From positions 1-64,000 of the forward strand of contig NZ_PITQ01000011.1 in assembly GCF_002834385.1 (NCBI RefSeq): DNA of 64,000 bases, in the 5' to 3' direction. The DNA comes from Rahnella sp. AA (lineage in GTDB: Bacteria > Pseudomonadota > Gammaproteobacteria > Enterobacterales > Enterobacteriaceae). Shown here piece by piece: positions 1 to 64,000 of this stretch. Positions within the stretch are counted from its first letter, which is position 1; each line of letters begins with the position of its first letter. The position numbers and the translations under genes are program-made. Below the pieces are notes generated by a model. It was given only the letters and a program-made list of their open reading frames with translations. It ran no database searches and had not been told where the DNA came from.

Positions 1-165
1 CGCTTTCCTCATTCAGTGTCAACCGTTTATTTCATCCGGTTGCCGCTGTTTTTAATCTTTCCGACCCGGTTACTTCGTGATGTTGTTCACGTTGTTCCCT
101 GTCGATGGAGCGGCATTATAGGGAGTTGGATTTTAATGGCAAGCGAATAAATACAGTTTTATTCC
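1..165 (-). promoter_or_regulatory. Ribosomal RNA operon promoters P1 and P2 (leading out of window)
   Basis: Read on the minus strand, this region has the layout of an enterobacterial rrn promoter pair. P1 has a -35 TTGCCA (137-142), a 16-bp spacer and a -10 TATAAT (115-120), followed by the GC-rich start region typical of stringently controlled rRNA promoters. An A/T-rich stretch at 143-165 could be the UP element. About 100 bp downstream a TTGACA (17-22) marks the -35 of P2; its -10 lies beyond the window edge. In E. coli gmhB is followed by rrsH in the same orientation, so a 16S gene is expected just left of position 1. No rRNA sequence is inside the window. Confidence 0.8.
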
Positions 166-192
166 GTTTGCCGTTTTTTTGCCCAAAGAACC

Positions 193-759
193 TTATTTCA
201 GCCCTTTTGCTATAAAGGAAGGCAAAGCAGCAAGGCTTTCCAATACGACATCCGCCGCAGTTTCGCTTTCAGCGGTTACCGGCTTGCCGGTGCGAACTAA
301 AATCTTGGTCCCGACGCCAGCAGCAGCAGCAGCCTGCATATCTTCCAGCTTATCGCCCACCATATAAGAAGAAGCCATATCAATATTGAGCTCCTCTTTA
401 GCCGTCATAAACATACCTGGCAGAGGCTTACGGCAATCGCAAACCTGAGTAAACTCTTTAACGGTACCTTCGGGATGATGCGGGCAGAAGTAGATGCCGT
501 CGAGATCGACGCCTCTGTCAGCAAGCGACCAGTCCATCCACTCGGTCAGTGTCATAAACTGATCCTCGGTAAACTTACCGCGCGCGATACCGGACTGATT
601 AGTGACTAATACCAATAAGAAGCCCATCTCTTTGAGTTTGAGGCAGGCATCAATAACACCATCGATAAACTGGAAATCATCGATTTCATGTACATAGCCG
701 TGATCGACATTCAAGGTGCCATCACGGTCAAGAAAGATTGCTGAAACGGGTTGTGCCAC
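193..759 (-). CDS. gmhB: D-glycero-beta-D-manno-heptose-1,7-bisphosphate 7-phosphatase
   Basis: Cytoplasmic HAD-family phosphatase that removes the 7-phosphate from heptose 1,7-bisphosphate during synthesis of ADP-L-glycero-D-manno-heptose for the LPS inner core. The 188-residue protein begins with the HAD nucleophile motif DRDGT (D11, D13). Zinc-ligand residues characteristic of GmhB are visible as C92, H94, C107 and C109, and the late acidic motif VGDKLED follows near residue 135. Length equals the family norm. It is transcribed away from metN and toward the rRNA operon promoters, the same neighbourhood as in E. coli. Confidence 0.96.
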
Positions 760-839
760 GAATTTGCTCCTGATGACGGGTTAACGGCGTCAGTATCGCA
801 TGTTTTCACTGCTTGTGAGAACGCTAACCTGGTTGACTT

Positions 840-863
840 AGACGTCTAGACGCCTTAGCATCC
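840..863 (+). promoter_or_regulatory. Tandem MetJ operator (MET boxes) upstream of metN
   Basis: Three adjacent 8-bp units resemble the MET box consensus AGACGTCT: a perfect match at 840-847, AGACGCCT at 848-855 and a weaker TAGCATCC at 856-863. Cooperative binding of MetJ with S-adenosylmethionine to two or more such boxes represses methionine genes, including metNIQ in E. coli. The site lies about 77 bp before the metN start, as expected for repression of this operon. Confidence 0.85.
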
Positions 864-939
864 ACGACATGCTTCGGGGAAGTGCTCCCGCAGAGTTAAT
901 TTCACCACGTCACGGCAAAAAGACAGAATAAAAAATAAT

Positions 940-1971
940 ATGATTAAACTTTCAAACATCACCAAGGTTTTCCAGCAGGGTTCGCGCCAGATCGTCGCGC
1001 TCTCTGACGTGAGTCTTCACGTCCCTGCCGGGCAAATTTATGGCGTAATCGGCTCATCTGGCGCGGGGAAAAGTACATTAATCCGCTGCGTTAATTTGCT
1101 GGAACGTCCGACCAAGGGCCAGGTACTGGTTGATGGTCAGGATTTGATGTCCTTCTCCGAGAAAGCGCTGACACGCGCACGCCGCCAGATTGGTATGATT
1201 TTTCAGCACTTTAATTTGCTGTCGTCACGTACTGTCTTTGGCAACGTCGCACTGCCGCTGGAACTGGATAATCTGTCTTCCACTGAGATCAAAAAGCGTG
1301 TTTCAGAGCTGCTGAGCCTCGTGGGCCTGGAAGATAAGCATGACGCCTACCCGGCCAATCTTTCCGGCGGTCAAAAACAGCGTGTCGCGATTGCCCGCGC
1401 TCTGGCCAGCAATCCTAAAGTCTTGCTGTGCGATGAAGCGACCAGTGCTCTTGACCCGGCGACAACCCGCGCAATTCTTGAATTGCTGAAAGATATCAAC
1501 CGTCGCCTTGGATTAACTATTTTGTTAATCACCCACGAGATGGATGTCGTTAAGCGTATTTGCGATCAGGTTGCCGTGATCAGTGATGGCAAATTAATCG
1601 AGCAGGATAAAGTGAGCGAGATGTTCTCACATCCCAAAACTCCGCTGGCGCAGCAGTTTATTCAGTCAACGCTGCACCTGGATGTCCCGGAAGATTACGC
1701 CGTGCGTCTGGTCCCTGAGCCTGAAGCCGGTCGGGTACCTTTATTACGTCTGGAATTCACCGGTCAGTCCGTTGATGCGCCTCTGCTTTCAGAGGCCGTG
1801 CGCCGTTTCGACGTAAACAATAATATTATCAGCGCTCAGATGGATTATGCCGGCGGCGTGAAGTTCGGGATTATGCTGACAGAAATGCACGGTGCAGAAG
1901 AAAGCACTCAGGCAGCCATTCAGTTCCTGCATGAAAATCAGGTAAAAGTAGAGGTACTCGGTTATGTCTGA
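940..1971 (+). CDS. metN: Methionine ABC importer, ATP-binding subunit
   Basis: ATPase of the MetNIQ importer for D- and L-methionine, on the cytoplasmic face of the inner membrane. The 343-residue protein shows Walker A GSSGAGKS (38-45), Q-loop Q89, signature LSGGQ (141-145), Walker B VLLCDE (161-166) and H-loop histidine H199. The C-terminal part (about 265-343) is the NIL/ACT-like domain that binds methionine and inhibits transport in this family. It overlaps metI by 8 bp, so the two are translationally coupled. MET boxes upstream imply repression by MetJ. Confidence 0.97.
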
Positions 1972-2617
1972 GCCAATGATGTGGTTAATGGGTAGGGGGA
2001 TTTGGGAAACTGTCATCATGACACTGACCTCCGGCTTCTTCGGTTTCGTTTTGGGTCTGCCTTTTGGCGTGCTGCTTTACGTCACCCGTCCGGGCCAGAT
2101 TGCTGAGAATAAAAACGTCTATCGCGTGATGTCTGCGCTGGTTAACATTTTCCGTTCTATTCCTTTTATTATCTTGCTGGTCTGGATGATCCCGTTCACA
2201 CGAATGATCGTCGGGACATCTATCGGCTTGCAGGCGGCAATTGTTCCCCTGACCGTTGGCGCGGCGCCATTTATCGCGCGTATGGTTGAGAATGCGTTGC
2301 TGGAAATCCCAAGCGGCCTGGTTGAAGCCTCGCGGGCCATGGGCGCCACACCGATGCAAATCATTCGTAAAATCTTGTTGCCGGAAGCCTTACCGGGTCT
2401 GGTCAACGCAGCCACTATCACGCTGATCACTCTGGTGGGTTATTCCGCTATGGGCGGTGCTGTCGGTGCCGGTGGATTAGGGCAAATCGGTTATCAGTAC
2501 GGTTACATCGGCTACGACGCAACTGTAATGAATACGGTATTAGTCCTGTTGGTCGTTTTGGTGTATTTAATTCAGTTTTGTGGCGACCGCATCGTAAAAG
2601 CGGTCACACATAAATAA
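1964..2617 (+). CDS. metI: Methionine ABC importer, permease subunit
   Basis: Inner-membrane permease of the MetNIQ complex. It has 217 residues, the standard length, with about five hydrophobic segments. The EAA-type cytoplasmic loop that docks on MetN is visible around [22 protein letters not shown] (split motif E-A-S...G near residue 125-145). It overlaps the end of metN and is followed after about 60 bp by metQ, completing the usual operon order N-I-Q. Confidence 0.96.
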
Positions 2618-2680
2618 TGAAACAACAGCTGTAATAGCTAACCCTGCGAATAATTTTTATCCGCTTATTGAGGAAAGGAT

Positions 2681-3496
2681 ATGTCTACTAAATTTAAATC
2701 CATTGCAGTTGTCGGCGCGCTTCTGGGAACGCTGGCTTTAGTTGGTTGCGGGCCGAAAGAACAGGATCCTAACCATATTAAAGTAGGCGTGATTGTTGGT
2801 GCTGAACAGCAGGTTGCTGAAGTTGCACAGAAAGTCGCTAAAGAAAAATACGGTCTTGACGTAGAGCTGGTGACTTTCAACGACTACGTGCTGCCAAACG
2901 AAGCGCTGAGCAAAGGCGATATCGATGTTAACGCCTTCCAGCATAAACCTTACCTTGATCAGCAGATTAAAGATCGTGGTTATAAACTGGTTCCGGTCGG
3001 TAATACTTTCGTCTACCCAATCGCAGGCTACTCTAAAAAAATCAAATCTATCGATGAGCTGAAAGACGGCGATCAGGTTGCATTGCCAAACGACCCGACT
3101 AACCTGGGCCGCTCATTACTGCTGCTGCAAAAACAAGGTCTGATTAAACTTAAAGACGGTGTTGGCCTGCTGCCTACGGTTCTGGATGTGACTGAGAACC
3201 CTAAAAACCTGAAACTGGTTGAACTGGAAGCACCACAGCTGCCACGTTCACTGGACGACGCAAAAATCGCACTGGCTGTCATCAATACTACTTACGCCAG
3301 CCAGATCAATCTGACGCCTGAGAAAGACGGTATCTTCGTTGAAGATAAAGAATCTCCATACGTTAACCTGATCGTTGCGCGTGAAGACAACAAAGACGCT
3401 GAGAACGTGAAGAAATTCGTTCAGGCTTACCAGTCTGACGAAGTCAACGCGGCTGCAAACAAGATCTTCAACGGCGGTGCGGTGAAAGGCTGGTAA
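2681..3496 (+). CDS. metQ: Methionine-binding lipoprotein
   Basis: Substrate-binding lipoprotein that captures methionine in the periplasm and delivers it to MetI. The 271-residue protein starts with a lipoprotein signal ending in lipobox LVGC (20-23), so C23 is the predicted lipidated N-terminus. The rest is a NlpA-family solute-binding fold. A good Shine-Dalgarno (GAGGAAAGG) lies just before the ATG. Third gene of metNIQ, closed by a hairpin terminator about 75 bp downstream. Confidence 0.97.
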   Translation: MSTKFKSIAVVGALLGTLALVGCGPKEQDPNHIKVGVIVGAEQQVAEVAQKVAKEKYGLDVELVTFNDYVLPNEALSKGDIDVNAFQHKPYLDQQIKDRGYKLVPVGNTFVYPIAGYSKKIKSIDELKDGDQVALPNDPTNLGRSLLLLQKQGLIKLKDGVGLLPTVLDVTENPKNLKLVELEAPQLPRSLDDAKIALAVINTTYASQINLTPEKDGIFVEDKESPYVNLIVAREDNKDAENVKKFVQAYQSDEVNAAANKIFNGGAVKGW

Positions 3497-3568
3497 TTCG
3501 CGAATGCCAGGAGATCAACGTTTCTCCTGATAATTGTTCTCGCAAATATTCCTTTCACAAATAAATTC

Positions 3569-3598
3569 AAGGCGGGCTTATGCCCGCCTTGTTATTTC
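3569..3598 (+). terminator. Rho-independent terminator of metNIQ
   Basis: A 9-bp GC-rich stem (AAGGCGGGC / GCCCGCCTT) with a TTAT loop, followed by a short T-rich stretch. Confidence 0.85.
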
Positions 3599-3666
3599 TT
3601 CAATACCTTGGTTCAATAACGCCACATTCTTTCCTGTAAACATATTAAAAAAGCAGAGGACATACC

Positions 3667-4074
3667 ATGCGTGCTTTACCTCTCTGTTTGTCGGCACTTT
3701 TGCTGGCGGGTTGTTCCCTGACTCAACACACACAGCCAACAATCACTGCACCTGTTGTTAAAGAAGAGCCAAAACCTGTCAAACCAAAACCGGCTCCGGT
3801 TCGCCCTGCCCCCGTCAAACTGTATAAAGATGCTGAAGCTCTGGTTGGAACACCTTTCCGCGACCTGGGGGAAGTTTCTGGTGAGTCTTGCCAGAGCGAT
3901 CAAAACGATACGCCACCAAGCCTTGCGGCTGCGCGTAAAAGAATGCTCACACGTGCCTCTTATATGAAAGCGAACGCGGTGTTGCTGCATCAGTGCGAAA
4001 TCGTCGGCGGTGTCCCTGGCTGCTACCAGCAGGCAATTTGTCAGGGTTCGGCTCTGAATGTCACCTTTAAATGA
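3667..4074 (+). CDS. rcsF: Outer-membrane stress-sensor lipoprotein of the Rcs phosphorelay
   Basis: RcsF senses envelope damage from the outer membrane and activates the Rcs phosphorelay via IgaA. The 135-residue protein has lipobox LAGC with lipid-accepting C16, a proline/lysine-rich linker (about 32-51) and a compact C-terminal domain with four cysteines, C75, C110, C119 and C125. In E. coli these form two non-consecutive disulfides, and the same spacing is kept here. The stop codon overlaps the start of trmO by 4 bp, so the two are probably co-expressed. Confidence 0.95.
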   Translation: MRALPLCLSALLLAGCSLTQHTQPTITAPVVKEEPKPVKPKPAPVRPAPVKLYKDAEALVGTPFRDLGEVSGESCQSDQNDTPPSLAAARKRMLTRASYMKANAVLLHQCEIVGGVPGCYQQAICQGSALNVTFK

Positions 4075-4778
4075 CATCATTTTCTTTTGAGCAAATAGGG
4101 ACCATTCATTCCCCCTATAAAGAGAAGTTTGCTGTTCCGCGCCAGCCGGGGTTAGTGCAGGATGGTGGCGGCGAATTACATCTGCATGCCCCGTATAACC
4201 AGCCCGAGGCCGTACGCGGGCTGGAAGATTTCAGCCATTTATGGGTGATGTTCATCTTTCATCAGACGATGGACGGAGGCTGGCGCCCGACTGTGCGTCC
4301 GCCGCGCCTTGGCGGCAACACACGTACCGGCGTATTTGCCACACGCTCGACCTTTCGCCCCAATCCGCTGGGCATGTCGCTGGTTGAACTGAAAGGCATT
4401 CGCTGTCAGGGGCAGAGTGTGATTCTGCAACTCGGCAGTCTCGACCTCGTCGATGGCACCCCCGTTGTTGATATCAAACCTTATCTGCCGTTTGCGGAAA
4501 GCCATCCTGAAGCCCGTGCGGGCTTTGCCCAACATGCGCCGCCAGCCGATATGCCCGTGGAGTTTCTCCCCCAGGCAGAATCGCAACTGGCAAAGCATGC
4601 AGGAAAATATCCGCATCTGCGCCGCTTTATTACACAGGTGTTAGGGCAGGATCCGCGCCCTGCTTACCGCAAAGGTGAATCTGCTGAACGGGATTACGCC
4701 GTTCGCCTGCTGGAATTTAATGTCCGCTGGCGGGTTGTGGGTTCCCTTAATCAGGTATTGTCCCTCGGCGAAGACTAA
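4071..4778 (+). CDS. trmO: tRNA (N6-threonylcarbamoyladenosine37-N6)-methyltransferase
   Basis: TrmO (also called TsaA or YaeB) uses S-adenosylmethionine to methylate t6A37 to m6t6A37 in threonine tRNA. The 235-residue protein, the same length as in E. coli, has the N-terminal UPF0066/TsaA beta-barrel domain, seen in IGTIHSPYKEKFAVPRQPG and in the segment around RTGVFATRSTFRPNPLG (split here by position, about residues 86-102). It starts inside the rcsF stop and precedes proS. Confidence 0.94.
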   Translation: MTSFSFEQIGTIHSPYKEKFAVPRQPGLVQDGGGELHLHAPYNQPEAVRGLEDFSHLWVMFIFHQTMDGGWRPTVRPPRLGGNTRTGVFATRSTFRPNPLGMSLVELKGIRCQGQSVILQLGSLDLVDGTPVVDIKPYLPFAESHPEARAGFAQHAPPADMPVEFLPQAESQLAKHAGKYPHLRRFITQVLGQDPRPAYRKGESAERDYAVRLLEFNVRWRVVGSLNQVLSLGED

Positions 4779-4896
4779 ATTTCCTCTGCGTCTCTTTTGG
4801 CAACACCAACTCGCTGGTAAACTAAGCCACTTTTCACGTTTTGGCTGCCACTGGCAGCCCGATTGCAATTTGCAGTGCTAACGGAACCAACACATC

Positions 4897-6615
4897 ATGC
4901 GTACTACTCAATATCTGCTCTCTACACTGAAAGAGACGCCAGCCGACGCAGAAGTCATCAGCCACCAGCTGATGCTTCGCGCTGGTATGATCCGCAAACT
5001 GGCCTCCGGCCTGTACACCTGGCTACCGACCGGCTTACGTGTTCTCAAAAAAGTTGAAAACATCGTACGCGAAGAAATGAACAACGCGAACGCCATTGAA
5101 GTGTCGATGCCGGTAGTTCAGCCCGCTGATTTGTGGCAGGAGAGCGGACGTTGGGAACAATACGGCCCGGAACTGCTGCGTTTCGTTGACCGTGGCGATC
5201 GTCCGTTCGTACTGGGTCCAACCCACGAAGAAGTCATTACGGATCTGATCCGCAACGAAGTCAGCTCTTACAAGCAGCTGCCGCTGAATTTCTTCCAGAT
5301 CCAGACCAAATTCCGTGATGAAGTTCGCCCGCGTTTTGGTGTGATGCGTTCTCGTGAATTCCTGATGAAAGATGCCTACTCGTTCCACACGACGCAGGAA
5401 TCCCTTCAGGAAACTTACGACGCGATGTATGCGGCTTACAGCCAAATCTTCAACCGCATGGGCCTGGATTTCCGTGCTGTGTTGGCAGATACCGGTTCTA
5501 TCGGTGGCAGTGCGTCCCATGAATTCCAGGTACTGGCACAAAGCGGCGAAGATGACGTGGTGTTTTCTGACTCTTCAGATTTCGCTGCCAACATCGAATT
5601 CGCAGAGGCGCTGGCGCCGGCTACTCCACGCGCTGCTGCTACGCAGGAAATGCATGTGGTGGAAACACCAGATGCGAAAACCATCGCTGAACTGACAGAA
5701 CAGTTCCAGGTTCCGGTTGAGAAAACCGTGAAAACCCTGATGGTACACGCGACTGCTGAAAGTGGTCATAAACTGGTTGCTCTGCTGGTTCGTGGTGATC
5801 ATGAACTGAACGAAATCAAAGCTGAAAAACTGCCGCAAGTTGCTGCTCCACTGACTTTCGCAACAGAAGCTGAAATCCGTGAAATCGTTGCAGCAGGCCC
5901 GGGCTCACTCGGCCCGGTTAATCTGCCAATGCCAGTTGTTGCTGACCGCACCGTTGCCGCGATGAGCGATTTCAGCGCTGGCGCAAACATCGACGGTAAG
6001 CATTACTTTGGCATTAACTGGGATCGCGATGTTGCGCTGCCAGAAGTGGCAGACATCCGTAACGTGGTTGCCGGCGATCCAAGCCCGGACGGTCAGGGTT
6101 CTCTGGTCATCAAACGCGGTATCGAAGTTGGCCATATCTTCCAGCTGGGTACTAAATACTCAGAAGCAATGAATGCGACAGTTCAGGGTGAAGATGGCCG
6201 TAACCAGGTTATGACCATGGGCTGTTACGGCATTGGGGTGACCCGCGTGGTCGCTGCGGCTATCGAACAGAACCACGATGATCGCGGAATCATCTGGCCG
6301 GACGCTATTGCCCCGTTCCAGGTTGCGATTCTGCCAATGAACATGCACAAATCTTTCCGCGTGAAAGATGCGGCGGAAGCGTTGTACAAAGAACTGCGTT
6401 CACACGGTATCGATGTGATCCTCGACGATCGTAAAGAACGTCCGGGCGTCATGTTTGCAGACATGGAACTGATCGGTGTTCCACACCACGTTGTGATTGG
6501 CGATCGTAATCTGGACGCTGAAGAGCTGGAATATAAAAACCGTCGCAGCGGCGAAAAACAAATGATCAAGCAAGGCGATATTGTTGAATATCTGCTGAGC
6601 CAGATCCCGCGTTAA
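4897..6615 (+). CDS. proS: Prolyl-tRNA synthetase
   Basis: Class II aminoacyl-tRNA synthetase that charges tRNA-Pro in the cytoplasm. It has 572 residues, exactly the bacterial-type length. Class II motif 2 is seen in [20 protein letters not shown] (about 137-156). A YbaK-like editing domain that hydrolyses Ala-tRNA-Pro is inserted in the middle (about 225-405). A C-terminal anticodon-binding domain ends the protein. It follows trmO by 118 bp, and a strong terminator follows it. Confidence 0.97.
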
Positions 6616-6641
6616 TATTATAGCGACAAACGTTGCCCATA

Positions 6642-6671
6642 AAAATGCCCGCATCGCGCGGGCATTTTTGT
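6642..6671 (+). terminator. Rho-independent terminator of proS
   Basis: A 9-bp stem (AATGCCCGC / GCGGGCATT) with an ATCGC loop and a following T-run; the flanking A-run also allows some function on the minus strand for nlpE. Confidence 0.85.
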
Positions 6672-6698
6672 TTGTGTAATCCGATAAAAGCTTAAAAT

Positions 6699-7376
6699 CT
6701 AAGGGCAAACCTTATTGGCATCAAAGCTGATATTCTTATCCGCAACAACCGCCCGTTGCATCTGCCCCTCTTCCATTGACGGTTCTGTCATAAAATGACC
6801 GTCCATCGAGATGAAGACCAGCTGGTTCGGCGCGTTACGTGCTGCAAGATACCCTGCTTCCAGCGATTTACTGGCCGACATCGGGAAGACTTTACCCGTT
6901 GCACAATCTTTGAAAGACGCGGCATCTGCGCTGTACTGCATCATGCCGGTCAGAGCCATCGGCGTTTTCGGCAAGCTCTGCCGCACAGGCTTCAGCGTGT
7001 AATTGAACGAGGAAACGATCGGATCACCGCTGTGATCGAGCATTTCCAGATTTTCATCTTTCGGATGGAAATAGCGCTTCTCTCCTCGGCTGTCGGTCAG
7101 CACCAGTTTATCTGCGGTACGCGCCCAGCGGCCATAGCTGGCGAAGCTCTGATCGCCCTCTTTGCTACCCTGATACACTTCCTGCAAGATGTAAGTCCCG
7201 TCCTGTTGCAGGAACAATGAGGTTTTTAAGCCGCTGCAATCTGCACAAGGCAGAACACCGCTATAACTTTGCTGCATCGCCTGAAGCGGTTTTTCATGAT
7301 TAAACGCAGCGGTGTGGCAGCCGAACAGCGACAGCGCCCCGAGCGCCAGCACTGCCGTGATAATGATTTTTTTCAC
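6699..7376 (-). CDS. nlpE: Copper/envelope-stress lipoprotein NlpE
   Basis: Outer-membrane lipoprotein that reports surface contact and lipoprotein-trafficking defects to the Cpx two-component system. I start it at the GTG at 7374-7376, with the Shine-Dalgarno AGGGGAG just upstream, because this puts the signal peptide at the N-terminus; an in-frame upstream start would prepend 18 unrelated residues. The resulting 225 residues carry lipobox LFGC (C20) and the NlpE CxxC motif C44-A-D-C47. Two further cysteines near the C-terminus fit the second disulfide of the E. coli protein. It faces proS convergently. Confidence 0.92.
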   Translation of the reverse strand: MKKIIITAVLALGALSLFGCHTAAFNHEKPLQAMQQSYSGVLPCADCSGLKTSLFLQQDGTYILQEVYQGSKEGDQSFASYGRWARTADKLVLTDSRGEKRYFHPKDENLEMLDHSGDPIVSSFNYTLKPVRQSLPKTPMALTGMMQYSADAASFKDCATGKVFPMSASKSLEAGYLAARNAPNQLVFISMDGHFMTEPSMEEGQMQRAVVADKNISFDANKVCP

Positions 7377-7433
7377 AGTTTCTCCCCTACTGCTTTTCTC
7401 TGTGCTGCGATAAAGATTGTCCTGCAACACGGT

Positions 7434-7850
7434 TTAAGGCTGACGAATTTTGCCTCGCAATGCCTTTGTGGCGCCTTTGCGCACTTTACTTTCTACACGC
7501 CGGATTTTGGACCCTTTGGTCGGCTTCGTCGCGCGGCGAGGTTTTTCCACCACCATAGCCTGCGAAATCAACGCGCTCAGCCGGGCCACAGCGGCTTCGC
7601 GATTCAGCTCCTGGCTCCGGTATTCCTGGGCTTTAATGATCACCCAACCGTCGGCCGTAATAGAGTGGTGATTGAATGCCAGTAACCGCTCTTTGTAATA
7701 TTCTGGCAAACTCGACGCTTTAATATCAAAGCGTAAATGGATCGCCGTTGATGTTTTATTGACGTTCTGACCACCATTTCCCTGAGCGCGGATCGCCGTT
7801 AATTCGATTTCGCTGTCAGGGATTTCCAGTTTTCCGGAAAGGATTAGCAC
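7434..7850 (-). CDS. arfB: Alternative ribosome-rescue factor / peptidyl-tRNA hydrolase ArfB
   Basis: ArfB (YaeJ) enters ribosomes stalled without a stop codon and hydrolyses the peptidyl-tRNA. The catalytic GGQ is at 26-28 and the C-terminus is the basic, flexible tail that occupies the empty mRNA channel. I choose the GTG at 7848-7850, preceded by GGAAGG, because it places the conserved IP dipeptide at residues 10-11 as in E. coli and gives 138 residues against 140. It starts 5 bp downstream of the yaeQ stop, suggesting coupling. Confidence 0.92.
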
Positions 7851-7855
7851 ACTGA

Positions 7856-8416
7856 TTACCTTCCGTCGTTTCCGGCAAACTCTTTCCATTCAGAAAAATG
7901 AATTTCCAAATTACTCTGAGCGTCGGAAAGCCAAATAGTTCCGTCCTGTAAAGTTGCCTGTAAATCCATGGTCCGGCTGCCAAAAGCGGTCAGCTGATTC
8001 AGGAGTTCATCTTCCAAATAACGGATGCGAAGGTTGTTAAAACCTCTGACCTTCCCTTCAATTTGTGACCACCAGACTTTTGCCGCTCTCTCACCATAAG
8101 CGTAAAGCACGACTTCACGCGATTGGTTACAGGCCTTTTTCAGACGCTTCTCATCCGGCAATCCTAATTCAACCCATAACTCAATGCCGTTGTGATCGTT
8201 TTTACGCCAGATTTCGGGTTCGTCTTCCGCACTTAATCCGCGGGTAAAAGTCAGGCGCTCATCTGCATGATAAATCCATGCAAGCAGACGCAGCATCATT
8301 CGTTGTTCTGTTTCTGAGGGATGCTGGGCCAAAGTCAGGTTGGCGTCATGAAAGAAATTACGATCCATATCAGCAATATTGATTGCTGCTTTATAAATTT
8401 TTGCTTTTAGCGCCAT
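7856..8416 (-). CDS. yaeQ: YaeQ family protein
   Basis: A 186-residue soluble protein clearly homologous to E. coli YaeQ (181 residues). The family has a PD-(D/E)XK nuclease-like fold, but its cellular role is not established; an older report connects it with suppression of rfaH loss in Salmonella. Conserved segments include the early DMDR motif and the [18 protein letters not shown] stretch. No signal peptide or membrane segment. It is followed immediately by arfB. Confidence 0.88.
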
Positions 8417-8550
8417 GGGAAACCTCTTGATATCAGACGCACAGTGTACTTGAAAGCGTCCTGCCTAAACCAGTTTTCCCCTGATGGACCTTCTGAATAA
8501 AGGCTGTACTCAAACGATTTACCTTTACAGGCCTGCTAATAACTCACACT

Positions 8551-8571
8551 CTCCTGTGCTATAGTCGTTAA
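8551..8571 (+). promoter_or_regulatory. Putative extended -10 promoter for yaeP-rof
   Basis: A TATAGT hexamer (8560-8565) preceded by the extended -10 element TGC lies about 65 bp before the yaeP start. I cannot place a convincing -35 hexamer, which is common for extended -10 promoters. Confidence 0.45.
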
Positions 8572-8631
8572 ATACTGAGAGTTTATCTTTCTGCGCTTTC
8601 CTCAGAGGGATACGCTTTTTAGGGAGAAGTT

Positions 8632-8832
8632 ATGCAACAATACTGTGAGTTGGTACGCCTTAAATATTCTGAAATCGCCAGCGGTGATCTCGGATATGTG
8701 CCCGATGCGTTGGGTTGTGTATTGAAAGCATTGGACGAAGTGGCAGCGAATGCTGAGCTTCCGTCCTCCGTTAGGGACCAGGCGGCCTACGCCGCCGCTA
8801 ACTTATTGGTGAGCGATTATGTCGATGAATGA
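8632..8832 (+). CDS. yaeP: UPF0253 protein YaeP
   Basis: A 66-residue acidic protein matching E. coli YaeP over its full length; function unknown. A strong Shine-Dalgarno (AGGGAGA) precedes the ATG. Its 3' end overlaps the rof start by 14 bp, so translation of the Rho inhibitor is probably coupled to it. Confidence 0.88.
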
Positions 8833-9079
8833 TGAGTACCAACCCATCAATTGTGATGACTACGATAATCTCGAGCTCGCCTGCCAGCATCACCTGGTTT
8901 TGACGCTGAAGCTGCGTAGCGGAGAAGTCGTTGAGGCAAAAGCCAAAGATTTGTTAATGCGTAAGAAAGTAGAGTATCTGGTGGTCGAGGCCAGCGGAGA
9001 ACAACGCGATCTGCGGCTTGATCATATTGAAAGCTTTAGCCATCCGGAAATTGGCACGGTGGTCGTGAGCGCCGAATAA
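8819..9079 (+). CDS. rof: Rho-binding antiterminator
   Basis: Rof (YaeO) binds transcription termination factor Rho and blocks its RNA-binding site. The segment [19 protein letters not shown] near the N-terminus and [11 protein letters not shown] near the C-terminus are hallmarks of the family. Length is 86 residues from the first ATG or 84 from the second (8825), which matches E. coli exactly; either start is possible. It follows yaeP with an overlap. Confidence 0.92.
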
Positions 9080-9104
9080 GCGATACCCTCCGTCACTATG
9101 ACTT

Positions 9105-9137
9105 AACGGGCAATCTCAGGGTTGCCCGTTTGCATTT
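9105..9137 (+). terminator. Rho-independent terminator of yaeP-rof
   Basis: Stem AACGGGCAA / TTGCCCGTT with a 7-8 base loop and a short T-containing tail. Confidence 0.75.
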
Positions 9138-9155
9138 CTGAAACCGACCCATTTA

Positions 9156-9488
9156 CTATTTAAGCGGCGTCAGACTGGCATAATAGGCTGCCAGATCACT
9201 GATATCCTGCTCAGACAGTGATGAGGTAAATGCCTGCATGACACCCGCCTGCCCGCCGCTGCGTTCTCCTTTCTGATAAGCACGCAGCGCCAGTGCCAGG
9301 TAGTCTTCATTTTGCCCGGCCAGATTAGGGTAAATAGCATTAACCGCTTTTCCCTTTGCGCCGTGGCATGCCGCACAGCTTGCCGATTTAGACTGACCAT
9401 CAGCACTGTTTCCCTGAGCCAGAACCGGTGAACTCAGCAATATCAACGGCAATAACCCTGCCATTGCCCGCAACAAAACTCTCAGCAT
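9156..9488 (-). CDS. Periplasmic class I cytochrome c
   Basis: A small exported c-type cytochrome of 110 residues. It has a Sec signal peptide, with predicted cleavage after VLA (24), and one heme-attachment motif C38-A-A-C41-H42. The likely distal ligand is M84 in GVMQAF. It resembles cytochrome c553/c4-type electron carriers. It needs the Ccm heme-attachment system, which is not in the window. It has no counterpart between rof and tilS in E. coli. The electron donor and acceptor cannot be deduced from the neighbourhood. Confidence 0.88.
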
Positions 9489-9519
9489 TACAACTCCCCA
9501 AAATTAACTGCTTTCTATT

Positions 9520-10866
9520 TTATTGGGCAACGGACCATAACAGCCGCCATTGCTCTTCACTATTTTCAGCCAGTGCCTGACGGGTGATAAACCAGCCAGG
9601 CGCAGCAATAAGCTGTTCATTGTAATAAACCAGCGGAATGCGATCCCGTTGCCAGGGCGGCACACCTAACTCAGACCACAACTTTTTCGCCTGACGGGCA
9701 CGATCGCGCCCAACCTTTTCGATCATCCCCGAAGCATGGAAGCGAACGGTGATCGTTTCCCCGGCGCGCGGCTGACGGATGACACAGTTTTCATCGCCAT
9801 CATCCGGCACTGCAGAAACAGATAAAACGCCCAGCGCGTCCGGCAACAGAAGTTTGTCAGCAGGATCCCAGCTGATGATCAAATCTTTAAGGGATGAATA
9901 TTGGGGCGACAGGTACAGCCGCTGGCGAAAACGTCGCACCACAAAGCTCCCAAGCTGAAGCTGCGCCTGTGCATCTTCACGGCTCAACGCAACTTCATCC
10001 CAAATTCTCTGGAGCTGTTCGCGGGAAGGCATTTTTGCTTCACGGCCAGCCAGCCAGCGGCGCAGTAGCGCGGAACGTCTTGCCACCGAGAAACTCTCAA
10101 TCCCCTCAACGGATAAACTCCCCTGTTCATCCGTTAACGAAATAAGGGACTCACTGAGCAGTTCATCAAGCAGAGATTCCTGTTCCGCGCACAACGAAGC
10201 GCTGCGGGCGGTGGATTGTGCAAAGTGCGGCCATCGCGCATAGAGCGAAGGGAGAATATCGAGCCGCAAAAAATTACGATCAAAACGGGCGTCCCGATTG
10301 CTGTCATCCTCGATCCACGTCAGCTGGTGTTGATCGGCGTATTCCTCAAGCCGATCCCGGCGGAGCTCAAGCAACGGCCGCAACAGGCGATAACCCAGCC
10401 CCGTGCTGTCCGCACTCATCGCCGACAAACCCGCCGGACCGCTGCCGCGTTTAAGCGCCAGCAAAAACGTTTCACACTGATCGTTAAGATGTTGCGCCGT
10501 CAGCAAGACTTCCCCCTCTTCCAGCTGCGCGGAGAAAGCCTGATAGCGCGCAGCTCTTGCCGCCGCTTCAATCCCGCCATCCTGAGCGTTGACCTGAACC
10601 CTAATGACGGTCAGACCGATATTACGCTGCTGGCAGAAATCATGGCAGTGCGCTGCCCAGTCATCCGCAAACTGGCTTAATCCGTGATGCACGTGCAGCG
10701 CCCGCAGCCGTAAGTCCGGGATCTGGTTGTCCCTCAACTGTGCAAGACCAGCCAGCAAAACGGTTGAATCCAGACCGCCGCTAAATGCCACGCAAAGTTT
10801 TCGCGCAGACCCAATTTTGCTGCGCAAATGTTCAGTCAGAAACAGTGCTGACAGATGATGATTCAT
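9520..10866 (-). CDS. tilS: tRNA(Ile)-lysidine synthase
   Basis: Essential enzyme that converts the wobble cytidine of tRNA-Ile (CAU) to lysidine using ATP and lysine, switching its identity from Met to Ile. The N-terminal PP-loop motif SGGLDS is at 29-34. The linker and C-terminal tRNA-binding domains fill the rest of the 448 residues, close to the 432 of E. coli. It lies 4 bp downstream of the yaeR stop. Confidence 0.96.
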   Translation of the reverse strand: MNHHLSALFLTEHLRSKIGSARKLCVAFSGGLDSTVLLAGLAQLRDNQIPDLRLRALHVHHGLSQFADDWAAHCHDFCQQRNIGLTVIRVQVNAQDGGIEAAARAARYQAFSAQLEEGEVLLTAQHLNDQCETFLLALKRGSGPAGLSAMSADSTGLGYRLLRPLLELRRDRLEEYADQHQLTWIEDDSNRDARFDRNFLRLDILPSLYARWPHFAQSTARSASLCAEQESLLDELLSESLISLTDEQGSLSVEGIESFSVARRSALLRRWLAGREAKMPSREQLQRIWDEVALSREDAQAQLQLGSFVVRRFRQRLYLSPQYSSLKDLIISWDPADKLLLPDALGVLSVSAVPDDGDENCVIRQPRAGETITVRFHASGMIEKVGRDRARQAKKLWSELGVPPWQRDRIPLVYYNEQLIAAPGWFITRQALAENSEEQWRLLWSVAQ

Positions 10867-10870
10867 GAGA

Positions 10871-11263
10871 TTACCGGGATTCGTAAAGCTCTAACGGCAG
10901 GCCGTCGGGATCGGTGAAAAAAGTAAACTGTTTGCCGGTATAAGGGTCTGTTCTCACCGGTTCGCAAAAGACACCGGCTGCGTTCAGCACACTGACGGAC
11001 TGCCCGATATCTTCAACGCTGAACGCCAGATGGCGCAAACCGCAGGATTCAGGCCGGCTTGGACGGGCAGGTGGATTCGGGAAGCTAAATAACTCAATCG
11101 TATACTGGCCGTTCAGTGCCAGATCGGCTTTCCAGGAATCACGTTCTTCGCGGTAAAACTCGCCAAGTAAGGTAAACCCAAGAATATCGCAATAGAAATG
11201 TTTACTGGCCTGATAATCAGAACCAATGACCGCGATGTGATGAATCTGGCGAAGAGTAAGCAT
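10871..11263 (-). CDS. yaeR: VOC-family (glyoxalase/bleomycin-resistance fold) protein YaeR
   Basis: A 130-residue protein of the vicinal oxygen chelate superfamily, close to E. coli YaeR (129). The N-terminal HHIAVIGSDYQASKHFY and C-terminal FFTDPDGLPLELYE segments carry the usual metal-ligand positions (His near 8 and Glu near 127). It is often labelled a glyoxalase-like protein, but its substrate is not known. It is followed within 4 bp by tilS. Confidence 0.87.
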   Translation of the reverse strand: MLTLRQIHHIAVIGSDYQASKHFYCDILGFTLLGEFYREERDSWKADLALNGQYTIELFSFPNPPARPSRPESCGLRHLAFSVEDIGQSVSVLNAAGVFCEPVRTDPYTGKQFTFFTDPDGLPLELYESR

Positions 11264-11321
11264 GATGATTTCCTGTTAATTCCTGCTGTGCACGTTACTC
11301 AGGGTGTTTGCAGACGTCAAT

Positions 11322-11343
11322 AAAAAGCCCTCACGAAGAGGGC
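11322..11343 (-). terminator. Rho-independent terminator of ldcC
   Basis: Read on the minus strand: GCCCTC, loop TTCGT, GAGGGC, then TTTTTATT, immediately after the ldcC stop codon. Confidence 0.85.
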
Positions 11344-11349
11344 GGTTTG

Positions 11350-13497
11350 TTAACCCGCTTCCGGGAGTTTTAAAACTTTTACCAGATAGCGCCCGTCTTC
11401 TGTGAGACGGGTTCCATGAATATCCGTTTCAAATCCCGGATAACGCTCACCGATAGAACACAGCATGATCAGAAAATCGAGAACGGCGCGGCTTTCTTCC
11501 GTAATCATCTCACCGGGCATCACCACGGGTACACCCGGTGGATACGGCAGGATCATATTGGCGGATACTTTGCCAATCAGTTCGTCAATGTCGCACTCAT
11601 CGATATGCCCGCGCACCTGATGCTGGAACATTTCATATGGCGTCATTTTCATTTCCGGCAATACATCAAAAGCCTCGATCATCAGACGTGGAAGATCATG
11701 GCGGACAATCAGTTTGTGGATCCCCTGAGCCAGATCCTGAATGCGCATATTACGGTAGAAATCCGGATCTTCCGCATAGAGGTCCGGGAGCATATTTTTG
11801 ACCCGAAGATTAAGATCATAGCTGCGTTTGAAATCTGTCAGCCCGCGCATCAGGCTCATGGATTTGGTTTTATCAATGCCAATGCTGAACAGGAAAAGCA
11901 GATTATACGGGCCGGTTTTTTCCACTACCACGCCGCGCTCATCAAGGAATTTCGCCACCAACGCCGCCGGGATCCCCTCTTCTTCGAGTTTGCCCATTTC
12001 ATTCATACCGGGCGTCAGGATCGTCACTTTGATCGGATCCAGATACATATGATCGGTATCCGCATCAGCAAAACCATGCCAGTTTTGATCAGGATTCAGC
12101 GGCCAGCACTCTGCTTCATCAATATGCTCAGGTTGCCAGATATCGAAGAACCAGCCGTCAGTTTCCTCACGCAGCCGTTGGATCTCTTTGCGGAAATGCA
12201 GCGCTCGTTCCACAGAACGGTTGATGAGCCGCCGTCCGGGATTTCCGCGCAACATAGCCGCCGCAGTTTCTGCCGACGCCACAATGCCGTAGTTCGGCGA
12301 TGTGGTGGTGTGCATCATGTAGGCTTCATTAAAGGTGCTTTCGTTATAGTCGCCTTTAATGTGGATCATGGAAGCCTGTGAGAAAGCCGCCAGCAATTTA
12401 TGCGTCGACTGCGTTTCATAAATCACTTTGCCGGGAACCCGCTCGCCACTCATTCCGCTTTTGCCATCGTAAATCGGATGGAAATTGGTGTAAGGCACCC
12501 ACGCGGAATCAAAGTGAATCGACGGTACATCCAGCGTACTTTTGATGTAATCCGTATTGTAAAGCAGCCCGTCGTAGGTGGAATTGGTGATCACAGCATG
12601 CACGGGCCAGGTGGCATTTTCGGTCTGCGCGATCTTCTCTTCAATGCTTTCACGTGTAAATTCCCGTTGCGGGATCCCGCCCAGAATACCGTAGGCATTG
12701 CGGTTCGGACGCAAATACACCGGCACGATGTTGGTCATCATCATCAGATGCGCCAGTGATTTGTGGCAGTTTCGGTCAATCAGCACGGTGCTACCCGCAG
12801 GCGCGGCGTACATGCCGACAATTTTGTTTGCCGTGGATGTGCCATTGGTAACGATATAGCTTTGCTCCGCCCCAAACGTTCGCGCGATGTATTCCTCCGC
12901 CTCTAAATGCGGGCCGGTATGGTCGAGCAAGGAACCGAGTTCCGTCACAGAAATCGACACATCCGCTTTCAGGGTCTTAGCCCCGAAGAAATCATAAAAA
13001 AGCGTCCCGACAGGGCTTTTCAGAAAGGCCGTTCCGGCCATGTGACCCGGTGTGCAGAAGGTATATTTTCCTTCTTCCACATAGGTAAACAGCGCTTTGG
13101 TCAGCGGCGGCGTGATCGTATCGATATATTCATCGGTGTACTGGCGAATACGCCTGGCAATATCATCGGCAGCAGAAAGGGCATACTCGAAGAAATACAA
13201 GACCATACGCATCTCATTGACATCAACGTCCAGCGTGGAGTGCGTATTGATGAACGCGTAAAGCGGCAGGTATTCATTCAGTTCATTGATTTCCGTACAC
13301 AGTTCTTCACTGTGCTGGTCCCAGTCGAAAATCGCCCCGCAGATACGGGCATTATTTTCGATGAGTTTCAGTAAGTCAGCGCGATCGCGCGGATAAATAA
13401 TATGGAATCCGAGACTCGTCAGGGCGCTATCCAGTTCGCGGATCGGCTCATCTTTGTAGTAGGCCCCTTCCGGGCGCATGATAGCAATAATATTCAT
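11350..13497 (-). CDS. ldcC: Lysine decarboxylase, constitutive type
   Basis: PLP-dependent decarboxylase that turns lysine into cadaverine and CO2, consuming a proton. The 715-residue chain has the N-terminal response-regulator-like wing domain, the aspartate-aminotransferase-fold core with the PLP-binding lysine in the STHKLLAAFSQ motif (around residue 367), and the C-terminal domain. Its position next to accA, and the absence of a cadB antiporter gene nearby, identify it as LdcC rather than inducible CadA. Confidence 0.93.
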   Translation of the reverse strand: MNIIAIMRPEGAYYKDEPIRELDSALTSLGFHIIYPRDRADLLKLIENNARICGAIFDWDQHSEELCTEINELNEYLPLYAFINTHSTLDVDVNEMRMVLYFFEYALSAADDIARRIRQYTDEYIDTITPPLTKALFTYVEEGKYTFCTPGHMAGTAFLKSPVGTLFYDFFGAKTLKADVSISVTELGSLLDHTGPHLEAEEYIARTFGAEQSYIVTNGTSTANKIVGMYAAPAGSTVLIDRNCHKSLAHLMMMTNIVPVYLRPNRNAYGILGGIPQREFTRESIEEKIAQTENATWPVHAVITNSTYDGLLYNTDYIKSTLDVPSIHFDSAWVPYTNFHPIYDGKSGMSGERVPGKVIYETQSTHKLLAAFSQASMIHIKGDYNESTFNEAYMMHTTTSPNYGIVASAETAAAMLRGNPGRRLINRSVERALHFRKEIQRLREETDGWFFDIWQPEHIDEAECWPLNPDQNWHGFADADTDHMYLDPIKVTILTPGMNEMGKLEEEGIPAALVAKFLDERGVVVEKTGPYNLLFLFSIGIDKTKSMSLMRGLTDFKRSYDLNLRVKNMLPDLYAEDPDFYRNMRIQDLAQGIHKLIVRHDLPRLMIEAFDVLPEMKMTPYEMFQHQVRGHIDECDIDELIGKVSANMILPYPPGVPVVMPGEMITEESRAVLDFLIMLCSIGERYPGFETDIHGTRLTEDGRYLVKVLKLPEAG

Positions 13498-13639
13498 CTG
13501 ACAAATCCTTCTGTTATATGTCTCTCAGGTATTTATAGAAACACGGTTAACGGACGCTGTGTACCCTTTACCACCGGGTTTCGACCAAAAAGAGGGAATT
13601 TAAGAATGCAGGAAAATCTGAGAGGGAAAAACGGGTAAT

Positions 13640-13668
13640 AAAAAAGGCCATGCCGGAGCATAGCCTTT
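13640..13668 (-). terminator. Rho-independent terminator of accA
   Basis: On the minus strand a stem AAGGCTATGC / GCATGGCCTT with a TCCG loop is followed by TTTTTTATT. It closes the dnaE-accA end of the long minus-strand block. Confidence 0.85.
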
Positions 13669-13686
13669 CGCAATACATTGCTGATA

Positions 13687-14646
13687 TCAGCAGTAACCGT
13701 AAGTCATCAGACGCTGATAACGACGGTTGCGCAGTTCTTCAGTGCTCAGAACATCCAGATCGCTCAGGTCCGCTTCCAGTTGTGCACGCAGAGAAGCTGC
13801 CATCGCTTCAACGTTACGATGCGCGCCACCCAGAGGTTCCGGGATCACGGAGTCGATCAGTTTCAGCTCTTTCAGCCGCGGGGCAACAATCCCCATCGCT
13901 TCCGCAGCCAGAGGCGCTTTATCTGCGCTTTTCCACAGAATCGACGCACAGCCTTCCGGTGAAATTACCGAGTAGGTGCTGTATTGCAGCATGTTAACTT
14001 TGTCACCCACGCCGATTGCCAGAGCACCACCGGAACCCCCTTCACCAATAACGGTGCAGATAACCGGGACGTTCAGGCGCGACATTTCGCGCAGGTTGCG
14101 GGCGATCGCTTCAGACTGGCCACGTTCTTCCGCACCCACACCAGGGTATGCACCCGGGGTGTCGATGAAGGTGATGATTGGCAGTTTGAAACGTTCGGCC
14201 ATTTCCATCAGGCGTAACGCTTTGCGATACCCTTCTGGTGCAGGCATACCAAAGTTACGACGAATTTTCTCTTTGGTTTCACGGCCTTTCTGATGACCAA
14301 TGATCATCACAGCACGTTCGCCCAGACGAGCAATACCACCAACGATAGCTTTATCGTCCGCGAATGCACGGTCACCCGCCAGTTCATCAAAATCGGTAAA
14401 GATATGTTTGATGTAATCCAGGGTATAAGGGCGACGAGGATGGCGCGCCAGTTGGGCAATCTGCCAGGCGCCCAGATCAGAGAAAATCTTACGTGTCAGT
14501 TCAACGCTTTTCTCGCGCAAGCGTGCAACTTCTTCGTCCAGATTAATATCTAATTTTTCGTCTTGACGGCTGACTGCAGTCAGCGAGTCAATTTTCGCTT
14601 CCAGTTCCGCAATCGGCTGTTCAAAATCAAGAAAATTCAGACTCAT
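13687..14646 (-). CDS. accA: Acetyl-CoA carboxylase carboxyltransferase subunit alpha
   Basis: Alpha subunit of the carboxyltransferase that moves the carboxyl group from biotin to acetyl-CoA, making malonyl-CoA for fatty acid synthesis. It has 319 residues, the exact E. coli length. The crotonase-fold core is recognisable in the glycine-rich [15 protein letters not shown] segment, which forms the oxyanion-hole region. Its start is 12 bp after the dnaE stop, so it is probably co-transcribed with dnaE. Confidence 0.97.
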
Positions 14647-14658
14647 AGCATTCCTATT

Positions 14659-17600
14659 TTAGTCAAATTCCAGTTCCACCTGCTCACTACCGACCAGGCC
14701 TCGCAAATCCAGCAACAGTTTGTCCGTTGGCGTAACACGCCATGACGCCCCGAATCGCAGCCGGGCTCTTGCATTTTCTCGTTGGTAATACAGATGCACT
14801 GGTATCGTCCCCGATCGGTGAGGTTCCAACGATTGGCGGAGACGGTTCAAAAGCTGGTCATCAATTTGCCTGTCAGTCAGCGAGATAGCAAGACCGCGAG
14901 CATATTTTTCCCGTGCTTCACTGATGTCCATTACATCGCGGGCCATCATTTTAAGCCCGCCACTGAAGTCATCAAAGCTGACCTGTCCTGTGGCGATAAG
15001 GATACGGTCTTTTTCCAATAAATGCTGGAATTTTTCCAACGCTTCGGTGAACAACATCACTTCGAGACGACCGGAACGATCGTCAAGCGTACAGATCCCA
15101 ATGCGATTCCCGCGTTTGGTGACCATGACGCGAGCAGCGAGAACCAGCCCCACTGCAACGGTCATTTTGCCCCGATCCGTCGGGTGCATATCTTTCAAAC
15201 GCTGGCCGCCGCCATAACGTTCAATCTCTTTCAGATACTGCGTGATCGGATGCCCGGTCAGATACAAACCGAGCGTTTCACGCTCGCCGTCGAGCACCGT
15301 TTGTTCCGGCCACGGCATCACGTTTGAGTAAGATTTCTCAACCTGTTCAGGCGCTTCGGCCAGAACACCAAACATGTCTACCTGGCCAATAGCCTCAGCT
15401 TTCGCATGCTGATCGGCCGCTTTCAGCGCGTCACTAAGAGAACTCATCAGAGCGGCGCGATGCGGCCCAAGCCGGTCAAAAGCGCCGGACATGATCAGTT
15501 TTTCAAGAATGCGCTTATTCAGCTTTTTGACGTCGGCACGCGCGCACAAATCAAACAGCTCTTTGAAATAGCCGCCCTCGTTACGCGCTTCAATGATCGC
15601 TTCAATCGGGCCTTCACCCACGCCTTTTATCGCCCCGATACCGTAAACGATTTCACCTTCGTCGTTGACGTGGAAGTGATATAGCCCGCTGTTGATGTCC
15701 GGCGGCAGAATCTTGAGGCCCATACGCCAGCATTCGTCCACCAGACCAACGACCTTCTCGGTGTTATCCATATCAGCAGTCATTACCGCCGCCATAAATT
15801 CAGCCGGATAATGCGCTTTCAGCCACAACGTCTGGTACGACACCAAAGCGTAGGCGGCGGAGTGCGATTTGTTAAAGCCGTAACCGGCAAACTTCTCAAC
15901 CAGGTCAAAGATTTTAATGGCCAGTTCGCCGTCAACGCCGCGTGATTTGGCGCCATCTTCAAAGCCGCCGCGCTGTTTAGCCATTTCGACCGGGTTTTTC
16001 TTACCCATTGCGCGACGTAACATGTCTGCGCCGCCCAGCGAATAACCCGCCAGAACCTGCGCAATCTGCATAACCTGTTCCTGGTACAAAATGATGCCGT
16101 AAGTCGGTTCCAGTACCGGTTTCAGGGACTCATGCTGCCACTGGATGTCGGGGTAAGAAATCTCTTCACGCCCGTGTTTACGGTCGATGAAGTTATCTAC
16201 CATCCCTGACTGCAAAGGCCCCGGGCGGAACAACGCCACCAGTGCGATCATATCTTCGAAGCTGTCGGGTTTGAGGCGTTTGATCAAATCTTTCATGCCG
16301 CGGGATTCAAGCTGGAAAACCGCTGTGGTTTCCGAGCGTTGCAGCATGTCGAAACTTTTCTTGTCATCAAGCGGGATCGCAGCGATATCCAGCGGTGCTT
16401 CACCCGCTTTTGCACGGCGCGCGTTGATCATTTCCAGCGCCCAGTCGATGATCGTCAGCGTGCGCAGCCCCAGGAAGTCGAACTTCACCAGCCCGGCGTA
16501 TTCCACGTCGTTTTTATCGAACTGTGTAACTGGGTGATTACCTTCCGCATCGCAGTAGAGCGGCGCAAAATCGGTAATTTTCGTCGGCGCGATGACCACA
16601 CCACCGGCGTGCTTACCGGCATTTCGTGTAACACCTTCCAGCTGACGCGCCATGTCGATCAGTGACTTAACTTCTTCATCTGCTTCATAAATCTCAGGCA
16701 ACTGCGGTTCAGCCGCAAACGCTTTTTCCAGCGTCATGCCCGGATCCGGCGGAACTAATTTGGAAATACGATCGACGAAACCGTAGGGGTGCCCCAGCAC
16801 GCGACCAACGTCACGGATAACCGCTTTTGCCGCCATCGTACCAAAAGTAATGATCTGCGAAACCGCTTCACGACCGTACATTTCCGCGACGTGATCGATA
16901 ACCCTGTCGCGTTTTTCCATGCAAAAGTCGACGTCAAAGTCGGGCATGGAAACACGTTCAGGGTTAAGGAAACGTTCGAACAGAAGATCGAATTCAAGGG
17001 GATCCAGATCCGTGATTTTCAGCGCATAGGCCACCAGTGAACCCGCACCGGAACCACGTCCCGGCCCGACTGGCACGCTGTTATCTTTCGACCACTGGAT
17101 GAACTCCATAACGATCAGGAAGTAGCCCGGGAAGCCCATCTGGTTGATAACTTTGAGTTCGATATCCAGACGTTCGTCATATTCAGGGCGACGTTGCGCG
17201 CGGACTTCAGGGTCCGGGAATAAAAACTCCAGGCGCTCCTCCAGTCCGATTTTTGATTTTTCGACCAGAAAATCTGCCGTGGTCATTTCGCCCGTCGGGA
17301 ACTGAGGCAGGAAATACTCGCCCAGACGGATCGTGACATTACAGCGCTTGGCGATTTCCACGCTGTTTTGCAGCGCTTCCGGGATATCTTCAAACAGCTC
17401 GCACATTTCATCTTCACTGCGCATGTACTGCTGCGCGGTGTAGTTTCTCGGGCGTTTCGGGTCATCAAGCGTAAAACCATCGTGGATTGCTACGCGGATC
17501 TCATGGGCATCAAAGTCCGTCGGAACCATAAAACGCACGTCGTTGGTGGCCACAACGGGCAAACCGCGCTCCGTCGCCAGCGCCACGGCGGCATGCAGGT

Positions 17601-18141
17601 AGTTTTCTTCCTCTGCTCGGCCAGTGCGGATCAGTTCGAGATAATAACGGTCGGGGAAATATTGCTGATAGAACTCCAAGCATTGCTCAACCTGCAGATC
17701 GTTACCGCGTATCATGAACTTACCGACATCCCCCATTTTCGCGCCGGAAAGCAGGATCAGCCCCTCGTTCAGCTCCGCCAGCCACTCGCGATCAACAATC
17801 GGGCCCGCCGCGCCATAGCCGCGCTGATAAGCACGGGAGATCAGCAATGTCAGGTTCTGATACCCCTGATTGTTCATCGCCAGAACGGTCAGTTGCGCGA
17901 GTTCATCGCCGAGGATTTCACTTTGTACATTCAGGTCTGCACCGATAATCGGCTTGACGCCCGCACCGTGCGCCGCACCGTAAAATTTGACCAACCCGCA
18001 CAGGTTGGTGAAATCTGTGATAGCCAGAGCAGGCATACCCAGTGAGGCCGCGCATTTCACCAGCGGACCCACTTTCGCGAGGCCATCCACCATGGAATAG
18101 TCGCTATGTACGCGCAGATGAATAAAACGAGGTTCGGCCAT
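14659..18141 (-). CDS. dnaE: DNA polymerase III alpha subunit
   Basis: Catalytic subunit of the replicative polymerase. The 1160-residue length is identical to E. coli. Domains in order: N-terminal PHP domain ([14 protein letters not shown] at the start), palm domain with the catalytic aspartates in PDFDVDF (about 399-405), thumb and fingers, then helix-hairpin-helix, OB-fold and C-terminal tau-binding regions. It lies between rnhB and accA in the conserved block that ties replication and lipid synthesis genes together. Confidence 0.98.
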
Positions 18142-18228
18142 ATCCAGAGTCCAGAAATATGTGAATTAAGAGTGTATGTGCCCCGCCATTTTATAAATAA
18201 AAGTCAGGGGCAGAAACAAAGTGAGGTA

Positions 18229-18825
18229 CTAGGCCAGCCCGAGTGCGCGTTTCACCGGCGCAAAACTGCGGCGGTGATGTGCGGTCGCACCAAGCCGGGC
18301 GAGGCTTTCAAGGTGTACCGGCGTCGGATAGCCTTTGTGTTTCGCAAAACCATATTCAGGGAACTGCAGATCCAGTTCAACCATTTCGCGATCGCGGGTC
18401 ACTTTGGCAAGAATAGATGCCGCACTGATTTCAGCCACCTTACTGTCGCCTTTCACCACGGCCTGTGAGGCCATCGGCAGTTTCGGGCAACGGTTACCGT
18501 CAATCAACACCATATCCGGCGTCAGTGCCAGACCGGCGACGGCTCTTTGCATGGCCAGCATTGTGGCATACAGAATGTTCAGTTCATCAATTTCATGCGG
18601 CTCTGCCCGTCCGAGACTCCAGGCCAGCGCCTTTTCTTTGATTTCGATGTATAACGCTTCGCGACGTTTTTCGGTGAGCTTCTTTGAATCCGCCAGCCCC
18701 ATAATCGGGTTGGCAGGATCGAGTATCACCGCAGCCGTCACCACCGCGCCAACCAGCGGACCGCGGCCAACTTCATCCACACCGGCAATACACACGGCCT
18801 GCGGATAAACAAATAATTCACTCAT
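18229..18825 (-). CDS. rnhB: Ribonuclease HII
   Basis: Cleaves RNA in RNA:DNA hybrids and starts removal of single ribonucleotides from DNA. The 198-residue protein has the type II signature DEVGRG with metal ligands D17 and E18. Its start overlaps the lpxB stop by 4 bp, so it is translationally coupled to lipid A synthesis genes as in E. coli. Confidence 0.96.
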
Positions 18826-19970
18826 CGGTTTGCCAGCTCCATTACGGCCTGAGCGGCCTGCTCATCAGCATTACGGCGAATGCTTTCATGCAATTCCAGG
18901 AAAATTGTACGCAATTCCTCACTTTTTTCACCGCCTGCCAGTAAAGGCAGAAGTGCGGCTGAAAGCTTTTCCGGTATGCATTCGGTTTGCAGTAATTCGG
19001 TGACAATTTCCCGTCTTGCCAGCAGATTTGGCAAGGAAACATAAGGGGTTTTCACCAGACGTTCCGCCAGCCAATAGGTAACAGGCTTCATGCGATACCC
19101 TACGACCATCGGGCATTTCGCCAGCATGCACTCGAGCGCAGCAGTGCCAGATGCCAGAAGAGCAGCATCGCTGGCAATCATCGCTTCACGCCCTTTGCCA
19201 TCAAGCAAATGCGCAGGCAGATCAGGCGCAATCTCAGCCTTGATACGCTCGAATTGCTCGCGACGCCTGGCGTTAACCAGCGGCACCACGATGTGCAAAT
19301 CAGGGTAAGTCTGTCGCAGCTGTAACGCTGTCTTAAGGAAATCCGCGCTGAGCATTTCGACTTCGGCATGACGACTTCCCGGCAATAATGCCAGGCAATG
19401 CACATCGTCAGGGATCCCAAGCGTTGCGCGGGCCGCCAGCTTATCCGGATGCAAAGGCATTGCATCCGCCATCGTGTGACCGATGAAACGGCAGGGAACG
19501 TTAAATTTGTCGTAAAACGCTTTTTCGAAAGGCAGGAATGCCAGTACTAAGTCAGTTGCTTTCCCGATTTTGAAAACACGTTTTTGTCGCCAGGCCCATA
19601 CGGAAGGGCTGACATAATGAATCGTGCGGATACCACGCTGTTTCAGGCGGCCTTCCAGTGTGATATTGAAGTCGGGAGCATCAATGCCCACGAAAACATC
19701 AGGCTGAAGTTCGCTGAAACGTCGGGTGAGGTCTTTGCGGATTTTCAACAGGCGTGGCAGCCGTTCTAACACTTCTACCACGCCCATCACAGCCAGCTCT
19801 TCCATTTCGTACCAGGCTTCACATCCTTCCGCCTGCATCAGCGGACCTGCAACCCCTACAAAACGGGCATCAGGATGATGTTTTTTCAGGGCTCGAATCA
19901 GCCCGGCGCCAAGAATGTCACCGGACGTTTCACCGGCCACCAGGCCAATTGTCAGAACAGGCTTTTGCAT
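18822..19970 (-). CDS. lpxB: Lipid-A-disaccharide synthase
   Basis: Membrane-associated GT19 glycosyltransferase that joins UDP-2,3-diacylglucosamine and lipid X into the lipid A disaccharide backbone. The 382 residues match the E. coli length. The N-terminal [14 protein letters not shown] and the mid-protein [14 protein letters not shown] segments are family hallmarks. It sits 18 bp after lpxA and overlaps rnhB. Confidence 0.97.
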
Positions 19971-19988
19971 TGTTTTCCGTAGCGCAAA

Positions 19989-20777
19989 TCAGCGAATAAT
20001 GCCGCGCGTTGAGCGGGCAAAGAAATCACTGAATGGTTTAGCTTTCGGGAATTCAGCCGTAATAGCCGCGATTTCCGGTTGTGCTTCTTCCAGCGTTTTA
20101 CCGCTGCGATACAGTAGCTTGTAAGCATTACGGATAGCGTGCAAATCGGCTTTTTCGAAGCCACGACGCTTAAGCCCCTCAATATTGATACCGAAAGGTG
20201 TGGCATGGTTGCCCTGCGCAATGACAAACGGAGGGACATCCTGGGCAACGCCAGAACAACCGCCGACCATCACGTGTGCGCCGATAATGCAGAACTGGTG
20301 CACGGCTGTCATGCCGCCGATGATAGCAAAATCATCCACTTCGACATGGCCACCGAGGGTCGCGTTGTTGGCCAGAATACAACGATTTCCAATGACACAA
20401 TCGTGGGCAATGTGCGCGTTAACCATCAACAAGTTATCGCTGCCCACTTTTGTCAGACCACCGCCCTGAACGGTACCACGATGAATGGTAACGCTTTCAC
20501 GAATATTGTTGCGATCGCCGACCTCAACGCGTGTTGGTTCACCGGCATATTTCAGATCCTGGTTAATTTCACCAATAGAGACGAACTGGAAGATGCGGTT
20601 ATCGCGACCAATCTTGGTCACGCCATTAAGAACTACGTGTGATTTAAGCTCAGTACCTTCTCCGATTTCTACCTGGGAACCCACGTAGCAGAAAGGACCG
20701 ATATGCACTCCGGCACCGATAACGGCACCGTCTTCAACAATAGCGCTTGGATGAATAAAGGCGGTTTTGTCTATCAT
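19989..20777 (-). CDS. lpxA: UDP-N-acetylglucosamine O-acyltransferase
   Basis: First enzyme of lipid A synthesis, transferring 3-hydroxyacyl chains from acyl carrier protein to UDP-GlcNAc. The 262-residue left-handed beta-helix shows hexapeptide repeats throughout its first 190 residues, and the catalytic base H125 in NAHIAHDC is at the E. coli position. It starts 3 bp after fabZ ends, in the lpxD-fabZ-lpxA-lpxB cluster. Confidence 0.97.
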
Positions 20778-20780
20778 GTA

Positions 20781-21236
20781 TTAGGACTCCCGGCGACGGG
20801 CGCACATCATTGATGCCTCGCAAGCTATCTCACCATCAACTTTCGCGACACCTTTAAAACGAGCAACGCCACGACGCTCTTTAATGAATTCAACTTCCAG
20901 AACCATCTGGTCACCTGGCAGGACCGGACGTTTAAAGCGTGCATCGTCGATTGCTGCAAAATAATACAATTCGCCCGGTTCCAGTTTTCCTACGCTTTTA
21001 AACGCCAGAATGCCGGTGGCCTGAGCCATCGCTTCCAGAATCAAAACGCCAGGGAAAATTGGCTTGCCCGGGAAGTGCCCCTGGAAGAACGGTTCGTTAA
21101 AAGAAACGTTTTTCACAGCACGTAAAAATTTCCCTTTCTCAAAATCCAGCACGCGATCAACCAGTAAAAACGGGTAACGGTGTGGCAGTAAATCCAGTAT
21201 CTCTTCAATACGCAGAGTATGAGTGTCAGTAGTCAA
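20781..21236 (-). CDS. fabZ: 3-hydroxyacyl-[acyl-carrier-protein] dehydratase FabZ
   Basis: Dehydrates 3-hydroxyacyl-ACP in fatty acid elongation and so competes with LpxA for 3-hydroxymyristoyl-ACP. The hot-dog fold protein has 151 residues, with catalytic H54 in [14 protein letters not shown] and E68. Its position between lpxD and lpxA is conserved and balances phospholipid against lipid A synthesis. Confidence 0.97.
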
Positions 21237-21384
21237 AATACTCTTCCTGTCTATAAAAAACTGATGGCATCAATAACACGGCCTGCCAGACCCCAAAAAA
21301 AGGTCATCAGGCAGGCCGCAAATAGGAACGTATGTCGCAGGTTCACTCAACAAAGGGAACACAAAGCGCCACCGTAAATGGTAA

Positions 21385-22407
21385 TTAATCTTTTTCGATT
21401 TTACGCTCGACAGCTTTCAAGCGCTTATTCATCTCATCAATATTCATTACCAACGCAGCCGTCTTACGCCAAACTTTATTCGGTTGTAACGGAATACCGG
21501 AGGAGTATACCCCAGGTTCGGTGATTGGTCGCATCACCATTCCCATTCCTGTTACGACAGCCTGGTCACAAATCTCCATGTGACCGTTGATAACACTGGC
21601 TCCACCGATTTGGCAGTAGCGTCCAATTTTCAGACTACCGGCCATGATAACACCGCCAGCCACCGCCGTATTGTCTCCAATCACGACGTTGTGTGCAATC
21701 TGGCATTGGTTATCAATGATAACGCCGTTGCTGATAATGGTGTCATCCAGCGCGCCACGGTCGATGGTCGTGCAAGCACCAATCTCAACGCGATCGCCAA
21801 TGATGACGGTGCCAAGCTGAGGAATTTTGATCCAGTTGCCGCGATCGTTGGCATAACCGAAACCATCAGAACCGATCACCGTACCTGACTGGATCAGGCA
21901 TTGCTCACCAATTTCAACGCGATGATAAATAGAAACATTGGCCCACAGACGTGTGCCCGCTCCTATTTTTGCCTCTTTACCGATAAAGCAGCCAGCGCCG
22001 ATGACAACGTTGTCACCCAGCACGACGCCTGATTCGATGACTGCATTTGCGCCAACCGAGACATTCTTACCTAACGAAGCACTGTCTGAAATCACTGCAC
22101 TTGCAGCAATATCCTGTGCCGGTGCTGGAGTGGTATCCAACAGTTGCGCCATGCGTGCATAGGTCAGGTAAGGGTTTTTAACCACTAATGCCGCTGTCGG
22201 GCAAAATGGCAGATCCGCTTCCGTCAACACTACGGCACCTGCGGTACAGGAGGCCAACTGTTCACGGTAACGGCTGTTTGATAAAAACGTGATTTGCTCA
22301 GAGTGTGCGGAATGCATTGAAGCAACGCCGGTGATGGCAATTTCGCCATCACCGTGCAATTGTGCATCCAACTGCTGTGCGAGATCAGCCAGTCGAATTG
22401 AAGACAT
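21385..22407 (-). CDS. lpxD: UDP-3-O-(3-hydroxymyristoyl)glucosamine N-acyltransferase
   Basis: Third step of lipid A synthesis, adding the N-linked hydroxyacyl chain. The 340-residue protein has an N-terminal uridine-binding domain (1-100), a long left-handed beta-helix with hexapeptide repeats (about 100-300) and a C-terminal helix. Catalytic H239 in CQIAHN is conserved. It starts 2 bp after skp ends. A 148-bp spacer with an 8-bp GGCCTGCC/GGCAGGCC inverted repeat (21280-21317) separates it from fabZ. Confidence 0.96.
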
Positions 22408-22409
22408 GT

Positions 22410-22907
22410 TTATTTAACCTGTTTCAGCACATCAGCAGTAATATCTTTGTCATTGCTTGCGTACGCAACAGCGTTAGCATCGATAACAACATCATAACCT
22501 TCTTTGCTGGCAACAGCTTTCACAGCATCCTGAATACGGCTCAGGATTTTGTTACGTTCTTCACCCTGACGGCGACGGTTATCTTGATCGAATTGCTGCG
22601 CTTTAGCAGAGAACGCTTCACGCTGAGCCATTACATCCTTCTCAAGTTTAGCGCGATCGCTGGCTTTCATTGTTGAGCCATCACGTTGCAGACGCTGCAT
22701 TTTGGTTTGCAGATCACGTTCCTGAGCTTGCAGGTCTGTCGCACGGCTTTTGAACTCGTTTTCCAGCTGTTTTGCCACAGCATCACGAGCAGGCATTTGT
22801 TGGAAAATGCTAGCAACGTTAACGATAGCAATTTTATCAGCAGCCTGAACGCTAGCTGAAGAAGCCATAACTAAACCGAGGCCTGCGGCATATAACCACT
22901 TTTTCAC
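22410..22907 (-). CDS. skp: Periplasmic chaperone Skp (OmpH)
   Basis: Trimeric periplasmic chaperone that holds unfolded outer-membrane proteins before insertion by BamA. The 165-residue precursor has a Sec signal cleaved after VQA (22). The central part (about 50-130) is rich in Q, R, K and E in the heptad pattern of the tentacle helices. It lies directly downstream of bamA. Confidence 0.95.
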
Positions 22908-23059
22908 TATAAACTCCTTCCATCACCCGTTGTGCCATATGGCACAGTAAATTACACAAAACACCTGAAATCAAAACAATACACGGGCCGAAACCCGTGT
23001 ATCAGATCCAGCATCAGGCCATTGCGATTCTGCTGAATAAACTCTTTGCAAACAAAACG

Positions 23060-25480
23060 TTACCAAGTTTTACCAATGTTAAACTGGAACTGTTCCGCTT
23101 TGTCGCCTTCGTATTTCTTAACGGGCTGTGCGTAAGAGAACACCAGCGGCCCCAGAGGAGACTGCCACTGCAACGCCAGACCAGAAGACACACGAATGTT
23201 GCCAGGCTTACTATAATCAGGCACACCCGCTGCAAGAGTTTGCGGCGTGTTTTCCCAACCCGTATCCCAGACTGTACCGCTATCCACGAACAGAGACGTA
23301 CGCAATGAGTTAGCATATTTTTCGCTAACAAACGGAGTTGGAACAATCAGTTCCGCACTCAGAATGGCCATTGCGTTACCGCCTACTGCATCGCTCGAGT
23401 TATCAATCGGGCAGGTGCTGTACGAGGTATTAGCCGTAGTACATTTGTAATAAGCTGCTTTCGGACCGATGGTGTTCGACTGGAAACCACGAACACTGCT
23501 TGAACCGCCGGCATAGAAGTTGTCATAGAACGGCACTTCTTTGCCACCCAGACCATCCGCATAACCTGCGCGCGCGCGTCCCATCAGTACCCAATCACGA
23601 TCCTGATTCAATGGCATATAGCTGGTTGAATCGAAAGTGATTTTGTAATATTCGTTATCGGAACCCGGCACGGTAACTTTACCGTTCAGGCTGGCTTTGG
23701 TCCCTGAAGTCGGGAAGTAACCACGGTCAAGGTTGTTATAACCCCAACCCAGATTCACGAAGAAGTCGTTAGCACTGAAATCCGCATCCGCATTATCACT
23801 GGTCGTGACCGCAGGGTTAAGCCCTACAGAATTCAGATAACGGAACATCGCGATCTGAGGTTCCATATTGGACAGATCGTTGTGTACGTAATCTAGGCCC
23901 AAGCGCAATGAGTTGTTTTCATTGATTGGGAAGCCAAGATTACCACCGACGCCATAACTTCTGTTGGTGTAACTAGACAGGTCCGCATTATCTGCTTTGA
24001 AGTCGTTATAGAAAATACGACCACCCAGACTCACACCGTCAACGGTAAAGTACGGGTCAGTAATGGTAAACTCTGCATAGGTCTGGTAGTCATTTTTCGT
24101 ACCGCTGATGCCTACGGAATTACCCGTACCCAGCCAGTTGTCCTGCTGGACACCGACCTGGAAGCTGACACCACTTTCAGTACCGTAGCCGACACCAAAG
24201 TTGAAAGTACCGGTATTGCGTTCTTTCACTTTGTAGACTACATCAACCTGATCCGGTGTACCTGGAACACGCTGCGTATCCACATCAACAGTTTCGAAGT
24301 AACCCAGACGGTTCAGACGCTCTTTGCCTTTGTCGACCAGATCATTACCTAACCAGGCACCTTCCATCTGGCGCATCTCACGGCGCAGGACGCTGTCTTT
24401 GCTGGTATCGTTACCTTCAAAACGGATATGGCGCACGTAGAAACGGTTCCCTGCATCAACATTGATATGCAGCTTAACCGTTTTGTCAGCATCGTTAATT
24501 TCTGGCTGAGTGACCACGCGTGGATAGGCATAACCATAGCGCCCCAACATCTGTTTGATGTCGTTTTCCATTTTGGTGACTTTAGCGCCGTTATACAGCT
24601 CGCCCTTATTAATTTTAGTCAGGCTCTGAACTTCTGCTGAATGGCCAGCCATATTGCCGGCAACTTCAACACCAGAAAGCTTGTACTGCTCACCTTCTGT
24701 AATGTTCAGCGTAATGTAGATGCCTTTTTTATCCGGCGTCAGGCTTACCTGAGTCGAATCAATGTTGAAACGGGCATAACCGCGATCCAGATAAAAACTA
24801 CGCAAGGTTTCAAGGTCACCCGCCAGCTTTTGTTTCTGGTATTTACGGTCACCGACCACGTTCCACCATGGCACTTCATCACGCAGTTGGAAACGTGAAA
24901 TCAGGTCATCAGTCGTGAATGCATGGTTACCAACGATGTTTATCTGCTGAATTTTTGCAGAAACACCTTCGGTGAAGACCAGTTTCAGGTCAACACGGTT
25001 GCGCGGTAAAGGCGTGACAACCGCTTTTACCGATGCACTGTATTTGCCGACGCTGTAATAGAAGTCTTCCAGGCCTTTTTCGATACTACCGATGGTTGTA
25101 CGGTCAAGCGCTTCGCCAACACGGACGCCAGAGGCTTCCAGGTTTTGTTTCAGCATATCGTCTTTCACCGACTTGTTACCGGAGAAAGTAATGCTGGCAA
25201 TAGTTGGACGTTCTTTAACCTGAACAATCAGAGAATCACCATCGCGCAGGACGCGGACGTCCTCAAAGTTGCCAGTGGCAAACAATGCACGAATGGTATT
25301 ACTGATATCATCGTCAGTTACCGTATCACCGACGCGAACCGGCATATTGAGTAACGCCGCACCGACGGCAACTCGCTGAAGGCCTTCGAAATGAATATCT
25401 TTCACGACGAAACCGTCTGCACCGTATACGGTGGCGCTGCCAAACAGCAGCGACGCTATGAGCAACTTTTTGATCGCCAT
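23060..25480 (-). CDS. bamA: Outer-membrane protein assembly factor BamA
   Basis: Central component of the BAM complex that folds beta-barrel proteins into the outer membrane. The 806-residue precursor has a signal peptide cleaved after ATVYG (20). Five POTRA domains (about 21-420) follow, then a 16-strand Omp85 barrel with the VRGF motif of loop 6 in [10 protein letters not shown]. It ends with the aromatic C-terminal pattern QFNIGKTW typical of barrel proteins. Neighbours rseP and skp belong to the same envelope-stress network. Confidence 0.97.
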
Positions 25481-25516
25481 CGTTGTTATGCGTTCTTCCT
25501 AACCTAATCTCCGGTC

Positions 25517-26872
25517 TTAAAGACGGGAGAAATCATTGAAAAGTGCAAGCCCCATTACCATGAACAGCAGAACTGCGCCTATCCGGTAACTGAAGTTTTG
25601 AACTCGCTCGGAAACTGGCCCACCTTTAAGCTTCTCTATTGCCAGAAAAACCAGGTGTCCGCCATCTAATATCGGTAATGGGAACAGGTTGACGATACCG
25701 AGATTGACACTAATCAGTGCCAAAAACGTCAGGTATGACACTAACCCATATTCTGCTGACACTCCGGCACCCTGTGCGATGGATATTGGGCCACTCAGAT
25801 TGTTCAGCTTCACATCACCCGTAATCAACTTGCCCAGCATCTTGACCGTAAGCTTCATCAACTGCCAGGTTTTATCACCTGCCTCGTAAAAAGCGACAAA
25901 CGGACCATACTGGCGGGTCGTTTTATACTCATCAGGCAATGGTATTACTTTAGGAACCACCCCAGCAAAACCTTGCTCTGCACCTTTACCTGCCGACCGT
26001 GTTTCCGGCGTGAGCATCAGGCTAAGTACAGAACCATTGCGCTCAATGTCCAGTGCAATTGGCTTGCCCGGATTATCACGCACCTGCATGGCAAAAGAAC
26101 GCCAGTTTGCCAAAACCTGACCATCAACTTTAACGATCCGGTCTCCTGCTTGCAAACCCGCTTTTTGCGCTGCAGAACCTGCCTGTACTTCCGCTAACAC
26201 GGACTCAACCTGCGGGCCGCGAGGAATAATACCCAGCGCAACCACTGGATCCTGAGTTTCAGGATCAAACTTCCAGTCCCGCAAATCCAGAGTCTTTTCA
26301 ACCACCGCTGAAGAGCCAAACTGTGCTACACCCACAGTCATTTGACCGTTCCCAATTTCACCCATTAACGACAGGCGAATTGAATCCCAATCAGGCGTTT
26401 CGATACCACCGACAGACTTTAGTTCCATCCCGGGTAAAATATTGGATTGTGCTGCAATCGACTGCGGCGTGATTTCAGCAACAACCGGTCGTACGGTTGG
26501 AACACCGATAATGAAAATCAGCCAGTACGCAAAAACGGCGAAAATGAAATTGGCTACTGGCCCCGCAGCAATGATAGCCGCACGTTGCCATACCGTTTTG
26601 CTATTGAAAGTAAGATGGCGCAATTCGGCCGGAACGGTCTCCAGGCGTTCGTCGAGCATTTTGACGTAACCACCCAGAGGAATAATAGCCAGGACATATT
26701 CGGTTCCATGGCGATCTGTGCGGCGCCAAAGTGCACGGCCAAAACCGACCGAGAAGCGCTCAACACGTACGCCACAGCGACGAGCAACCCAGAAATGGCC
26801 AAACTCGTGCACGGTGATAAGCACCCCCAATGCAACGATAAAGGCGGCCAGACTCCAAAGTATGTTCATCAT
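25517..26872 (-). CDS. rseP: Sigma-E regulatory site-2 protease RseP
   Basis: Inner-membrane zinc metalloprotease that cuts RseA within the membrane to release sigma-E. The HExxH motif is H22-E-F-G-H26 in the first transmembrane segment, two PDZ domains fill the periplasmic middle, and the second zinc-ligand motif LPILDGGH lies near residue 400. It has 451 residues (450 in E. coli). The first of two adjacent ATG codons aligns with the E. coli start; no strong Shine-Dalgarno separates the two choices. Confidence 0.96.
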
Positions 26873-26914
26873 ATGCCCAACTATTCCTTAGAAAACTTCA
26901 CTGTCTGCAACGGA

Positions 26915-27763
26915 TTAATACACTAACAGCATCAGACAAGCGAATACAGGAACCGCAGCCGTCAGACTGTCAATACGATCCAGTATTCCACCATGACCTG
27001 GGATCATATGGCCGCTGTCTTTGATTCCTGCCTCACGTTTGAACATGCTCTCAGTCAAATCCCCGAGCACAGAAGCCAGTGCCGCAGCAACGGAGCAAAT
27101 CAATAAGATTGCAGGCTGTACACTAAGCGGTGCATAACGACCAAACAGCCACGCTATCAGGGCGGACGTTAAAAGCCCACCGATAAACCCTTCCCAGGTT
27201 TTGCCCGGAGAGACTTTGGGTGCGAGTTTATGCTTGCCAAATAATTTACCAAACAGGTAAGCGCCGGAATCTGCTCCCCACACGAGTAGCATCACATATA
27301 ACAACCACCATGCGCCAGTATGATGGTTTTCCGCGTAACCATACTGACGCAATGCGACCATGCCCCAGAAGAACGGCACGATCGTGAGCACACCAAATAA
27401 GACCCGCAGCACGCGGGAGTGACGCCAGAAACTGGCTGTCGCCGGGTAGCCAATGACTAACACCAAAGCCATACACCACCAGACAAGTGCTGCCCACAAA
27501 GAGCCACCGACCTGCAATAGATGCACACTTTGCTGGTAAGCCGGAATACTCAGCATCATCGCGGCCAGCAGGAAACCACACAGTATAGCCAGCCAGATAC
27601 GCTGGTTACGTGTTGCCAGTCCGGCTAATTGCCCCCATTCCCACGCAGCCAGCATACACACAACCAGTGTCACGATGGCAAAACCTACAGGTGGCAGTAA
27701 AAAGAGCGCTGCGATAACAATCGGTATTAAAATCAGAGCTGTGATAATGCGATACTTCAGCAA
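26915..27763 (-). CDS. cdsA: Phosphatidate cytidylyltransferase (CDP-diglyceride synthase)
   Basis: Integral inner-membrane enzyme that makes CDP-diacylglycerol from CTP and phosphatidic acid, the precursor of all phospholipids. The 282 residues contain about eight hydrophobic segments. The CdsA signature lies near the C-terminus around KREAGIKDSGHMIPGHGG followed by LDRIDS. It follows uppS by 9 bp. Confidence 0.96.
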   Translation of the reverse strand: MLKYRIITALILIPIVIAALFLLPPVGFAIVTLVVCMLAAWEWGQLAGLATRNQRIWLAILCGFLLAAMMLSIPAYQQSVHLLQVGGSLWAALVWWCMALVLVIGYPATASFWRHSRVLRVLFGVLTIVPFFWGMVALRQYGYAENHHTGAWWLLYVMLLVWGADSGAYLFGKLFGKHKLAPKVSPGKTWEGFIGGLLTSALIAWLFGRYAPLSVQPAILLICSVAAALASVLGDLTESMFKREAGIKDSGHMIPGHGGILDRIDSLTAAVPVFACLMLLVY

Positions 27764-27772
27764 ATGTTCTCC

Positions 27773-28531
27773 CTAGGGCGCATCAGCGCCGATAGGTGTA
27801 GTCCCCCCGAAACGGCGCTCACGTTGTGCAAAAGCAGTAAGTGCGCCTTCAAAGGTATTTTCATCAAAATCAGGCCAGAGGACATCGGTAAAATAGAGTT
27901 CCGCATAGGCAATTTGCCACAACAAAAAGTTACTAATCCTATGTTCCCCACCGGTTCTGATCACCAAATCGACAGGTGCCAGTTCGCTCATACAGACTGC
28001 TGTATTTAGCAACTCCTCTGTAATCTGCTCTGCCCGTAGTGTACCTGCTTCCACCTGCCCGGCCAGTGCCTTAACGCCTTGAATAATATCCCATCGGCCA
28101 CCGTAATTTGCAGCGATGTTCAGCGTCAGACCGTCATTATTTTGAGTCAGTGTTTCTGAACGACGGATTCGTTCCTGAAGGCGAGAGCTAAAACGACTGA
28201 CATCGCCAATGATCCGCAGCCTGACATTATGCTTGTGCAAGCTTTTGACTTCACTGTCTAATGCGCGCACAAACAGTTCCATCAATGCAGAAACTTCCTG
28301 AGCCGGTCGGTTCCAGTTCTCACTACTAAAGGCATAAAGCGTGAGCGCATCGAGATGATGGCTGGCCGCGAAGCTAACCGCTTTGCGTACTGATTTCACT
28401 CCCGCTTTATGACCAAATACCCTCATTTTTCCCTGACGTTTTGCCCAGCGCCCGTTCCCGTCCATGATGATGGCAACATGACGAGGTTGAGAGCAACACA
28501 TATCAGACATCTGTTGATTATCGAGGGACAT
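27773..28531 (-). CDS. uppS: Undecaprenyl diphosphate synthase
   Basis: Cis-prenyltransferase (also called ispU) that builds the C55 lipid carrier for peptidoglycan and LPS O-antigen. The 252-residue protein shows the family start [14 protein letters not shown] with catalytic D24, the NWNRPAQEV segment, and the C-terminal [15 protein letters not shown] motif. It lies in the dxr-uppS-cdsA isoprenoid/lipid cluster. Confidence 0.97.
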
Positions 28532-28654
28532 AACGCGTACTCATTTCCTTTTATCAGAACACAACGGCTTTCCAACTGGCATAACACTTTTCTGGTTTAC
28601 ACCACAACGGTTAGCTGGCTCTGCACCTTTTAACGCTGGTGCGGCAACACGCGC

Positions 28655-28689
28655 AAAAAAGCCGTGTCTCCCTTTCAGGCACGGCTTCC
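28655..28689 (-). terminator. Rho-independent terminator of dxr
   Basis: Minus-strand stem AAGCCGTG / CACGGCTT with a 13-base loop, followed by a run of six T. It lies in the 284-bp gap between dxr and uppS, suggesting that uppS has its own promoter in the remaining 120 bp. Confidence 0.8.
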
Positions 28690-28815
28690 ACTGACAGATT
28701 GCCGATTCCACCTGTGACTTCCAGGCTCTGAAAAGCCAAATCGACTATCAGCATGGCGCAGACTATACCATTTCAATGTGATGCTAACAAACTGCTGCAT
28801 AAGCACTAAAATGAC

Positions 28816-30012
28816 CTACAGCGCAAATGCGCGAAGTTTCTCTCTTGCAACCGAGCGCGCCTGTGCATCAATCGCCAACACTTCCTCTACAGAATCAGGT
28901 TCAGCATTCACTAACTGCTCCATAACCTGACGGTTGAGGGCGGAAATATCCGTAAAACGAATTTCGCCATTCAGGAATGCCGCGACAGAAACTTCATTTG
29001 CCGCATTAAGTGCCGTTGTTGCCGCCTGTCCTGTATTACTGGCCTCGATAGCAAGTTGCAGGCAAGGATAGCGTGCGTAATCCGGGGATCCAAAGGTCAT
29101 CGCACCCATTTTACAAAAATCCAGCGCTTCAACTTCCGTTGCCACTCGTTGCGGGTAAGCCATTGCGTGCGCAATTGGAGTACGCATATCGGGTGAGCCC
29201 AACTGAGCCAGCACACTCCCATCACAATAGCGAACCATTGAATGGATCACCGATTGTGGATGGATGATCACCTCCATTTCAGCTGCGGATGCGTTGAACA
29301 ACCATCGGGCCTCAATATATTCAAGGCCTTTGTTCATCATGGTTGCCGAATCGACTGAGATTTTACGCCCCATCGACCAGTTAGGGTGAGCACAAGCTTG
29401 ATCCGGTGTGACATCGCGGAACTGGCTCAACGGCCTCTCCCTGAATGGGCCGCCGGATCCCGTCAGGACGATGCGTGAAATCCCGTGTTCGCGCAGGGAA
29501 GCATACCCCAGCTGTTTTTGAACAGATTCAGGCAAACTCTGGAAAATAGCATTGTGTTCACTGTCGATTGGCAGCAATTGAGACTGACTATGGCGGACAG
29601 CTTCCATAAAAATGCGTCCACAGGTCACCAGGGACTCTTTGTTCGCCAAAAGCACCTGCTTGCCGGCCCGGACAGCCGCCAGAGTAGGAAGCAGACCGGC
29701 AGCACCGACAATGGCAGACATCACTTGATCGACATCATCAAGCGCAGCCAGCTCAATGGCTGCATCCGGGCCGGAGAGAACTTCGGTACGGCTCCCGTGT
29801 TCAGCCAGAATCGTACGCAACGCACGGGCAGAAGCTTCATCGGCCATCGAGGCATAATCAGGATGGAACTCAAGGCATTGCTGCGCCATAACGTCAACAT
29901 TGCGCCCGGCAACCAGAGCTTTAACAGAAAAATAGTCAGGATTAGATCTGACAACGGAAAGCGTGCTGGTGCCGACAGATCCTGTCGAACCAAGAATAGT
30001 CATTTGTTTCAT
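28816..30012 (-). CDS. dxr: 1-deoxy-D-xylulose 5-phosphate reductoisomerase
   Basis: Second step of the methylerythritol phosphate pathway (also called ispC), converting DXP to MEP with NADPH. The 398-residue protein, the same length as in E. coli, starts with the nucleotide-binding loop [12 protein letters not shown]. The metal-site segment [11 protein letters not shown] and the GSGGPFRE loop are visible in the middle. Next to uppS, it supplies isoprenoid precursor. Confidence 0.97.
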
Positions 30013-30121
30013 GAAAATGCCCGGGGTAGCGCTCGTAAATTCGGAAAGTGCACAGTCTGAAACCTCTTATCTGGCTTGTCTATGAGATTGTGCAAACAGA
30101 TAAAAGAATTAAAAGCCCGTT

Positions 30122-30151
30122 AAAAACAAAGCGCCGCAATTGCGGCGCTTT
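30122..30151 (-). terminator. Rho-independent terminator of frr
   Basis: A perfect palindromic stem AAAGCGCCGCAA / TTGCGGCGCTTT followed on the minus strand by a T-rich tract. Confidence 0.85.
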
Positions 30152-30170
30152 GGCAGAGATGAAAGCCGGA

Positions 30171-30728
30171 TTAGAACTCCATCAACTCGGCTTCTTTTTC
30201 AGCTAACGCAACGTCGATTTTCTTGATGAAAATGTCGGTCAGTTTCTGAATATCGTCCTGAGAACGGCGATCTTCATCTTCGCTGATTTCTTTATCTTTC
30301 AGCAGTGCTTTAGTTTTGTCGTTAGCATCGCGGCGGACATTACGCACAGAAACACGGCCCTGCTCTGCTTCGCCACGAACAACTTTAATGAGGTCTTTAC
30401 GACGCTCTTCAGTCAGTGCTGGCAATGGAACGCGGATGGTCGCGCCCGCAGAAGATGGGTTCAGACCCAAATCAGATGTCATGATCGCTTTTTCCACAGC
30501 CGCGCTGATAGAGCGGTCAAATACGGAAATAGCCAAAGTACGGGAATCTTCAACCGTTACCTGAGCCAGCTGGCGCAGTGGTGTAGATGAACCATAGTAA
30601 TCGACCATGATGCCATCCAGGATGCCTGGAGAAGCGCGGCCGGTACGGATTTTGCTGATATGCGTTTTGAATGCTTCAACGCATTTATCCATACGGATTT
30701 CAGCGTCTTTTTTGATTTCGTTAATCAC
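30171..30728 (-). CDS. frr: Ribosome recycling factor
   Basis: Splits post-termination ribosomes together with EF-G. The 185-residue protein, the E. coli length, has the L-shaped RRF fold; the conserved [20 protein letters not shown] segment forms helix 1 and [20 protein letters not shown] lies in the C-terminal helix. It lies downstream of pyrH in the rpsB-tsf-pyrH-frr order shared by many bacteria. Confidence 0.97.
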
Positions 30729-30836
30729 GTTGTGAACCCTTGAAAGCTGGTTACCTGGCAGACCATAACATCAGTATAGTCCGTGAATACTTATGCCAGC
30801 ACAGGCTGGCTGAACGGTATGTTCAATTGTGAAGGA

Positions 30837-31568
30837 TCACTCCGCGTTAGAAATCAGCGTCCCTTCATTTTCACCCATCACCACACGGCGCAGTGCGCCC
30901 GGTTTGTTCATGTTGAAAACACGAATTGGCAGATTGTGATCGCGGGCCAGTGTAAACGCCGCCAGATCCATCACTTTCAATTCCTGTTCCAACACTTCCT
31001 GATAGGTCAATTTTTCGTACAGTGTCGCTTCCGGATTTTTCACCGGGTCGGCGGAATAAACACCGTCGACTTTGGTGGCTTTTAATACCACATCGGCTTC
31101 GATTTCGATACCACGCAGGCAGGCTGCTGAGTCAGTGGTAAAGAAAGGATTGCCGGTACCGGCGGAGAAAATCACCACGCGGTTATGACGCAACAGGCTG
31201 ATCGCTTCAGCCCAGCTGTAATTATCACAAACACCGTTCAAAGGGATTGCGGACATCAAACGTGCGTTAACATAAGCACGGTGTAACGCGTCACGCATCG
31301 CCAGACCATTCATGACAGTCGCCAGCATACCCATATGGTCGCCTACAACACGATTCATGCCAGCCTGCGCCAGACCCGCACCGCGGAACAAGTTACCGCC
31401 GCCGATCACAACGCCTACCTGAATGCCGAGTTCGACCAGCTCTTTCACTTCCTGAGCCATACGATCTAATACACTCGCGTCGATACCAAAACCTTCACTG
31501 CCCTGCAGGGCTTCGCCACTGAGTTTGAGCAGGATACGCTGATAAACGGGTTTCGCATTGGTAGCCAT
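30837..31568 (-). CDS. pyrH: Uridylate kinase
   Basis: Hexameric UMP kinase of the amino-acid-kinase family, activated by GTP and inhibited by UTP. I start it at the ATG at 31566-31568 ([11 protein letters not shown]), which matches E. coli; the longer open frame would add 27 unrelated residues. The 243-residue protein contains the KLSGEALQG phosphate-binding loop and the [10 protein letters not shown] segment. Confidence 0.96.
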
Positions 31569-31669
31569 GGTGTCTGTCCTAGAAGCAATGTGTCTTAATG
31601 GATAGTCGGTCTTTACATCATAGCGCTGTCTGGATGACCACACGCACAATGCAATGGGAATTTGGGGCT

Positions 31670-31703
31670 GGATAAAACGGAACCGCCCTTTCGCAGCGGT
31701 TCC
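31670..31703 (-). terminator. Rho-independent terminator of rpsB-tsf
   Basis: Minus-strand stem GGAACCGC / GCGGTTCC with a 9-base loop and a following GTTTTAT tract, between tsf and pyrH. Confidence 0.8.
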
Positions 31704-31726
31704 ATTTTAGGTGTATCAGATACTGA

Positions 31727-32578
31727 TTAAGACTGTTTAGTCATTGCTGCAACTTCAGCAGCAAAGTCAGTCTCAACTTTCACGATACCTTCGCCCACTT
31801 CGAAGCGGATGAAGTTAACAACCTCAGCGTTGTGCTCTTTCAGAACCTGGCCCACAGTTTTGCTTGGGTCGATAACGAAAGGCTGACCAGTCAGAGAAAC
31901 TTCGCCGGTGAATTTCTTCATGCGGCCTTCAACCATTTTCTCTGCGATTTCTTTAGGCTTGCCAGACTGCATAGCGATGTCCAACTGTACCTGGTACTCT
32001 TTTTCAACAACTTCAGCAGACACGTCTTCTGGTTTAACAAATTCAGGCTTGCTTGCAGCAACGTGCATAGCGATTTGTTTAACCAGATCTTCGTCAGCGC
32101 CTTTAGCTGCGATCAGAACACCGATACGTGCGCCGTGCAGGTAGCTACCCAACACTTCGCCTTCCAAGGAAGAAACGCGACGAATGTTGATGTTTTCACC
32201 GATTTTTGCGACCAGAGCAACACGCTCTTCTTCGAATTGTGCTTTCAGCACTTCAACGTCGGTGATTTTGCCTGCAACCGCAGCGTCCAATACTTTATCA
32301 GCGAAAGCCTGGAAACCACCGTCTTTAGCAACGAAGTCAGTCTGGCAGTTAACTTCCAGAATCACACCGTAGTTGCCTTCGATTTTGGTTTTGATCACGC
32401 CGTCAGCAGCTACATTGCCTGCTTTTTTCGCCGCTTTGATCGCGCCAGATTTGCGCATGTTTTCAATTGCCAGCTCGATGTCGCCGTTAGCTTCAACCAG
32501 AGCTTTCTTACAATCCATCATGCCCGCGCCAGTACGTTCGCGCAGTTCTTTTACCAGAGCAGCGGTAATATCAGCCAT
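31727..32578 (-). CDS. tsf: Elongation factor Ts
   Basis: Guanine nucleotide exchange factor for EF-Tu. The start is set at the ATG at 32576-32578 ([10 protein letters not shown]), which gives 283 residues, exactly as in E. coli; the open frame upstream is leader. The N-terminal [12 protein letters not shown] motif and the TDFV motif (in [12 protein letters not shown]) that contacts EF-Tu are present. Second gene of the rpsB-tsf operon. Confidence 0.97.
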
Positions 32579-32647
32579 TGTGTTTTCCTCGATTATCTCA
32601 GTGCAAAACGGGGTTTTGCGGTGAGATATTTCTCGCATTTAAGATAA

Positions 32648-32673
32648 GCAAAGGGGGCCAATAAAGGCCCCCT
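32648..32673 (-). terminator. Intercistronic attenuator between rpsB and tsf
   Basis: Minus-strand stem AGGGGGCC / GGCCCCCT with a TTTATT loop, followed by a weak T tract (TTTGCTT). Partial termination here would raise S2 over EF-Ts mRNA, as described for the rpsB-tsf operon of E. coli. Confidence 0.7.
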
Positions 32674-32725
32674 AACCAACATATTTCAATACCTGGTTAA
32701 TAAGGGCTCAGCTGAGCTTGCCTTA

Positions 32726-33664
<939 letters not shown>

Positions 33665-33805
33665 CTTTTGTTCACCGGGTAGCTTCCCGGAAAATGATAG
33701 TTTGGCAGCAAATATCAGGGCTGATACCATAAGCCACAGCTAATTATTGACGACATCGGTGTAGAAATAAAGCACGCCCGATGCACAGAACCTGCAGGAA
33801 AACTC

Positions 33806-34597
33806 ATGGCAATTTCAATCAAAACCCCTGAAGACATCGAAAAAATGCGCGTCGCTGGCCGTCTGGCTGCGGAAGTGCTGGAAATCATTGAGCCTTACGT
33901 CAAACCTGGCGTCAGCACTGGCGAACTGGATCGCATTTGTGCCGATCACATCGTGAACAAACAAAAAGCAGTTTCAGCATGTCTGGATTACCACGGTTTT
34001 CCTAAATCGGTGTGCATTTCGATTAACGAAGTGGTGTGTCACGGTATCCCGAGCGAAGACAAAATCCTTAAAGATGGCGACATCGTCAATATCGACGTCA
34101 CCGTCATTAAAGACGGTTTCCACGGCGATACCTCTAAAATGTTCATCGCAGGCAAACCGACCATCCTTGGCGAGCGTCTTTGCCGTATCACGCAGGAAAG
34201 CCTTTATGTCGCTCTGCGTATGATCAAACCGGGCATCCGTTTGCGCACGCTGGGTAAAGAAATTCAGAAATTCGTTGAAGCAGAGAAATTCTCCGTTGTT
34301 CGCGAATATTGTGGCCACGGCATCGGCGAAGGTTTCCATGAAGAACCTCAGGTTCTGCATTACGATGCAGATGACGGTGGCGTTGTGCTGCAGGCTGGTA
34401 TGGCATTCACCGTTGAGCCGATGGTTAACGCCGGTGATTTCCGTATCCGTACGATGAAAGACGGCTGGACAGTAAAAACTAAAGATCGCAGCTTGTCGGC
34501 TCAGTACGAGCATACTATTGTGGTGACTGATAACGGTTGTGAAATTATGACGCTGCGTAAGGATGACACAATCCCGGCTATCCTGACGCACGATTAA
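33806..34597 (+). CDS. map: Methionine aminopeptidase type I
   Basis: Removes the initiator methionine from nascent proteins. The 263-residue pita-bread-fold protein has metal ligands D97 and D108 (INIDV-like NIDVTVIKDGFHGD segment), the histidine in YCGHGIGEGFHEEP and later glutamates. It is divergent from rpsB, as in E. coli, and closed by a terminator. Confidence 0.97.
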   Translation: MAISIKTPEDIEKMRVAGRLAAEVLEIIEPYVKPGVSTGELDRICADHIVNKQKAVSACLDYHGFPKSVCISINEVVCHGIPSEDKILKDGDIVNIDVTVIKDGFHGDTSKMFIAGKPTILGERLCRITQESLYVALRMIKPGIRLRTLGKEIQKFVEAEKFSVVREYCGHGIGEGFHEEPQVLHYDADDGGVVLQAGMAFTVEPMVNAGDFRIRTMKDGWTVKTKDRSLSAQYEHTIVVTDNGCEIMTLRKDDTIPAILTHD

Positions 34598-34637
34598 CAG
34601 TCACCGTTCGGCAAGGGCGGTATAAATCTGTGAATCA

Positions 34638-34662
34638 AACCGGCGAAAGCCGGTTTTTTTAT
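34638..34662 (+). terminator. Rho-independent terminator of map
   Basis: Stem AACCGGC / GCCGGTT with a GAAA tetraloop and seven T. Confidence 0.9.
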
Positions 34663-34709
34663 CGTTCATGTTTCCTGGTCACTTACGTGTAGGAATAGGC
34701 TGCATATAT

Positions 34710-37400
34710 ATGATTGAAAACTTCTCTGCTGAAAAGAGCCTGCCATCGCAAACCACGCAGGATCTCACCCGCGTTTTCCCGCCACAGCCAGCCTCGCCTT
34801 CAGCCTATCCGGATGACGATTTAAACCGTCAAAGCCTCAAACAACATATGGAGCAATTCCAGGCCTGGCTTGCAGAAGCTTTCAATGCAGGGCAGCGCGC
34901 CGAAGAGCTGGTGGAAGCCCGGACGCATTACATTGATCAATTGCTGCAGCGTCTGTGGACATTCTACGGCTTCGATAATATCCCCGAAACGGCGATGGTG
35001 GCCGTCGGTGGCTACGGCCGCGGTGAGTTGCACCCATTATCTGATATCGATGTGCTGGTGCTCAGCCAGAAGCGCCTCAACGATGAGCAGGCGCTGCGTA
35101 TTGGTGAACTGATCACCCTGTTGTGGGACGTCAAGCTGGAAGTGGGTCATAGCGTCCGGACACTGGAAGAGTGCCTGCTCGAGGGGCTGGCAGATTTAAC
35201 CGTCGCCACCAATATGATTGAATCCCGTCTTATTTGCGGTGATGTGGCGCTGTTTCTTAGCATGCAGAAACATATTTTCAGCGACGGTTTTTGGCCTTCA
35301 CCAAACTTCTTTCGTGCAAAAATTGCAGAGCAAAATGAACGCCATCAGCGCTACCACGGCACCAGCTATAACCTTGAACCCGACATCAAAAGCAGCCCCG
35401 GCGGGCTGCGCGATATTCACACCATCTTGTGGGTAGCGCGTCGCCATTTTGGTGCGACCTCACTTGATGAAATGGTGGCATTTGGCTTCCTGACCAAAGC
35501 TGAGCGTAACGAGTTGCTGGAATGCCAGAGCTTCCTCTGGCGTATCCGTTTTGCCCTGCATTTGCTGTTGCCACGATACGACAACCGCCTGCTGTTCGAC
35601 CGACAGCAAAGCGTGGCACAACTCCTGCAATATCAGGGGGAAGGCAACCAGCCCGTTGAACGCATGATGAAAGATTTCTACCGTATGACCCGGCGGGTCG
35701 GCGAACTGAATCAGATGTTATTGCAATTGTTTGACGAAGCCATACTGGCGATCGGTCCGAATGAAAAGCCACGGCCATTGGACGAGCATTTTCAGTTGCG
35801 GGGCGACCTGATCGATCTGCGCGACGAAACCCTCTTTAGCCGCCGTCCGGAAACCATTATCAGCATGTTTCATCTGATGGTTCGCCATCGTGAAATCAAA
35901 GGGATTTATTCCACGACTGTGCGGGTGCTGCGTCATGCCCGCCGTCATCTCAAAGAGCCGCTATGCATGATCCCGCAGGCGCGTGAGATGTTTATGTCCA
36001 TTCTGCGCCATCCGGGCGCAGTGTCACGCGCGCTGGTACCGATGCACCGCCACAGCGTGCTGTGGGCATATATGCCACAGTGGGGGAAAATCGTCGGTCA
36101 GATGCAGTTTGATCTGTTCCACGCCTACACGGTTGATGAACATACCATTCGTGTTCTGCAAAAATTAGAAAGTTTCGCCCACGAAGAAACCCGGCCCAAA
36201 CACCCGTTGTGCGTAGAATTGTACCCACGCCTGCCACAGCCCGAACTGCTGCTGATGGCTGCGCTATTCCACGATATCGCCAAAGGCCGCGGGGGCGATC
36301 ATTCCATTCTCGGCGCACAGGATGTGCTCGAATTTGCCGAGTTACACGGATTAAATTCCCGTGAAACGCAGTTGGTCGCATGGCTGGTGCGTTGCCACCT
36401 GCTGATGTCCGTGACAGCACAGCGCCGCGATATTCAAGATCCCAATGAAATACAACAATTTGCCGCCGAAATGCAGAGCGAAGTTCGTCTGCGTTATCTG
36501 GTCAGCCTGACCGTGGCAGATATTTGCGCCACCAATGAAACACTCTGGAACAGCTGGAAGCAGAGCCTGATACGCGAATTGTATTTCGCCACCGAAAAAC
36601 AGCTGCGCCGTGGCATGCAAAATACACCCGACCTGCGCGAGCGTGTGCGCCATCACCGTCTGCAGGCGCTGGCGTTACTTCGCATGGATAATATTGACGA
36701 AGAAGCACTGCACCGGATATGGAGCCGCTGTCGCGCGGATTACTTCCTGCGGCATTCGCCTAGCCAGCTGGCATGGCATGCAAGGCATCTGCTGGCCCAC
36801 GATTCCACTGAACCGCTGGTGCTGCTCAGCAGTCAGGCAACGCGCGGCGGTACGGAGATCTTTATCTGGAGCCCTGACCGTCCGTATCTGTTTGCCACGG
36901 TCGCCGGTGAACTGGACCGACGTAATCTGAGCATTCACGACGCACAGATTTTCACTAACCGTGACGGAATGGCGATGGACACGTTTATCGTGCTCGAACC
37001 GGACGGTAGCCCGCTGGCACAAGATCGCCATGAAACTATCCGTTTCGCTCTGGAACAGTCGATGACACAGGCTTACCAGCCACCGCGCGCACGACGCCCT
37101 TCACCGAAATTACGCCATTTCAGCGTGCAGACCGAAGTCAGTTTCCTGCCGACGCATACCGATCGTCGCACCTACATGGAACTGGTGGCGCTCGATCAAC
37201 CGGGCCTGCTGGCACGTGTTGGGGAAGTTTTCTCTGATCTGGGCTTGTCATTGCACGGTGCGCGAATTTCGACCATAGGCGAACGCGTAGAGGACCTATT
37301 TATTTTGGCCAACAGCGAGCGCCGGGCGCTGGACAAGCAAACTCGTAAGGAAATCACACGCCGATTAACCGAGGCACTCAACCCTGGCGATAAAATGTGA
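34710..37400 (+). CDS. glnD: Bifunctional uridylyltransferase/uridylyl-removing enzyme (PII sensor)
   Basis: Primary nitrogen sensor that uridylylates PII (GlnB/GlnK) when glutamine is low and removes UMP when it is high. The start is placed at the ATG at 34710 ([10 protein letters not shown]) inside a longer open frame, giving 896 residues against 890 in E. coli. The nucleotidyltransferase motif [15 protein letters not shown] is N-terminal, the HD hydrolase motif [13 protein letters not shown] is central, and two ACT domains that bind glutamine fill the C-terminus. Between map and dapD as in E. coli. Confidence 0.96.
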
Positions 37401-37446
37401 TACAAGTACCATTATCTTTTTAAACCCATTCAGGAAAGAGAACAGG

Positions 37447-38271
37447 ATGCAGCAACTACAAACCGTTATTGAACAAGCCTTCGAGCGCCGTGCAGACATT
37501 ACTCCGGCTAACGTGGACAGCGTAACGCGCGACGCTATCACTCAGGTTATCAACAAAATTGACAGCGGCGAATTGCGCGTTGCTGAGAAGATTGATGGCG
37601 AATGGGTAACGCATCAGTGGCTGAAGAAAGCGGTGCTGCTGTCCTTCAGAATCAATGACAACCAGGTCATGGAAGGCGGTGAAAGCCGTTACTTCGACAA
37701 AGTCCCGATGAAATTCGCTGACTACGATGAAGCGCGTTTCCAGCGTGAAGGTTTCCGCGTGGTTCCCCCTGCGGCAGTCCGTAAAGGGGCATTCATCGCA
37801 CGTAACACGGTACTGATGCCTTCTTACGTCAACATCGGTGCTTACGTTGATGAAGGCACTATGGTAGATACCTGGGCGACGGTAGGCTCTTGTGCTCAGA
37901 TCGGTAAAAACGTTCACCTGTCAGGCGGCGTGGGCATCGGTGGCGTTCTGGAGCCACTGCAGGCAAACCCGACCATCATTGAAGACAACTGCTTCATCGG
38001 CGCACGTTCAGAAATCGTTGAAGGCGTGATCGTCGAAGAAGGCTCTGTGATTTCCATGGGCGTTTACATCGGCCAGAGCACCAAGATTTATGACCGCGAA
38101 ACCGGCGAAGTCCATTACGGCCGCGTACCTGCGGGTTCCGTCGTGGTTTCCGGCAACCTGCCGTCTAAAGACGGTAAATACAGCCTGTACTGCGCGGTTA
38201 TCGTGAAGAAAGTGGATGCGAAAACCTTGGGCAAAACTGGCCTGAATGAGTTATTGCGCACCATCGACTAA
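37447..38271 (+). CDS. dapD: 2,3,4,5-tetrahydropyridine-2,6-dicarboxylate N-succinyltransferase
   Basis: Succinyl-CoA-dependent step of lysine and diaminopimelate synthesis. The 274-residue length equals E. coli. It has an N-terminal helical domain, then a left-handed beta-helix with hexapeptide repeats (about 100-235, e.g. [15 protein letters not shown]), which forms the trimer. Preceded by a strong AGGAAAGAG ribosome-binding site and followed by a terminator. Confidence 0.97.
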
Positions 38272-38281
38272 ACTGAAGACT

Positions 38282-38331
38282 AGCGGGTATTGTTTTGAAA
38301 AAAATCACCCGCTATTTTTTTATCTTCCAAA
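38282..38331 (+). terminator. Rho-independent terminator of dapD
   Basis: Stem AGCGGGT / ACCCGCT with a large AT-rich loop, followed by ATTTTTTTAT. Confidence 0.8.
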
Positions 38332-38417
38332 CGGCAAACTGTGCAATTAATCAATGATTAAAGCCGCCGTTCAGTTCATCATGACAGTCTGATTTTCTCC
38401 TAAACGAAGGTAGCGCT

Positions 38418-38807
38418 ATGTATGACAATCTGAAAAGCCTGGGCATTAATAATCCCGACGATATTGATCGTTACAGCCTGCGTCAGGAGGCCAATAACGA
38501 TATTCTGAAGATCTATTTCCGCAGAGATAAAGGCGAGTTTTTTGCTAAAAGTGTGAAGTTTAAATATCCACGCCAGCGTAAAACGATCGTCGCTGATAAT
38601 GCGGGACAAGGTTATAAAGAGATTCATGAAATCAGCCCGAATTTGCGTTATGTGATTGATGAGCTGGATCAAATCTGTCAGCGCGATCAGGTTGAAGTGG
38701 ATCTGAAACGTAAAATTCTTGATGACCTTCGTCATCTGGAATCCGTTGTAGCGAATAAAATTTCTGAGATTGAATCTGATCTGGAAAAACTCACCAGCGG
38801 GCGCTGA
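38418..38807 (+). CDS. yaeH: DUF3461 family protein YaeH
   Basis: A 129-residue basic soluble protein matching E. coli YaeH (128 residues) nearly throughout, e.g. [10 protein letters not shown] at the start and [16 protein letters not shown]. Function unknown. The C-terminal third is strongly helical with a coiled-coil-like charge pattern. It follows dapD, as in E. coli, and is the last gene of that conserved block before the order changes. Confidence 0.9.
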
Positions 38808-38835
38808 TAAATTTTTGTCAGAATATTTTGAATAC

Positions 38836-38867
38836 AAAAAAGGTCAGGTTTTTACCTGACCTTTTTT
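38836..38867. terminator. Bidirectional terminator between yaeH and yqcA
   Basis: Nearly perfect hairpin AAAAAAGGTCAGGT / ACCTGACCTTTTTT with a TTTT loop; both strands end in a T-run, serving the convergent genes yaeH and yqcA. Confidence 0.9.
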
Positions 38868-38897
38868 ATTACAATGTCCGATGAGCCTGGTGCGGAT

Positions 38898-39347
38898 TTA
38901 TTTCAGCAACTGACCCCATTTTTCTACCCACGGAATCGCGACAGTTTCTGGTTCAGCCGTTTCCATCGCATCAATTTCCAGTAATTCACCGATACGTGAA
39001 GCGCCCTGCTCCTGTAATAAATCGTCCAGCTTATGGCCGCCGCCACAGAAATGATCGTAACTAATATCACCCAGCGCTATTATCCCGTAACGCAGTTCCG
39101 GCTGGTAACCGACAGTGTCGCGGATTGCCGCATACAGCGGCGCAATGCTGTCAGGCAAATCGCCCTGACCGGTGGTTGACGTTACTATCAGCACGAAGTG
39201 GTTACGATAATACTGCCAGGCTTCCAGCGTACCTTCTTCAAACAGTTTGACCTCATGCCCCTGGCCCTTGAGCACGGTTTCTGCTTCTTCTGCTACCAGT
39301 AACGCATTGCCGTACACCGTACCGACAAAAATTCCGACTTCTGCCAT
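38898..39347 (-). CDS. yqcA: Flavodoxin-like protein YqcA
   Basis: Small FMN-binding flavodoxin of the MioC/YqcA type. I use the ATG at 39345-39347, with AGGAG upstream, giving 149 residues as in E. coli; an in-frame GTG three codons upstream is the alternative. The FMN phosphate loop region [15 protein letters not shown] and the isoalloxazine-loop [10 protein letters not shown] are clear. It lies downstream of truC; a role as electron donor in tRNA modification has been suggested for relatives but is not shown here. Confidence 0.92.
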
Positions 39348-39376
39348 GGGCTTCACTCCTGTGTGATCTTAACGTC

Positions 39377-40156
39377 TTAAACTTGTGCACTATCCTGACC
39401 GCAAGCAGGGTCAAACTCAACCCTTTCAAGCCCGGGGGCTTTTCCCTGCCAGCCAAACTGCGTCACAGCTTTTTGCCAGCGGTGATCCCAGCGCGCCTGC
39501 AGGCTAAGCAACTCGCCCGTCACCGGATGCGGCAACTGCATATGGCTGGCGTGCAGCATCAGACCTGAACACCCAAAATGTTCCGTCATGCCACGATTTT
39601 GCTTCAAATCACCGTGAGCGCTGTCGCCGATAATCGGATGGCGCAGGTGTGACATGTGCCTGCGCAACTGATGTTTACGGCCTGTTTCCGGTTTCAATTC
39701 CACCAGGCTGTAACGGGCCGTCTGATAGCGGCCAATGGCGACCGGCATTTCTACCTGAGCGACCACGTGGTAATGGCTGACTGCGGGTTGTGGCGCTTTA
39801 TCCGGATTAGCAAATTTATCGGCGATTTTATCCAGTTCTTCCGTCAGCGCATAATTGACCGTTCCATCTTCAGGAACAAATCCGCGAACGATTGCATGAT
39901 ATACCTTGTGCATCTGATTGTTTTCAAACTGCTGCGACAATAGGCGCGCCACGTCGCTGGAGAGCGCCAGCAGCAAAACCCCGGACGTCGGCTTATCCAG
40001 CCGGTGAACCGTAAACACATGCTGACCAATCTGATCTCGCAATGTTTGCATCACAAACACCGTTTCATGCCGGTCCAGCCAGCTACGATGAACCAGCATA
40101 CCCGCAGGTTTATTCACTGCGATCAGATGTTCGTCCTGATACAAAATTTCCAGCAT
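39377..40156 (-). CDS. truC: tRNA pseudouridine(65) synthase
   Basis: RluA-family pseudouridine synthase that modifies U65 in tRNA-Ile1 and tRNA-Asp. The 259-residue protein contains the catalytic motif HRLDKPTSGVLL with D54. Its start abuts the yqcC stop, forming the yqcC-truC-yqcA transcription unit of E. coli. Confidence 0.95.
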   Translation of the reverse strand: MLEILYQDEHLIAVNKPAGMLVHRSWLDRHETVFVMQTLRDQIGQHVFTVHRLDKPTSGVLLLALSSDVARLLSQQFENNQMHKVYHAIVRGFVPEDGTVNYALTEELDKIADKFANPDKAPQPAVSHYHVVAQVEMPVAIGRYQTARYSLVELKPETGRKHQLRRHMSHLRHPIIGDSAHGDLKQNRGMTEHFGCSGLMLHASHMQLPHPVTGELLSLQARWDHRWQKAVTQFGWQGKAPGLERVEFDPACGQDSAQV

Positions 40157-40157
40157 G

Positions 40158-40472
40158 TCAGTCTTCTATGTTCAGTAAATCGTCGAGACGTTGCAACTGA
40201 GCCAACAACCGGACGGCGTCAGGCATCGCCATTTCAAAATAAGGTGTGATGGCAAATCGGGTCGGCATCGGCGCTTCCGCCGCAAGCAGGGCGTACATCC
40301 GCGGAACCAGCACCCATTGCAACCACTGTTCGGCAGACATCGTATCCACAGAAAAGGGCTCTTTACTCTCAAAAGCCTCCGGTTCAGGCGGCGTGGCATG
40401 CCAAAGCTTGTCATCGCGCATTGCCTGCTCGATATCTTCTAAAATCTGGTGCACCTGTTTCTCAATATTCAT
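40158..40472 (-). CDS. yqcC: YqcC family protein
   Basis: A 104-residue acidic protein homologous to E. coli YqcC, with the conserved segment EWLQWVLxPRM (here QWLQWVLVPRM). I start it at the ATG at 40470-40472, which matches the family length; an upstream in-frame extension of 27 residues has no similarity. Function unknown. First gene of yqcC-truC-yqcA, divergent from the MFS gene. Confidence 0.88.
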   Translation of the reverse strand: MNIEKQVHQILEDIEQAMRDDKLWHATPPEPEAFESKEPFSVDTMSAEQWLQWVLVPRMYALLAAEAPMPTRFAITPYFEMAMPDAVRLLAQLQRLDDLLNIED

Positions 40473-40590
40473 CAATGACTCTCTTCGTTCATGGACTCCG
40501 CCAGGAGCGCGCAAAGCATAACATTGAAGGACTGATGCCCCAACTTTCTGCATCGTATCCGGTTTATCAATTCAACTATAAGTTTTTCAG

Positions 40591-40636
40591 AGTGGCAGTA
40601 AACGCCCGATACGGGCAAACTACCGCCACTTTTTTC
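40591..40636 (+). terminator. Terminator-like RNA structure just upstream of the MFS gene (possible attenuator)
   Basis: A layered stem is followed by six T: AGTGGC (40591-40596) pairs with GCCACT (40625-40630), then AGT with ACT, then GCCCG with CGGGC around an ATA loop. The T-run ends about 20 bp before the MFS start codon. The yqcC gene points the other way, so any transcript of the MFS gene that starts in the 180-bp spacer upstream must read through this structure. A TATAAG hexamer at 40577-40582 could be its -10. Regulation by attenuation is inference. Confidence 0.6.
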
Positions 40637-40653
40637 TTCACAGATGTGTAAAA

Positions 40654-41892
40654 ATGTCCGCACAACATACTCAAAAAGCACATGCAACACCGGCGAAAGC
40701 GATGCTGGCTTCCGTCACAGGCTACGCTATGGATGGTTTCGACTTACTGATCCTTGGCTTCATGCTCCCGGCCATCAGCAGCGAATTCGGCCTGTCGTCA
40801 TCACAAAGCGGCTCTCTGGTGACCTGGACACTGATTGGTGCCGTGCTTGGGGGTGTAATTTTCGGGCCGATAAGCGATCGCTTTGGCCGTATCCGCGTAC
40901 TCACTTTCACCATTCTGATGTTTTCCCTGTTCACCGGTTTATGCGCTTTCGCACAGGGCTATTGGGACTTACTGATTTACCGCACACTTGCGGGTGTAGG
41001 GTTGGGCGGCGAATTTGGTATTGGTATGGCACTGATTGCTGAGGCATGGCCCGCTGAAAAACGCAACCGCGCATCGGCCTATGTCGGCATGGGCTGGCAG
41101 CTGGGTGTTTTACTGGCGGCCTTCCTGACGCCAATGCTGCTCGGCATTATCGGCTGGCGTGGGATGTTCCTGGTTGGGCTGCTCCCGGCACTGGCCTCTT
41201 TCCTCATCCGACGTACCATGGGGGAACCGGAAGCCTTCGTCAAAAGCACGGCCAGTAATAATGATGGCTCATTGTTCAGCCGCATCAAATTACTGTTTCG
41301 GGATAAAGCGACCAGCAAAGCCAGCATAGGTATTTTTATTCTGTGTTCGGTACAAAATTTTGGCTACTACGGGCTGATGATCTGGATGCCCAGCTACCTG
41401 TCAAAAAACTTCGGCTTTTCACTGACAAAGTCCGGGCTGTGGACCGCCGTTACTGTTGTCGGTATGACTTTTGGGATCTGGCTGTTCGGTATGCTGTCCG
41501 ACCGCTTCCCACGCTGGAAAATTTTCCTGATTTACCAGATCGGCGCCGTCGTCATGGTGGTGTGTTATGCACAACTGTCTGATCCGACGCTGATGCTGTT
41601 CGCAGGCGCACTCATGGGAATGTTTGTCAACGGCATGATTGGTGGCTATGGCGGTTTGATTTCCGATCTGTACCCGGTACGCGTCAGGGCAACAGCGCAG
41701 AATTTATTGTTCAATCTGGGGCGCGGCGTAGGCGGATTTGGCCCGCTGGTGATAGGGTTGCTGGTTGCACAGGTATCTTTTACTGCGGCAATTACGCTGC
41801 TGGCCGCTATTTACCTGCTGGATATCTTTGCCACACTTTTCCTGCTGCCTAAAAAACAAGGGCAGGACGACGTGCTTGGCGCGATTGGCTGA
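40654..41892 (+). CDS. Major facilitator superfamily transporter, AAHS-like
   Basis: A 412-residue inner-membrane protein with twelve predicted hydrophobic segments. The first segment carries the DGFD motif (acidic pair in GYAMDGFDLL) and the loop between segments 2 and 3 has GPISDRFGR, both characteristic of the aromatic acid:H+ symporter and related sugar/organic acid symporter families. The substrate cannot be told from sequence. No good Shine-Dalgarno precedes the ATG. No metabolic gene cluster is attached, and E. coli has no gene here between yqcC and csrB. Followed by its own terminator. Confidence 0.9.
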   Translation: MSAQHTQKAHATPAKAMLASVTGYAMDGFDLLILGFMLPAISSEFGLSSSQSGSLVTWTLIGAVLGGVIFGPISDRFGRIRVLTFTILMFSLFTGLCAFAQGYWDLLIYRTLAGVGLGGEFGIGMALIAEAWPAEKRNRASAYVGMGWQLGVLLAAFLTPMLLGIIGWRGMFLVGLLPALASFLIRRTMGEPEAFVKSTASNNDGSLFSRIKLLFRDKATSKASIGIFILCSVQNFGYYGLMIWMPSYLSKNFGFSLTKSGLWTAVTVVGMTFGIWLFGMLSDRFPRWKIFLIYQIGAVVMVVCYAQLSDPTLMLFAGALMGMFVNGMIGGYGGLISDLYPVRVRATAQNLLFNLGRGVGGFGPLVIGLLVAQVSFTAAITLLAAIYLLDIFATLFLLPKKQGQDDVLGAIG

Positions 41893-41902
41893 CGACAACG
41901 GA

Positions 41903-41932
41903 TGCTCCTGTTCAATCAGGAGCGCCTTTTAA
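41903..41932 (+). terminator. Rho-independent terminator of the MFS gene
   Basis: Stem GCTCCTG / CAGGAGC with a TTCAAT loop, followed by GCCTTTT. Confidence 0.8.
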
Positions 41933-41972
41933 GGCGGGGATTTACAGCGCGTGTACTTATAGCGAAAAAACA

Positions 41973-42331
41973 AAAAAGTTGGGGGCACTGTTTTCACAGT
42001 GCCCCCGGTTCGTTTTATAGCAATCCAGCTACCTAAGTGCTCCCTGCTCAATCCCTGAAAACTTTTCCTGTGGTTATCCTAACCTGCTGTCCTTTGCATC
42101 GTCCTACTTTCATCCTGACGGGCTATCCTAAGTCGTCCTGACTAAAATCCCTTGGTCATCTGTGACCCGCTCAGCTTCCTTTGTGAGCTCTCTTCTCCGT
42201 CCTGGAGGTGTCCCTGGTTTCGTCCTGAAACATCCTGGCATAATCCGATGCCGTCCTGACTCTTCCTGAGTCGTCCCTTTCTTTATGACCCAGCCATCAT
42301 CCTGATGTTCTGTTTCATGCTTCCTTGGTGC
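41973..42331 (-). ncRNA. csrB: CsrB regulatory RNA (sequesters CsrA)
   Basis: On the minus strand this stretch holds about 23 GGA trinucleotides, many as CAGGA(U/C)G in short hairpin loops, the hallmark of CsrB/CsrC RNAs that titrate the translational regulator CsrA. The 3' portion, with CAGGAAAAGUU, then GUAGCUGGA, then AAACGAACCGGG, resembles E. coli CsrB closely. It ends in a perfect terminator (GGGGGCACTG / CAGTGCCCCC, 41981-42006) plus a T-run. Length of about 359 nt compares with 369 in E. coli. The start is estimated from a TTGTTC (42361-42366) / TTCTAG (42338-42343) promoter with a 17-bp spacer. It lies next to syd as in E. coli. Confidence 0.93.
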
Positions 42332-42480
42332 ACATCTAGAATCGTTGATTTTGACCTTTGGAACAAGACAGGGTGTAAGCCAAAATCAGGGAGCGTGAGC
42401 CGTCTCACAGGCAATAAAAACATTATCTTTTTGATATAAAAGGATTTACTAAATAACGAGAGAGGGTGATTAAGTCAAAT

Positions 42481-42530
42481 TAGCGAGATCTCTTACAGCC
42501 TTTGTGAGAGATCTCTCACACGCTTGTGAG
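42481..42530 (-). promoter_or_regulatory. UvrY (GacA-type) binding palindromes upstream of csrB
   Basis: The perfect 18-bp palindrome TGTGAGAGATCTCTCACA (42503-42520) closely matches the UvrY site upstream of E. coli csrB. A second, partial copy lies at 42481-42497 (AGATCTCTTACA half), and an overlapping palindrome CTCACA-CGCT-TGTGAG spans 42515-42530. The main site is centred about 180 bp before the predicted csrB start, similar to its far-upstream place in E. coli. The 140 bp between are A/T-rich, which would suit IHF. Confidence 0.8.
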
Positions 42531-42571
42531 CAATTTGTGCTCTGCGGGAAGGGGCTTACATATGATGGCTG

Positions 42572-43123
42572 TCAGGCAGGATGTACAGCGGCCAGCATTG
42601 TAAGGAATTCTGATAACGATGGCGAGAGTATAGTTCGTTTTTTACTGCCGAACTGTTCGAGCACAACATTACCGGTCACATTGCACAGCGATACCATGTC
42701 CATTTCTGAATCCGTCGTCGCCAGAAACACCGTTGGCGTCAGTTTCAGTCTCTTTTGCGTGACCAGATGGCCAATCAGATTTTCCTGCAAACGGGTAAAA
42801 TCCTCCGGGCTCCAGACCTGAAGCAGCGTCATCGCATTGCCCTGCCAGCTGGCCGTCATATCACCGGCAAACTGCGTCGTGTAAAACGCATGCGCTTCCG
42901 GGCGCAACTGCAACTCCATCGCACGCTCCACATTTTCCAGCGTGGCCGCCGGGCTGAAAACCTGAGTCAGCCAGTAAACAACGTCATCGTCGGTTTTCAC
43001 CACACAAGGAGAATCGACGCCATACAGCGCTTCGCTGGACGGCGGCATACCGGTCTCCTGCTGCCAGATATCGACATAACGCTGAGTAAATTCACGCAAT
43101 GCTACAGAAACTTCAGACTCCAT
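42572..43123 (-). CDS. syd: SecY-interacting protein Syd
   Basis: Peripheral membrane protein that binds SecY and is proposed to check misassembled translocons. The ATG at 43121-43123 gives 183 residues (181 in E. coli); the longer open frame overlaps queF and adds 27 unrelated residues. The segments [10 protein letters not shown] and [17 protein letters not shown] are family signatures. Divergent from queF and next to csrB. Confidence 0.94.
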
Positions 43124-43202
43124 AATTCTCTCATCTTCCGGTAAGGCTGGGGTAAACTGGTGGCTATTCCCTATTGTACCTATCTCTAAGCAAGGTGACA
43201 GC

Positions 43203-44048
43203 ATGTCCTCTTATCAGGATAACCCCGCACTGGCGCAACTGACGCTGGGCAAAAGCACGGCTTACGTCGATCACTACGACGCTTCTTTATTACAGGCGGT
43301 TCCGCGCAGCATGAACCGCGAACCGCTGGGCCTGTTCCCTGACAACCTGCCGTTCCAGGGCGCCGATATCTGGACGCTGTACGAACTGTCGTGGCTCAAC
43401 GCCAAAGGGTTACCACAGGTGGCCGTCGGTGAAATCAGCCTGAAAGCCGACAGCCAGAATCTGATCGAATCCAAAAGCTTCAAGCTCTACCTCAACAGCT
43501 TCAACCAGACCGTATTCCCTGACTGGCAGGCGGTACAGGAAACGTTAACACGGGATTTAAGCGCCTGCGCTCAGGGCGACGTCACGGTCACCGTCAGCCG
43601 TTTGTCCGACATCGAAGGCTCGCCGGTCGGGCACTTTGCAGGCACCTGCATTGACGACCAGGATATTGAAATCGACAGCTATGAATTCAGCACGGACTAC
43701 CTTGCTGACGCCGCCGGTGAAGAAATTGTCGAAGAATCGCTGGTCAGCCACCTGCTGAAATCTAACTGCCTGATCACCCATCAGCCAGACTGGGGTTCCG
43801 TGCAAATCCAGTATCGCGGCCCGAAAATTGATCGTGAAGCGCTGCTGCGTTATCTGGTTTCATTTCGCCATCACAATGAATTCCACGAACAATGTGTCGA
43901 ACGCATCTTTAATGACATCCTGCGTTTTTGTCAGCCAGAAAAGCTGGCCGTCTACGCCCGCTATACACGACGCGGCGGTCTGGATATCAATCCGTGGAGA
44001 TCTAACTTCCCGTTTGAACCTGCAACGGCGAGGCTTGTCAGACAATAA
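43203..44048 (+). CDS. queF: NADPH-dependent 7-cyano-7-deazaguanine reductase
   Basis: Reduces preQ0 to preQ1 in queuosine synthesis, using NADPH. The 281-residue two-domain (YqcD-type) T-fold protein shows the QueF motif [12 protein letters not shown] and the active-site cysteine in [15 protein letters not shown]. One residue shorter than in E. coli. Confidence 0.96.
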
Positions 44049-44098
44049 TGCGGGGCGTTGCTCAAGAACTGAGCTAACGCTCTGTCAGCATTGGTAAA

Positions 44099-44184
44099 AG
44101 CCTGATGACAAGGTTACTGTTAATTCAGAGAGAGATCCCCGGTACACCATTACCGCGTTCTCTCTGCTATCAGGCTAGTGTTTT
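44099..44184 (+). other. Triple-nested stem-loop between queF and ppnN
   Basis: Three concentric perfect stems can be drawn: AGCCTGAT (44099-44106) with ATCAGGCT (44169-44176), CAGAGAGA (44126-44133) with TCTCTCTG (44159-44166), and CGGTA (44140-44144) with TACCG (44151-44155). A T-rich tract (GTGTTTTTGTTTG) follows on the plus strand. It may be the queF terminator, but it is far larger than the others in this window; an RNA element or processed fragment is possible. Confidence 0.55.
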
Positions 44185-44288
44185 TGTTTGCCTTTCGCGA
44201 TACGACGCAAAAAACGTGATCCGAAAAATCATGCGCAGCGGAGCTCAGCAGAAACATTCACTGCACCAGTTGGTGTCAAGGAGCAACT

Positions 44289-45653
44289 TTGATTACACAT
44301 ATCAGCCCGTTAGGCTCAATGGATTTGTTGTCGCAGTTGGAAGTAGACATGCTCAAACGCACCGCGAGCAGCGACTTATACCGTCTTTTCCGCAACTGTT
44401 CACTGGCCGTGCTTAACAGCGGTAGCCAAACTGACAGCAGTAAAGAACTCCTCGAACGTTACGAAAGTTTTGATATCAACGTGCTGCGCAGAGAGCGCGG
44501 CGTGAAGCTTGAGCTGGTGAATCCACCGGAAGATGCTTTCGTGGATGGCCGGATAATCCGTTCATTGCAGGCTAACCTGTTCGCCGTCCTGCGCGACATC
44601 CTGTTCGTGAATGCCCAGATTTCCAGCAATTCGCGCTTTGAGAATTTCAACAGCGGAAATTCAGCCCATCTCACTAACATGGTGTTCTCGATTTTACGCA
44701 ACGCCCGCGCGCTTCATCTGGATGAAGATCCAAACATGGTGGTGTGCTGGGGCGGTCATTCCATTAATGAAAACGAATACCAGTATGCCCGCAACGTCGG
44801 CAGCCAGCTGGGTTTGCGTGAACTGAATATTTGCACCGGCTGCGGTCCGGGTGCGATGGAAGCACCGATGAAAGGTGCCGCAGTCGGCCACGCGCAGCAG
44901 CGTTATAAAGCCGGCCGTTTTATCGGGATGACCGAGCCGTCTATCATCGCGGCAGAGCCACCGAATCCGCTGGTCAATGAGCTGATCATTATGCCGGATA
45001 TCGAAAAACGGCTGGAAGCCTTCGTACGTATCGCTCACGGGATCATTATCTTCCCGGGCGGCGTAGGCACGGCGGAAGAGCTGTTGTATCTGCTGGGTAT
45101 TTTGATGGATCCGGAAAACAGTGCACAGGTTCTGCCGCTGATCCTGACCGGGCCAAAAGAAAGCGCAGATTACTTCCTCGTTCTGGATGCCTTTATCAAA
45201 GACACGCTGGGCGAAGAAGCCGCTAAATTCTACACCATCATCGTTGACGATCCGACCGAAGTCGCTCGTCAGATGAAACGCGCGATGCCGCTGGTGAAAG
45301 AAAACCGCCGAAACAGTGGTGACGCTTACAGCTTCAACTGGTCAATCCGTATTGCGCCGGACCTGCAACATCCGTTTGAGCCAAATCACGAAAACATGGC
45401 GAACCTGAATCTGTATCCGAACCAGCCACCACAGGAACTGGCCGCCGCACTGCGTCGCGCCTTCTCCGGGATTGTGGCCGGTAACGTGAAAGAATTTGGT
45501 ATTCACGCAATCGAAAAGCACGGGCGTTTCAAGCTACACGGCGACCCGGCATTGATGAAAAAAATGGACAGTCTGCTGCAGGGCTTTGTCGCACAGCACC
45601 GCATGAAATTGCCGGGCAGCGCGTACATTCCTTGTTATGAAATCTGCGCCTGA
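44289..45653 (+). CDS. ppnN: Pyrimidine/purine nucleotide 5'-monophosphate nucleosidase
   Basis: PpnN (YgdH) cleaves nucleoside monophosphates to base and ribose 5-phosphate and is stimulated by (p)ppGpp. The 454 residues match E. coli exactly. The LOG-family motif is present as PGGVGTAEE ([13 protein letters not shown]), and the central nucleotide-binding [12 protein letters not shown] segment is clear. Translation starts at a TTG codon (44289-44291) behind a strong AAGGAG at 5-bp spacing; no ATG in frame would keep the conserved N-terminus. Confidence 0.96.
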
Positions 45654-45689
45654 CATCTTTCAGGCTGCATTTCTAAAACAGTTCCCGGA

Positions 45690-45714
45690 GCGACGTAAGT
45701 CGCTCTGATTTTAT
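45690..45714 (+). terminator. Rho-independent terminator of ppnN
   Basis: Stem AGCGAC / GTCGCT with a GTAA loop and a short T-rich tail, 40 bp before xni. Confidence 0.65.
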
Positions 45715-45731
45715 GGATTGATGACCTGCTT

Positions 45732-46484
45732 ATGGCAATACATCTGCTGATTATTGATGCTCTCAACCTGATCCGCCGCATTCACGCGGTCCAGGGTTCT
45801 CCTTGCCTTCTCACCTGCCAGAATGCCGCCAGACAACTCGTTCAGCACACGCAGGCAACTCACGCCGTCGCAGTTTTTGATGAAGACGACCGCGCCGACA
45901 GCTGGCGGCATCAGTGCCTGCCGGATTACAAAGCCGGACGCTCACCCATGCCGGACAACCTGTTTGCGGAGATGCCCGAGCTGAAAGCGGGTTTTGCCGA
46001 GATGGGCATCACCTGCTGGCATTCCGCCGGGAATGAGGCGGACGATCTGGCGGCCACGCTGGCGGCAAAAGTGTCATCCGGCGGGCATCAGGTCACGATT
46101 GTGTCGACGGACAAAGGTTACTGCCAGTTGCTGGCTCCGAACGTGCAAATCCGCGATTACTTCCAGAAACGCTGGCTGGATATGCCTTTTGTACGCGAAA
46201 CTTTTGGTGTTTTGCCGCAGCAGCTTACGGATTACTGGGGGCTGGCGGGGATCAGCAGCAGTAAAATTCCGGGCGTGCCGGGGATTGGGCCAAAAACGGC
46301 GGTGACATTGCTGACGCAGACTGGCTCGCTGGATGAGCTTTACCACAATCTGGAAGGCGTTCCGGAAAAATGGCGCAAGAAGCTGGAAGAACACCGCGAG
46401 CTGGCTTATGCCTGTAAACGGGTTTCCACGCTACAAACCGATCTCGCACTGGATGGCAATTTACAGCAACTACGGCTGCCCTGA
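45732..46484 (+). CDS. xni: Flap endonuclease Xni
   Basis: Xni (ExoIX, YgdG) is a FEN-family 5' flap endonuclease related to the 5' nuclease domain of DNA polymerase I. The 250 residues include the acidic metal site residues in LLIIDALNL and [10 protein letters not shown], a helical arch region, and the helix-hairpin-helix [15 protein letters not shown] near 185. Length is one residue less than E. coli. Confidence 0.94.
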
Positions 46485-46494
46485 GTTTTGGATT

Positions 46495-46523
46495 AAAAAA
46501 GGCGCTCTCCGAAGAGAAGCGCC
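46495..46523 (-). terminator. Rho-independent terminator of rlmM
   Basis: Minus-strand stem GGCGCTTCTC / GAGAGCGCC with a short loop, followed by a run of six T. Lies between the convergent xni and rlmM. Confidence 0.85.
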
Positions 46524-46551
46524 TCATTAACAGGCTGAATGATCGAAAGTA

Positions 46552-47658
46552 TCAGCGGTCGCGTTCGTCGCGACGCCCACCAATTGCTGACCAGAAACGG
46601 CGGATGTGAACGGTCACTTCTTCGCGGTCATGATAAAGCTGCTTGGCGAAGATCTCCGCGTTCACGCCGTTTTCTTTCAGGCGCTCATCGATACGCTCAA
46701 GAATGTTAGACACTTCCTCATAACGCTTTTTCATCGGTAACTTCAGGTTGAAAATCGCCTCGCGACACCAGCCGTTCACCAGCCAGTCGCACATCAGCGC
46801 GGCCACTTTCGCCGGTTTTTCTACCATGTCACAAACCAGCCAGTAGTTCTTGGTGCTGGTGGATTTGTAACGGAAACCATCTTCACGCAAATGGATCACC
46901 TGACCGGTCTCCATCAGGCTCGGTGCCATCGGGCCGTTATCAATCGCCGTCACCATCATGCTGCGCTGAGTCAGCTGATACGTCCAGCCGCCCGGGCACG
47001 CGCCCAGATCGACCGCATACATCCCGCTCGCCAGACGCTCATCCCACTCGTCGGCCGGAATAAATACGTGAAACGCTTCTTCCAGTTTCAGCGTTGAACG
47101 GCTCGGCGCTTCGGACGGGAACTTCAGACGCGGAATACCCATGTAGAACGGGGAATTATTATTGCTGTAGGAATAGCCCACGTAGCAGCAACCCGGGGCG
47201 ATAAAGAACACGTGAACGACCGGGCGCAGGGCGTTTTCTTTCTTACCCAACACGCGGCACTCGCGCATCGCAGAACGCAGCGGAACGGTGAGCTTACGGC
47301 AGAACTTGGTCAGCTCTTTGCTTTCGTTGGTGTCCGGCACTTCAACGCGCAGTTCACCGCCGTTGGTAATGACGTTCTGCACCATACCGACGATCGGCGA
47401 AACACGATCTTCCGGTGGTAAATCTTTCAACAGTTCGCCAACGACGATCAACTGACGGGCAAAAATCAGCTCGCGGAAAGGCAGATTTTTTGCAATACGA
47501 TCAGCATCATCCGGCTGATAACATTCAAACAGCACATAACCGCTGTTTTCTTTTACGCGGGCAAAACCGAAGATTTCCATCTTCGCGGCTTTGTCGGTAA
47601 TTTCTGCTGCGCATTCTTTTTCAAAACCCTGACGGCAGTAGAGAGCAACTTTATTCAT
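46552..47658 (-). CDS. rlmM: 23S rRNA 2'-O-ribose C2498 methyltransferase
   Basis: Methylates C2498 in the peptidyl-transferase centre region of 23S rRNA. The 368-residue protein has an N-terminal THUMP-like RNA-binding domain and a Rossmann methyltransferase domain with the SAM-binding [13 protein letters not shown] motif (about residue 218). Starts inside the ygdD stop with an 8-bp overlap. Confidence 0.95.
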
Positions 47659-48046
47659 GGCGTTCGGCCTTTTTCTTCAGGCGCAGGGCGCCGATCAACA
47701 ACAAAATCCAACCGACCAGAAATAAGGTACCGCCAATCGGAGTTACAAAAGCAAATAAGCGGAGATGAGACAGCGCCAGGCAATAAAGGCTGCCGCTGAA
47801 TAAAACGGTTCCCAGCGCTAAAAAGGCGCTGCTCCAGTAGAACCACACATTACGCTGGCGCTGCATCGCAACACCTAAAATCATCACCGCCAGCGTGTGA
47901 ATACTTTGATATGTCAGGCCGGTATGGATCCATGACATTTCCGCCTCGCCGAGCGACTGGCTCAGAACGTGTGCGCCGAAAGCCCCAAAAGCGACATAAA
48001 CAAAACCGCTGATCGCGGCAAAGATCAACATTGAACGACTGGTCAT
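47651..48046 (-). CDS. ygdD: DUF423 inner-membrane protein YgdD
   Basis: A 131-residue protein with four predicted transmembrane helices, equal in length to E. coli YgdD. The N-terminal [17 protein letters not shown] motif is typical of DUF423. Function unknown. It lies between gcvA and rlmM as in E. coli and overlaps rlmM. Confidence 0.92.
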
Positions 48047-48137
48047 TATGCGTTACCTGTTATCGCTGTTTACTGATAAAGCCGTGAGATATCAGCTTTG
48101 TCAGCCTGTTCAGGAAAACCTTCCCCAGACTCAGACA

Positions 48138-49058
48138 TCACGCCTGATCGAAACGAAAACGCAGTTTTTCCTGCTCGCTGGCTGCGCGGGCGAGGATCCA
48201 CTGACGAAAGGCGGCTATTTTACCCAGTTCTGCCTGACTGTCATGACAAACCAGATAAAAAGCATTTTTACTGATTAAAACTTCACTAAACGGACAGACC
48301 AGACGTCCGGCCTCGATTTCCGTCTGCGCCATCACATTATTCACCAGCGCAATTCCCTGCCCGTGGACCGCCGCCTGAACCACCATCGCACTGTGGCTGA
48401 AAATTGGCCCCTGCTGCACATTTACCTGCTGCAACCCCAGTTGTTTGGTGTAAGCCAGCCAGTCACGGCGGGAGGCATCGTGCAATAGCGTGTGATGACT
48501 TAAATCAGCCGGTTCTTTCAGCGGATTATCGCCCATCAGCAAAGACGGAGAGCAAACCGGGAGTAAATATTCGGCATATAAACGTTCCGCTCGCAGGCCC
48601 GGCCAGTTACCACGACCGTGGAAAATCGCCACATCAACGTCGTCGGACAATTTGTCCTCTTCACGGTCCACAGCCTGGATGCGCACATCAATGCCCGGAT
48701 AAGCTGAGTTAAAGCCAGACAATCTTGGCACCAGCCATTGAATCGCAAAGCTTGGCGGTAAACTGACGGTCAGTGCGCCTTTCGCGCTCCGCGCCTGAAG
48801 TTTGCGCGTCGCCTCATTCAGGGCCGAAAATATCTCTTTGATATCCAGGTAATAGCTCTGCCCCTCTTCGGTCAGTAACAAAGAACGATTACGCCGGCGA
48901 AACAGTTTTAGCCCTAAAAAGTCCTCAAGTGACTTAATCTGGTGGCTAACGGCAGCCTGTGTGACGAACAATTCCTCCGCCGCTTTAGTAAAACTAAGGT
49001 GGCGCGCTGCGGCATCAAACACGCGCAGAGAGTTCAGAGGTGGTAAACGTTTTGACAT
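48138..49058 (-). CDS. gcvA: LysR-type regulator of the glycine cleavage system
   Basis: GcvA activates gcvTHP and gcvB when glycine is present and, with GcvR, represses when it is not. The 306-residue protein has the N-terminal LysR helix-turn-helix (HLSFTKAAEELFVTQAAVSHQI, about 17-38, split by the turn) and a C-terminal effector domain. It is divergent from the small RNA gcvB, whose promoter it controls in E. coli. Confidence 0.95.
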   Translation of the reverse strand: MSKRLPPLNSLRVFDAAARHLSFTKAAEELFVTQAAVSHQIKSLEDFLGLKLFRRRNRSLLLTEEGQSYYLDIKEIFSALNEATRKLQARSAKGALTVSLPPSFAIQWLVPRLSGFNSAYPGIDVRIQAVDREEDKLSDDVDVAIFHGRGNWPGLRAERLYAEYLLPVCSPSLLMGDNPLKEPADLSHHTLLHDASRRDWLAYTKQLGLQQVNVQQGPIFSHSAMVVQAAVHGQGIALVNNVMAQTEIEAGRLVCPFSEVLISKNAFYLVCHDSQAELGKIAAFRQWILARAASEQEKLRFRFDQA

Positions 49059-49150
49059 AGAATGAATACTTATTATTCGCCGGTAAGCGGAACGCCTGTC
49101 CGTGGGTTTAGGTATTAGTTTTTTTAATCCGAGACATTATAATTTGTCCG

Positions 49151-49179
49151 TTGAGGATGTACAGGCAAAAACCTATAGT
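49151..49179 (+). promoter_or_regulatory. gcvB promoter
   Basis: TTGAGG (49151-49156), a 17-bp spacer and TATAGT (49174-49179) precede the RNA start at 49186. The 92 bp back to the gcvA start are where GcvA binds in E. coli; I did not identify a specific operator. Confidence 0.75.
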
Positions 49180-49185
49180 GGCGCC

Positions 49186-49381
49186 ACTTCCTGAGCCGGA
49201 ACGAAAAGTAGATTGGTATGAGGATGCTGAAATACTTTTGGCTTGTGGTTGTGATGTTGTGTTTGCAATTGTCCGGCAATCCGGACTCGTAGCTTAAGTG
49301 CTACAAATTTTTCACTTCCTGTACATTACCCTGTCTGTCCAAAGTGATTTTTTAGCACCGCAATTTGCGGTGCTTTTTTTT
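49186..49381 (+). ncRNA. gcvB: GcvB small regulatory RNA
   Basis: Hfq-dependent RNA that represses many amino-acid and peptide transport genes. The start ACTTCCTGAGCCGGAACGAA is the conserved 5' end. The G/U-rich R1 seed region is seen as TTGTGGTTGTGATGTTGTG (49240-49258). A second conserved block CACTTCCTGTACATTACCC lies near the 3' part (49311-49330). The RNA ends with the terminator AGCACCGCAA / TTGCGGTGCT plus a T-run. About 196 nt against about 206 in E. coli. Confidence 0.95.
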
Positions 49382-49421
49382 GCCCATTTTTTGCGGTATC
49401 CGGGGCAATGAGGCCGCATAA

Positions 49422-49466
49422 TGTGACAAAACCGGCCTCATCGCAAGAGGAGCCGGTTTTGTCACA
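49422..49466. repeat. Perfect 15-bp inverted repeat downstream of gcvB
   Basis: TGTGACAAAACCGGC (49422-49436) is the exact reverse complement of GCCGGTTTTGTCACA (49452-49466), separated by 15 bases. Neither side is followed by a proper T-run. A second, imperfect hairpin (GTGAGCCACC / GGTGCTCAC) lies at 49487-49513. They sit between the convergent gcvB and ygdI-like gene, so could block transcripts from both sides, but their role is unknown. Confidence 0.7.
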
Positions 49467-49521
49467 AAGCAAAGCATGAAAGTCCCGTGAGCCACCAGAC
49501 TAAAGGTGCTCACTTAAGGGA

Positions 49522-49743
49522 TTATTTCCCTTCTGCCATTTCTTTGATTTCAGATTTATTGATCTGCTGCTTGTTGCCATACGCATCGGTATAACTGATC
49601 ATACCGGTATCACTGTCGGTGCTTGGTTTGCCTTCAGCAACAATGGTCCGGCCATCGTTGGTGTGCATCACATAATTGCTTGAACAGGCGGCAAGTGTTG
49701 TTGTCAGCAGTGCAGCTGAAATTACGGCGGCGATCTTCTTCAT
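49522..49743 (-). CDS. YgdI/YgdR-family small lipoprotein
   Basis: A 73-residue lipoprotein with a signal ending in lipobox LAAC and the family core SNYVMHTNDGRTIV. It is closest to E. coli YgdI, which also lies beside gcvA/csdA. An adjacent upstream ATG (49746) is possible; the second ATG has the better spacing from AAGGAG. The SH3-like DUF903 fold is known for the family, but function is not. Confidence 0.9.
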   Translation of the reverse strand: MKKIAAVISAALLTTTLAACSSNYVMHTNDGRTIVAEGKPSTDSDTGMISYTDAYGNKQQINKSEIKEMAEGK

Positions 49744-49931
49744 CATAGACTCCTTGCAGTTTAAAATGCTTTAAAATCCTGGGAAAACCCCAGGCTAATG
49801 CTTCTAGTCATCGTAATTCAGCATAACAAACCTCTGATAAATTTCCAGGTAACCATTCCTAAAATGAATAAGTGGCTTGTGTAACAGATAAATCTGTACT
49901 TTTTCACTCAGGCCGAAGGATCTGATTTCGT

Positions 49932-51137
49932 ATGAAAGACTTTAAACCTGCTGATTTTCGTCAACAATTTCCCGCGATGTCACAAGGGCAATGCTATCTC
50001 GACAGCGCTGCGACGGCTCTCCGGCCTCAGGCGGTGATTGACGCAACCCTGAATTTTTATACGCAGGAAGGCGCGACGGTTCACCGCAGCCAGCACAGCG
50101 CAGCGCAAACGCTGACAGAAGAATATGAGCAGGCCAGAAAAAGGGTTGCGCAGTGGATTAACGCGCCCCGCTCAGAAGATATTGTCTGGACGCGCGGCAC
50201 GACGGAGTCCGTCAATTTGGTTTCGCAAGGCTGGCTGCGCCCGCAATTACAACCGGGCGATGAGATTATTGTCAGCCAGGCGGAGCATCATGCAAACCTG
50301 ATCCCGTGGCTGATTGTGGCGGAACAATGCCAGGCGCGCGTCGTCACCCTGCCCATTGATGAGCAGGGTTTGCCGGATATCTCCGCCCTTCCGGCTATTT
50401 TGAATTCCAAAAGCCGCCTGCTGGCATTGGGGCAGATGTCGAATGTCACAGGGGGCGCGCCGGACCTGGCCCGCGCTGTTGAACTCGCCCATGCCAACGG
50501 AACACAGGTCTTTATTGATGGCGCGCAGGGCGCAGTACATTGCCCGGCAGACATGCAGGCTATGGACATTGATTTCTATGCCTTCTCGGGCCATAAACTC
50601 TACGGCCCAACCGGCATTGGCGTGCTCTATGGCAAAACGGCGCTGCTGGAGGATATGCAGCCGTGGCAAGGTGGCGGAAAAATGCTGACGCAGGCGTCGA
50701 TGACCGGTTTTACGCCTCAGACCGTTCCGCATCGTTTTGAAGCAGGCACGCCGAACATTGCAGGCGTTATCGGCCTGTCAGCGGCGCTGAAATGGCTGGA
50801 CACTGTCGATATGCAGGCCGCAGAAACCTATGCCCAGCACCTCGCGACGCTCGCAGAAAACCAATTGGCCGAACTTGCCGGTTTCCGCTGCTTCCGTTTA
50901 CAAAACGCATCTATTTTATCGTTTGATATCGCCGGTGTGCATCACAGCGATCTGGTGACACTTCTGGCCGAACAGGGCATCGCACTTCGCGCGGGCCAGC
51001 ATTGCGCGCAGCCGTTAATGGAGGCGCTGGGCATCAGCGGAACATTGCGTGCCTCATTTGCACCGTATAATAACGAAAATGACGTATCGCGGCTGGTCGC
51101 GGCGGTAAAATACGCCCTGACGCTGTTAGCGGATTAA
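49932..51137 (+). CDS. csdA: Cysteine desulfurase CsdA
   Basis: PLP enzyme that removes sulfur from cysteine (or cysteine sulfinate) and hands it to CsdE. The PLP lysine K222 in FSGHKLYGPTG and the catalytic C358 in RAGQHCAQP are at the E. coli positions; 401 residues match as well. Operon with csdE, 18 bp apart. Confidence 0.96.
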   Translation: MKDFKPADFRQQFPAMSQGQCYLDSAATALRPQAVIDATLNFYTQEGATVHRSQHSAAQTLTEEYEQARKRVAQWINAPRSEDIVWTRGTTESVNLVSQGWLRPQLQPGDEIIVSQAEHHANLIPWLIVAEQCQARVVTLPIDEQGLPDISALPAILNSKSRLLALGQMSNVTGGAPDLARAVELAHANGTQVFIDGAQGAVHCPADMQAMDIDFYAFSGHKLYGPTGIGVLYGKTALLEDMQPWQGGGKMLTQASMTGFTPQTVPHRFEAGTPNIAGVIGLSAALKWLDTVDMQAAETYAQHLATLAENQLAELAGFRCFRLQNASILSFDIAGVHHSDLVTLLAEQGIALRAGQHCAQPLMEALGISGTLRASFAPYNNENDVSRLVAAVKYALTLLAD

Positions 51138-51155
51138 TTCACACCGAGGAAAGCC

Positions 51156-51590
51156 ATGTTAGCCCCACACCCTTTCGGGCATGAAATCACTGAAACGTCC
51201 CTGACTGAAAAATTTGCTTCATTCCGTCAGTGGGAAGATCGCTACCGCCAGTTAATCCTGCTCGCGAAATCCCTGCCGCCGCTCAATGTTTCGCTCAAAA
51301 CACCTGAAAATGAATTATCAGGCTGCGAAAACCGGGTCTGGCTGGGTGCCGAAAAGGCAGAAAACGGAACCATGCATTTCTATGGCGACAGCGAAGGACG
51401 GATCGTGAAAGGATTGCTGGCCGTATTACTGACGGCCGTCGAAGGCAAAACGCCAGTGGAAATCCTGGAGCGGGATCCGCTGGCGCTGTTTGACGTATTA
51501 GGTTTGCGCGAACAACTGAGCACCAGCCGTTCCAGCGGGCTGAATGCGCTGGCAGAAGGCGTAATCGCCCTCGCCCGTCAGGCCGCCTGA
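51156..51590 (+). CDS. csdE: Sulfur acceptor protein CsdE
   Basis: SufE-like protein that accepts a persulfide from CsdA. The acceptor cysteine is C57 in [12 protein letters not shown]. It has 144 residues (147 in E. coli). A GAGGAAA ribosome-binding site precedes the ATG. The 3' end overlaps that of the convergent tcdA by 13 bp. Confidence 0.95.
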
Positions 51591-52393
51591 GCCTGACGCT
51601 GAGCTTTCGCCATCATCTTTTTAAGGACATGGGAAACCGCGACAAAACCGAATGTGGCGGTAACCATGGTCGCAGCACCAAATCCGGAAGCACAATCCAT
51701 ACGTTTCGGCCCTTCCGCCGTCGCGCGTGACGTACATACCGATCCATCCGCCTGCGGATACATCAGCGGTTCGCTGGAAAATACACAATCAATGCCCAGC
51801 TTCCCTTTGCTATTTTTCATGACATTAAAATCATTTTTCAGACGTTCGCGCAGTTTCGCAGCCAGCGGATCCTGAATGGTTTTTGCCAGATCGACGACGG
51901 CAATTTGCGTCGGATCAATCTGCCCACCGGCACCGCCCGTAGTGACGACAGGGATTTTAAAGCGGCGACAGTACGCCAGCAAAGCCGCTTTCGGACGCAC
52001 GCTGTCGATAGCATCAATGACGTAGCTGAAACCTCTGTCGAGCATTTCAGCGACATTATCGGGCGTAATGAAATCGTCGATGCAGGTCACGTTGCACTCC
52101 GGATTAATCGCCAGAATACGCTGCGCCATAATTTCTGTTTTCGCCTGCCCGACGTTTTCCCGCAATGCATGAACCTGCCGGTTGGTATTGGTGACGCACA
52201 CATCATCCATATCAATCAGCGTGATAGCGCCAATGCCGGTTCTCGCCAGCGCTTCCGCCGCCCAGGAACCCACCCCGCCAATACCAATCACACAGACGTG
52301 GGCCTGCGAGAAAAGCTCCAGCGCCTGCTGACCATAAAGGCGAGCAGTACCGCCAAAGCGTTGCTGATAAGCGTCGGAGTATGTTGCTGTCAT
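51578..52393 (-). CDS. tcdA: tRNA threonylcarbamoyladenosine dehydratase
   Basis: TcdA (CsdL) is a ThiF/E1-like enzyme that cyclises t6A37 in tRNA to ct6A using ATP. The nucleotide-binding motif [19 protein letters not shown] lies at about 37-55, and the [16 protein letters not shown] segment follows. 271 residues against 268. The convergent csdA-csdE pair supplies sulfur-relay partners described for CsdL in E. coli. Confidence 0.94.
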
Positions 52394-52422
52394 GAACGAA
52401 AAACCTCAGTGCGTCTGAAAAC

Positions 52423-53535
52423 TTAATTTGATTGTGAATAAGCGGTGAACAGCGGTTTGCCGTTCTGCGCTGATTTTAACACCCAGACGCGCCCGTAGTG
52501 ATTATAAAATCCTGCTGCATGCCCGGCATCTGTACCAATCCCCTGATACATATCGAAATGTTGTCCTTTAATCGCGCCACCAACGTCCAGCGCAACCATC
52601 AGACGCATATGATATTTACCGGTAAACTTACCTTTATCATTGAGTTCAGGCACTTCTGCCAGCAGCGTGGTGCCTGCCGGAATAAGCGAACGGTCGGATG
52701 CTACTGACGCCTTAGCGACCAGCGGAACGCCGCTCGCGCCACGAACAGGGGCAAAAGGTTCCGGTTTAAAGAAGACGAATGACGGATTTTGCTCAAGCAG
52801 TTCCCGTACTTCTGCCGGGCTATGCGTATCAGCCCACTGACGAATAGCCTGCATCGACATATTCTCGCGAGCCACTTCACCGCGGTCGATCAACACCTTA
52901 CCGATACTGCGGTAAGCGTGGCCGTTTTTGCCAGCATAGCCAAAGAACATAAACGGACGCCCGTCGCCATAATCCACATAACCGCTGCCCTGCACTTCCA
53001 TCATGAAGTTATCCATCAGGGAATTGGTCCAGGCGACCACGTAGTTGTCGCTCAGCGCACCGGAGTAAATAGAGGCGCGATCCGGCAGACGACCACGTTT
53101 TGGCGGCATACGGTATAGCGGATACTGGAATTCGCCCTGACGGGTATAGCGCGCCTGCACAACCGGCGTGTAATAGCCGGTCAGTTGCACGTTACCGAAG
53201 TTGTCAGCCCCTTCCATCTGATAAGCACTGATGCCGTATTGACTCAGGTTGCGAGTGTCAGCGCCGGAACGCAGCCACTGCTCAACGGCCTGGAAAGTCG
53301 TGTTGTTACGACCATATAAAGAAGAGGAAGCGGTTTGTACTGCGGCTACCTGATTTGAATAATCCAGCGCGTTGACCGGTTTCCCTGTGGCGTTCGGCTC
53401 ATTCACGTATTCCAGCGCGTTGTCCAGACGGCCATCTTTATACTGCTGGCCCCGGTCAGTCGGCCGCGAGGAACAGCCCGCCAACACTGCAATCACCAGA
53501 CCACTCAGCAGATACTTACTCCAACGTCCTTTCAT
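52423..53535 (-). CDS. mltA: Membrane-bound lytic murein transglycosylase A
   Basis: Outer-membrane lipoprotein that cleaves peptidoglycan glycan strands with formation of 1,6-anhydro ends. Lipobox LAGC has lipidated C21. The MltA domain fills the middle and the 3D domain with its conserved aspartates (VALDVGGAIKGQHFDMY and GTDAGHAAG) lies at the C-terminus. 370 residues against 365 in E. coli. Upstream of tcdA by 29 bp. Confidence 0.95.
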   Translation of the reverse strand: MKGRWSKYLLSGLVIAVLAGCSSRPTDRGQQYKDGRLDNALEYVNEPNATGKPVNALDYSNQVAAVQTASSSLYGRNNTTFQAVEQWLRSGADTRNLSQYGISAYQMEGADNFGNVQLTGYYTPVVQARYTRQGEFQYPLYRMPPKRGRLPDRASIYSGALSDNYVVAWTNSLMDNFMMEVQGSGYVDYGDGRPFMFFGYAGKNGHAYRSIGKVLIDRGEVARENMSMQAIRQWADTHSPAEVRELLEQNPSFVFFKPEPFAPVRGASGVPLVAKASVASDRSLIPAGTTLLAEVPELNDKGKFTGKYHMRLMVALDVGGAIKGQHFDMYQGIGTDAGHAAGFYNHYGRVWVLKSAQNGKPLFTAYSQSN

Positions 53536-53713
53536 TGTTGCCGCGCTCTCTTACATTCAGGGAAATGACTGGCGAAACGATAACAAACGGGATATCAGAA
53601 AGGAATTGCCACAGTATAAAAAAGTGTACTGAGCCAAATTGCACCCCAAACGACGATTTTGTGGACAAAAACCCAGCAACTTGGTGCTTTATTTGAATAA
53701 ATTCAAAAAAGGG

Positions 53714-53741
53714 TTGCACGAAATCTCATGGGGAGTATAGT
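53714..53741 (+). promoter_or_regulatory. Promoter of the initiator tRNA operon
   Basis: TTGCAC (53714-53719), a 16-bp spacer and TATAGT (53736-53741), followed by a C-rich discriminator, 15 bp before the first tRNA. This layout is typical of stringently controlled stable-RNA promoters. Confidence 0.75.
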
Positions 53742-53755
53742 TCGCCTCCATCGGA

Positions 53756-53832
<77 letters not shown>

Positions 53833-53895
53833 ATTCGATTTCGATGTATGAAATGCTCAGTTGAATTGTTCGATGTAATAAAGCAGTATCACGGA

Positions 53896-53972
<77 letters not shown>

Positions 53973-54045
53973 ATTCGAGACTGATGCATAACGATGTTCA
54001 GTTCGTATTCTGTGATGATGTAAAGCAGTACCAAGTAGTGACGGA

Positions 54046-54122
<77 letters not shown>

Positions 54123-54156
54123 ACTACTTAAACAGTGAATCAAGTTAAAACAACAA

Positions 54157-54179
54157 GCACCCTAACGGGTGTTTTTTTG
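54157..54179 (+). terminator. Rho-independent terminator of the tRNA operon
   Basis: Stem GCACCC / GGGTGT with a TAAC loop, followed by seven T. Confidence 0.85.
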
Positions 54180-54236
54180 TATCCAAATTTCGGGTACAGC
54201 CTGGAATGGCTTCATATTCTCCCACCATTCCCCTGC

Positions 54237-55487
54237 TTATTTAGCCCTTGCCGCTCCGCCTTCTGAAAACCAAACCTTGATTCCTGCCATGATTGATTCC
54301 GCGACCTGCTGCTGAAAATGGGACGTCTTCAATTTTTTCTCTTCATTGATATTACTGATGAAAGCCGTCTCCACCAGAATGGACGGAATGTCCGGCGCTT
54401 TCAGCACGGCAAAACCGGCCTGATCGACTTTGTTTTTATGCAGATGATTAATTTTGCCCATGCGCGTCAGCACTTCTTTGCCAAATTTAAGGCTGTCGCC
54501 GATGGTTGCCGTCTGAACCAGATCAAACATTGTATGATCCAGATAACGATCGCCGCTTTTGCTGACACCGCCAATCAGGTCTGACTCGTTTTGGGTTTGT
54601 GCCAAAAAGCGTGCTGCGGAACTGGTGGCTCCCTTCGTCGATAAAGCAAAAACGGACGAGCCTTTAGCCGCTCGATTTGTAAACGCATCGGCATGAATAG
54701 AAATGAACAGATCTGCCCGCAGTTTTCGCGCTTTCGCCACACGGACTTTCAGAGGAATAAAGACATCTTCATTACGGGTCATATGCGCTTTCATATTAGG
54801 TTCACGCGTAATCAGTTTTTGCAGACGGCGCGCGATTTGCAAAACCACATCCTTTTCACGCGTTTTGTATTTACCAATCGCACCTGGATCTTCACCGCCA
54901 TGGCCCGGATCCAGCATAATCACCAGCGGCCTGCTTCGCCCGGCCTGACCGTCTTTGGCCGTTTCAGGTGGCAGCGTTCTCGCCACATCGCCGCGGTTGT
55001 AATCTTCCAGTAATGCCAGCAGCGGATCATCTTCCGCACTCACGGCACCGTCTTCCGGATACAAATCGACGACCAGACGGTTGTGGAATTCGGCGACCGG
55101 CTTGAGAGTAAACACATGAGGATTGATGGCCCGCTTGAGCTCAAGCACCATGCGCACCGTTTTAGTATCAAACTGCCCCACCCGCGCCTGACGGATATAG
55201 GGGTCACTTTGCTGAACCTTTTCTCCTAGCCCTTTCAGGATGCTGTTGAGGTGAACACCTTCAATATCGACGACCACACGCGGCGGGTCGCTCAGCAGAA
55301 ATTGCTTATATTTTAGAGGCGTACTGGATTCGAGCGTAATGCGGGTGTACGTAGAAGAAGGCCAGATGCGTACTGCAATAACCTGTGAGTTGGCGGCGAA
55401 CCCCACCTTGCTCACACTCAGCATCCAGGAAGCCGCTACAGTTTGAAGAAGCCGTCGTCGCCCGGGATTGTGGTTATCGTCAGTCAT
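54237..55487 (-). CDS. amiC: N-acetylmuramoyl-L-alanine amidase AmiC
   Basis: Periplasmic zinc amidase that splits septal peptidoglycan during cell separation, activated by NlpD. The 416-residue precursor has a Tat signal with twin arginines in GRRRLLQ (9-15). An AMIN domain for septal targeting follows (about 35-155), then an Amidase_3 catalytic domain with the zinc motif [12 protein letters not shown] (about 190) and the late ETAFISN glutamate motif. Divergent from argA. Confidence 0.95.
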
Positions 55488-55664
55488 GCAGTCTCAAAAG
55501 TGTCTAAAAGTAAAAAATAGCTGATAAAAAACTCAGTTTACGGATTCTAACGAATCGTATCCTGCATGTCATTCCTAAACATTTATTCGATTAATCAATT
55601 TGTTGTATGTTTGTAATGAGTGCTAAAACAAAAACAGAGATTTCCTACTTGCCACACGACGACA

Positions 55665-55703
55665 AAAGAATAAAAATACAAAAATTACGAATAAAAATTC
55701 ATA
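55665..55703 (+). promoter_or_regulatory. Tandem ARG boxes (ArgR operator) of argA
   Basis: Two 18-bp A/T-rich imperfect palindromes separated by 3 bp: box 1 at 55665-55682 with core GAATAAAAATAC and box 2 at 55686-55703 with core GAATAAAAATTCAT, close to the ArgR consensus TGAATWWWWATTCA. The 3-bp spacing is the standard arrangement for an ArgR hexamer. Position just upstream of the GTG implies arginine repression of argA. Confidence 0.88.
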
Positions 55704-55715
55704 CGAGGTTTTGCC

Positions 55716-57041
55716 GTGAAGGAACGTAGTACAGAACTGGTTCAGGGATTTCGCCACACAGTTCCCTATATTAATGCGCACCGTGGCAAAACGTTCGTGG
55801 TCATGCTCGGTGGGGAAGCCATAGAACATGAGAATTTTAGCAATATCGTCAATGATATCGGGCTGTTACACAGTTTAGGCATCCGTCTGGTGGTGGTGTA
55901 TGGCGCACGCCCGCAGATTGATGAGAACCTTTCTGAGCACAATTATGAGCCGATTTATCACAAAAATATCCGTGTGACAGATGCCAGAGCCCTTGAGCTG
56001 GTGAAGCAGGCCGCAGGCTTGTTGCAGCTGGATATCACCGCGCGACTTTCCATGAGCCTGAATAATACGCCACTGCAGGGCGCACATATCAATGTAGTCA
56101 GCGGGAATTTTATCATTGCTCAGCCGCTGGGCGTCGATGATGGCATTGATTACTGCCACAGTGGCCGTATCCGCCGTATCGATGAAGAAGCGATTCACCG
56201 CCAGCTCGACAGCAATGCGATTGTGCTGCTTGGCCCGGTAGCAGTTTCCGTCACCGGGGAAAGCTTCAATCTGACATCAGAAGAAGTTGCGACACAGCTG
56301 GCTATAAAACTGAAAGCCGAGAAAATGATTGGTTTCTGCTCTTCGCAGGGCGTCATCAACGATGAAGGGAATATTATCTCCGAGTTATTCCCAAACGAAG
56401 CCCAGGAACGTATCGACCTGATGGAATCGAGCGGAGACTATCTTTCCGGTACTGTACGGTTCCTGCGTGGCGCGGTGAAAGCCTGTCGCAGCGGCGTACG
56501 TCGCAGTCACCTGATCAGTTATCAGGAAGATGGCGCGCTGGTTCAGGAACTGTTCTCACGTGACGGTATTGGTACGCAAATCGTCATGGAAAGCGCTGAG
56601 CAGGTTCGCCGCGCCACCATCAACGATATCGGCGGTATTCTCGAGCTGATCCGTCCGCTGGAACAACAGGGCATTCTGGTTCGCCGCTCCCGCGAACAGT
56701 TGGAAATGGAAATCGACAAATTCACCATTATCGAACGCGATAATCTGACCATTGCCTGTGCCGCACTTTATCCGTTCCACGATGAAGGGATTGGCGAAAT
56801 GGCGTGCGTGGCGGTTCATCCTGATTATCGCAGCTCTTCACGCGGCGAAATGTTGCTACAACGCGTCGCCAGTCAGGCCAAACAGATGGGCCTGAACCGG
56901 TTATTTGTGCTGACGACACGCAGCATCCACTGGTTCCAGGAGCGTGGTTTTAAACCAGCGGAAGTCGACGTCCTGCCGATTCAGAAACAGGAAATGTACA
57001 ACTATCAGCGCCGGTCTAAGATCCTGATTTCAGATCTCTGA
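55716..57041 (+). CDS. argA: N-acetylglutamate synthase
   Basis: First step of arginine synthesis, acetylating glutamate; inhibited by arginine. The 441-residue protein has an N-terminal amino-acid-kinase fold ([17 protein letters not shown] region, about 21-37) and a C-terminal GNAT acetyltransferase domain ([17 protein letters not shown]). Starts with GTG behind CGAGG; E. coli also starts this gene with GTG. It has two residues fewer than E. coli. It is followed at once by a bidirectional terminator and ptrA rather than by recD. Confidence 0.96.
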
Positions 57042-57068
57042 AAATCAGAACCCGTTATTCCGAACATC

Positions 57069-57095
57069 AAAAAGGACGCTTTCGCGTCCTTTTGC
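57069..57095. terminator. Bidirectional terminator between argA and ptrA
   Basis: Stem AAAAGGACGC-like AAAGGACGC / GCGTCCTTT with a TTTC loop, T-run on the plus strand and A-run before it. It ends both argA and the convergent ptrA. In E. coli recD and recB occupy this place. Confidence 0.88.
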
Positions 57096-57114
57096 TTTTA
57101 CTAAAACCTGATAT

Positions 57115-60006
57115 CTATTTACTGGTTTGCGATTTCAGAGCTTGCTGCAGGGTCGAGGTATCCGGCCAGGTTTTAAAACCTTCCGGCGCAGCATACTGAG
57201 GCGTTTTACTGTCGTTGCCAGAAACCTGTGACAGCATCGCCAGACCATCTTGCACAATCACAGCCTGATGGAAATAATCGGCCAACTGAGTCTGCGTCAA
57301 CTCGGCAATCACGCGGATCACATTTGCCCGGGTATCAAACTGAGCATTTCCGCGACTGAAATCATTCCCCAGACGATCGGCTTCCTCATCCAGAGTCTGC
57401 GGACGTTGCTGCATCTCATTCACTAATCCCTGCTTATATTGCAGGAATTCAGTATCTTTCATCTCACGCAAACGCTTTTCAGCCTGCGGGTAAAATGCCA
57501 GATAACGCTGATAGAGATAGTCAGGCTGTTTACTGTTACTTTGCAGCAGGAACCCGATCCCCCACTGCTTCCCTACCGGGATCGGGAAAGCAAATACTGC
57601 ATATCCCAGCTGCTCCTGAGTACGTAACTGACTGTAGAACCACGGTTGAATAATTTGCCCCAGCAGAGCGCTGTAACCCATACTTTGTACTTCATCGTAA
57701 CCAGCCGGCACATACACGGCTGCCAGTGCGGAATCAGAACTGGTTCCTATCCTCTGGATATTAGCCTTTACTGGTTGCGTCACCTGAGCATACTCACCAC
57801 GCCACCACTGAGTACCGTGCAAGCCAAGTTTGTTCATAATCTGCTGCGACATGGCCTTAACTTGATCACCCGTCATGTTCCCGACGACCATCACTTCAAC
57901 AGCAGCATGGTGAACCAATTGTTCGCGGTAAGCGTTTACGTCATCCAGCGTAATTGCAGAAACTAACTTTTCGCGTTCGCTACGCTCGGTGTAAGGCACT
58001 CGGGACAATAACTGAACCGGCTGCAACGCCAGTTCAAAGGCCTTGCCTTTATCAGCGGAAGATAAACGTTCCAGATACCAGGATTTTGCCTGATCCAGCT
58101 GTTCCTGCGTCGGCTTAAAGTTCGGATAGTTATCCACTAATGCCGCCAGCAAATCAGGCAGACATTCAGTAAAGCCGGTGGCGGTAAATTGCAGACCATT
58201 ATCCGGAGATGTCCCGAACGTGATACCGCCTATGGACGCCTGATAGCTCAGTTGATCAAACGCGACGCCAGTCAGGTAATCCGTCAGGCCGTACAGCACC
58301 TGATTTTTGGCCGAACTGAGTGCCTCTTCATTACGGAATGACACCGTGACATTGGCTTTCGGCTCATCGGCAAAGTACCGGCTGGGCATGTAGAAAACAC
58401 GCAGCCCTTTATCTTCCACCAGCAATTCTGGTTTGGTCGCCGTAGAGTCTTTTGTCACCAGCGCCAGAGAATCGGGAATATACGGGTTCAGCGCTGGCAG
58501 CGACAACGTAATGCCCTGCGCCAGCGTTTTCCATTGTTCAAAAGTTTGCGGCGGCACTTTATCAACTTCGTAAGGCGCGTCCATAAAGTAAGCTATTTTG
58601 TTGTGAGGCTCATTCGGGCTGATGATCCAGAACCTCGCATTTTGCGGCGTCATTTCATCCAGACGCGATGCGATAGCCTTGGGATCATACTGATCGGTCA
58701 GATAGGGTGAATCGAGCACATGTTCAACAGGAACACGCAGCATGGTATCCACCAGCCATTCCACATAATCCATATCGCGGGTTAACGCCGGATACCGAAA
58801 ATCGAGCGCCATAACGTGAGCGATTTCGTCGAAATAAGATTTCTGAATTCCCTGCGTCCGCATCTCGTTGAGATAACTGAAAATAGCGGCAATCACCGTA
58901 TCGCGCTGAGCAAGACCTTTATCCGTCAGGGAAACAGAGATATTAAATACCCCCATATTCCGGTTAACCATCGGGTCCGCACCAGCGCTAATACCATCTG
59001 CGTAACCTTGCTTCTGCAACCAGTCTGACAGCGTATTCGGGCTGCGGTTGCCAATCAGATAGCTGATATAGGTATCTGTTTTACTGCGAAAATCTGCACT
59101 GTTGTTGTCGATGGCAAATTCAACACGTAATTCTTTGCGAGGCTGTGCAGGAACAAAGTGGATGAATTCACCTTTTTGCTCTGCCGTCACCGTCGGCACG
59201 GTAATCGGCGGTACAACGGCATGATGGTTGGCTATCTTTCCAAAGGTATTGGCGGCCAAATCAGCCAACTCCGGCAACGGTTTATTGCTGTAAATCACCC
59301 CCACCAGCAGATTGGCCGAGTAATAGCGGTGATAGAACGCGGTGAGCTGATCGTGAAGTTTGCTGCCTGGTTTATCTTTTAACGTATCCAGATTGCCGCC
59401 GGAATAACGAGCCGCCGGGTGCTCAGGGTTTAACGTTTCAGCCCGAACCTGCGCCATGCGCATACCATCACGCGAACGTGCCATCGTCAGTTCGGCATTC
59501 ACCGCATTACGCTCACGATCGCCGTTAGCCGGATCCAGCAATGGCTCTCCAATAGCGTCCGAAAGACGATCTACCGCTTCAGGCAGGGCATCATTTTCAA
59601 CTTCCAGATAAAAGGCCGTGCGGTAAGACGCAGTGCTACCGTTATGGCTGCCGCCGTGTTTTTTGAGGAATTCAGAAAGGCTTTCAGGCTGAGGATACTT
59701 TTTAGATCCCATCAGAAGCATGTGTTCTGTGTAATGGGCAAGGCCAAGCTGGGAATCAGGATCTTCCAGCGAACCGACGGGAATCGCCAGCGCAGCAAGT
59801 GATTTGGGAGCCTGAGGGTCTGACACCAGCAATACCGTCATATCATTATCAAGTTTGATAGCCTGATACAGGCGGGGGTCGTTCTGACTTTTATTGATAG
59901 CTTGTGCATAAGGCTGCCATCCGGCTGCACTTGAAACAACAGGGGCCCAAAAGGTCAATAACAACAGTAACCCTGAAATTCGGGTAACCTGCTTCAACAT
60001 TGCCAC
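57115..60006 (-). CDS. ptrA: Protease III (pitrilysin)
   Basis: Periplasmic zinc metalloprotease of the M16A family that degrades short peptides. The 963-residue precursor (962 in E. coli) has a Sec signal (hydrophobic 12-27, cut near SSA) and the inverted zinc motif H91-Y-T-E94-H95; the more distal glutamate lies about 75 residues later. An in-frame ATG two codons in is an alternative start. In E. coli ptrA lies between recC and recB and overlaps recB; here neither is present. Confidence 0.96.
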   Translation of the reverse strand: MAMLKQVTRISGLLLLLTFWAPVVSSAAGWQPYAQAINKSQNDPRLYQAIKLDNDMTVLLVSDPQAPKSLAALAIPVGSLEDPDSQLGLAHYTEHMLLMGSKKYPQPESLSEFLKKHGGSHNGSTASYRTAFYLEVENDALPEAVDRLSDAIGEPLLDPANGDRERNAVNAELTMARSRDGMRMAQVRAETLNPEHPAARYSGGNLDTLKDKPGSKLHDQLTAFYHRYYSANLLVGVIYSNKPLPELADLAANTFGKIANHHAVVPPITVPTVTAEQKGEFIHFVPAQPRKELRVEFAIDNNSADFRSKTDTYISYLIGNRSPNTLSDWLQKQGYADGISAGADPMVNRNMGVFNISVSLTDKGLAQRDTVIAAIFSYLNEMRTQGIQKSYFDEIAHVMALDFRYPALTRDMDYVEWLVDTMLRVPVEHVLDSPYLTDQYDPKAIASRLDEMTPQNARFWIISPNEPHNKIAYFMDAPYEVDKVPPQTFEQWKTLAQGITLSLPALNPYIPDSLALVTKDSTATKPELLVEDKGLRVFYMPSRYFADEPKANVTVSFRNEEALSSAKNQVLYGLTDYLTGVAFDQLSYQASIGGITFGTSPDNGLQFTATGFTECLPDLLAALVDNYPNFKPTQEQLDQAKSWYLERLSSADKGKAFELALQPVQLLSRVPYTERSEREKLVSAITLDDVNAYREQLVHHAAVEVMVVGNMTGDQVKAMSQQIMNKLGLHGTQWWRGEYAQVTQPVKANIQRIGTSSDSALAAVYVPAGYDEVQSMGYSALLGQIIQPWFYSQLRTQEQLGYAVFAFPIPVGKQWGIGFLLQSNSKQPDYLYQRYLAFYPQAEKRLREMKDTEFLQYKQGLVNEMQQRPQTLDEEADRLGNDFSRGNAQFDTRANVIRVIAELTQTQLADYFHQAVIVQDGLAMLSQVSGNDSKTPQYAAPEGFKTWPDTSTLQQALKSQTSK

Positions 60007-60236
60007 TCTCCCTCAATCGAGTAAATATGCCCTGGGGCACTAAAAATAAACAGTTCCACAACTGAACGATCTCAACCTGCTGTTTTCCGCTATCAGGTCT
60101 ATTCAGACCGCGCAGATGCAGGATAGTTGTGAAAAAAATCGAACCGGGATAGGCAGTCAGGAGCTCCGTCACATTTTGTACCCGAACCGGAAGTTCCCTG
60201 CAGGGGAAAATCACCCCGCTAAACCACTCTAAGCTG
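60007..60236. other. Spacer between ptrA and ppdC where recC is expected
   Basis: This 230-bp stretch separates the ppdC stop from the ptrA start. None of its frames looks like any part of RecC that I know. It holds a 10-bp palindrome CCCTGCAGGG (near 60196-60205) and presumably the ptrA promoter. I see no degraded gene, terminal repeat or mobile-element trace. Confidence 0.6.
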
Positions 60237-60662
60237 TTAGCCCGTCATTGCAAGCCGCTTGACGGTATTTTTGCTTCTCATTGAGAAGTCCCCTTCCCTT
60301 TTGTAAAGGTTCGGCTGGCACATCAGGCGCTGTAATACAGCCTGATATTTTGTCGGCGTTTGGATTGCAACACGGACCAACTCACAGGATTTTTCCGCTG
60401 AAATGCCAGATAATTGATATTCCCAACCTTTAGCTAAGGAGCCAGTACCATGACCTGTCACAGAATAGGCTTCTAACTGAGCATGGGCACCTGACCAGGC
60501 CTGCTGAACCTGCCACTGACGCATAAAACTATATGTCAGGGACTGATAATAATTAAGTAGTCCTAAAATGGAGACTGACAGCAATAACATCGCAATCAGG
60601 GCTTCAGGCAAGCTAAAACCCTGCGGTGCTGAGTTGATCTCATCCATTACAAACCAGCTCAT
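60237..60662 (-). CDS. ppdC: Prepilin-type N-terminal cleavage/methylation domain protein PpdC
   Basis: Minor-pilin-like inner-membrane protein. The type III signal is QG-FSLPEALIAM, with glutamate at +5 and a hydrophobic stretch to about residue 35. With 141 residues it is longer than E. coli PpdC (about 107), mostly in the C-terminal part, which has two cysteines. The start overlaps the ygdB stop by 23 bp; a second ATG at 60647 would overlap by 8 bp. Last of a four-gene set expected to act together in pilus or pseudopilus assembly. Confidence 0.82.
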   Translation of the reverse strand: MSWFVMDEINSAPQGFSLPEALIAMLLLSVSILGLLNYYQSLTYSFMRQWQVQQAWSGAHAQLEAYSVTGHGTGSLAKGWEYQLSGISAEKSCELVRVAIQTPTKYQAVLQRLMCQPNLYKREGDFSMRSKNTVKRLAMTG

Positions 60663-61128
60663 CGGCTTCAGGGCAAAAATCTAGCCATCCCTGTTTCAGT
60701 GGCGAAAAGAGCAAACTGCCGTCGGACTGCTTTTTCATACTGACTTGCTGGTACAGCATTACAGAATCAGTACCTTTTGCCATTTTTCCTTCACCCCGAA
60801 CTAAAAAGACATCCTCCCGCAATGACGGGCGGACACACACGCCGGCGCTCCCGCTGGCAATGATGCTTGCGGCCACGTTCTGGCATTGCCACTTCGCATC
60901 AGCAGTATCTTTCCACGACTGGCTGACGCCCCACGCTAATGCTGAAGAAGCATTCTCCCAGGCAATAACATAACGATGCTGATTTGAAGTCAGCGCAAGC
61001 CCGGCTGAGAGTTGCTGTTGCAATGAATTAAGAGCAATCAACCCTAACCCCATCATCACCATCACGCTCAATATCATGGCGCTCCCCCGCTGGTGTAAAG
61101 CAGCGCTCGTGTTCATCGCTGTTACCAT
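60640..61128 (-). CDS. ygdB: PilX-like prepilin-type protein YgdB
   Basis: Membrane-anchored minor-pilin-like protein. It has the RGSAMILSVMVMMGLG stretch, a PilX/PulK-like N-terminus without the +5 glutamate. The ATG at 61126-61128 overlaps the ppdB stop; the next ATG (61116) is also possible. About 162 residues against 135 in E. coli. The C-terminus WLDFCPEADELVC resembles E. coli WSDFCPLKERALC. Family role in pilus initiation is inferred. Confidence 0.8.
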   Translation of the reverse strand: MVTAMNTSAALHQRGSAMILSVMVMMGLGLIALNSLQQQLSAGLALTSNQHRYVIAWENASSALAWGVSQSWKDTADAKWQCQNVAASIIASGSAGVCVRPSLREDVFLVRGEGKMAKGTDSVMLYQQVSMKKQSDGSLLFSPLKQGWLDFCPEADELVCNG

Positions 61129-61703
61129 AAAAAATGCCCTGCAATTTGTTCTGTCACTTGCCTGTGGATAAAAGGATTTCGACTCCACTGCGCATCAAGT
61201 TGCAGAGAATAAAGACCTGCGGAGCCAGGACTGATGTGCTCAGTTACGCTAAATTTAGTCACGTTGACCTCTGAAGGGTCGAGCAGTTTTTCCCAGCCGG
61301 AACTCCCGCAGTCACCGGTTCCCCGCTGGATCTCAATACCGCCTTGCCGTAAGCGATAGCCAAAATATTCTGACTCAGCAGTACCCGGCCCTTCCCATCG
61401 CCCGTTGCGGTTCAGGTCATAAATCACGATAACGCAGGACCCGGCAGTTTCCCCAACCGCATTGCTGACAATGACCGGTTTACCCTCGCAGTTGCCATTA
61501 CAAAAACCCGCACGGCGGAGATCCTTTCCAATAGCAAAAGTCGTCTGGCGCAGGAGTTGTTCCAGCTGATAGTGCCGCCCCAGGCTCTGGCTCCTCTGGC
61601 GCATCAGCGGGTAAATTTGTGCAGCGCTGAGCATCAACATGCTCCCAACCCCCATGGCTATCATTACTTCAGGCAGCGTGAACCCGCGGCAAATTACTGA
61701 CAT
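61122..61703 (-). CDS. ppdB: Prepilin peptidase-dependent protein PpdB
   Basis: Minor-pilin-like protein with the type III prepilin signal CRG-FTLPEVMIAMGVGSM (cleavage after glycine, +5 glutamate). The ATG at 61701-61703 gives 193 residues (187 in E. coli) and overlaps ppdA by 10 bp. The cysteine-containing RAGFCNGNCEG segment and VIVIYDLNRNGRW match the E. coli protein. Needs a prepilin peptidase, not in the window. Confidence 0.88.
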   Translation of the reverse strand: MSVICRGFTLPEVMIAMGVGSMLMLSAAQIYPLMRQRSQSLGRHYQLEQLLRQTTFAIGKDLRRAGFCNGNCEGKPVIVSNAVGETAGSCVIVIYDLNRNGRWEGPGTAESEYFGYRLRQGGIEIQRGTGDCGSSGWEKLLDPSEVNVTKFSVTEHISPGSAGLYSLQLDAQWSRNPFIHRQVTEQIAGHFLW

Positions 61704-62188
61704 ACGCCGATGCCAAGCAAAGGCTGCTCTTCGCTGCATGTCCGTAGCCGTCCTCTGGCAGAAAGCACGAGACGCAGGCGACCGGATGAATTTTTTAATG
61801 TTAAATGCCCGGCTAACGCCGCATTGCGCAAACCATAAAAACCCATCGACCTGTCTGTCGAATCCGATAGTTCAACTTCGGGTTCATTGATTGAAAAGAT
61901 TTTACCGTTTGCACTGTGACAGTCTGAGGGTCGCACGCCGGTTCCCACACAGCCACCGGCTCCGCCGATAGCCCACAGAATTGCAGAGCGATTGTAATTA
62001 TTAGCTTCAGCCTGAACCCCATAGAGATACAGCCGCAGTTGCTGAGCCTGCTGCTCAAGCTTTAGCGCCTGTTGATAACTGCGCCAGCTGTACATTCCCC
62101 ACAAGGCACAGATAGCGACCAGAGCGACCACAACCATCATTTCTATCAGTGACATACCTTGTTCCTCTTCCTGCTGAGTCATTTTCAT
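61694..62188 (-). CDS. ppdA: Prepilin peptidase-dependent protein PpdA
   Basis: Minor-pilin-like protein of the GspH/FimT type, 164 residues. The type III signal EEEQG-MSLIEMMVVVALV has the +5 glutamate but methionine instead of the usual phenylalanine at +1. The segments VELSDSTDRSMGFYGLRNAALAGHLTLKN and RLRLVLSARGRLR (each shown only by their ends) align with E. coli PpdA. First gene of ppdA-ppdB-ygdB-ppdC. A second ATG two codons in is possible. Confidence 0.87.
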   Translation of the reverse strand: MKMTQQEEEQGMSLIEMMVVVALVAICALWGMYSWRSYQQALKLEQQAQQLRLYLYGVQAEANNYNRSAILWAIGGAGGCVGTGVRPSDCHSANGKIFSINEPEVELSDSTDRSMGFYGLRNAALAGHLTLKNSSGRLRLVLSARGRLRTCSEEQPLLGIGVCQ

Positions 62189-62389
62189 GCGGTCAGGGTA
62201 GTCGCTTGGTTTTTTACCGCTACGGGCAAAATGATTTTTTCCAGGATATCGTCAGAACAATTCGTGCAATCGGCTACGCACGACAGCAATCTTGCGCGAT
62301 ATCTCGCAAAGAAATCATCTGGATGAAAATCGCAGTAGGAATGGGCAAGCAAAGGAGTAAAAGGGGATGCAGCAGAAGAGGAGTTGATA

Positions 62390-62418
62390 AATCCGCCCGA
62401 CGAAACCGTCAGGCGGTA
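62390..62418 (-). terminator. Probable terminator of lgt-thyA
   Basis: Minus-strand stem CCGCCTGACG / CGTCGGGCGG with a GTTT loop just after thyA, followed by ATTTATC rather than a clean T-run. The rest of the 242-bp spacer to ppdA shows nothing else I can name. Confidence 0.6.
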
Positions 62419-62430
62419 GACAGCACAGAA

Positions 62431-63225
62431 TCAGATAGCAACAGGGGCTTTAATTGCAGGGTGTGGATCGTACCCTTCAATCTCGAAATCTTCGAAGCTG
62501 TAATCAAACAGGGAGGCAGGTTTGCGCTTGATAATCAGTTTCGGCAACGCACGTGGCTCACGGCTCAGTTGCAAATGTGTCTGTTCCATGTGGTTGCTGT
62601 ACAGGTGAGTATCGCCACCGGTCCAGACAAAATCGCCCACTTCAAGGTCGCATTGTTGCGCCATCATGTGAACCAGCAATGCATAGCTGGCGATATTGAA
62701 TGGCAGGCCGAGGAAGATATCGCATGAGCGCTGATACAGCTGGCAGGACAATTTGCCGTCCGCCACATAGAACTGGAAGAAGGCGTGGCACGGCGCCAGC
62801 GCCATCTGATCCAGCTCACCCACGTTCCAGGCCGAAACAATGATACGGCGGGAATTAGGGTCCTGTTTCAGTTGCTTAATCACATTCGACAATTGGTCAA
62901 TTTGCGTACCATCAGCCGCCCCCCACGCACGCCACTGTTTGCCGTACACCGGGCCGAGGTCACCGTTCTCATCAGCCCACTCGTCCCAGATACTGACGTT
63001 ATTTTCACGCAGATAGGCAATATTGGTTTCGCCTTTCAGGAACCACAGGAGTTCATGAATAATGGAGCGCAGATGGCATTTTTTCGTGGTGACCAGCGGG
63101 AAGCCTTCCTGCAAATTGAAACGCATCTGATGACCAAAAATCGACAACGTGCCAGTCCCGGTACGGTCGGCTTTAGGGGTGCCCTCATCGAGCACTTTCT
63201 GCATTAAATCCAGATACTGTTTCAT
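62431..63225 (-). CDS. thyA: Thymidylate synthase
   Basis: Makes dTMP from dUMP with methylene-tetrahydrofolate. 264 residues, exactly as in E. coli, with the nucleophile C146 in [14 protein letters not shown]. It follows lgt by 6 bp, so the two form an operon, and translation is probably coupled as known in E. coli. Confidence 0.98.
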
Positions 63226-63231
63226 GTTACC

Positions 63232-64000
63232 TCACGACAATTGTTTCTGCGGACGGCGATATGCCCAGACCATCATAATCAGGCCAATGACCACCATCGG
63301 GATGGACAGAACCTGTCCCATACTGATGATCCCATCAAACAGACCCAGCTGCGCATCCGGCTGACGGAAATGTTCGACAATGATGCGGAATAAGCCGTAG
63401 CCAATCAGAAACAGGCCCGACACCGCACCCATTGGGCGTGATTTGCGAATAAAGACGTTCAGGATGATGAACAGCACGATGCCTTCAAGCAGCAATTCAT
63501 ACAGCTGCGAAGGGTGGCGTGGCAACACGCCGTACTGATTCAGCAATGGCTGCCATTTAGGGTCAGCGGCGGCGATTGCGATATCTTCCTGACGTGAGCC
63601 GGGGAACAGCATCGCCCAAGGCACATCGGTGGTCACGCGGCCCCAGAGTTCACCGTTAATGAAGTTGCCCAGACGTCCTGCACCCAGACCAAACGGGATC
63701 AGCGGAGCAATGAAATCGGAAACCTGGAAGAAATTACGCTTAGTGCGGCGGGCGAATATCAGCATCACGACGATCACACCGATCAGGCCGCCATGGAAGG
63801 ACATACCGCCGTCCCACACTTTGAACAGATACAGCGGGTTATCGAGGAACAGTGGCAGGTTGTAGAAGAAAACGTAGCCGATACGGCCACCAAGAAACAC
63901 GCCGAGGAAACCGGCATACAGTAAATTCTCAACTTCATCTTTTGTCCAGCCGCTGCCTGGCTTGTTGGCACGGCGCACCGCCAGCCACATTGCGAAGACA
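63232..64000 (-). CDS. lgt: Phosphatidylglycerol-prolipoprotein diacylglyceryl transferase (5' end beyond window)
   Basis: Inner-membrane enzyme that transfers diacylglycerol to the lipobox cysteine of prolipoproteins. The frame is open to the window edge. The visible part starts near family residue 37 and runs to the stop, with several transmembrane segments, the Lgt signature [18 protein letters not shown] and the conserved [26 protein letters not shown] region (named by its ends). Roughly 35-40 N-terminal residues are missing. It is required by the lipoproteins encoded elsewhere in this window (MetQ, RcsF, NlpE, MltA). Confidence 0.96.

What the first reader, a model, noticed from the sequence alone, without database searches (positions are those of the whole stretch)
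57042..60236. recB, recC and recD are missing from their conserved locus while ptrA between them is kept
In E. coli and, to my knowledge, Yersinia-type relatives the order is argA - recD - recB - ptrA - recC - ppdC - ygdB - ppdB - ppdA - thyA - lgt. Here every flanking gene is present in the same order and orientation, yet argA is followed after 73 bp by ptrA, and ptrA is preceded by only 230 bp before ppdC. About 9 kb of sequence on both sides of ptrA is absent. Removal on both sides of one gene, with no remnant, points to selective loss or replacement of the RecBCD enzyme rather than one random deletion. If no RecBCD or AddAB is encoded elsewhere, this would be a free-living enterobacterium with another double-strand-break resection route. 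Loss or relocation is inference.
Basis: partly seen in the sequence, partly recalled or inferred. Interest (0 to 1): 0.75.

Follow-up and report, generated by a model that had tools for sequence, protein, structure and literature searches.

The report
Foreign RecBCD replaced native in Rahnella
These soil and plant bacteria have not lost the enzyme that repairs broken DNA: they appear to have swapped it for a distant version from other bacteria, placed elsewhere on the chromosome, and then lost their own copy cleanly from both sides of the gene it used to surround.

Summary
In detail: in this Rahnella genome argA, ptrA and ppdC are separated by 73 and 230 bp, without recC, recB or recD. Loss is wrong: an intact recC-recB-recD operon lies on another contig. 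It is not the native cluster moved. Its proteins are 37-46% identical to Ewingella's, while PtrA and ArgA are 80% and 95%. They miss NCBI's enterobacterial RecB/C/D models, which Ewingella passes. Trees place them among RecBCDs of other proteobacteria and reject vertical descent, and recC keeps 58-61% GC beside 50-53% GC ptrA. All 14 Rahnella genomes searched carry this type and no second RecC match. One genome of a non-sister genus carries the closest relative and the same emptied locus. Best reading: an acquired RecBCD displaced the native one, whose genes were then deleted on both sides of ptrA. RecC residues tied to Chi are mostly kept and E. coli's Chi octamer is about as frequent as in sister genera, so Chi may be unchanged. 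Donor, timing and driver are unknown.

The parts
55716..57041 (+). argA, left border of the emptied locus
   Evidence: ORF; 95% identical to ArgA of Ewingella
57042..57114 (.). 73-bp gap between the argA and ptrA stops (convergent); recB and recD stand here in canonical relatives
   Evidence: no recB/recD remnant recognised
57115..60006 (-). ptrA (pitrilysin), kept intact, 963 aa
   Evidence: ORF; 59-97% identity to PtrA in the 80 loci; annotated ptrA in E. coli
60007..60236 (.). 230-bp gap between ptrA and ppdC; recC stands here in canonical relatives
   Evidence: only about 20 bp at each edge resemble Ewingella
60237..60662 (-). ppdC, right border of the emptied locus; ygdB, ppdB, ppdA, thyA and lgt follow (to about 63990). 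The displacing recC-recB-recD operon lies outside the window at G000:C21:715308-724530 (minus strand; probable recC start)
   Evidence: ORFs; operon, start

Best explanation
The operon settled beside what are now an OYE/rbs gene block and an MFS/LysR pair. Its three genes overlap by ATGA and encode a full RecBCD. Once it supplied double-strand-break resection and RecA loading, the native recC and recB-recD were redundant and were deleted on either side of ptrA. ptrA, argA and ppdC were kept because they have their own functions. A second, non-sister genus (code g97, near Prodigiosinella) carries the closest relative of this operon, and the one genome of it that was checked shows the same emptied locus, so the swap probably happened twice. 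Shown: intact foreign operon, no second RecC match, emptied locus, trees, GC. Inferred: order of events, redundancy as cause, a working enzyme, two separate events.
For: Intact operon with all three curated TIGR models over cut-off. RecC/RecB/RecD identity to Ewingella 37/42/46% against PtrA 80% and ArgA 95%. Enterobacterial NCBIfam models not met by Rahnella (RecC 865 of 1470, RecB 1071 of 1697, RecD 585 of 671 bits) but met by Ewingella for all three and by Prodigiosinella and Rouxiella for RecC, the only subunit tested there. Trees put Rahnella + g97 outside canonical Enterobacterales; AU tests reject Rahnella with canonical for RecC (nominal p 6e-59), RecB (5e-5) and RecD (9e-94). GC of recC 58-61% in 14 Rahnella against 50-53% for their ptrA and 49-52% for type-1 recC of five relatives. 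14 of 14 Rahnella genomes have one RecC match at E 0.001, 88-100% identical to the query. In a family sample 10 of 392 genomes, 2 of 154 genera, pass E 1e-220, which the native type does not reach. G109 of genus g97: one RecC match, argA-ptrA-ppdC with other gap lengths. ATGA overlaps. Catalytic motifs present. Relatives of the operon sit on plasmids of Halomonas and Methylomonas.
Against: Identity between the Rahnella and g97 operons (66-70%) is close to that of native RecBCD between Ewingella or Rouxiella and Prodigiosinella (62-66%), which would also fit one old acquisition with many later losses. No tRNA was found in ten loci around the new sites and no integrase was recognised by eye among the ORFs, so no vehicle is visible. 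No empty insertion site was found in sister genera. The donor is not identified beyond 54-60% identity, and the Paraburkholderia recC matched in two pieces and may be broken. Trees are quick searches with several long branches. In G109 only, not in the other three g97 genomes, were the locus and a native RecC checked. Function is not tested.
Confidence: 0.87

Rival explanations
1. Old coexistence: the common ancestor of several families carried both RecBCD types, and lineages sorted them by differential loss. Rahnella and g97 kept the foreign-type copy, others the native one.
For: Rahnella-g97 identity in RecC/B/D (68/66/70%) is close to the host divergence seen in native RecBCD (62-66%); Rahnella and g97 are sisters in all three trees.
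Against: Needs long retention of two enzymes and many losses: 382 of 392 family genomes have no match at E 1e-220 (the sample includes reduced symbionts, some without any RecC). No genome with both types was noticed, though genomes with several matches were not examined one by one and its list was cut. The operon still has high GC in both lineages, which old residence should have lowered. The flanking genes of Rahnella were not found beside the g97 operon.
Confidence: 0.1
2. Ordinary relocation of the native recBCD cluster to another chromosomal site, with fast evolution afterwards.
For: The cluster is intact and on another contig, with a single RecC match in each Rahnella genome.
Against: Clade tests reject grouping with canonical RecBCD for all three subunits; the genes are 54-60% identical to Paraburkholderia's and 37-46% to Ewingella's; GC is foreign; enterobacterial models fail.
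Confidence: 0.01
3. True loss of RecBCD with another double-strand-break resection route, or an assembly collapse in the window.
For: The locus is empty.
Against: A full RecBCD is encoded. The same emptied locus occurs in 7 named and 13 other-or-same held Rahnella assemblies (some may be the same strains), among them G002 and G011 on contigs over 4.7 Mb.
Confidence: 0.01

Closest known systems
E. coli-type RecBCD at argA-recD-recB-ptrA-recC-ppdC
   Same: Three-subunit helicase-nuclease, same curated families and catalytic motifs; 11 of 12 listed Chi-pocket positions identical to the E. coli locus used
   Different: 37-46% identity to the Ewingella form, uninterrupted recC-recB-recD operon with ATGA overlaps, other locus, high GC, below the enterobacterial PRK cut-offs
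recCBD operons of other proteobacteria (e.g. Paraburkholderia sp. PGU19 plasmid; P. syringae Lz4W RecBCD, PMC5959072)
   Same: recC-recB-recD gene order; Paraburkholderia RecC/B/D 59/54/60% identical (RecC over a 963-aa frame; 54.6% over two pieces by tblastn); asparagine at the position of E. coli RecC T40
   Different: The host is an enterobacterium whose relatives have their own RecBCD. P. syringae uses GCTGGCGC as Chi (PMC5959072, passages seen); no P. syringae sequence was compared here
AddAB/RecBCD replacement among phyla (PMC1193525)
   Same: One end-resection enzyme standing in for another, explained there by horizontal transfer
   Different: Here one RecBCD displaces another RecBCD inside a family. 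That paper reports little horizontal transfer among recombination genes in 117 genomes (passages seen)

Membership tests
RecBCD (exodeoxyribonuclease V) | RecB, RecC and RecD equivalog models over curated cut-off | tested here: met
   TIGR00609 1060 of 696, TIGR01450 1106 of 583, TIGR01447 577 of 310 bits
RecBCD (exodeoxyribonuclease V) | Walker A in RecB and RecD, PD-(D/E)XK nuclease motif in RecB (motifs recalled) | tested here: met
   ASAGTGKT at 25 and DYKSN at 1131 of RecB, GGPGTGKT at 199 of RecD; PF12705
RecBCD (exodeoxyribonuclease V) | ATP-dependent, Chi-regulated helicase-nuclease activity | not testable with these tools
   needs biochemistry or complementation
Enterobacterial (E. 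coli-type) RecBCD | NCBIfam PRK11069, PRK10876 and PRK10875 over cut-off | tested here: not met
   865 of 1470, 1071 of 1697, 585 of 671 bits; the Ewingella control passes all three
Enterobacterial (E. coli-type) RecBCD | Genes interleaved with ptrA between argA and ppdC | tested here: not met
Enterobacterial (E. coli-type) RecBCD | Groups with canonical Enterobacterales in trees | tested here: not met
   AU rejects for RecC, RecB and RecD
Enterobacterial (E. coli-type) RecBCD | RecC residues tied to Chi recognition (list in PMC5959072) | tested here: inconclusive
   11 of 12 listed positions match the E. coli locus used, T40 reads N; Ewingella, Rouxiella and Prodigiosinella read P there, and the paper's D137 reads Q in that E. 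coli locus. By the paper these residues are conserved in P. syringae, whose Chi differs
AddAB / AdnAB | AddA model over cut-off | tested here: not met
   Rahnella RecB scores 165 of 708 and 111 of 861 bits against the two AddA models; AddB and AdnAB were not searched in the genome

The most novel reading that the evidence does not exclude
RecBCD, treated as a fixed housekeeping enzyme, is here an exchangeable module that moves as one operon (relatives sit on plasmids, one mobilisable, one with an integrase nearby). It has displaced the native enzyme independently at least twice in Enterobacterales, perhaps because a divergent RecBCD escapes phage proteins that inhibit the resident one or the defence systems that guard it, with Chi compatibility deciding which donors can succeed.
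Probability: 0.3. Interest if true: 0.82.

Novelty: new variant of a known kind. Interest (0 to 1): 0.6.

Why it matters
RecBCD and Chi are thought to be locked together and RecBCD to be vertically inherited (general knowledge; PMC1193525 reports little transfer of recombination genes). A genus that works with a RecC only 37% identical to its relatives' gives a natural test of how far Chi recognition, RecA loading, phage inhibitors (Gam, gp5.9, Abc2) and RecBCD-guarding defence tolerate an enzyme swap. It also warns that RecB may be unsafe as a housekeeping marker in this family: one paper used it with GyrB, InfB and RecA, if its figure legend is taken as printed (PMC6993521, two passages seen).

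Tried and rejected
Chi statistics. A maximal-order Markov test on five sequence sets gave GCTGGTGG at 0.88-1.17 of expectation: 800 kb of Rahnella G011 1.09, 420 kb of Prodigiosinella 0.90, 380 kb of Ewingella 1.06, pooled Rahnella loci 0.88, and pooled canonical loci 1.17, the last inflated by near-copies. So the test does not resolve Chi in Rahnella or its relatives. Leading-strand bias in G011: 84 of 148 sites (my sum from the table, origin and terminus taken from cumulative GC skew), p 0.12, not significant. In three foreign-type genomes the octamer is 8-10.5 times as frequent as its reversed form, but in a fourth, G895, only 2.1 times. In a 100-kb sample of one of the three, G478, GCTGGTGC is as frequent (39 against 36). 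So there is no proof that the foreign type reads GCTGGTGG.

Remnants of native rec genes in the two gaps: none recognised.

Empty insertion site in sister genera: not found. The flanking GGDEF gene has only 36-38% matches in 2 of 5 relatives. The flanking TIM-barrel gene has a close match (84%) in Rouxiella alone of the five; its rbs cluster is there, but the other flank genes were not found in the 20 kb fetched.

Name of genus g97: not obtained. A PtrA search of plasmid records gave at most 62.4% in the rows listed.

Print searches: Rahnella with RecBCD gave 0 papers. Searches listed 7-15 papers each, of up to 362 found; no listed title or opening of an abstract reports RecBCD displacement in Enterobacterales. 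Beyond listings, only passages of PMC5959072, PMC7644769, PMC1193525, PMC9836394 and PMC6993521 were seen. Subscription papers are mostly not held.
Full report
Observation. The argA-ptrA gap is 73 bp and the ptrA-ppdC gap 230 bp. Neither gap holds a recognisable piece of recC, recB or recD. In Ewingella the same stretch carries recC (3.4 kb) before ptrA and recB-recD (5.4 kb) after it, so about 9 kb is missing, as stated.

Who carries this locus. A search of genome records with the window's PtrA kept the best 80 of 127 loci. The nearest is Rahnella laticis (96%). 7 of 7 Rahnella loci have no rec gene there; 72 others match recC, recB and recD around ptrA; 1 (L060) matches recC and recB and stops at its contig end. 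One of the 72, a Trabulsiella strain, has broken recB and recD. In 14 held Rahnella genomes, 13 show argA-ptrA-ppdC directly; in G010 an IS4-type transposase gene follows ptrA, and argA was not reached. The arrangement is therefore a genus trait, not an assembly fault.

RecBCD is present. The window's genome has one full-length RecB, one RecC and one RecD match, contiguous on contig C21 at 715308-724530. recC-recB and recB-recD overlap by ATGA. Walker A motifs and the RecB nuclease motif are intact. The same RecC is found in 14 of 14 Rahnella genomes, 88-100% identical to the query, as the only RecC match at E 0.001. Of the 14 stretches around the operon, 13 show the MFS gene after recD, the rbs genes before recC, or both; the stretch of G007 ends at recD and has another gene before recC. 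G011 carries the operon on a 4.76-Mb contig, so it is chromosomal there.

It is foreign. RecC, RecB and RecD are 37, 42 and 46% identical to Ewingella's, while PtrA is 80% and ArgA 95%. Against Paraburkholderia sp. PGU19 (a 1.44-Mb plasmid) they are 59, 54 and 60%; its recC matched in two pieces and may be broken. NCBI's enterobacterial models are missed by wide margins for RecB and RecC and by 86 bits for RecD; Ewingella passes all three. Quick maximum-likelihood trees put Rahnella with genes of other proteobacteria, and AU tests reject a clade of Rahnella plus canonical Enterobacterales for RecC, RecB and RecD. Long branches are present, so the exact sister outside the family is unsure. recC has 58-61% GC in the 14 Rahnella genomes, against 50-53% for their ptrA; type-1 recC of five relatives has 49-52%. 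In sampled G011 sequence 3 of 267 three-kilobase windows reach 59% GC, and the operon averages 58.7%.

A second case. In a sample of the GTDB family (149 genomes), 142 had a RecC match; only two Rahnella and G109 (genus code g97) had a full-length match above 50%. In a larger sample 10 of 392 genomes, in 2 of 154 genera, passed E 1e-220, which the native type does not reach: six Rahnella and four g97. G109 has one RecC match, and its argA-ptrA-ppdC locus is also empty, with other gap lengths (by match ends about 150 and 66 bp). PtrA+ArgA place it beside Prodigiosinella, the only Pectobacteriaceae in that tree, which keeps the canonical locus, so it is not sister to Rahnella. Its operon is 66-70% identical to Rahnella's and sits beside an AvrE-family effector gene, a CesT-type chaperone gene and, further on, a pectate-lyase-domain gene. 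The other three g97 genomes were not checked for a native RecC or for the locus.

One event or two. The two operons are each other's closest relatives, at a distance (66-70%) close to that of native RecBCD between Ewingella or Rouxiella and Prodigiosinella (62-66%). One old acquisition with many losses is thus not excluded. Different gap lengths, different flanking genes, high GC in both (g97 recC 62-65%, G109 ptrA 55%) and no match at E 1e-220 in the other 382 of 392 family genomes favour two acquisitions from related donors, or one acquisition and a later transfer. This step is inference.

Vehicles. Relatives of the operon, complete with recC-recB-recD, sit on a 229-kb Halomonas plasmid near an integrase and a toxin-antitoxin-like pair, and on a 278-kb Methylomonas plasmid typed mobilisable. 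This shows that such operons can ride plasmids; it does not show how Rahnella got its own.

Chi. Of the 12 RecC positions listed in PMC5959072 (passages seen), Rahnella matches the E. coli locus used at 11; T40 reads N, as in the 11 other foreign-type RecCs listed, and P in Ewingella, Rouxiella and Prodigiosinella. The paper's D137 reads Q in that E. coli locus. One search counted GCTGGTGG in 22 genomes; ratios to the reversed octamer (mine) are 2.9-3.5 in six Rahnella, 3.0 in Ewingella, 2.3 in Rouxiella, 3.5 in Serratia sp. M24T3, 2.7 in the record named Hafnia psychrotolerans, 3.2 in Prodigiosinella, 3.7 in G109, 3.1-4.7 in four further family genomes, 5.2-5.7 in two Enterobacter, 8.0-10.5 in three foreign-type genomes of other families and 2.1 in a fourth (G895). 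So the octamer has been neither lost nor gained in Rahnella relative to its sisters. The finer tests do not resolve Chi in these genomes. The likeliest view, by inference, is that the incoming enzyme read the same or an overlapping Chi.

Mechanism. RecBCD resects double-strand ends, degrades foreign linear DNA and loads RecA after Chi (established knowledge). A second functional RecBCD makes the first redundant, and mixed subunits might be harmful. Deletions removing recC, and recB with recD, would then be neutral or favoured, while ptrA, argA and ppdC are kept by their own functions. This explains why the gap is two-sided and clean. Phage proteins Gam and gp5.9 bind RecB, Abc2 binds RecC, and a retron is proposed to guard RecBCD (PMC9836394, passages seen). 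A divergent enzyme could escape them; this was not tested.

Verdict. The enzyme family is known; a genus-wide displacement of one RecBCD by a distant one, with a second lineage showing the same scar, was not seen in the listings of the paper searches. PMC1193525 reports little horizontal transfer of recombination genes (passages seen).

Noticed in passing
L171 and L186 (G109), L296 (G1088): In G109 (genus g97) the foreign recCBD operon lies beside an AvrE-family type III effector gene, its CesT-type chaperone gene and, further on, a pectate-lyase-domain gene; in G1088 the fetched flank is collinear into the effector gene at about 90% nucleotide identity.
   Followed up: partly
L145:4443-5765 (Rahnella G010): An IS4-type transposase gene follows ptrA on the argA side in one Rahnella genome.
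   Followed up: yes
L086:12871-17943 (Trabulsiella odontotermitis strain 01): recB and recD are broken in this strain, while strain TbOT1.10 (L087) has nearly full-length matches to both.
   Followed up: partly
L090 (CACSKA010000005.1): A record titled Chryseobacterium sp. 18061 holds an Enterobacterales-type thyA-recC-ptrA-recB-recD-argA locus, so the record may be mislabelled or contaminated.
   Followed up: no
L027 and L023: The record named Hafnia psychrotolerans groups with Ewingella and its kin, and Serratia sp. M24T3 with Rouxiella, on PtrA+ArgA and on RecB/C/D; their names may be wrong.
   Followed up: no
L180 (Halomonas sp. I5-271120 plasmid), L181 (Methylomonas sp. DH-1 plasmid): Complete recC-recB-recD operons on plasmids with toxin-antitoxin-like genes nearby, one with a site-specific integrase gene about 5 kb away, the other with a WYL-domain gene just upstream of recC.
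   Followed up: no
order-level sample, family code f25: Within one family, 11 of 12 listed genomes of genus g173 have the foreign-type RecC (47-54% identity to Rahnella) and one has about 40%; those of genus g182 whose identity is listed have about 40%. RecBCD swaps may be more common in the order.
   Followed up: no
L161:13484-15142, L158:7832-9490: In Rahnella G011 and G007 the gene before recC is a 552-aa ORF that looks like a two-partner secretion transporter (recalled, not searched), instead of the block seen in some other species.
   Followed up: no
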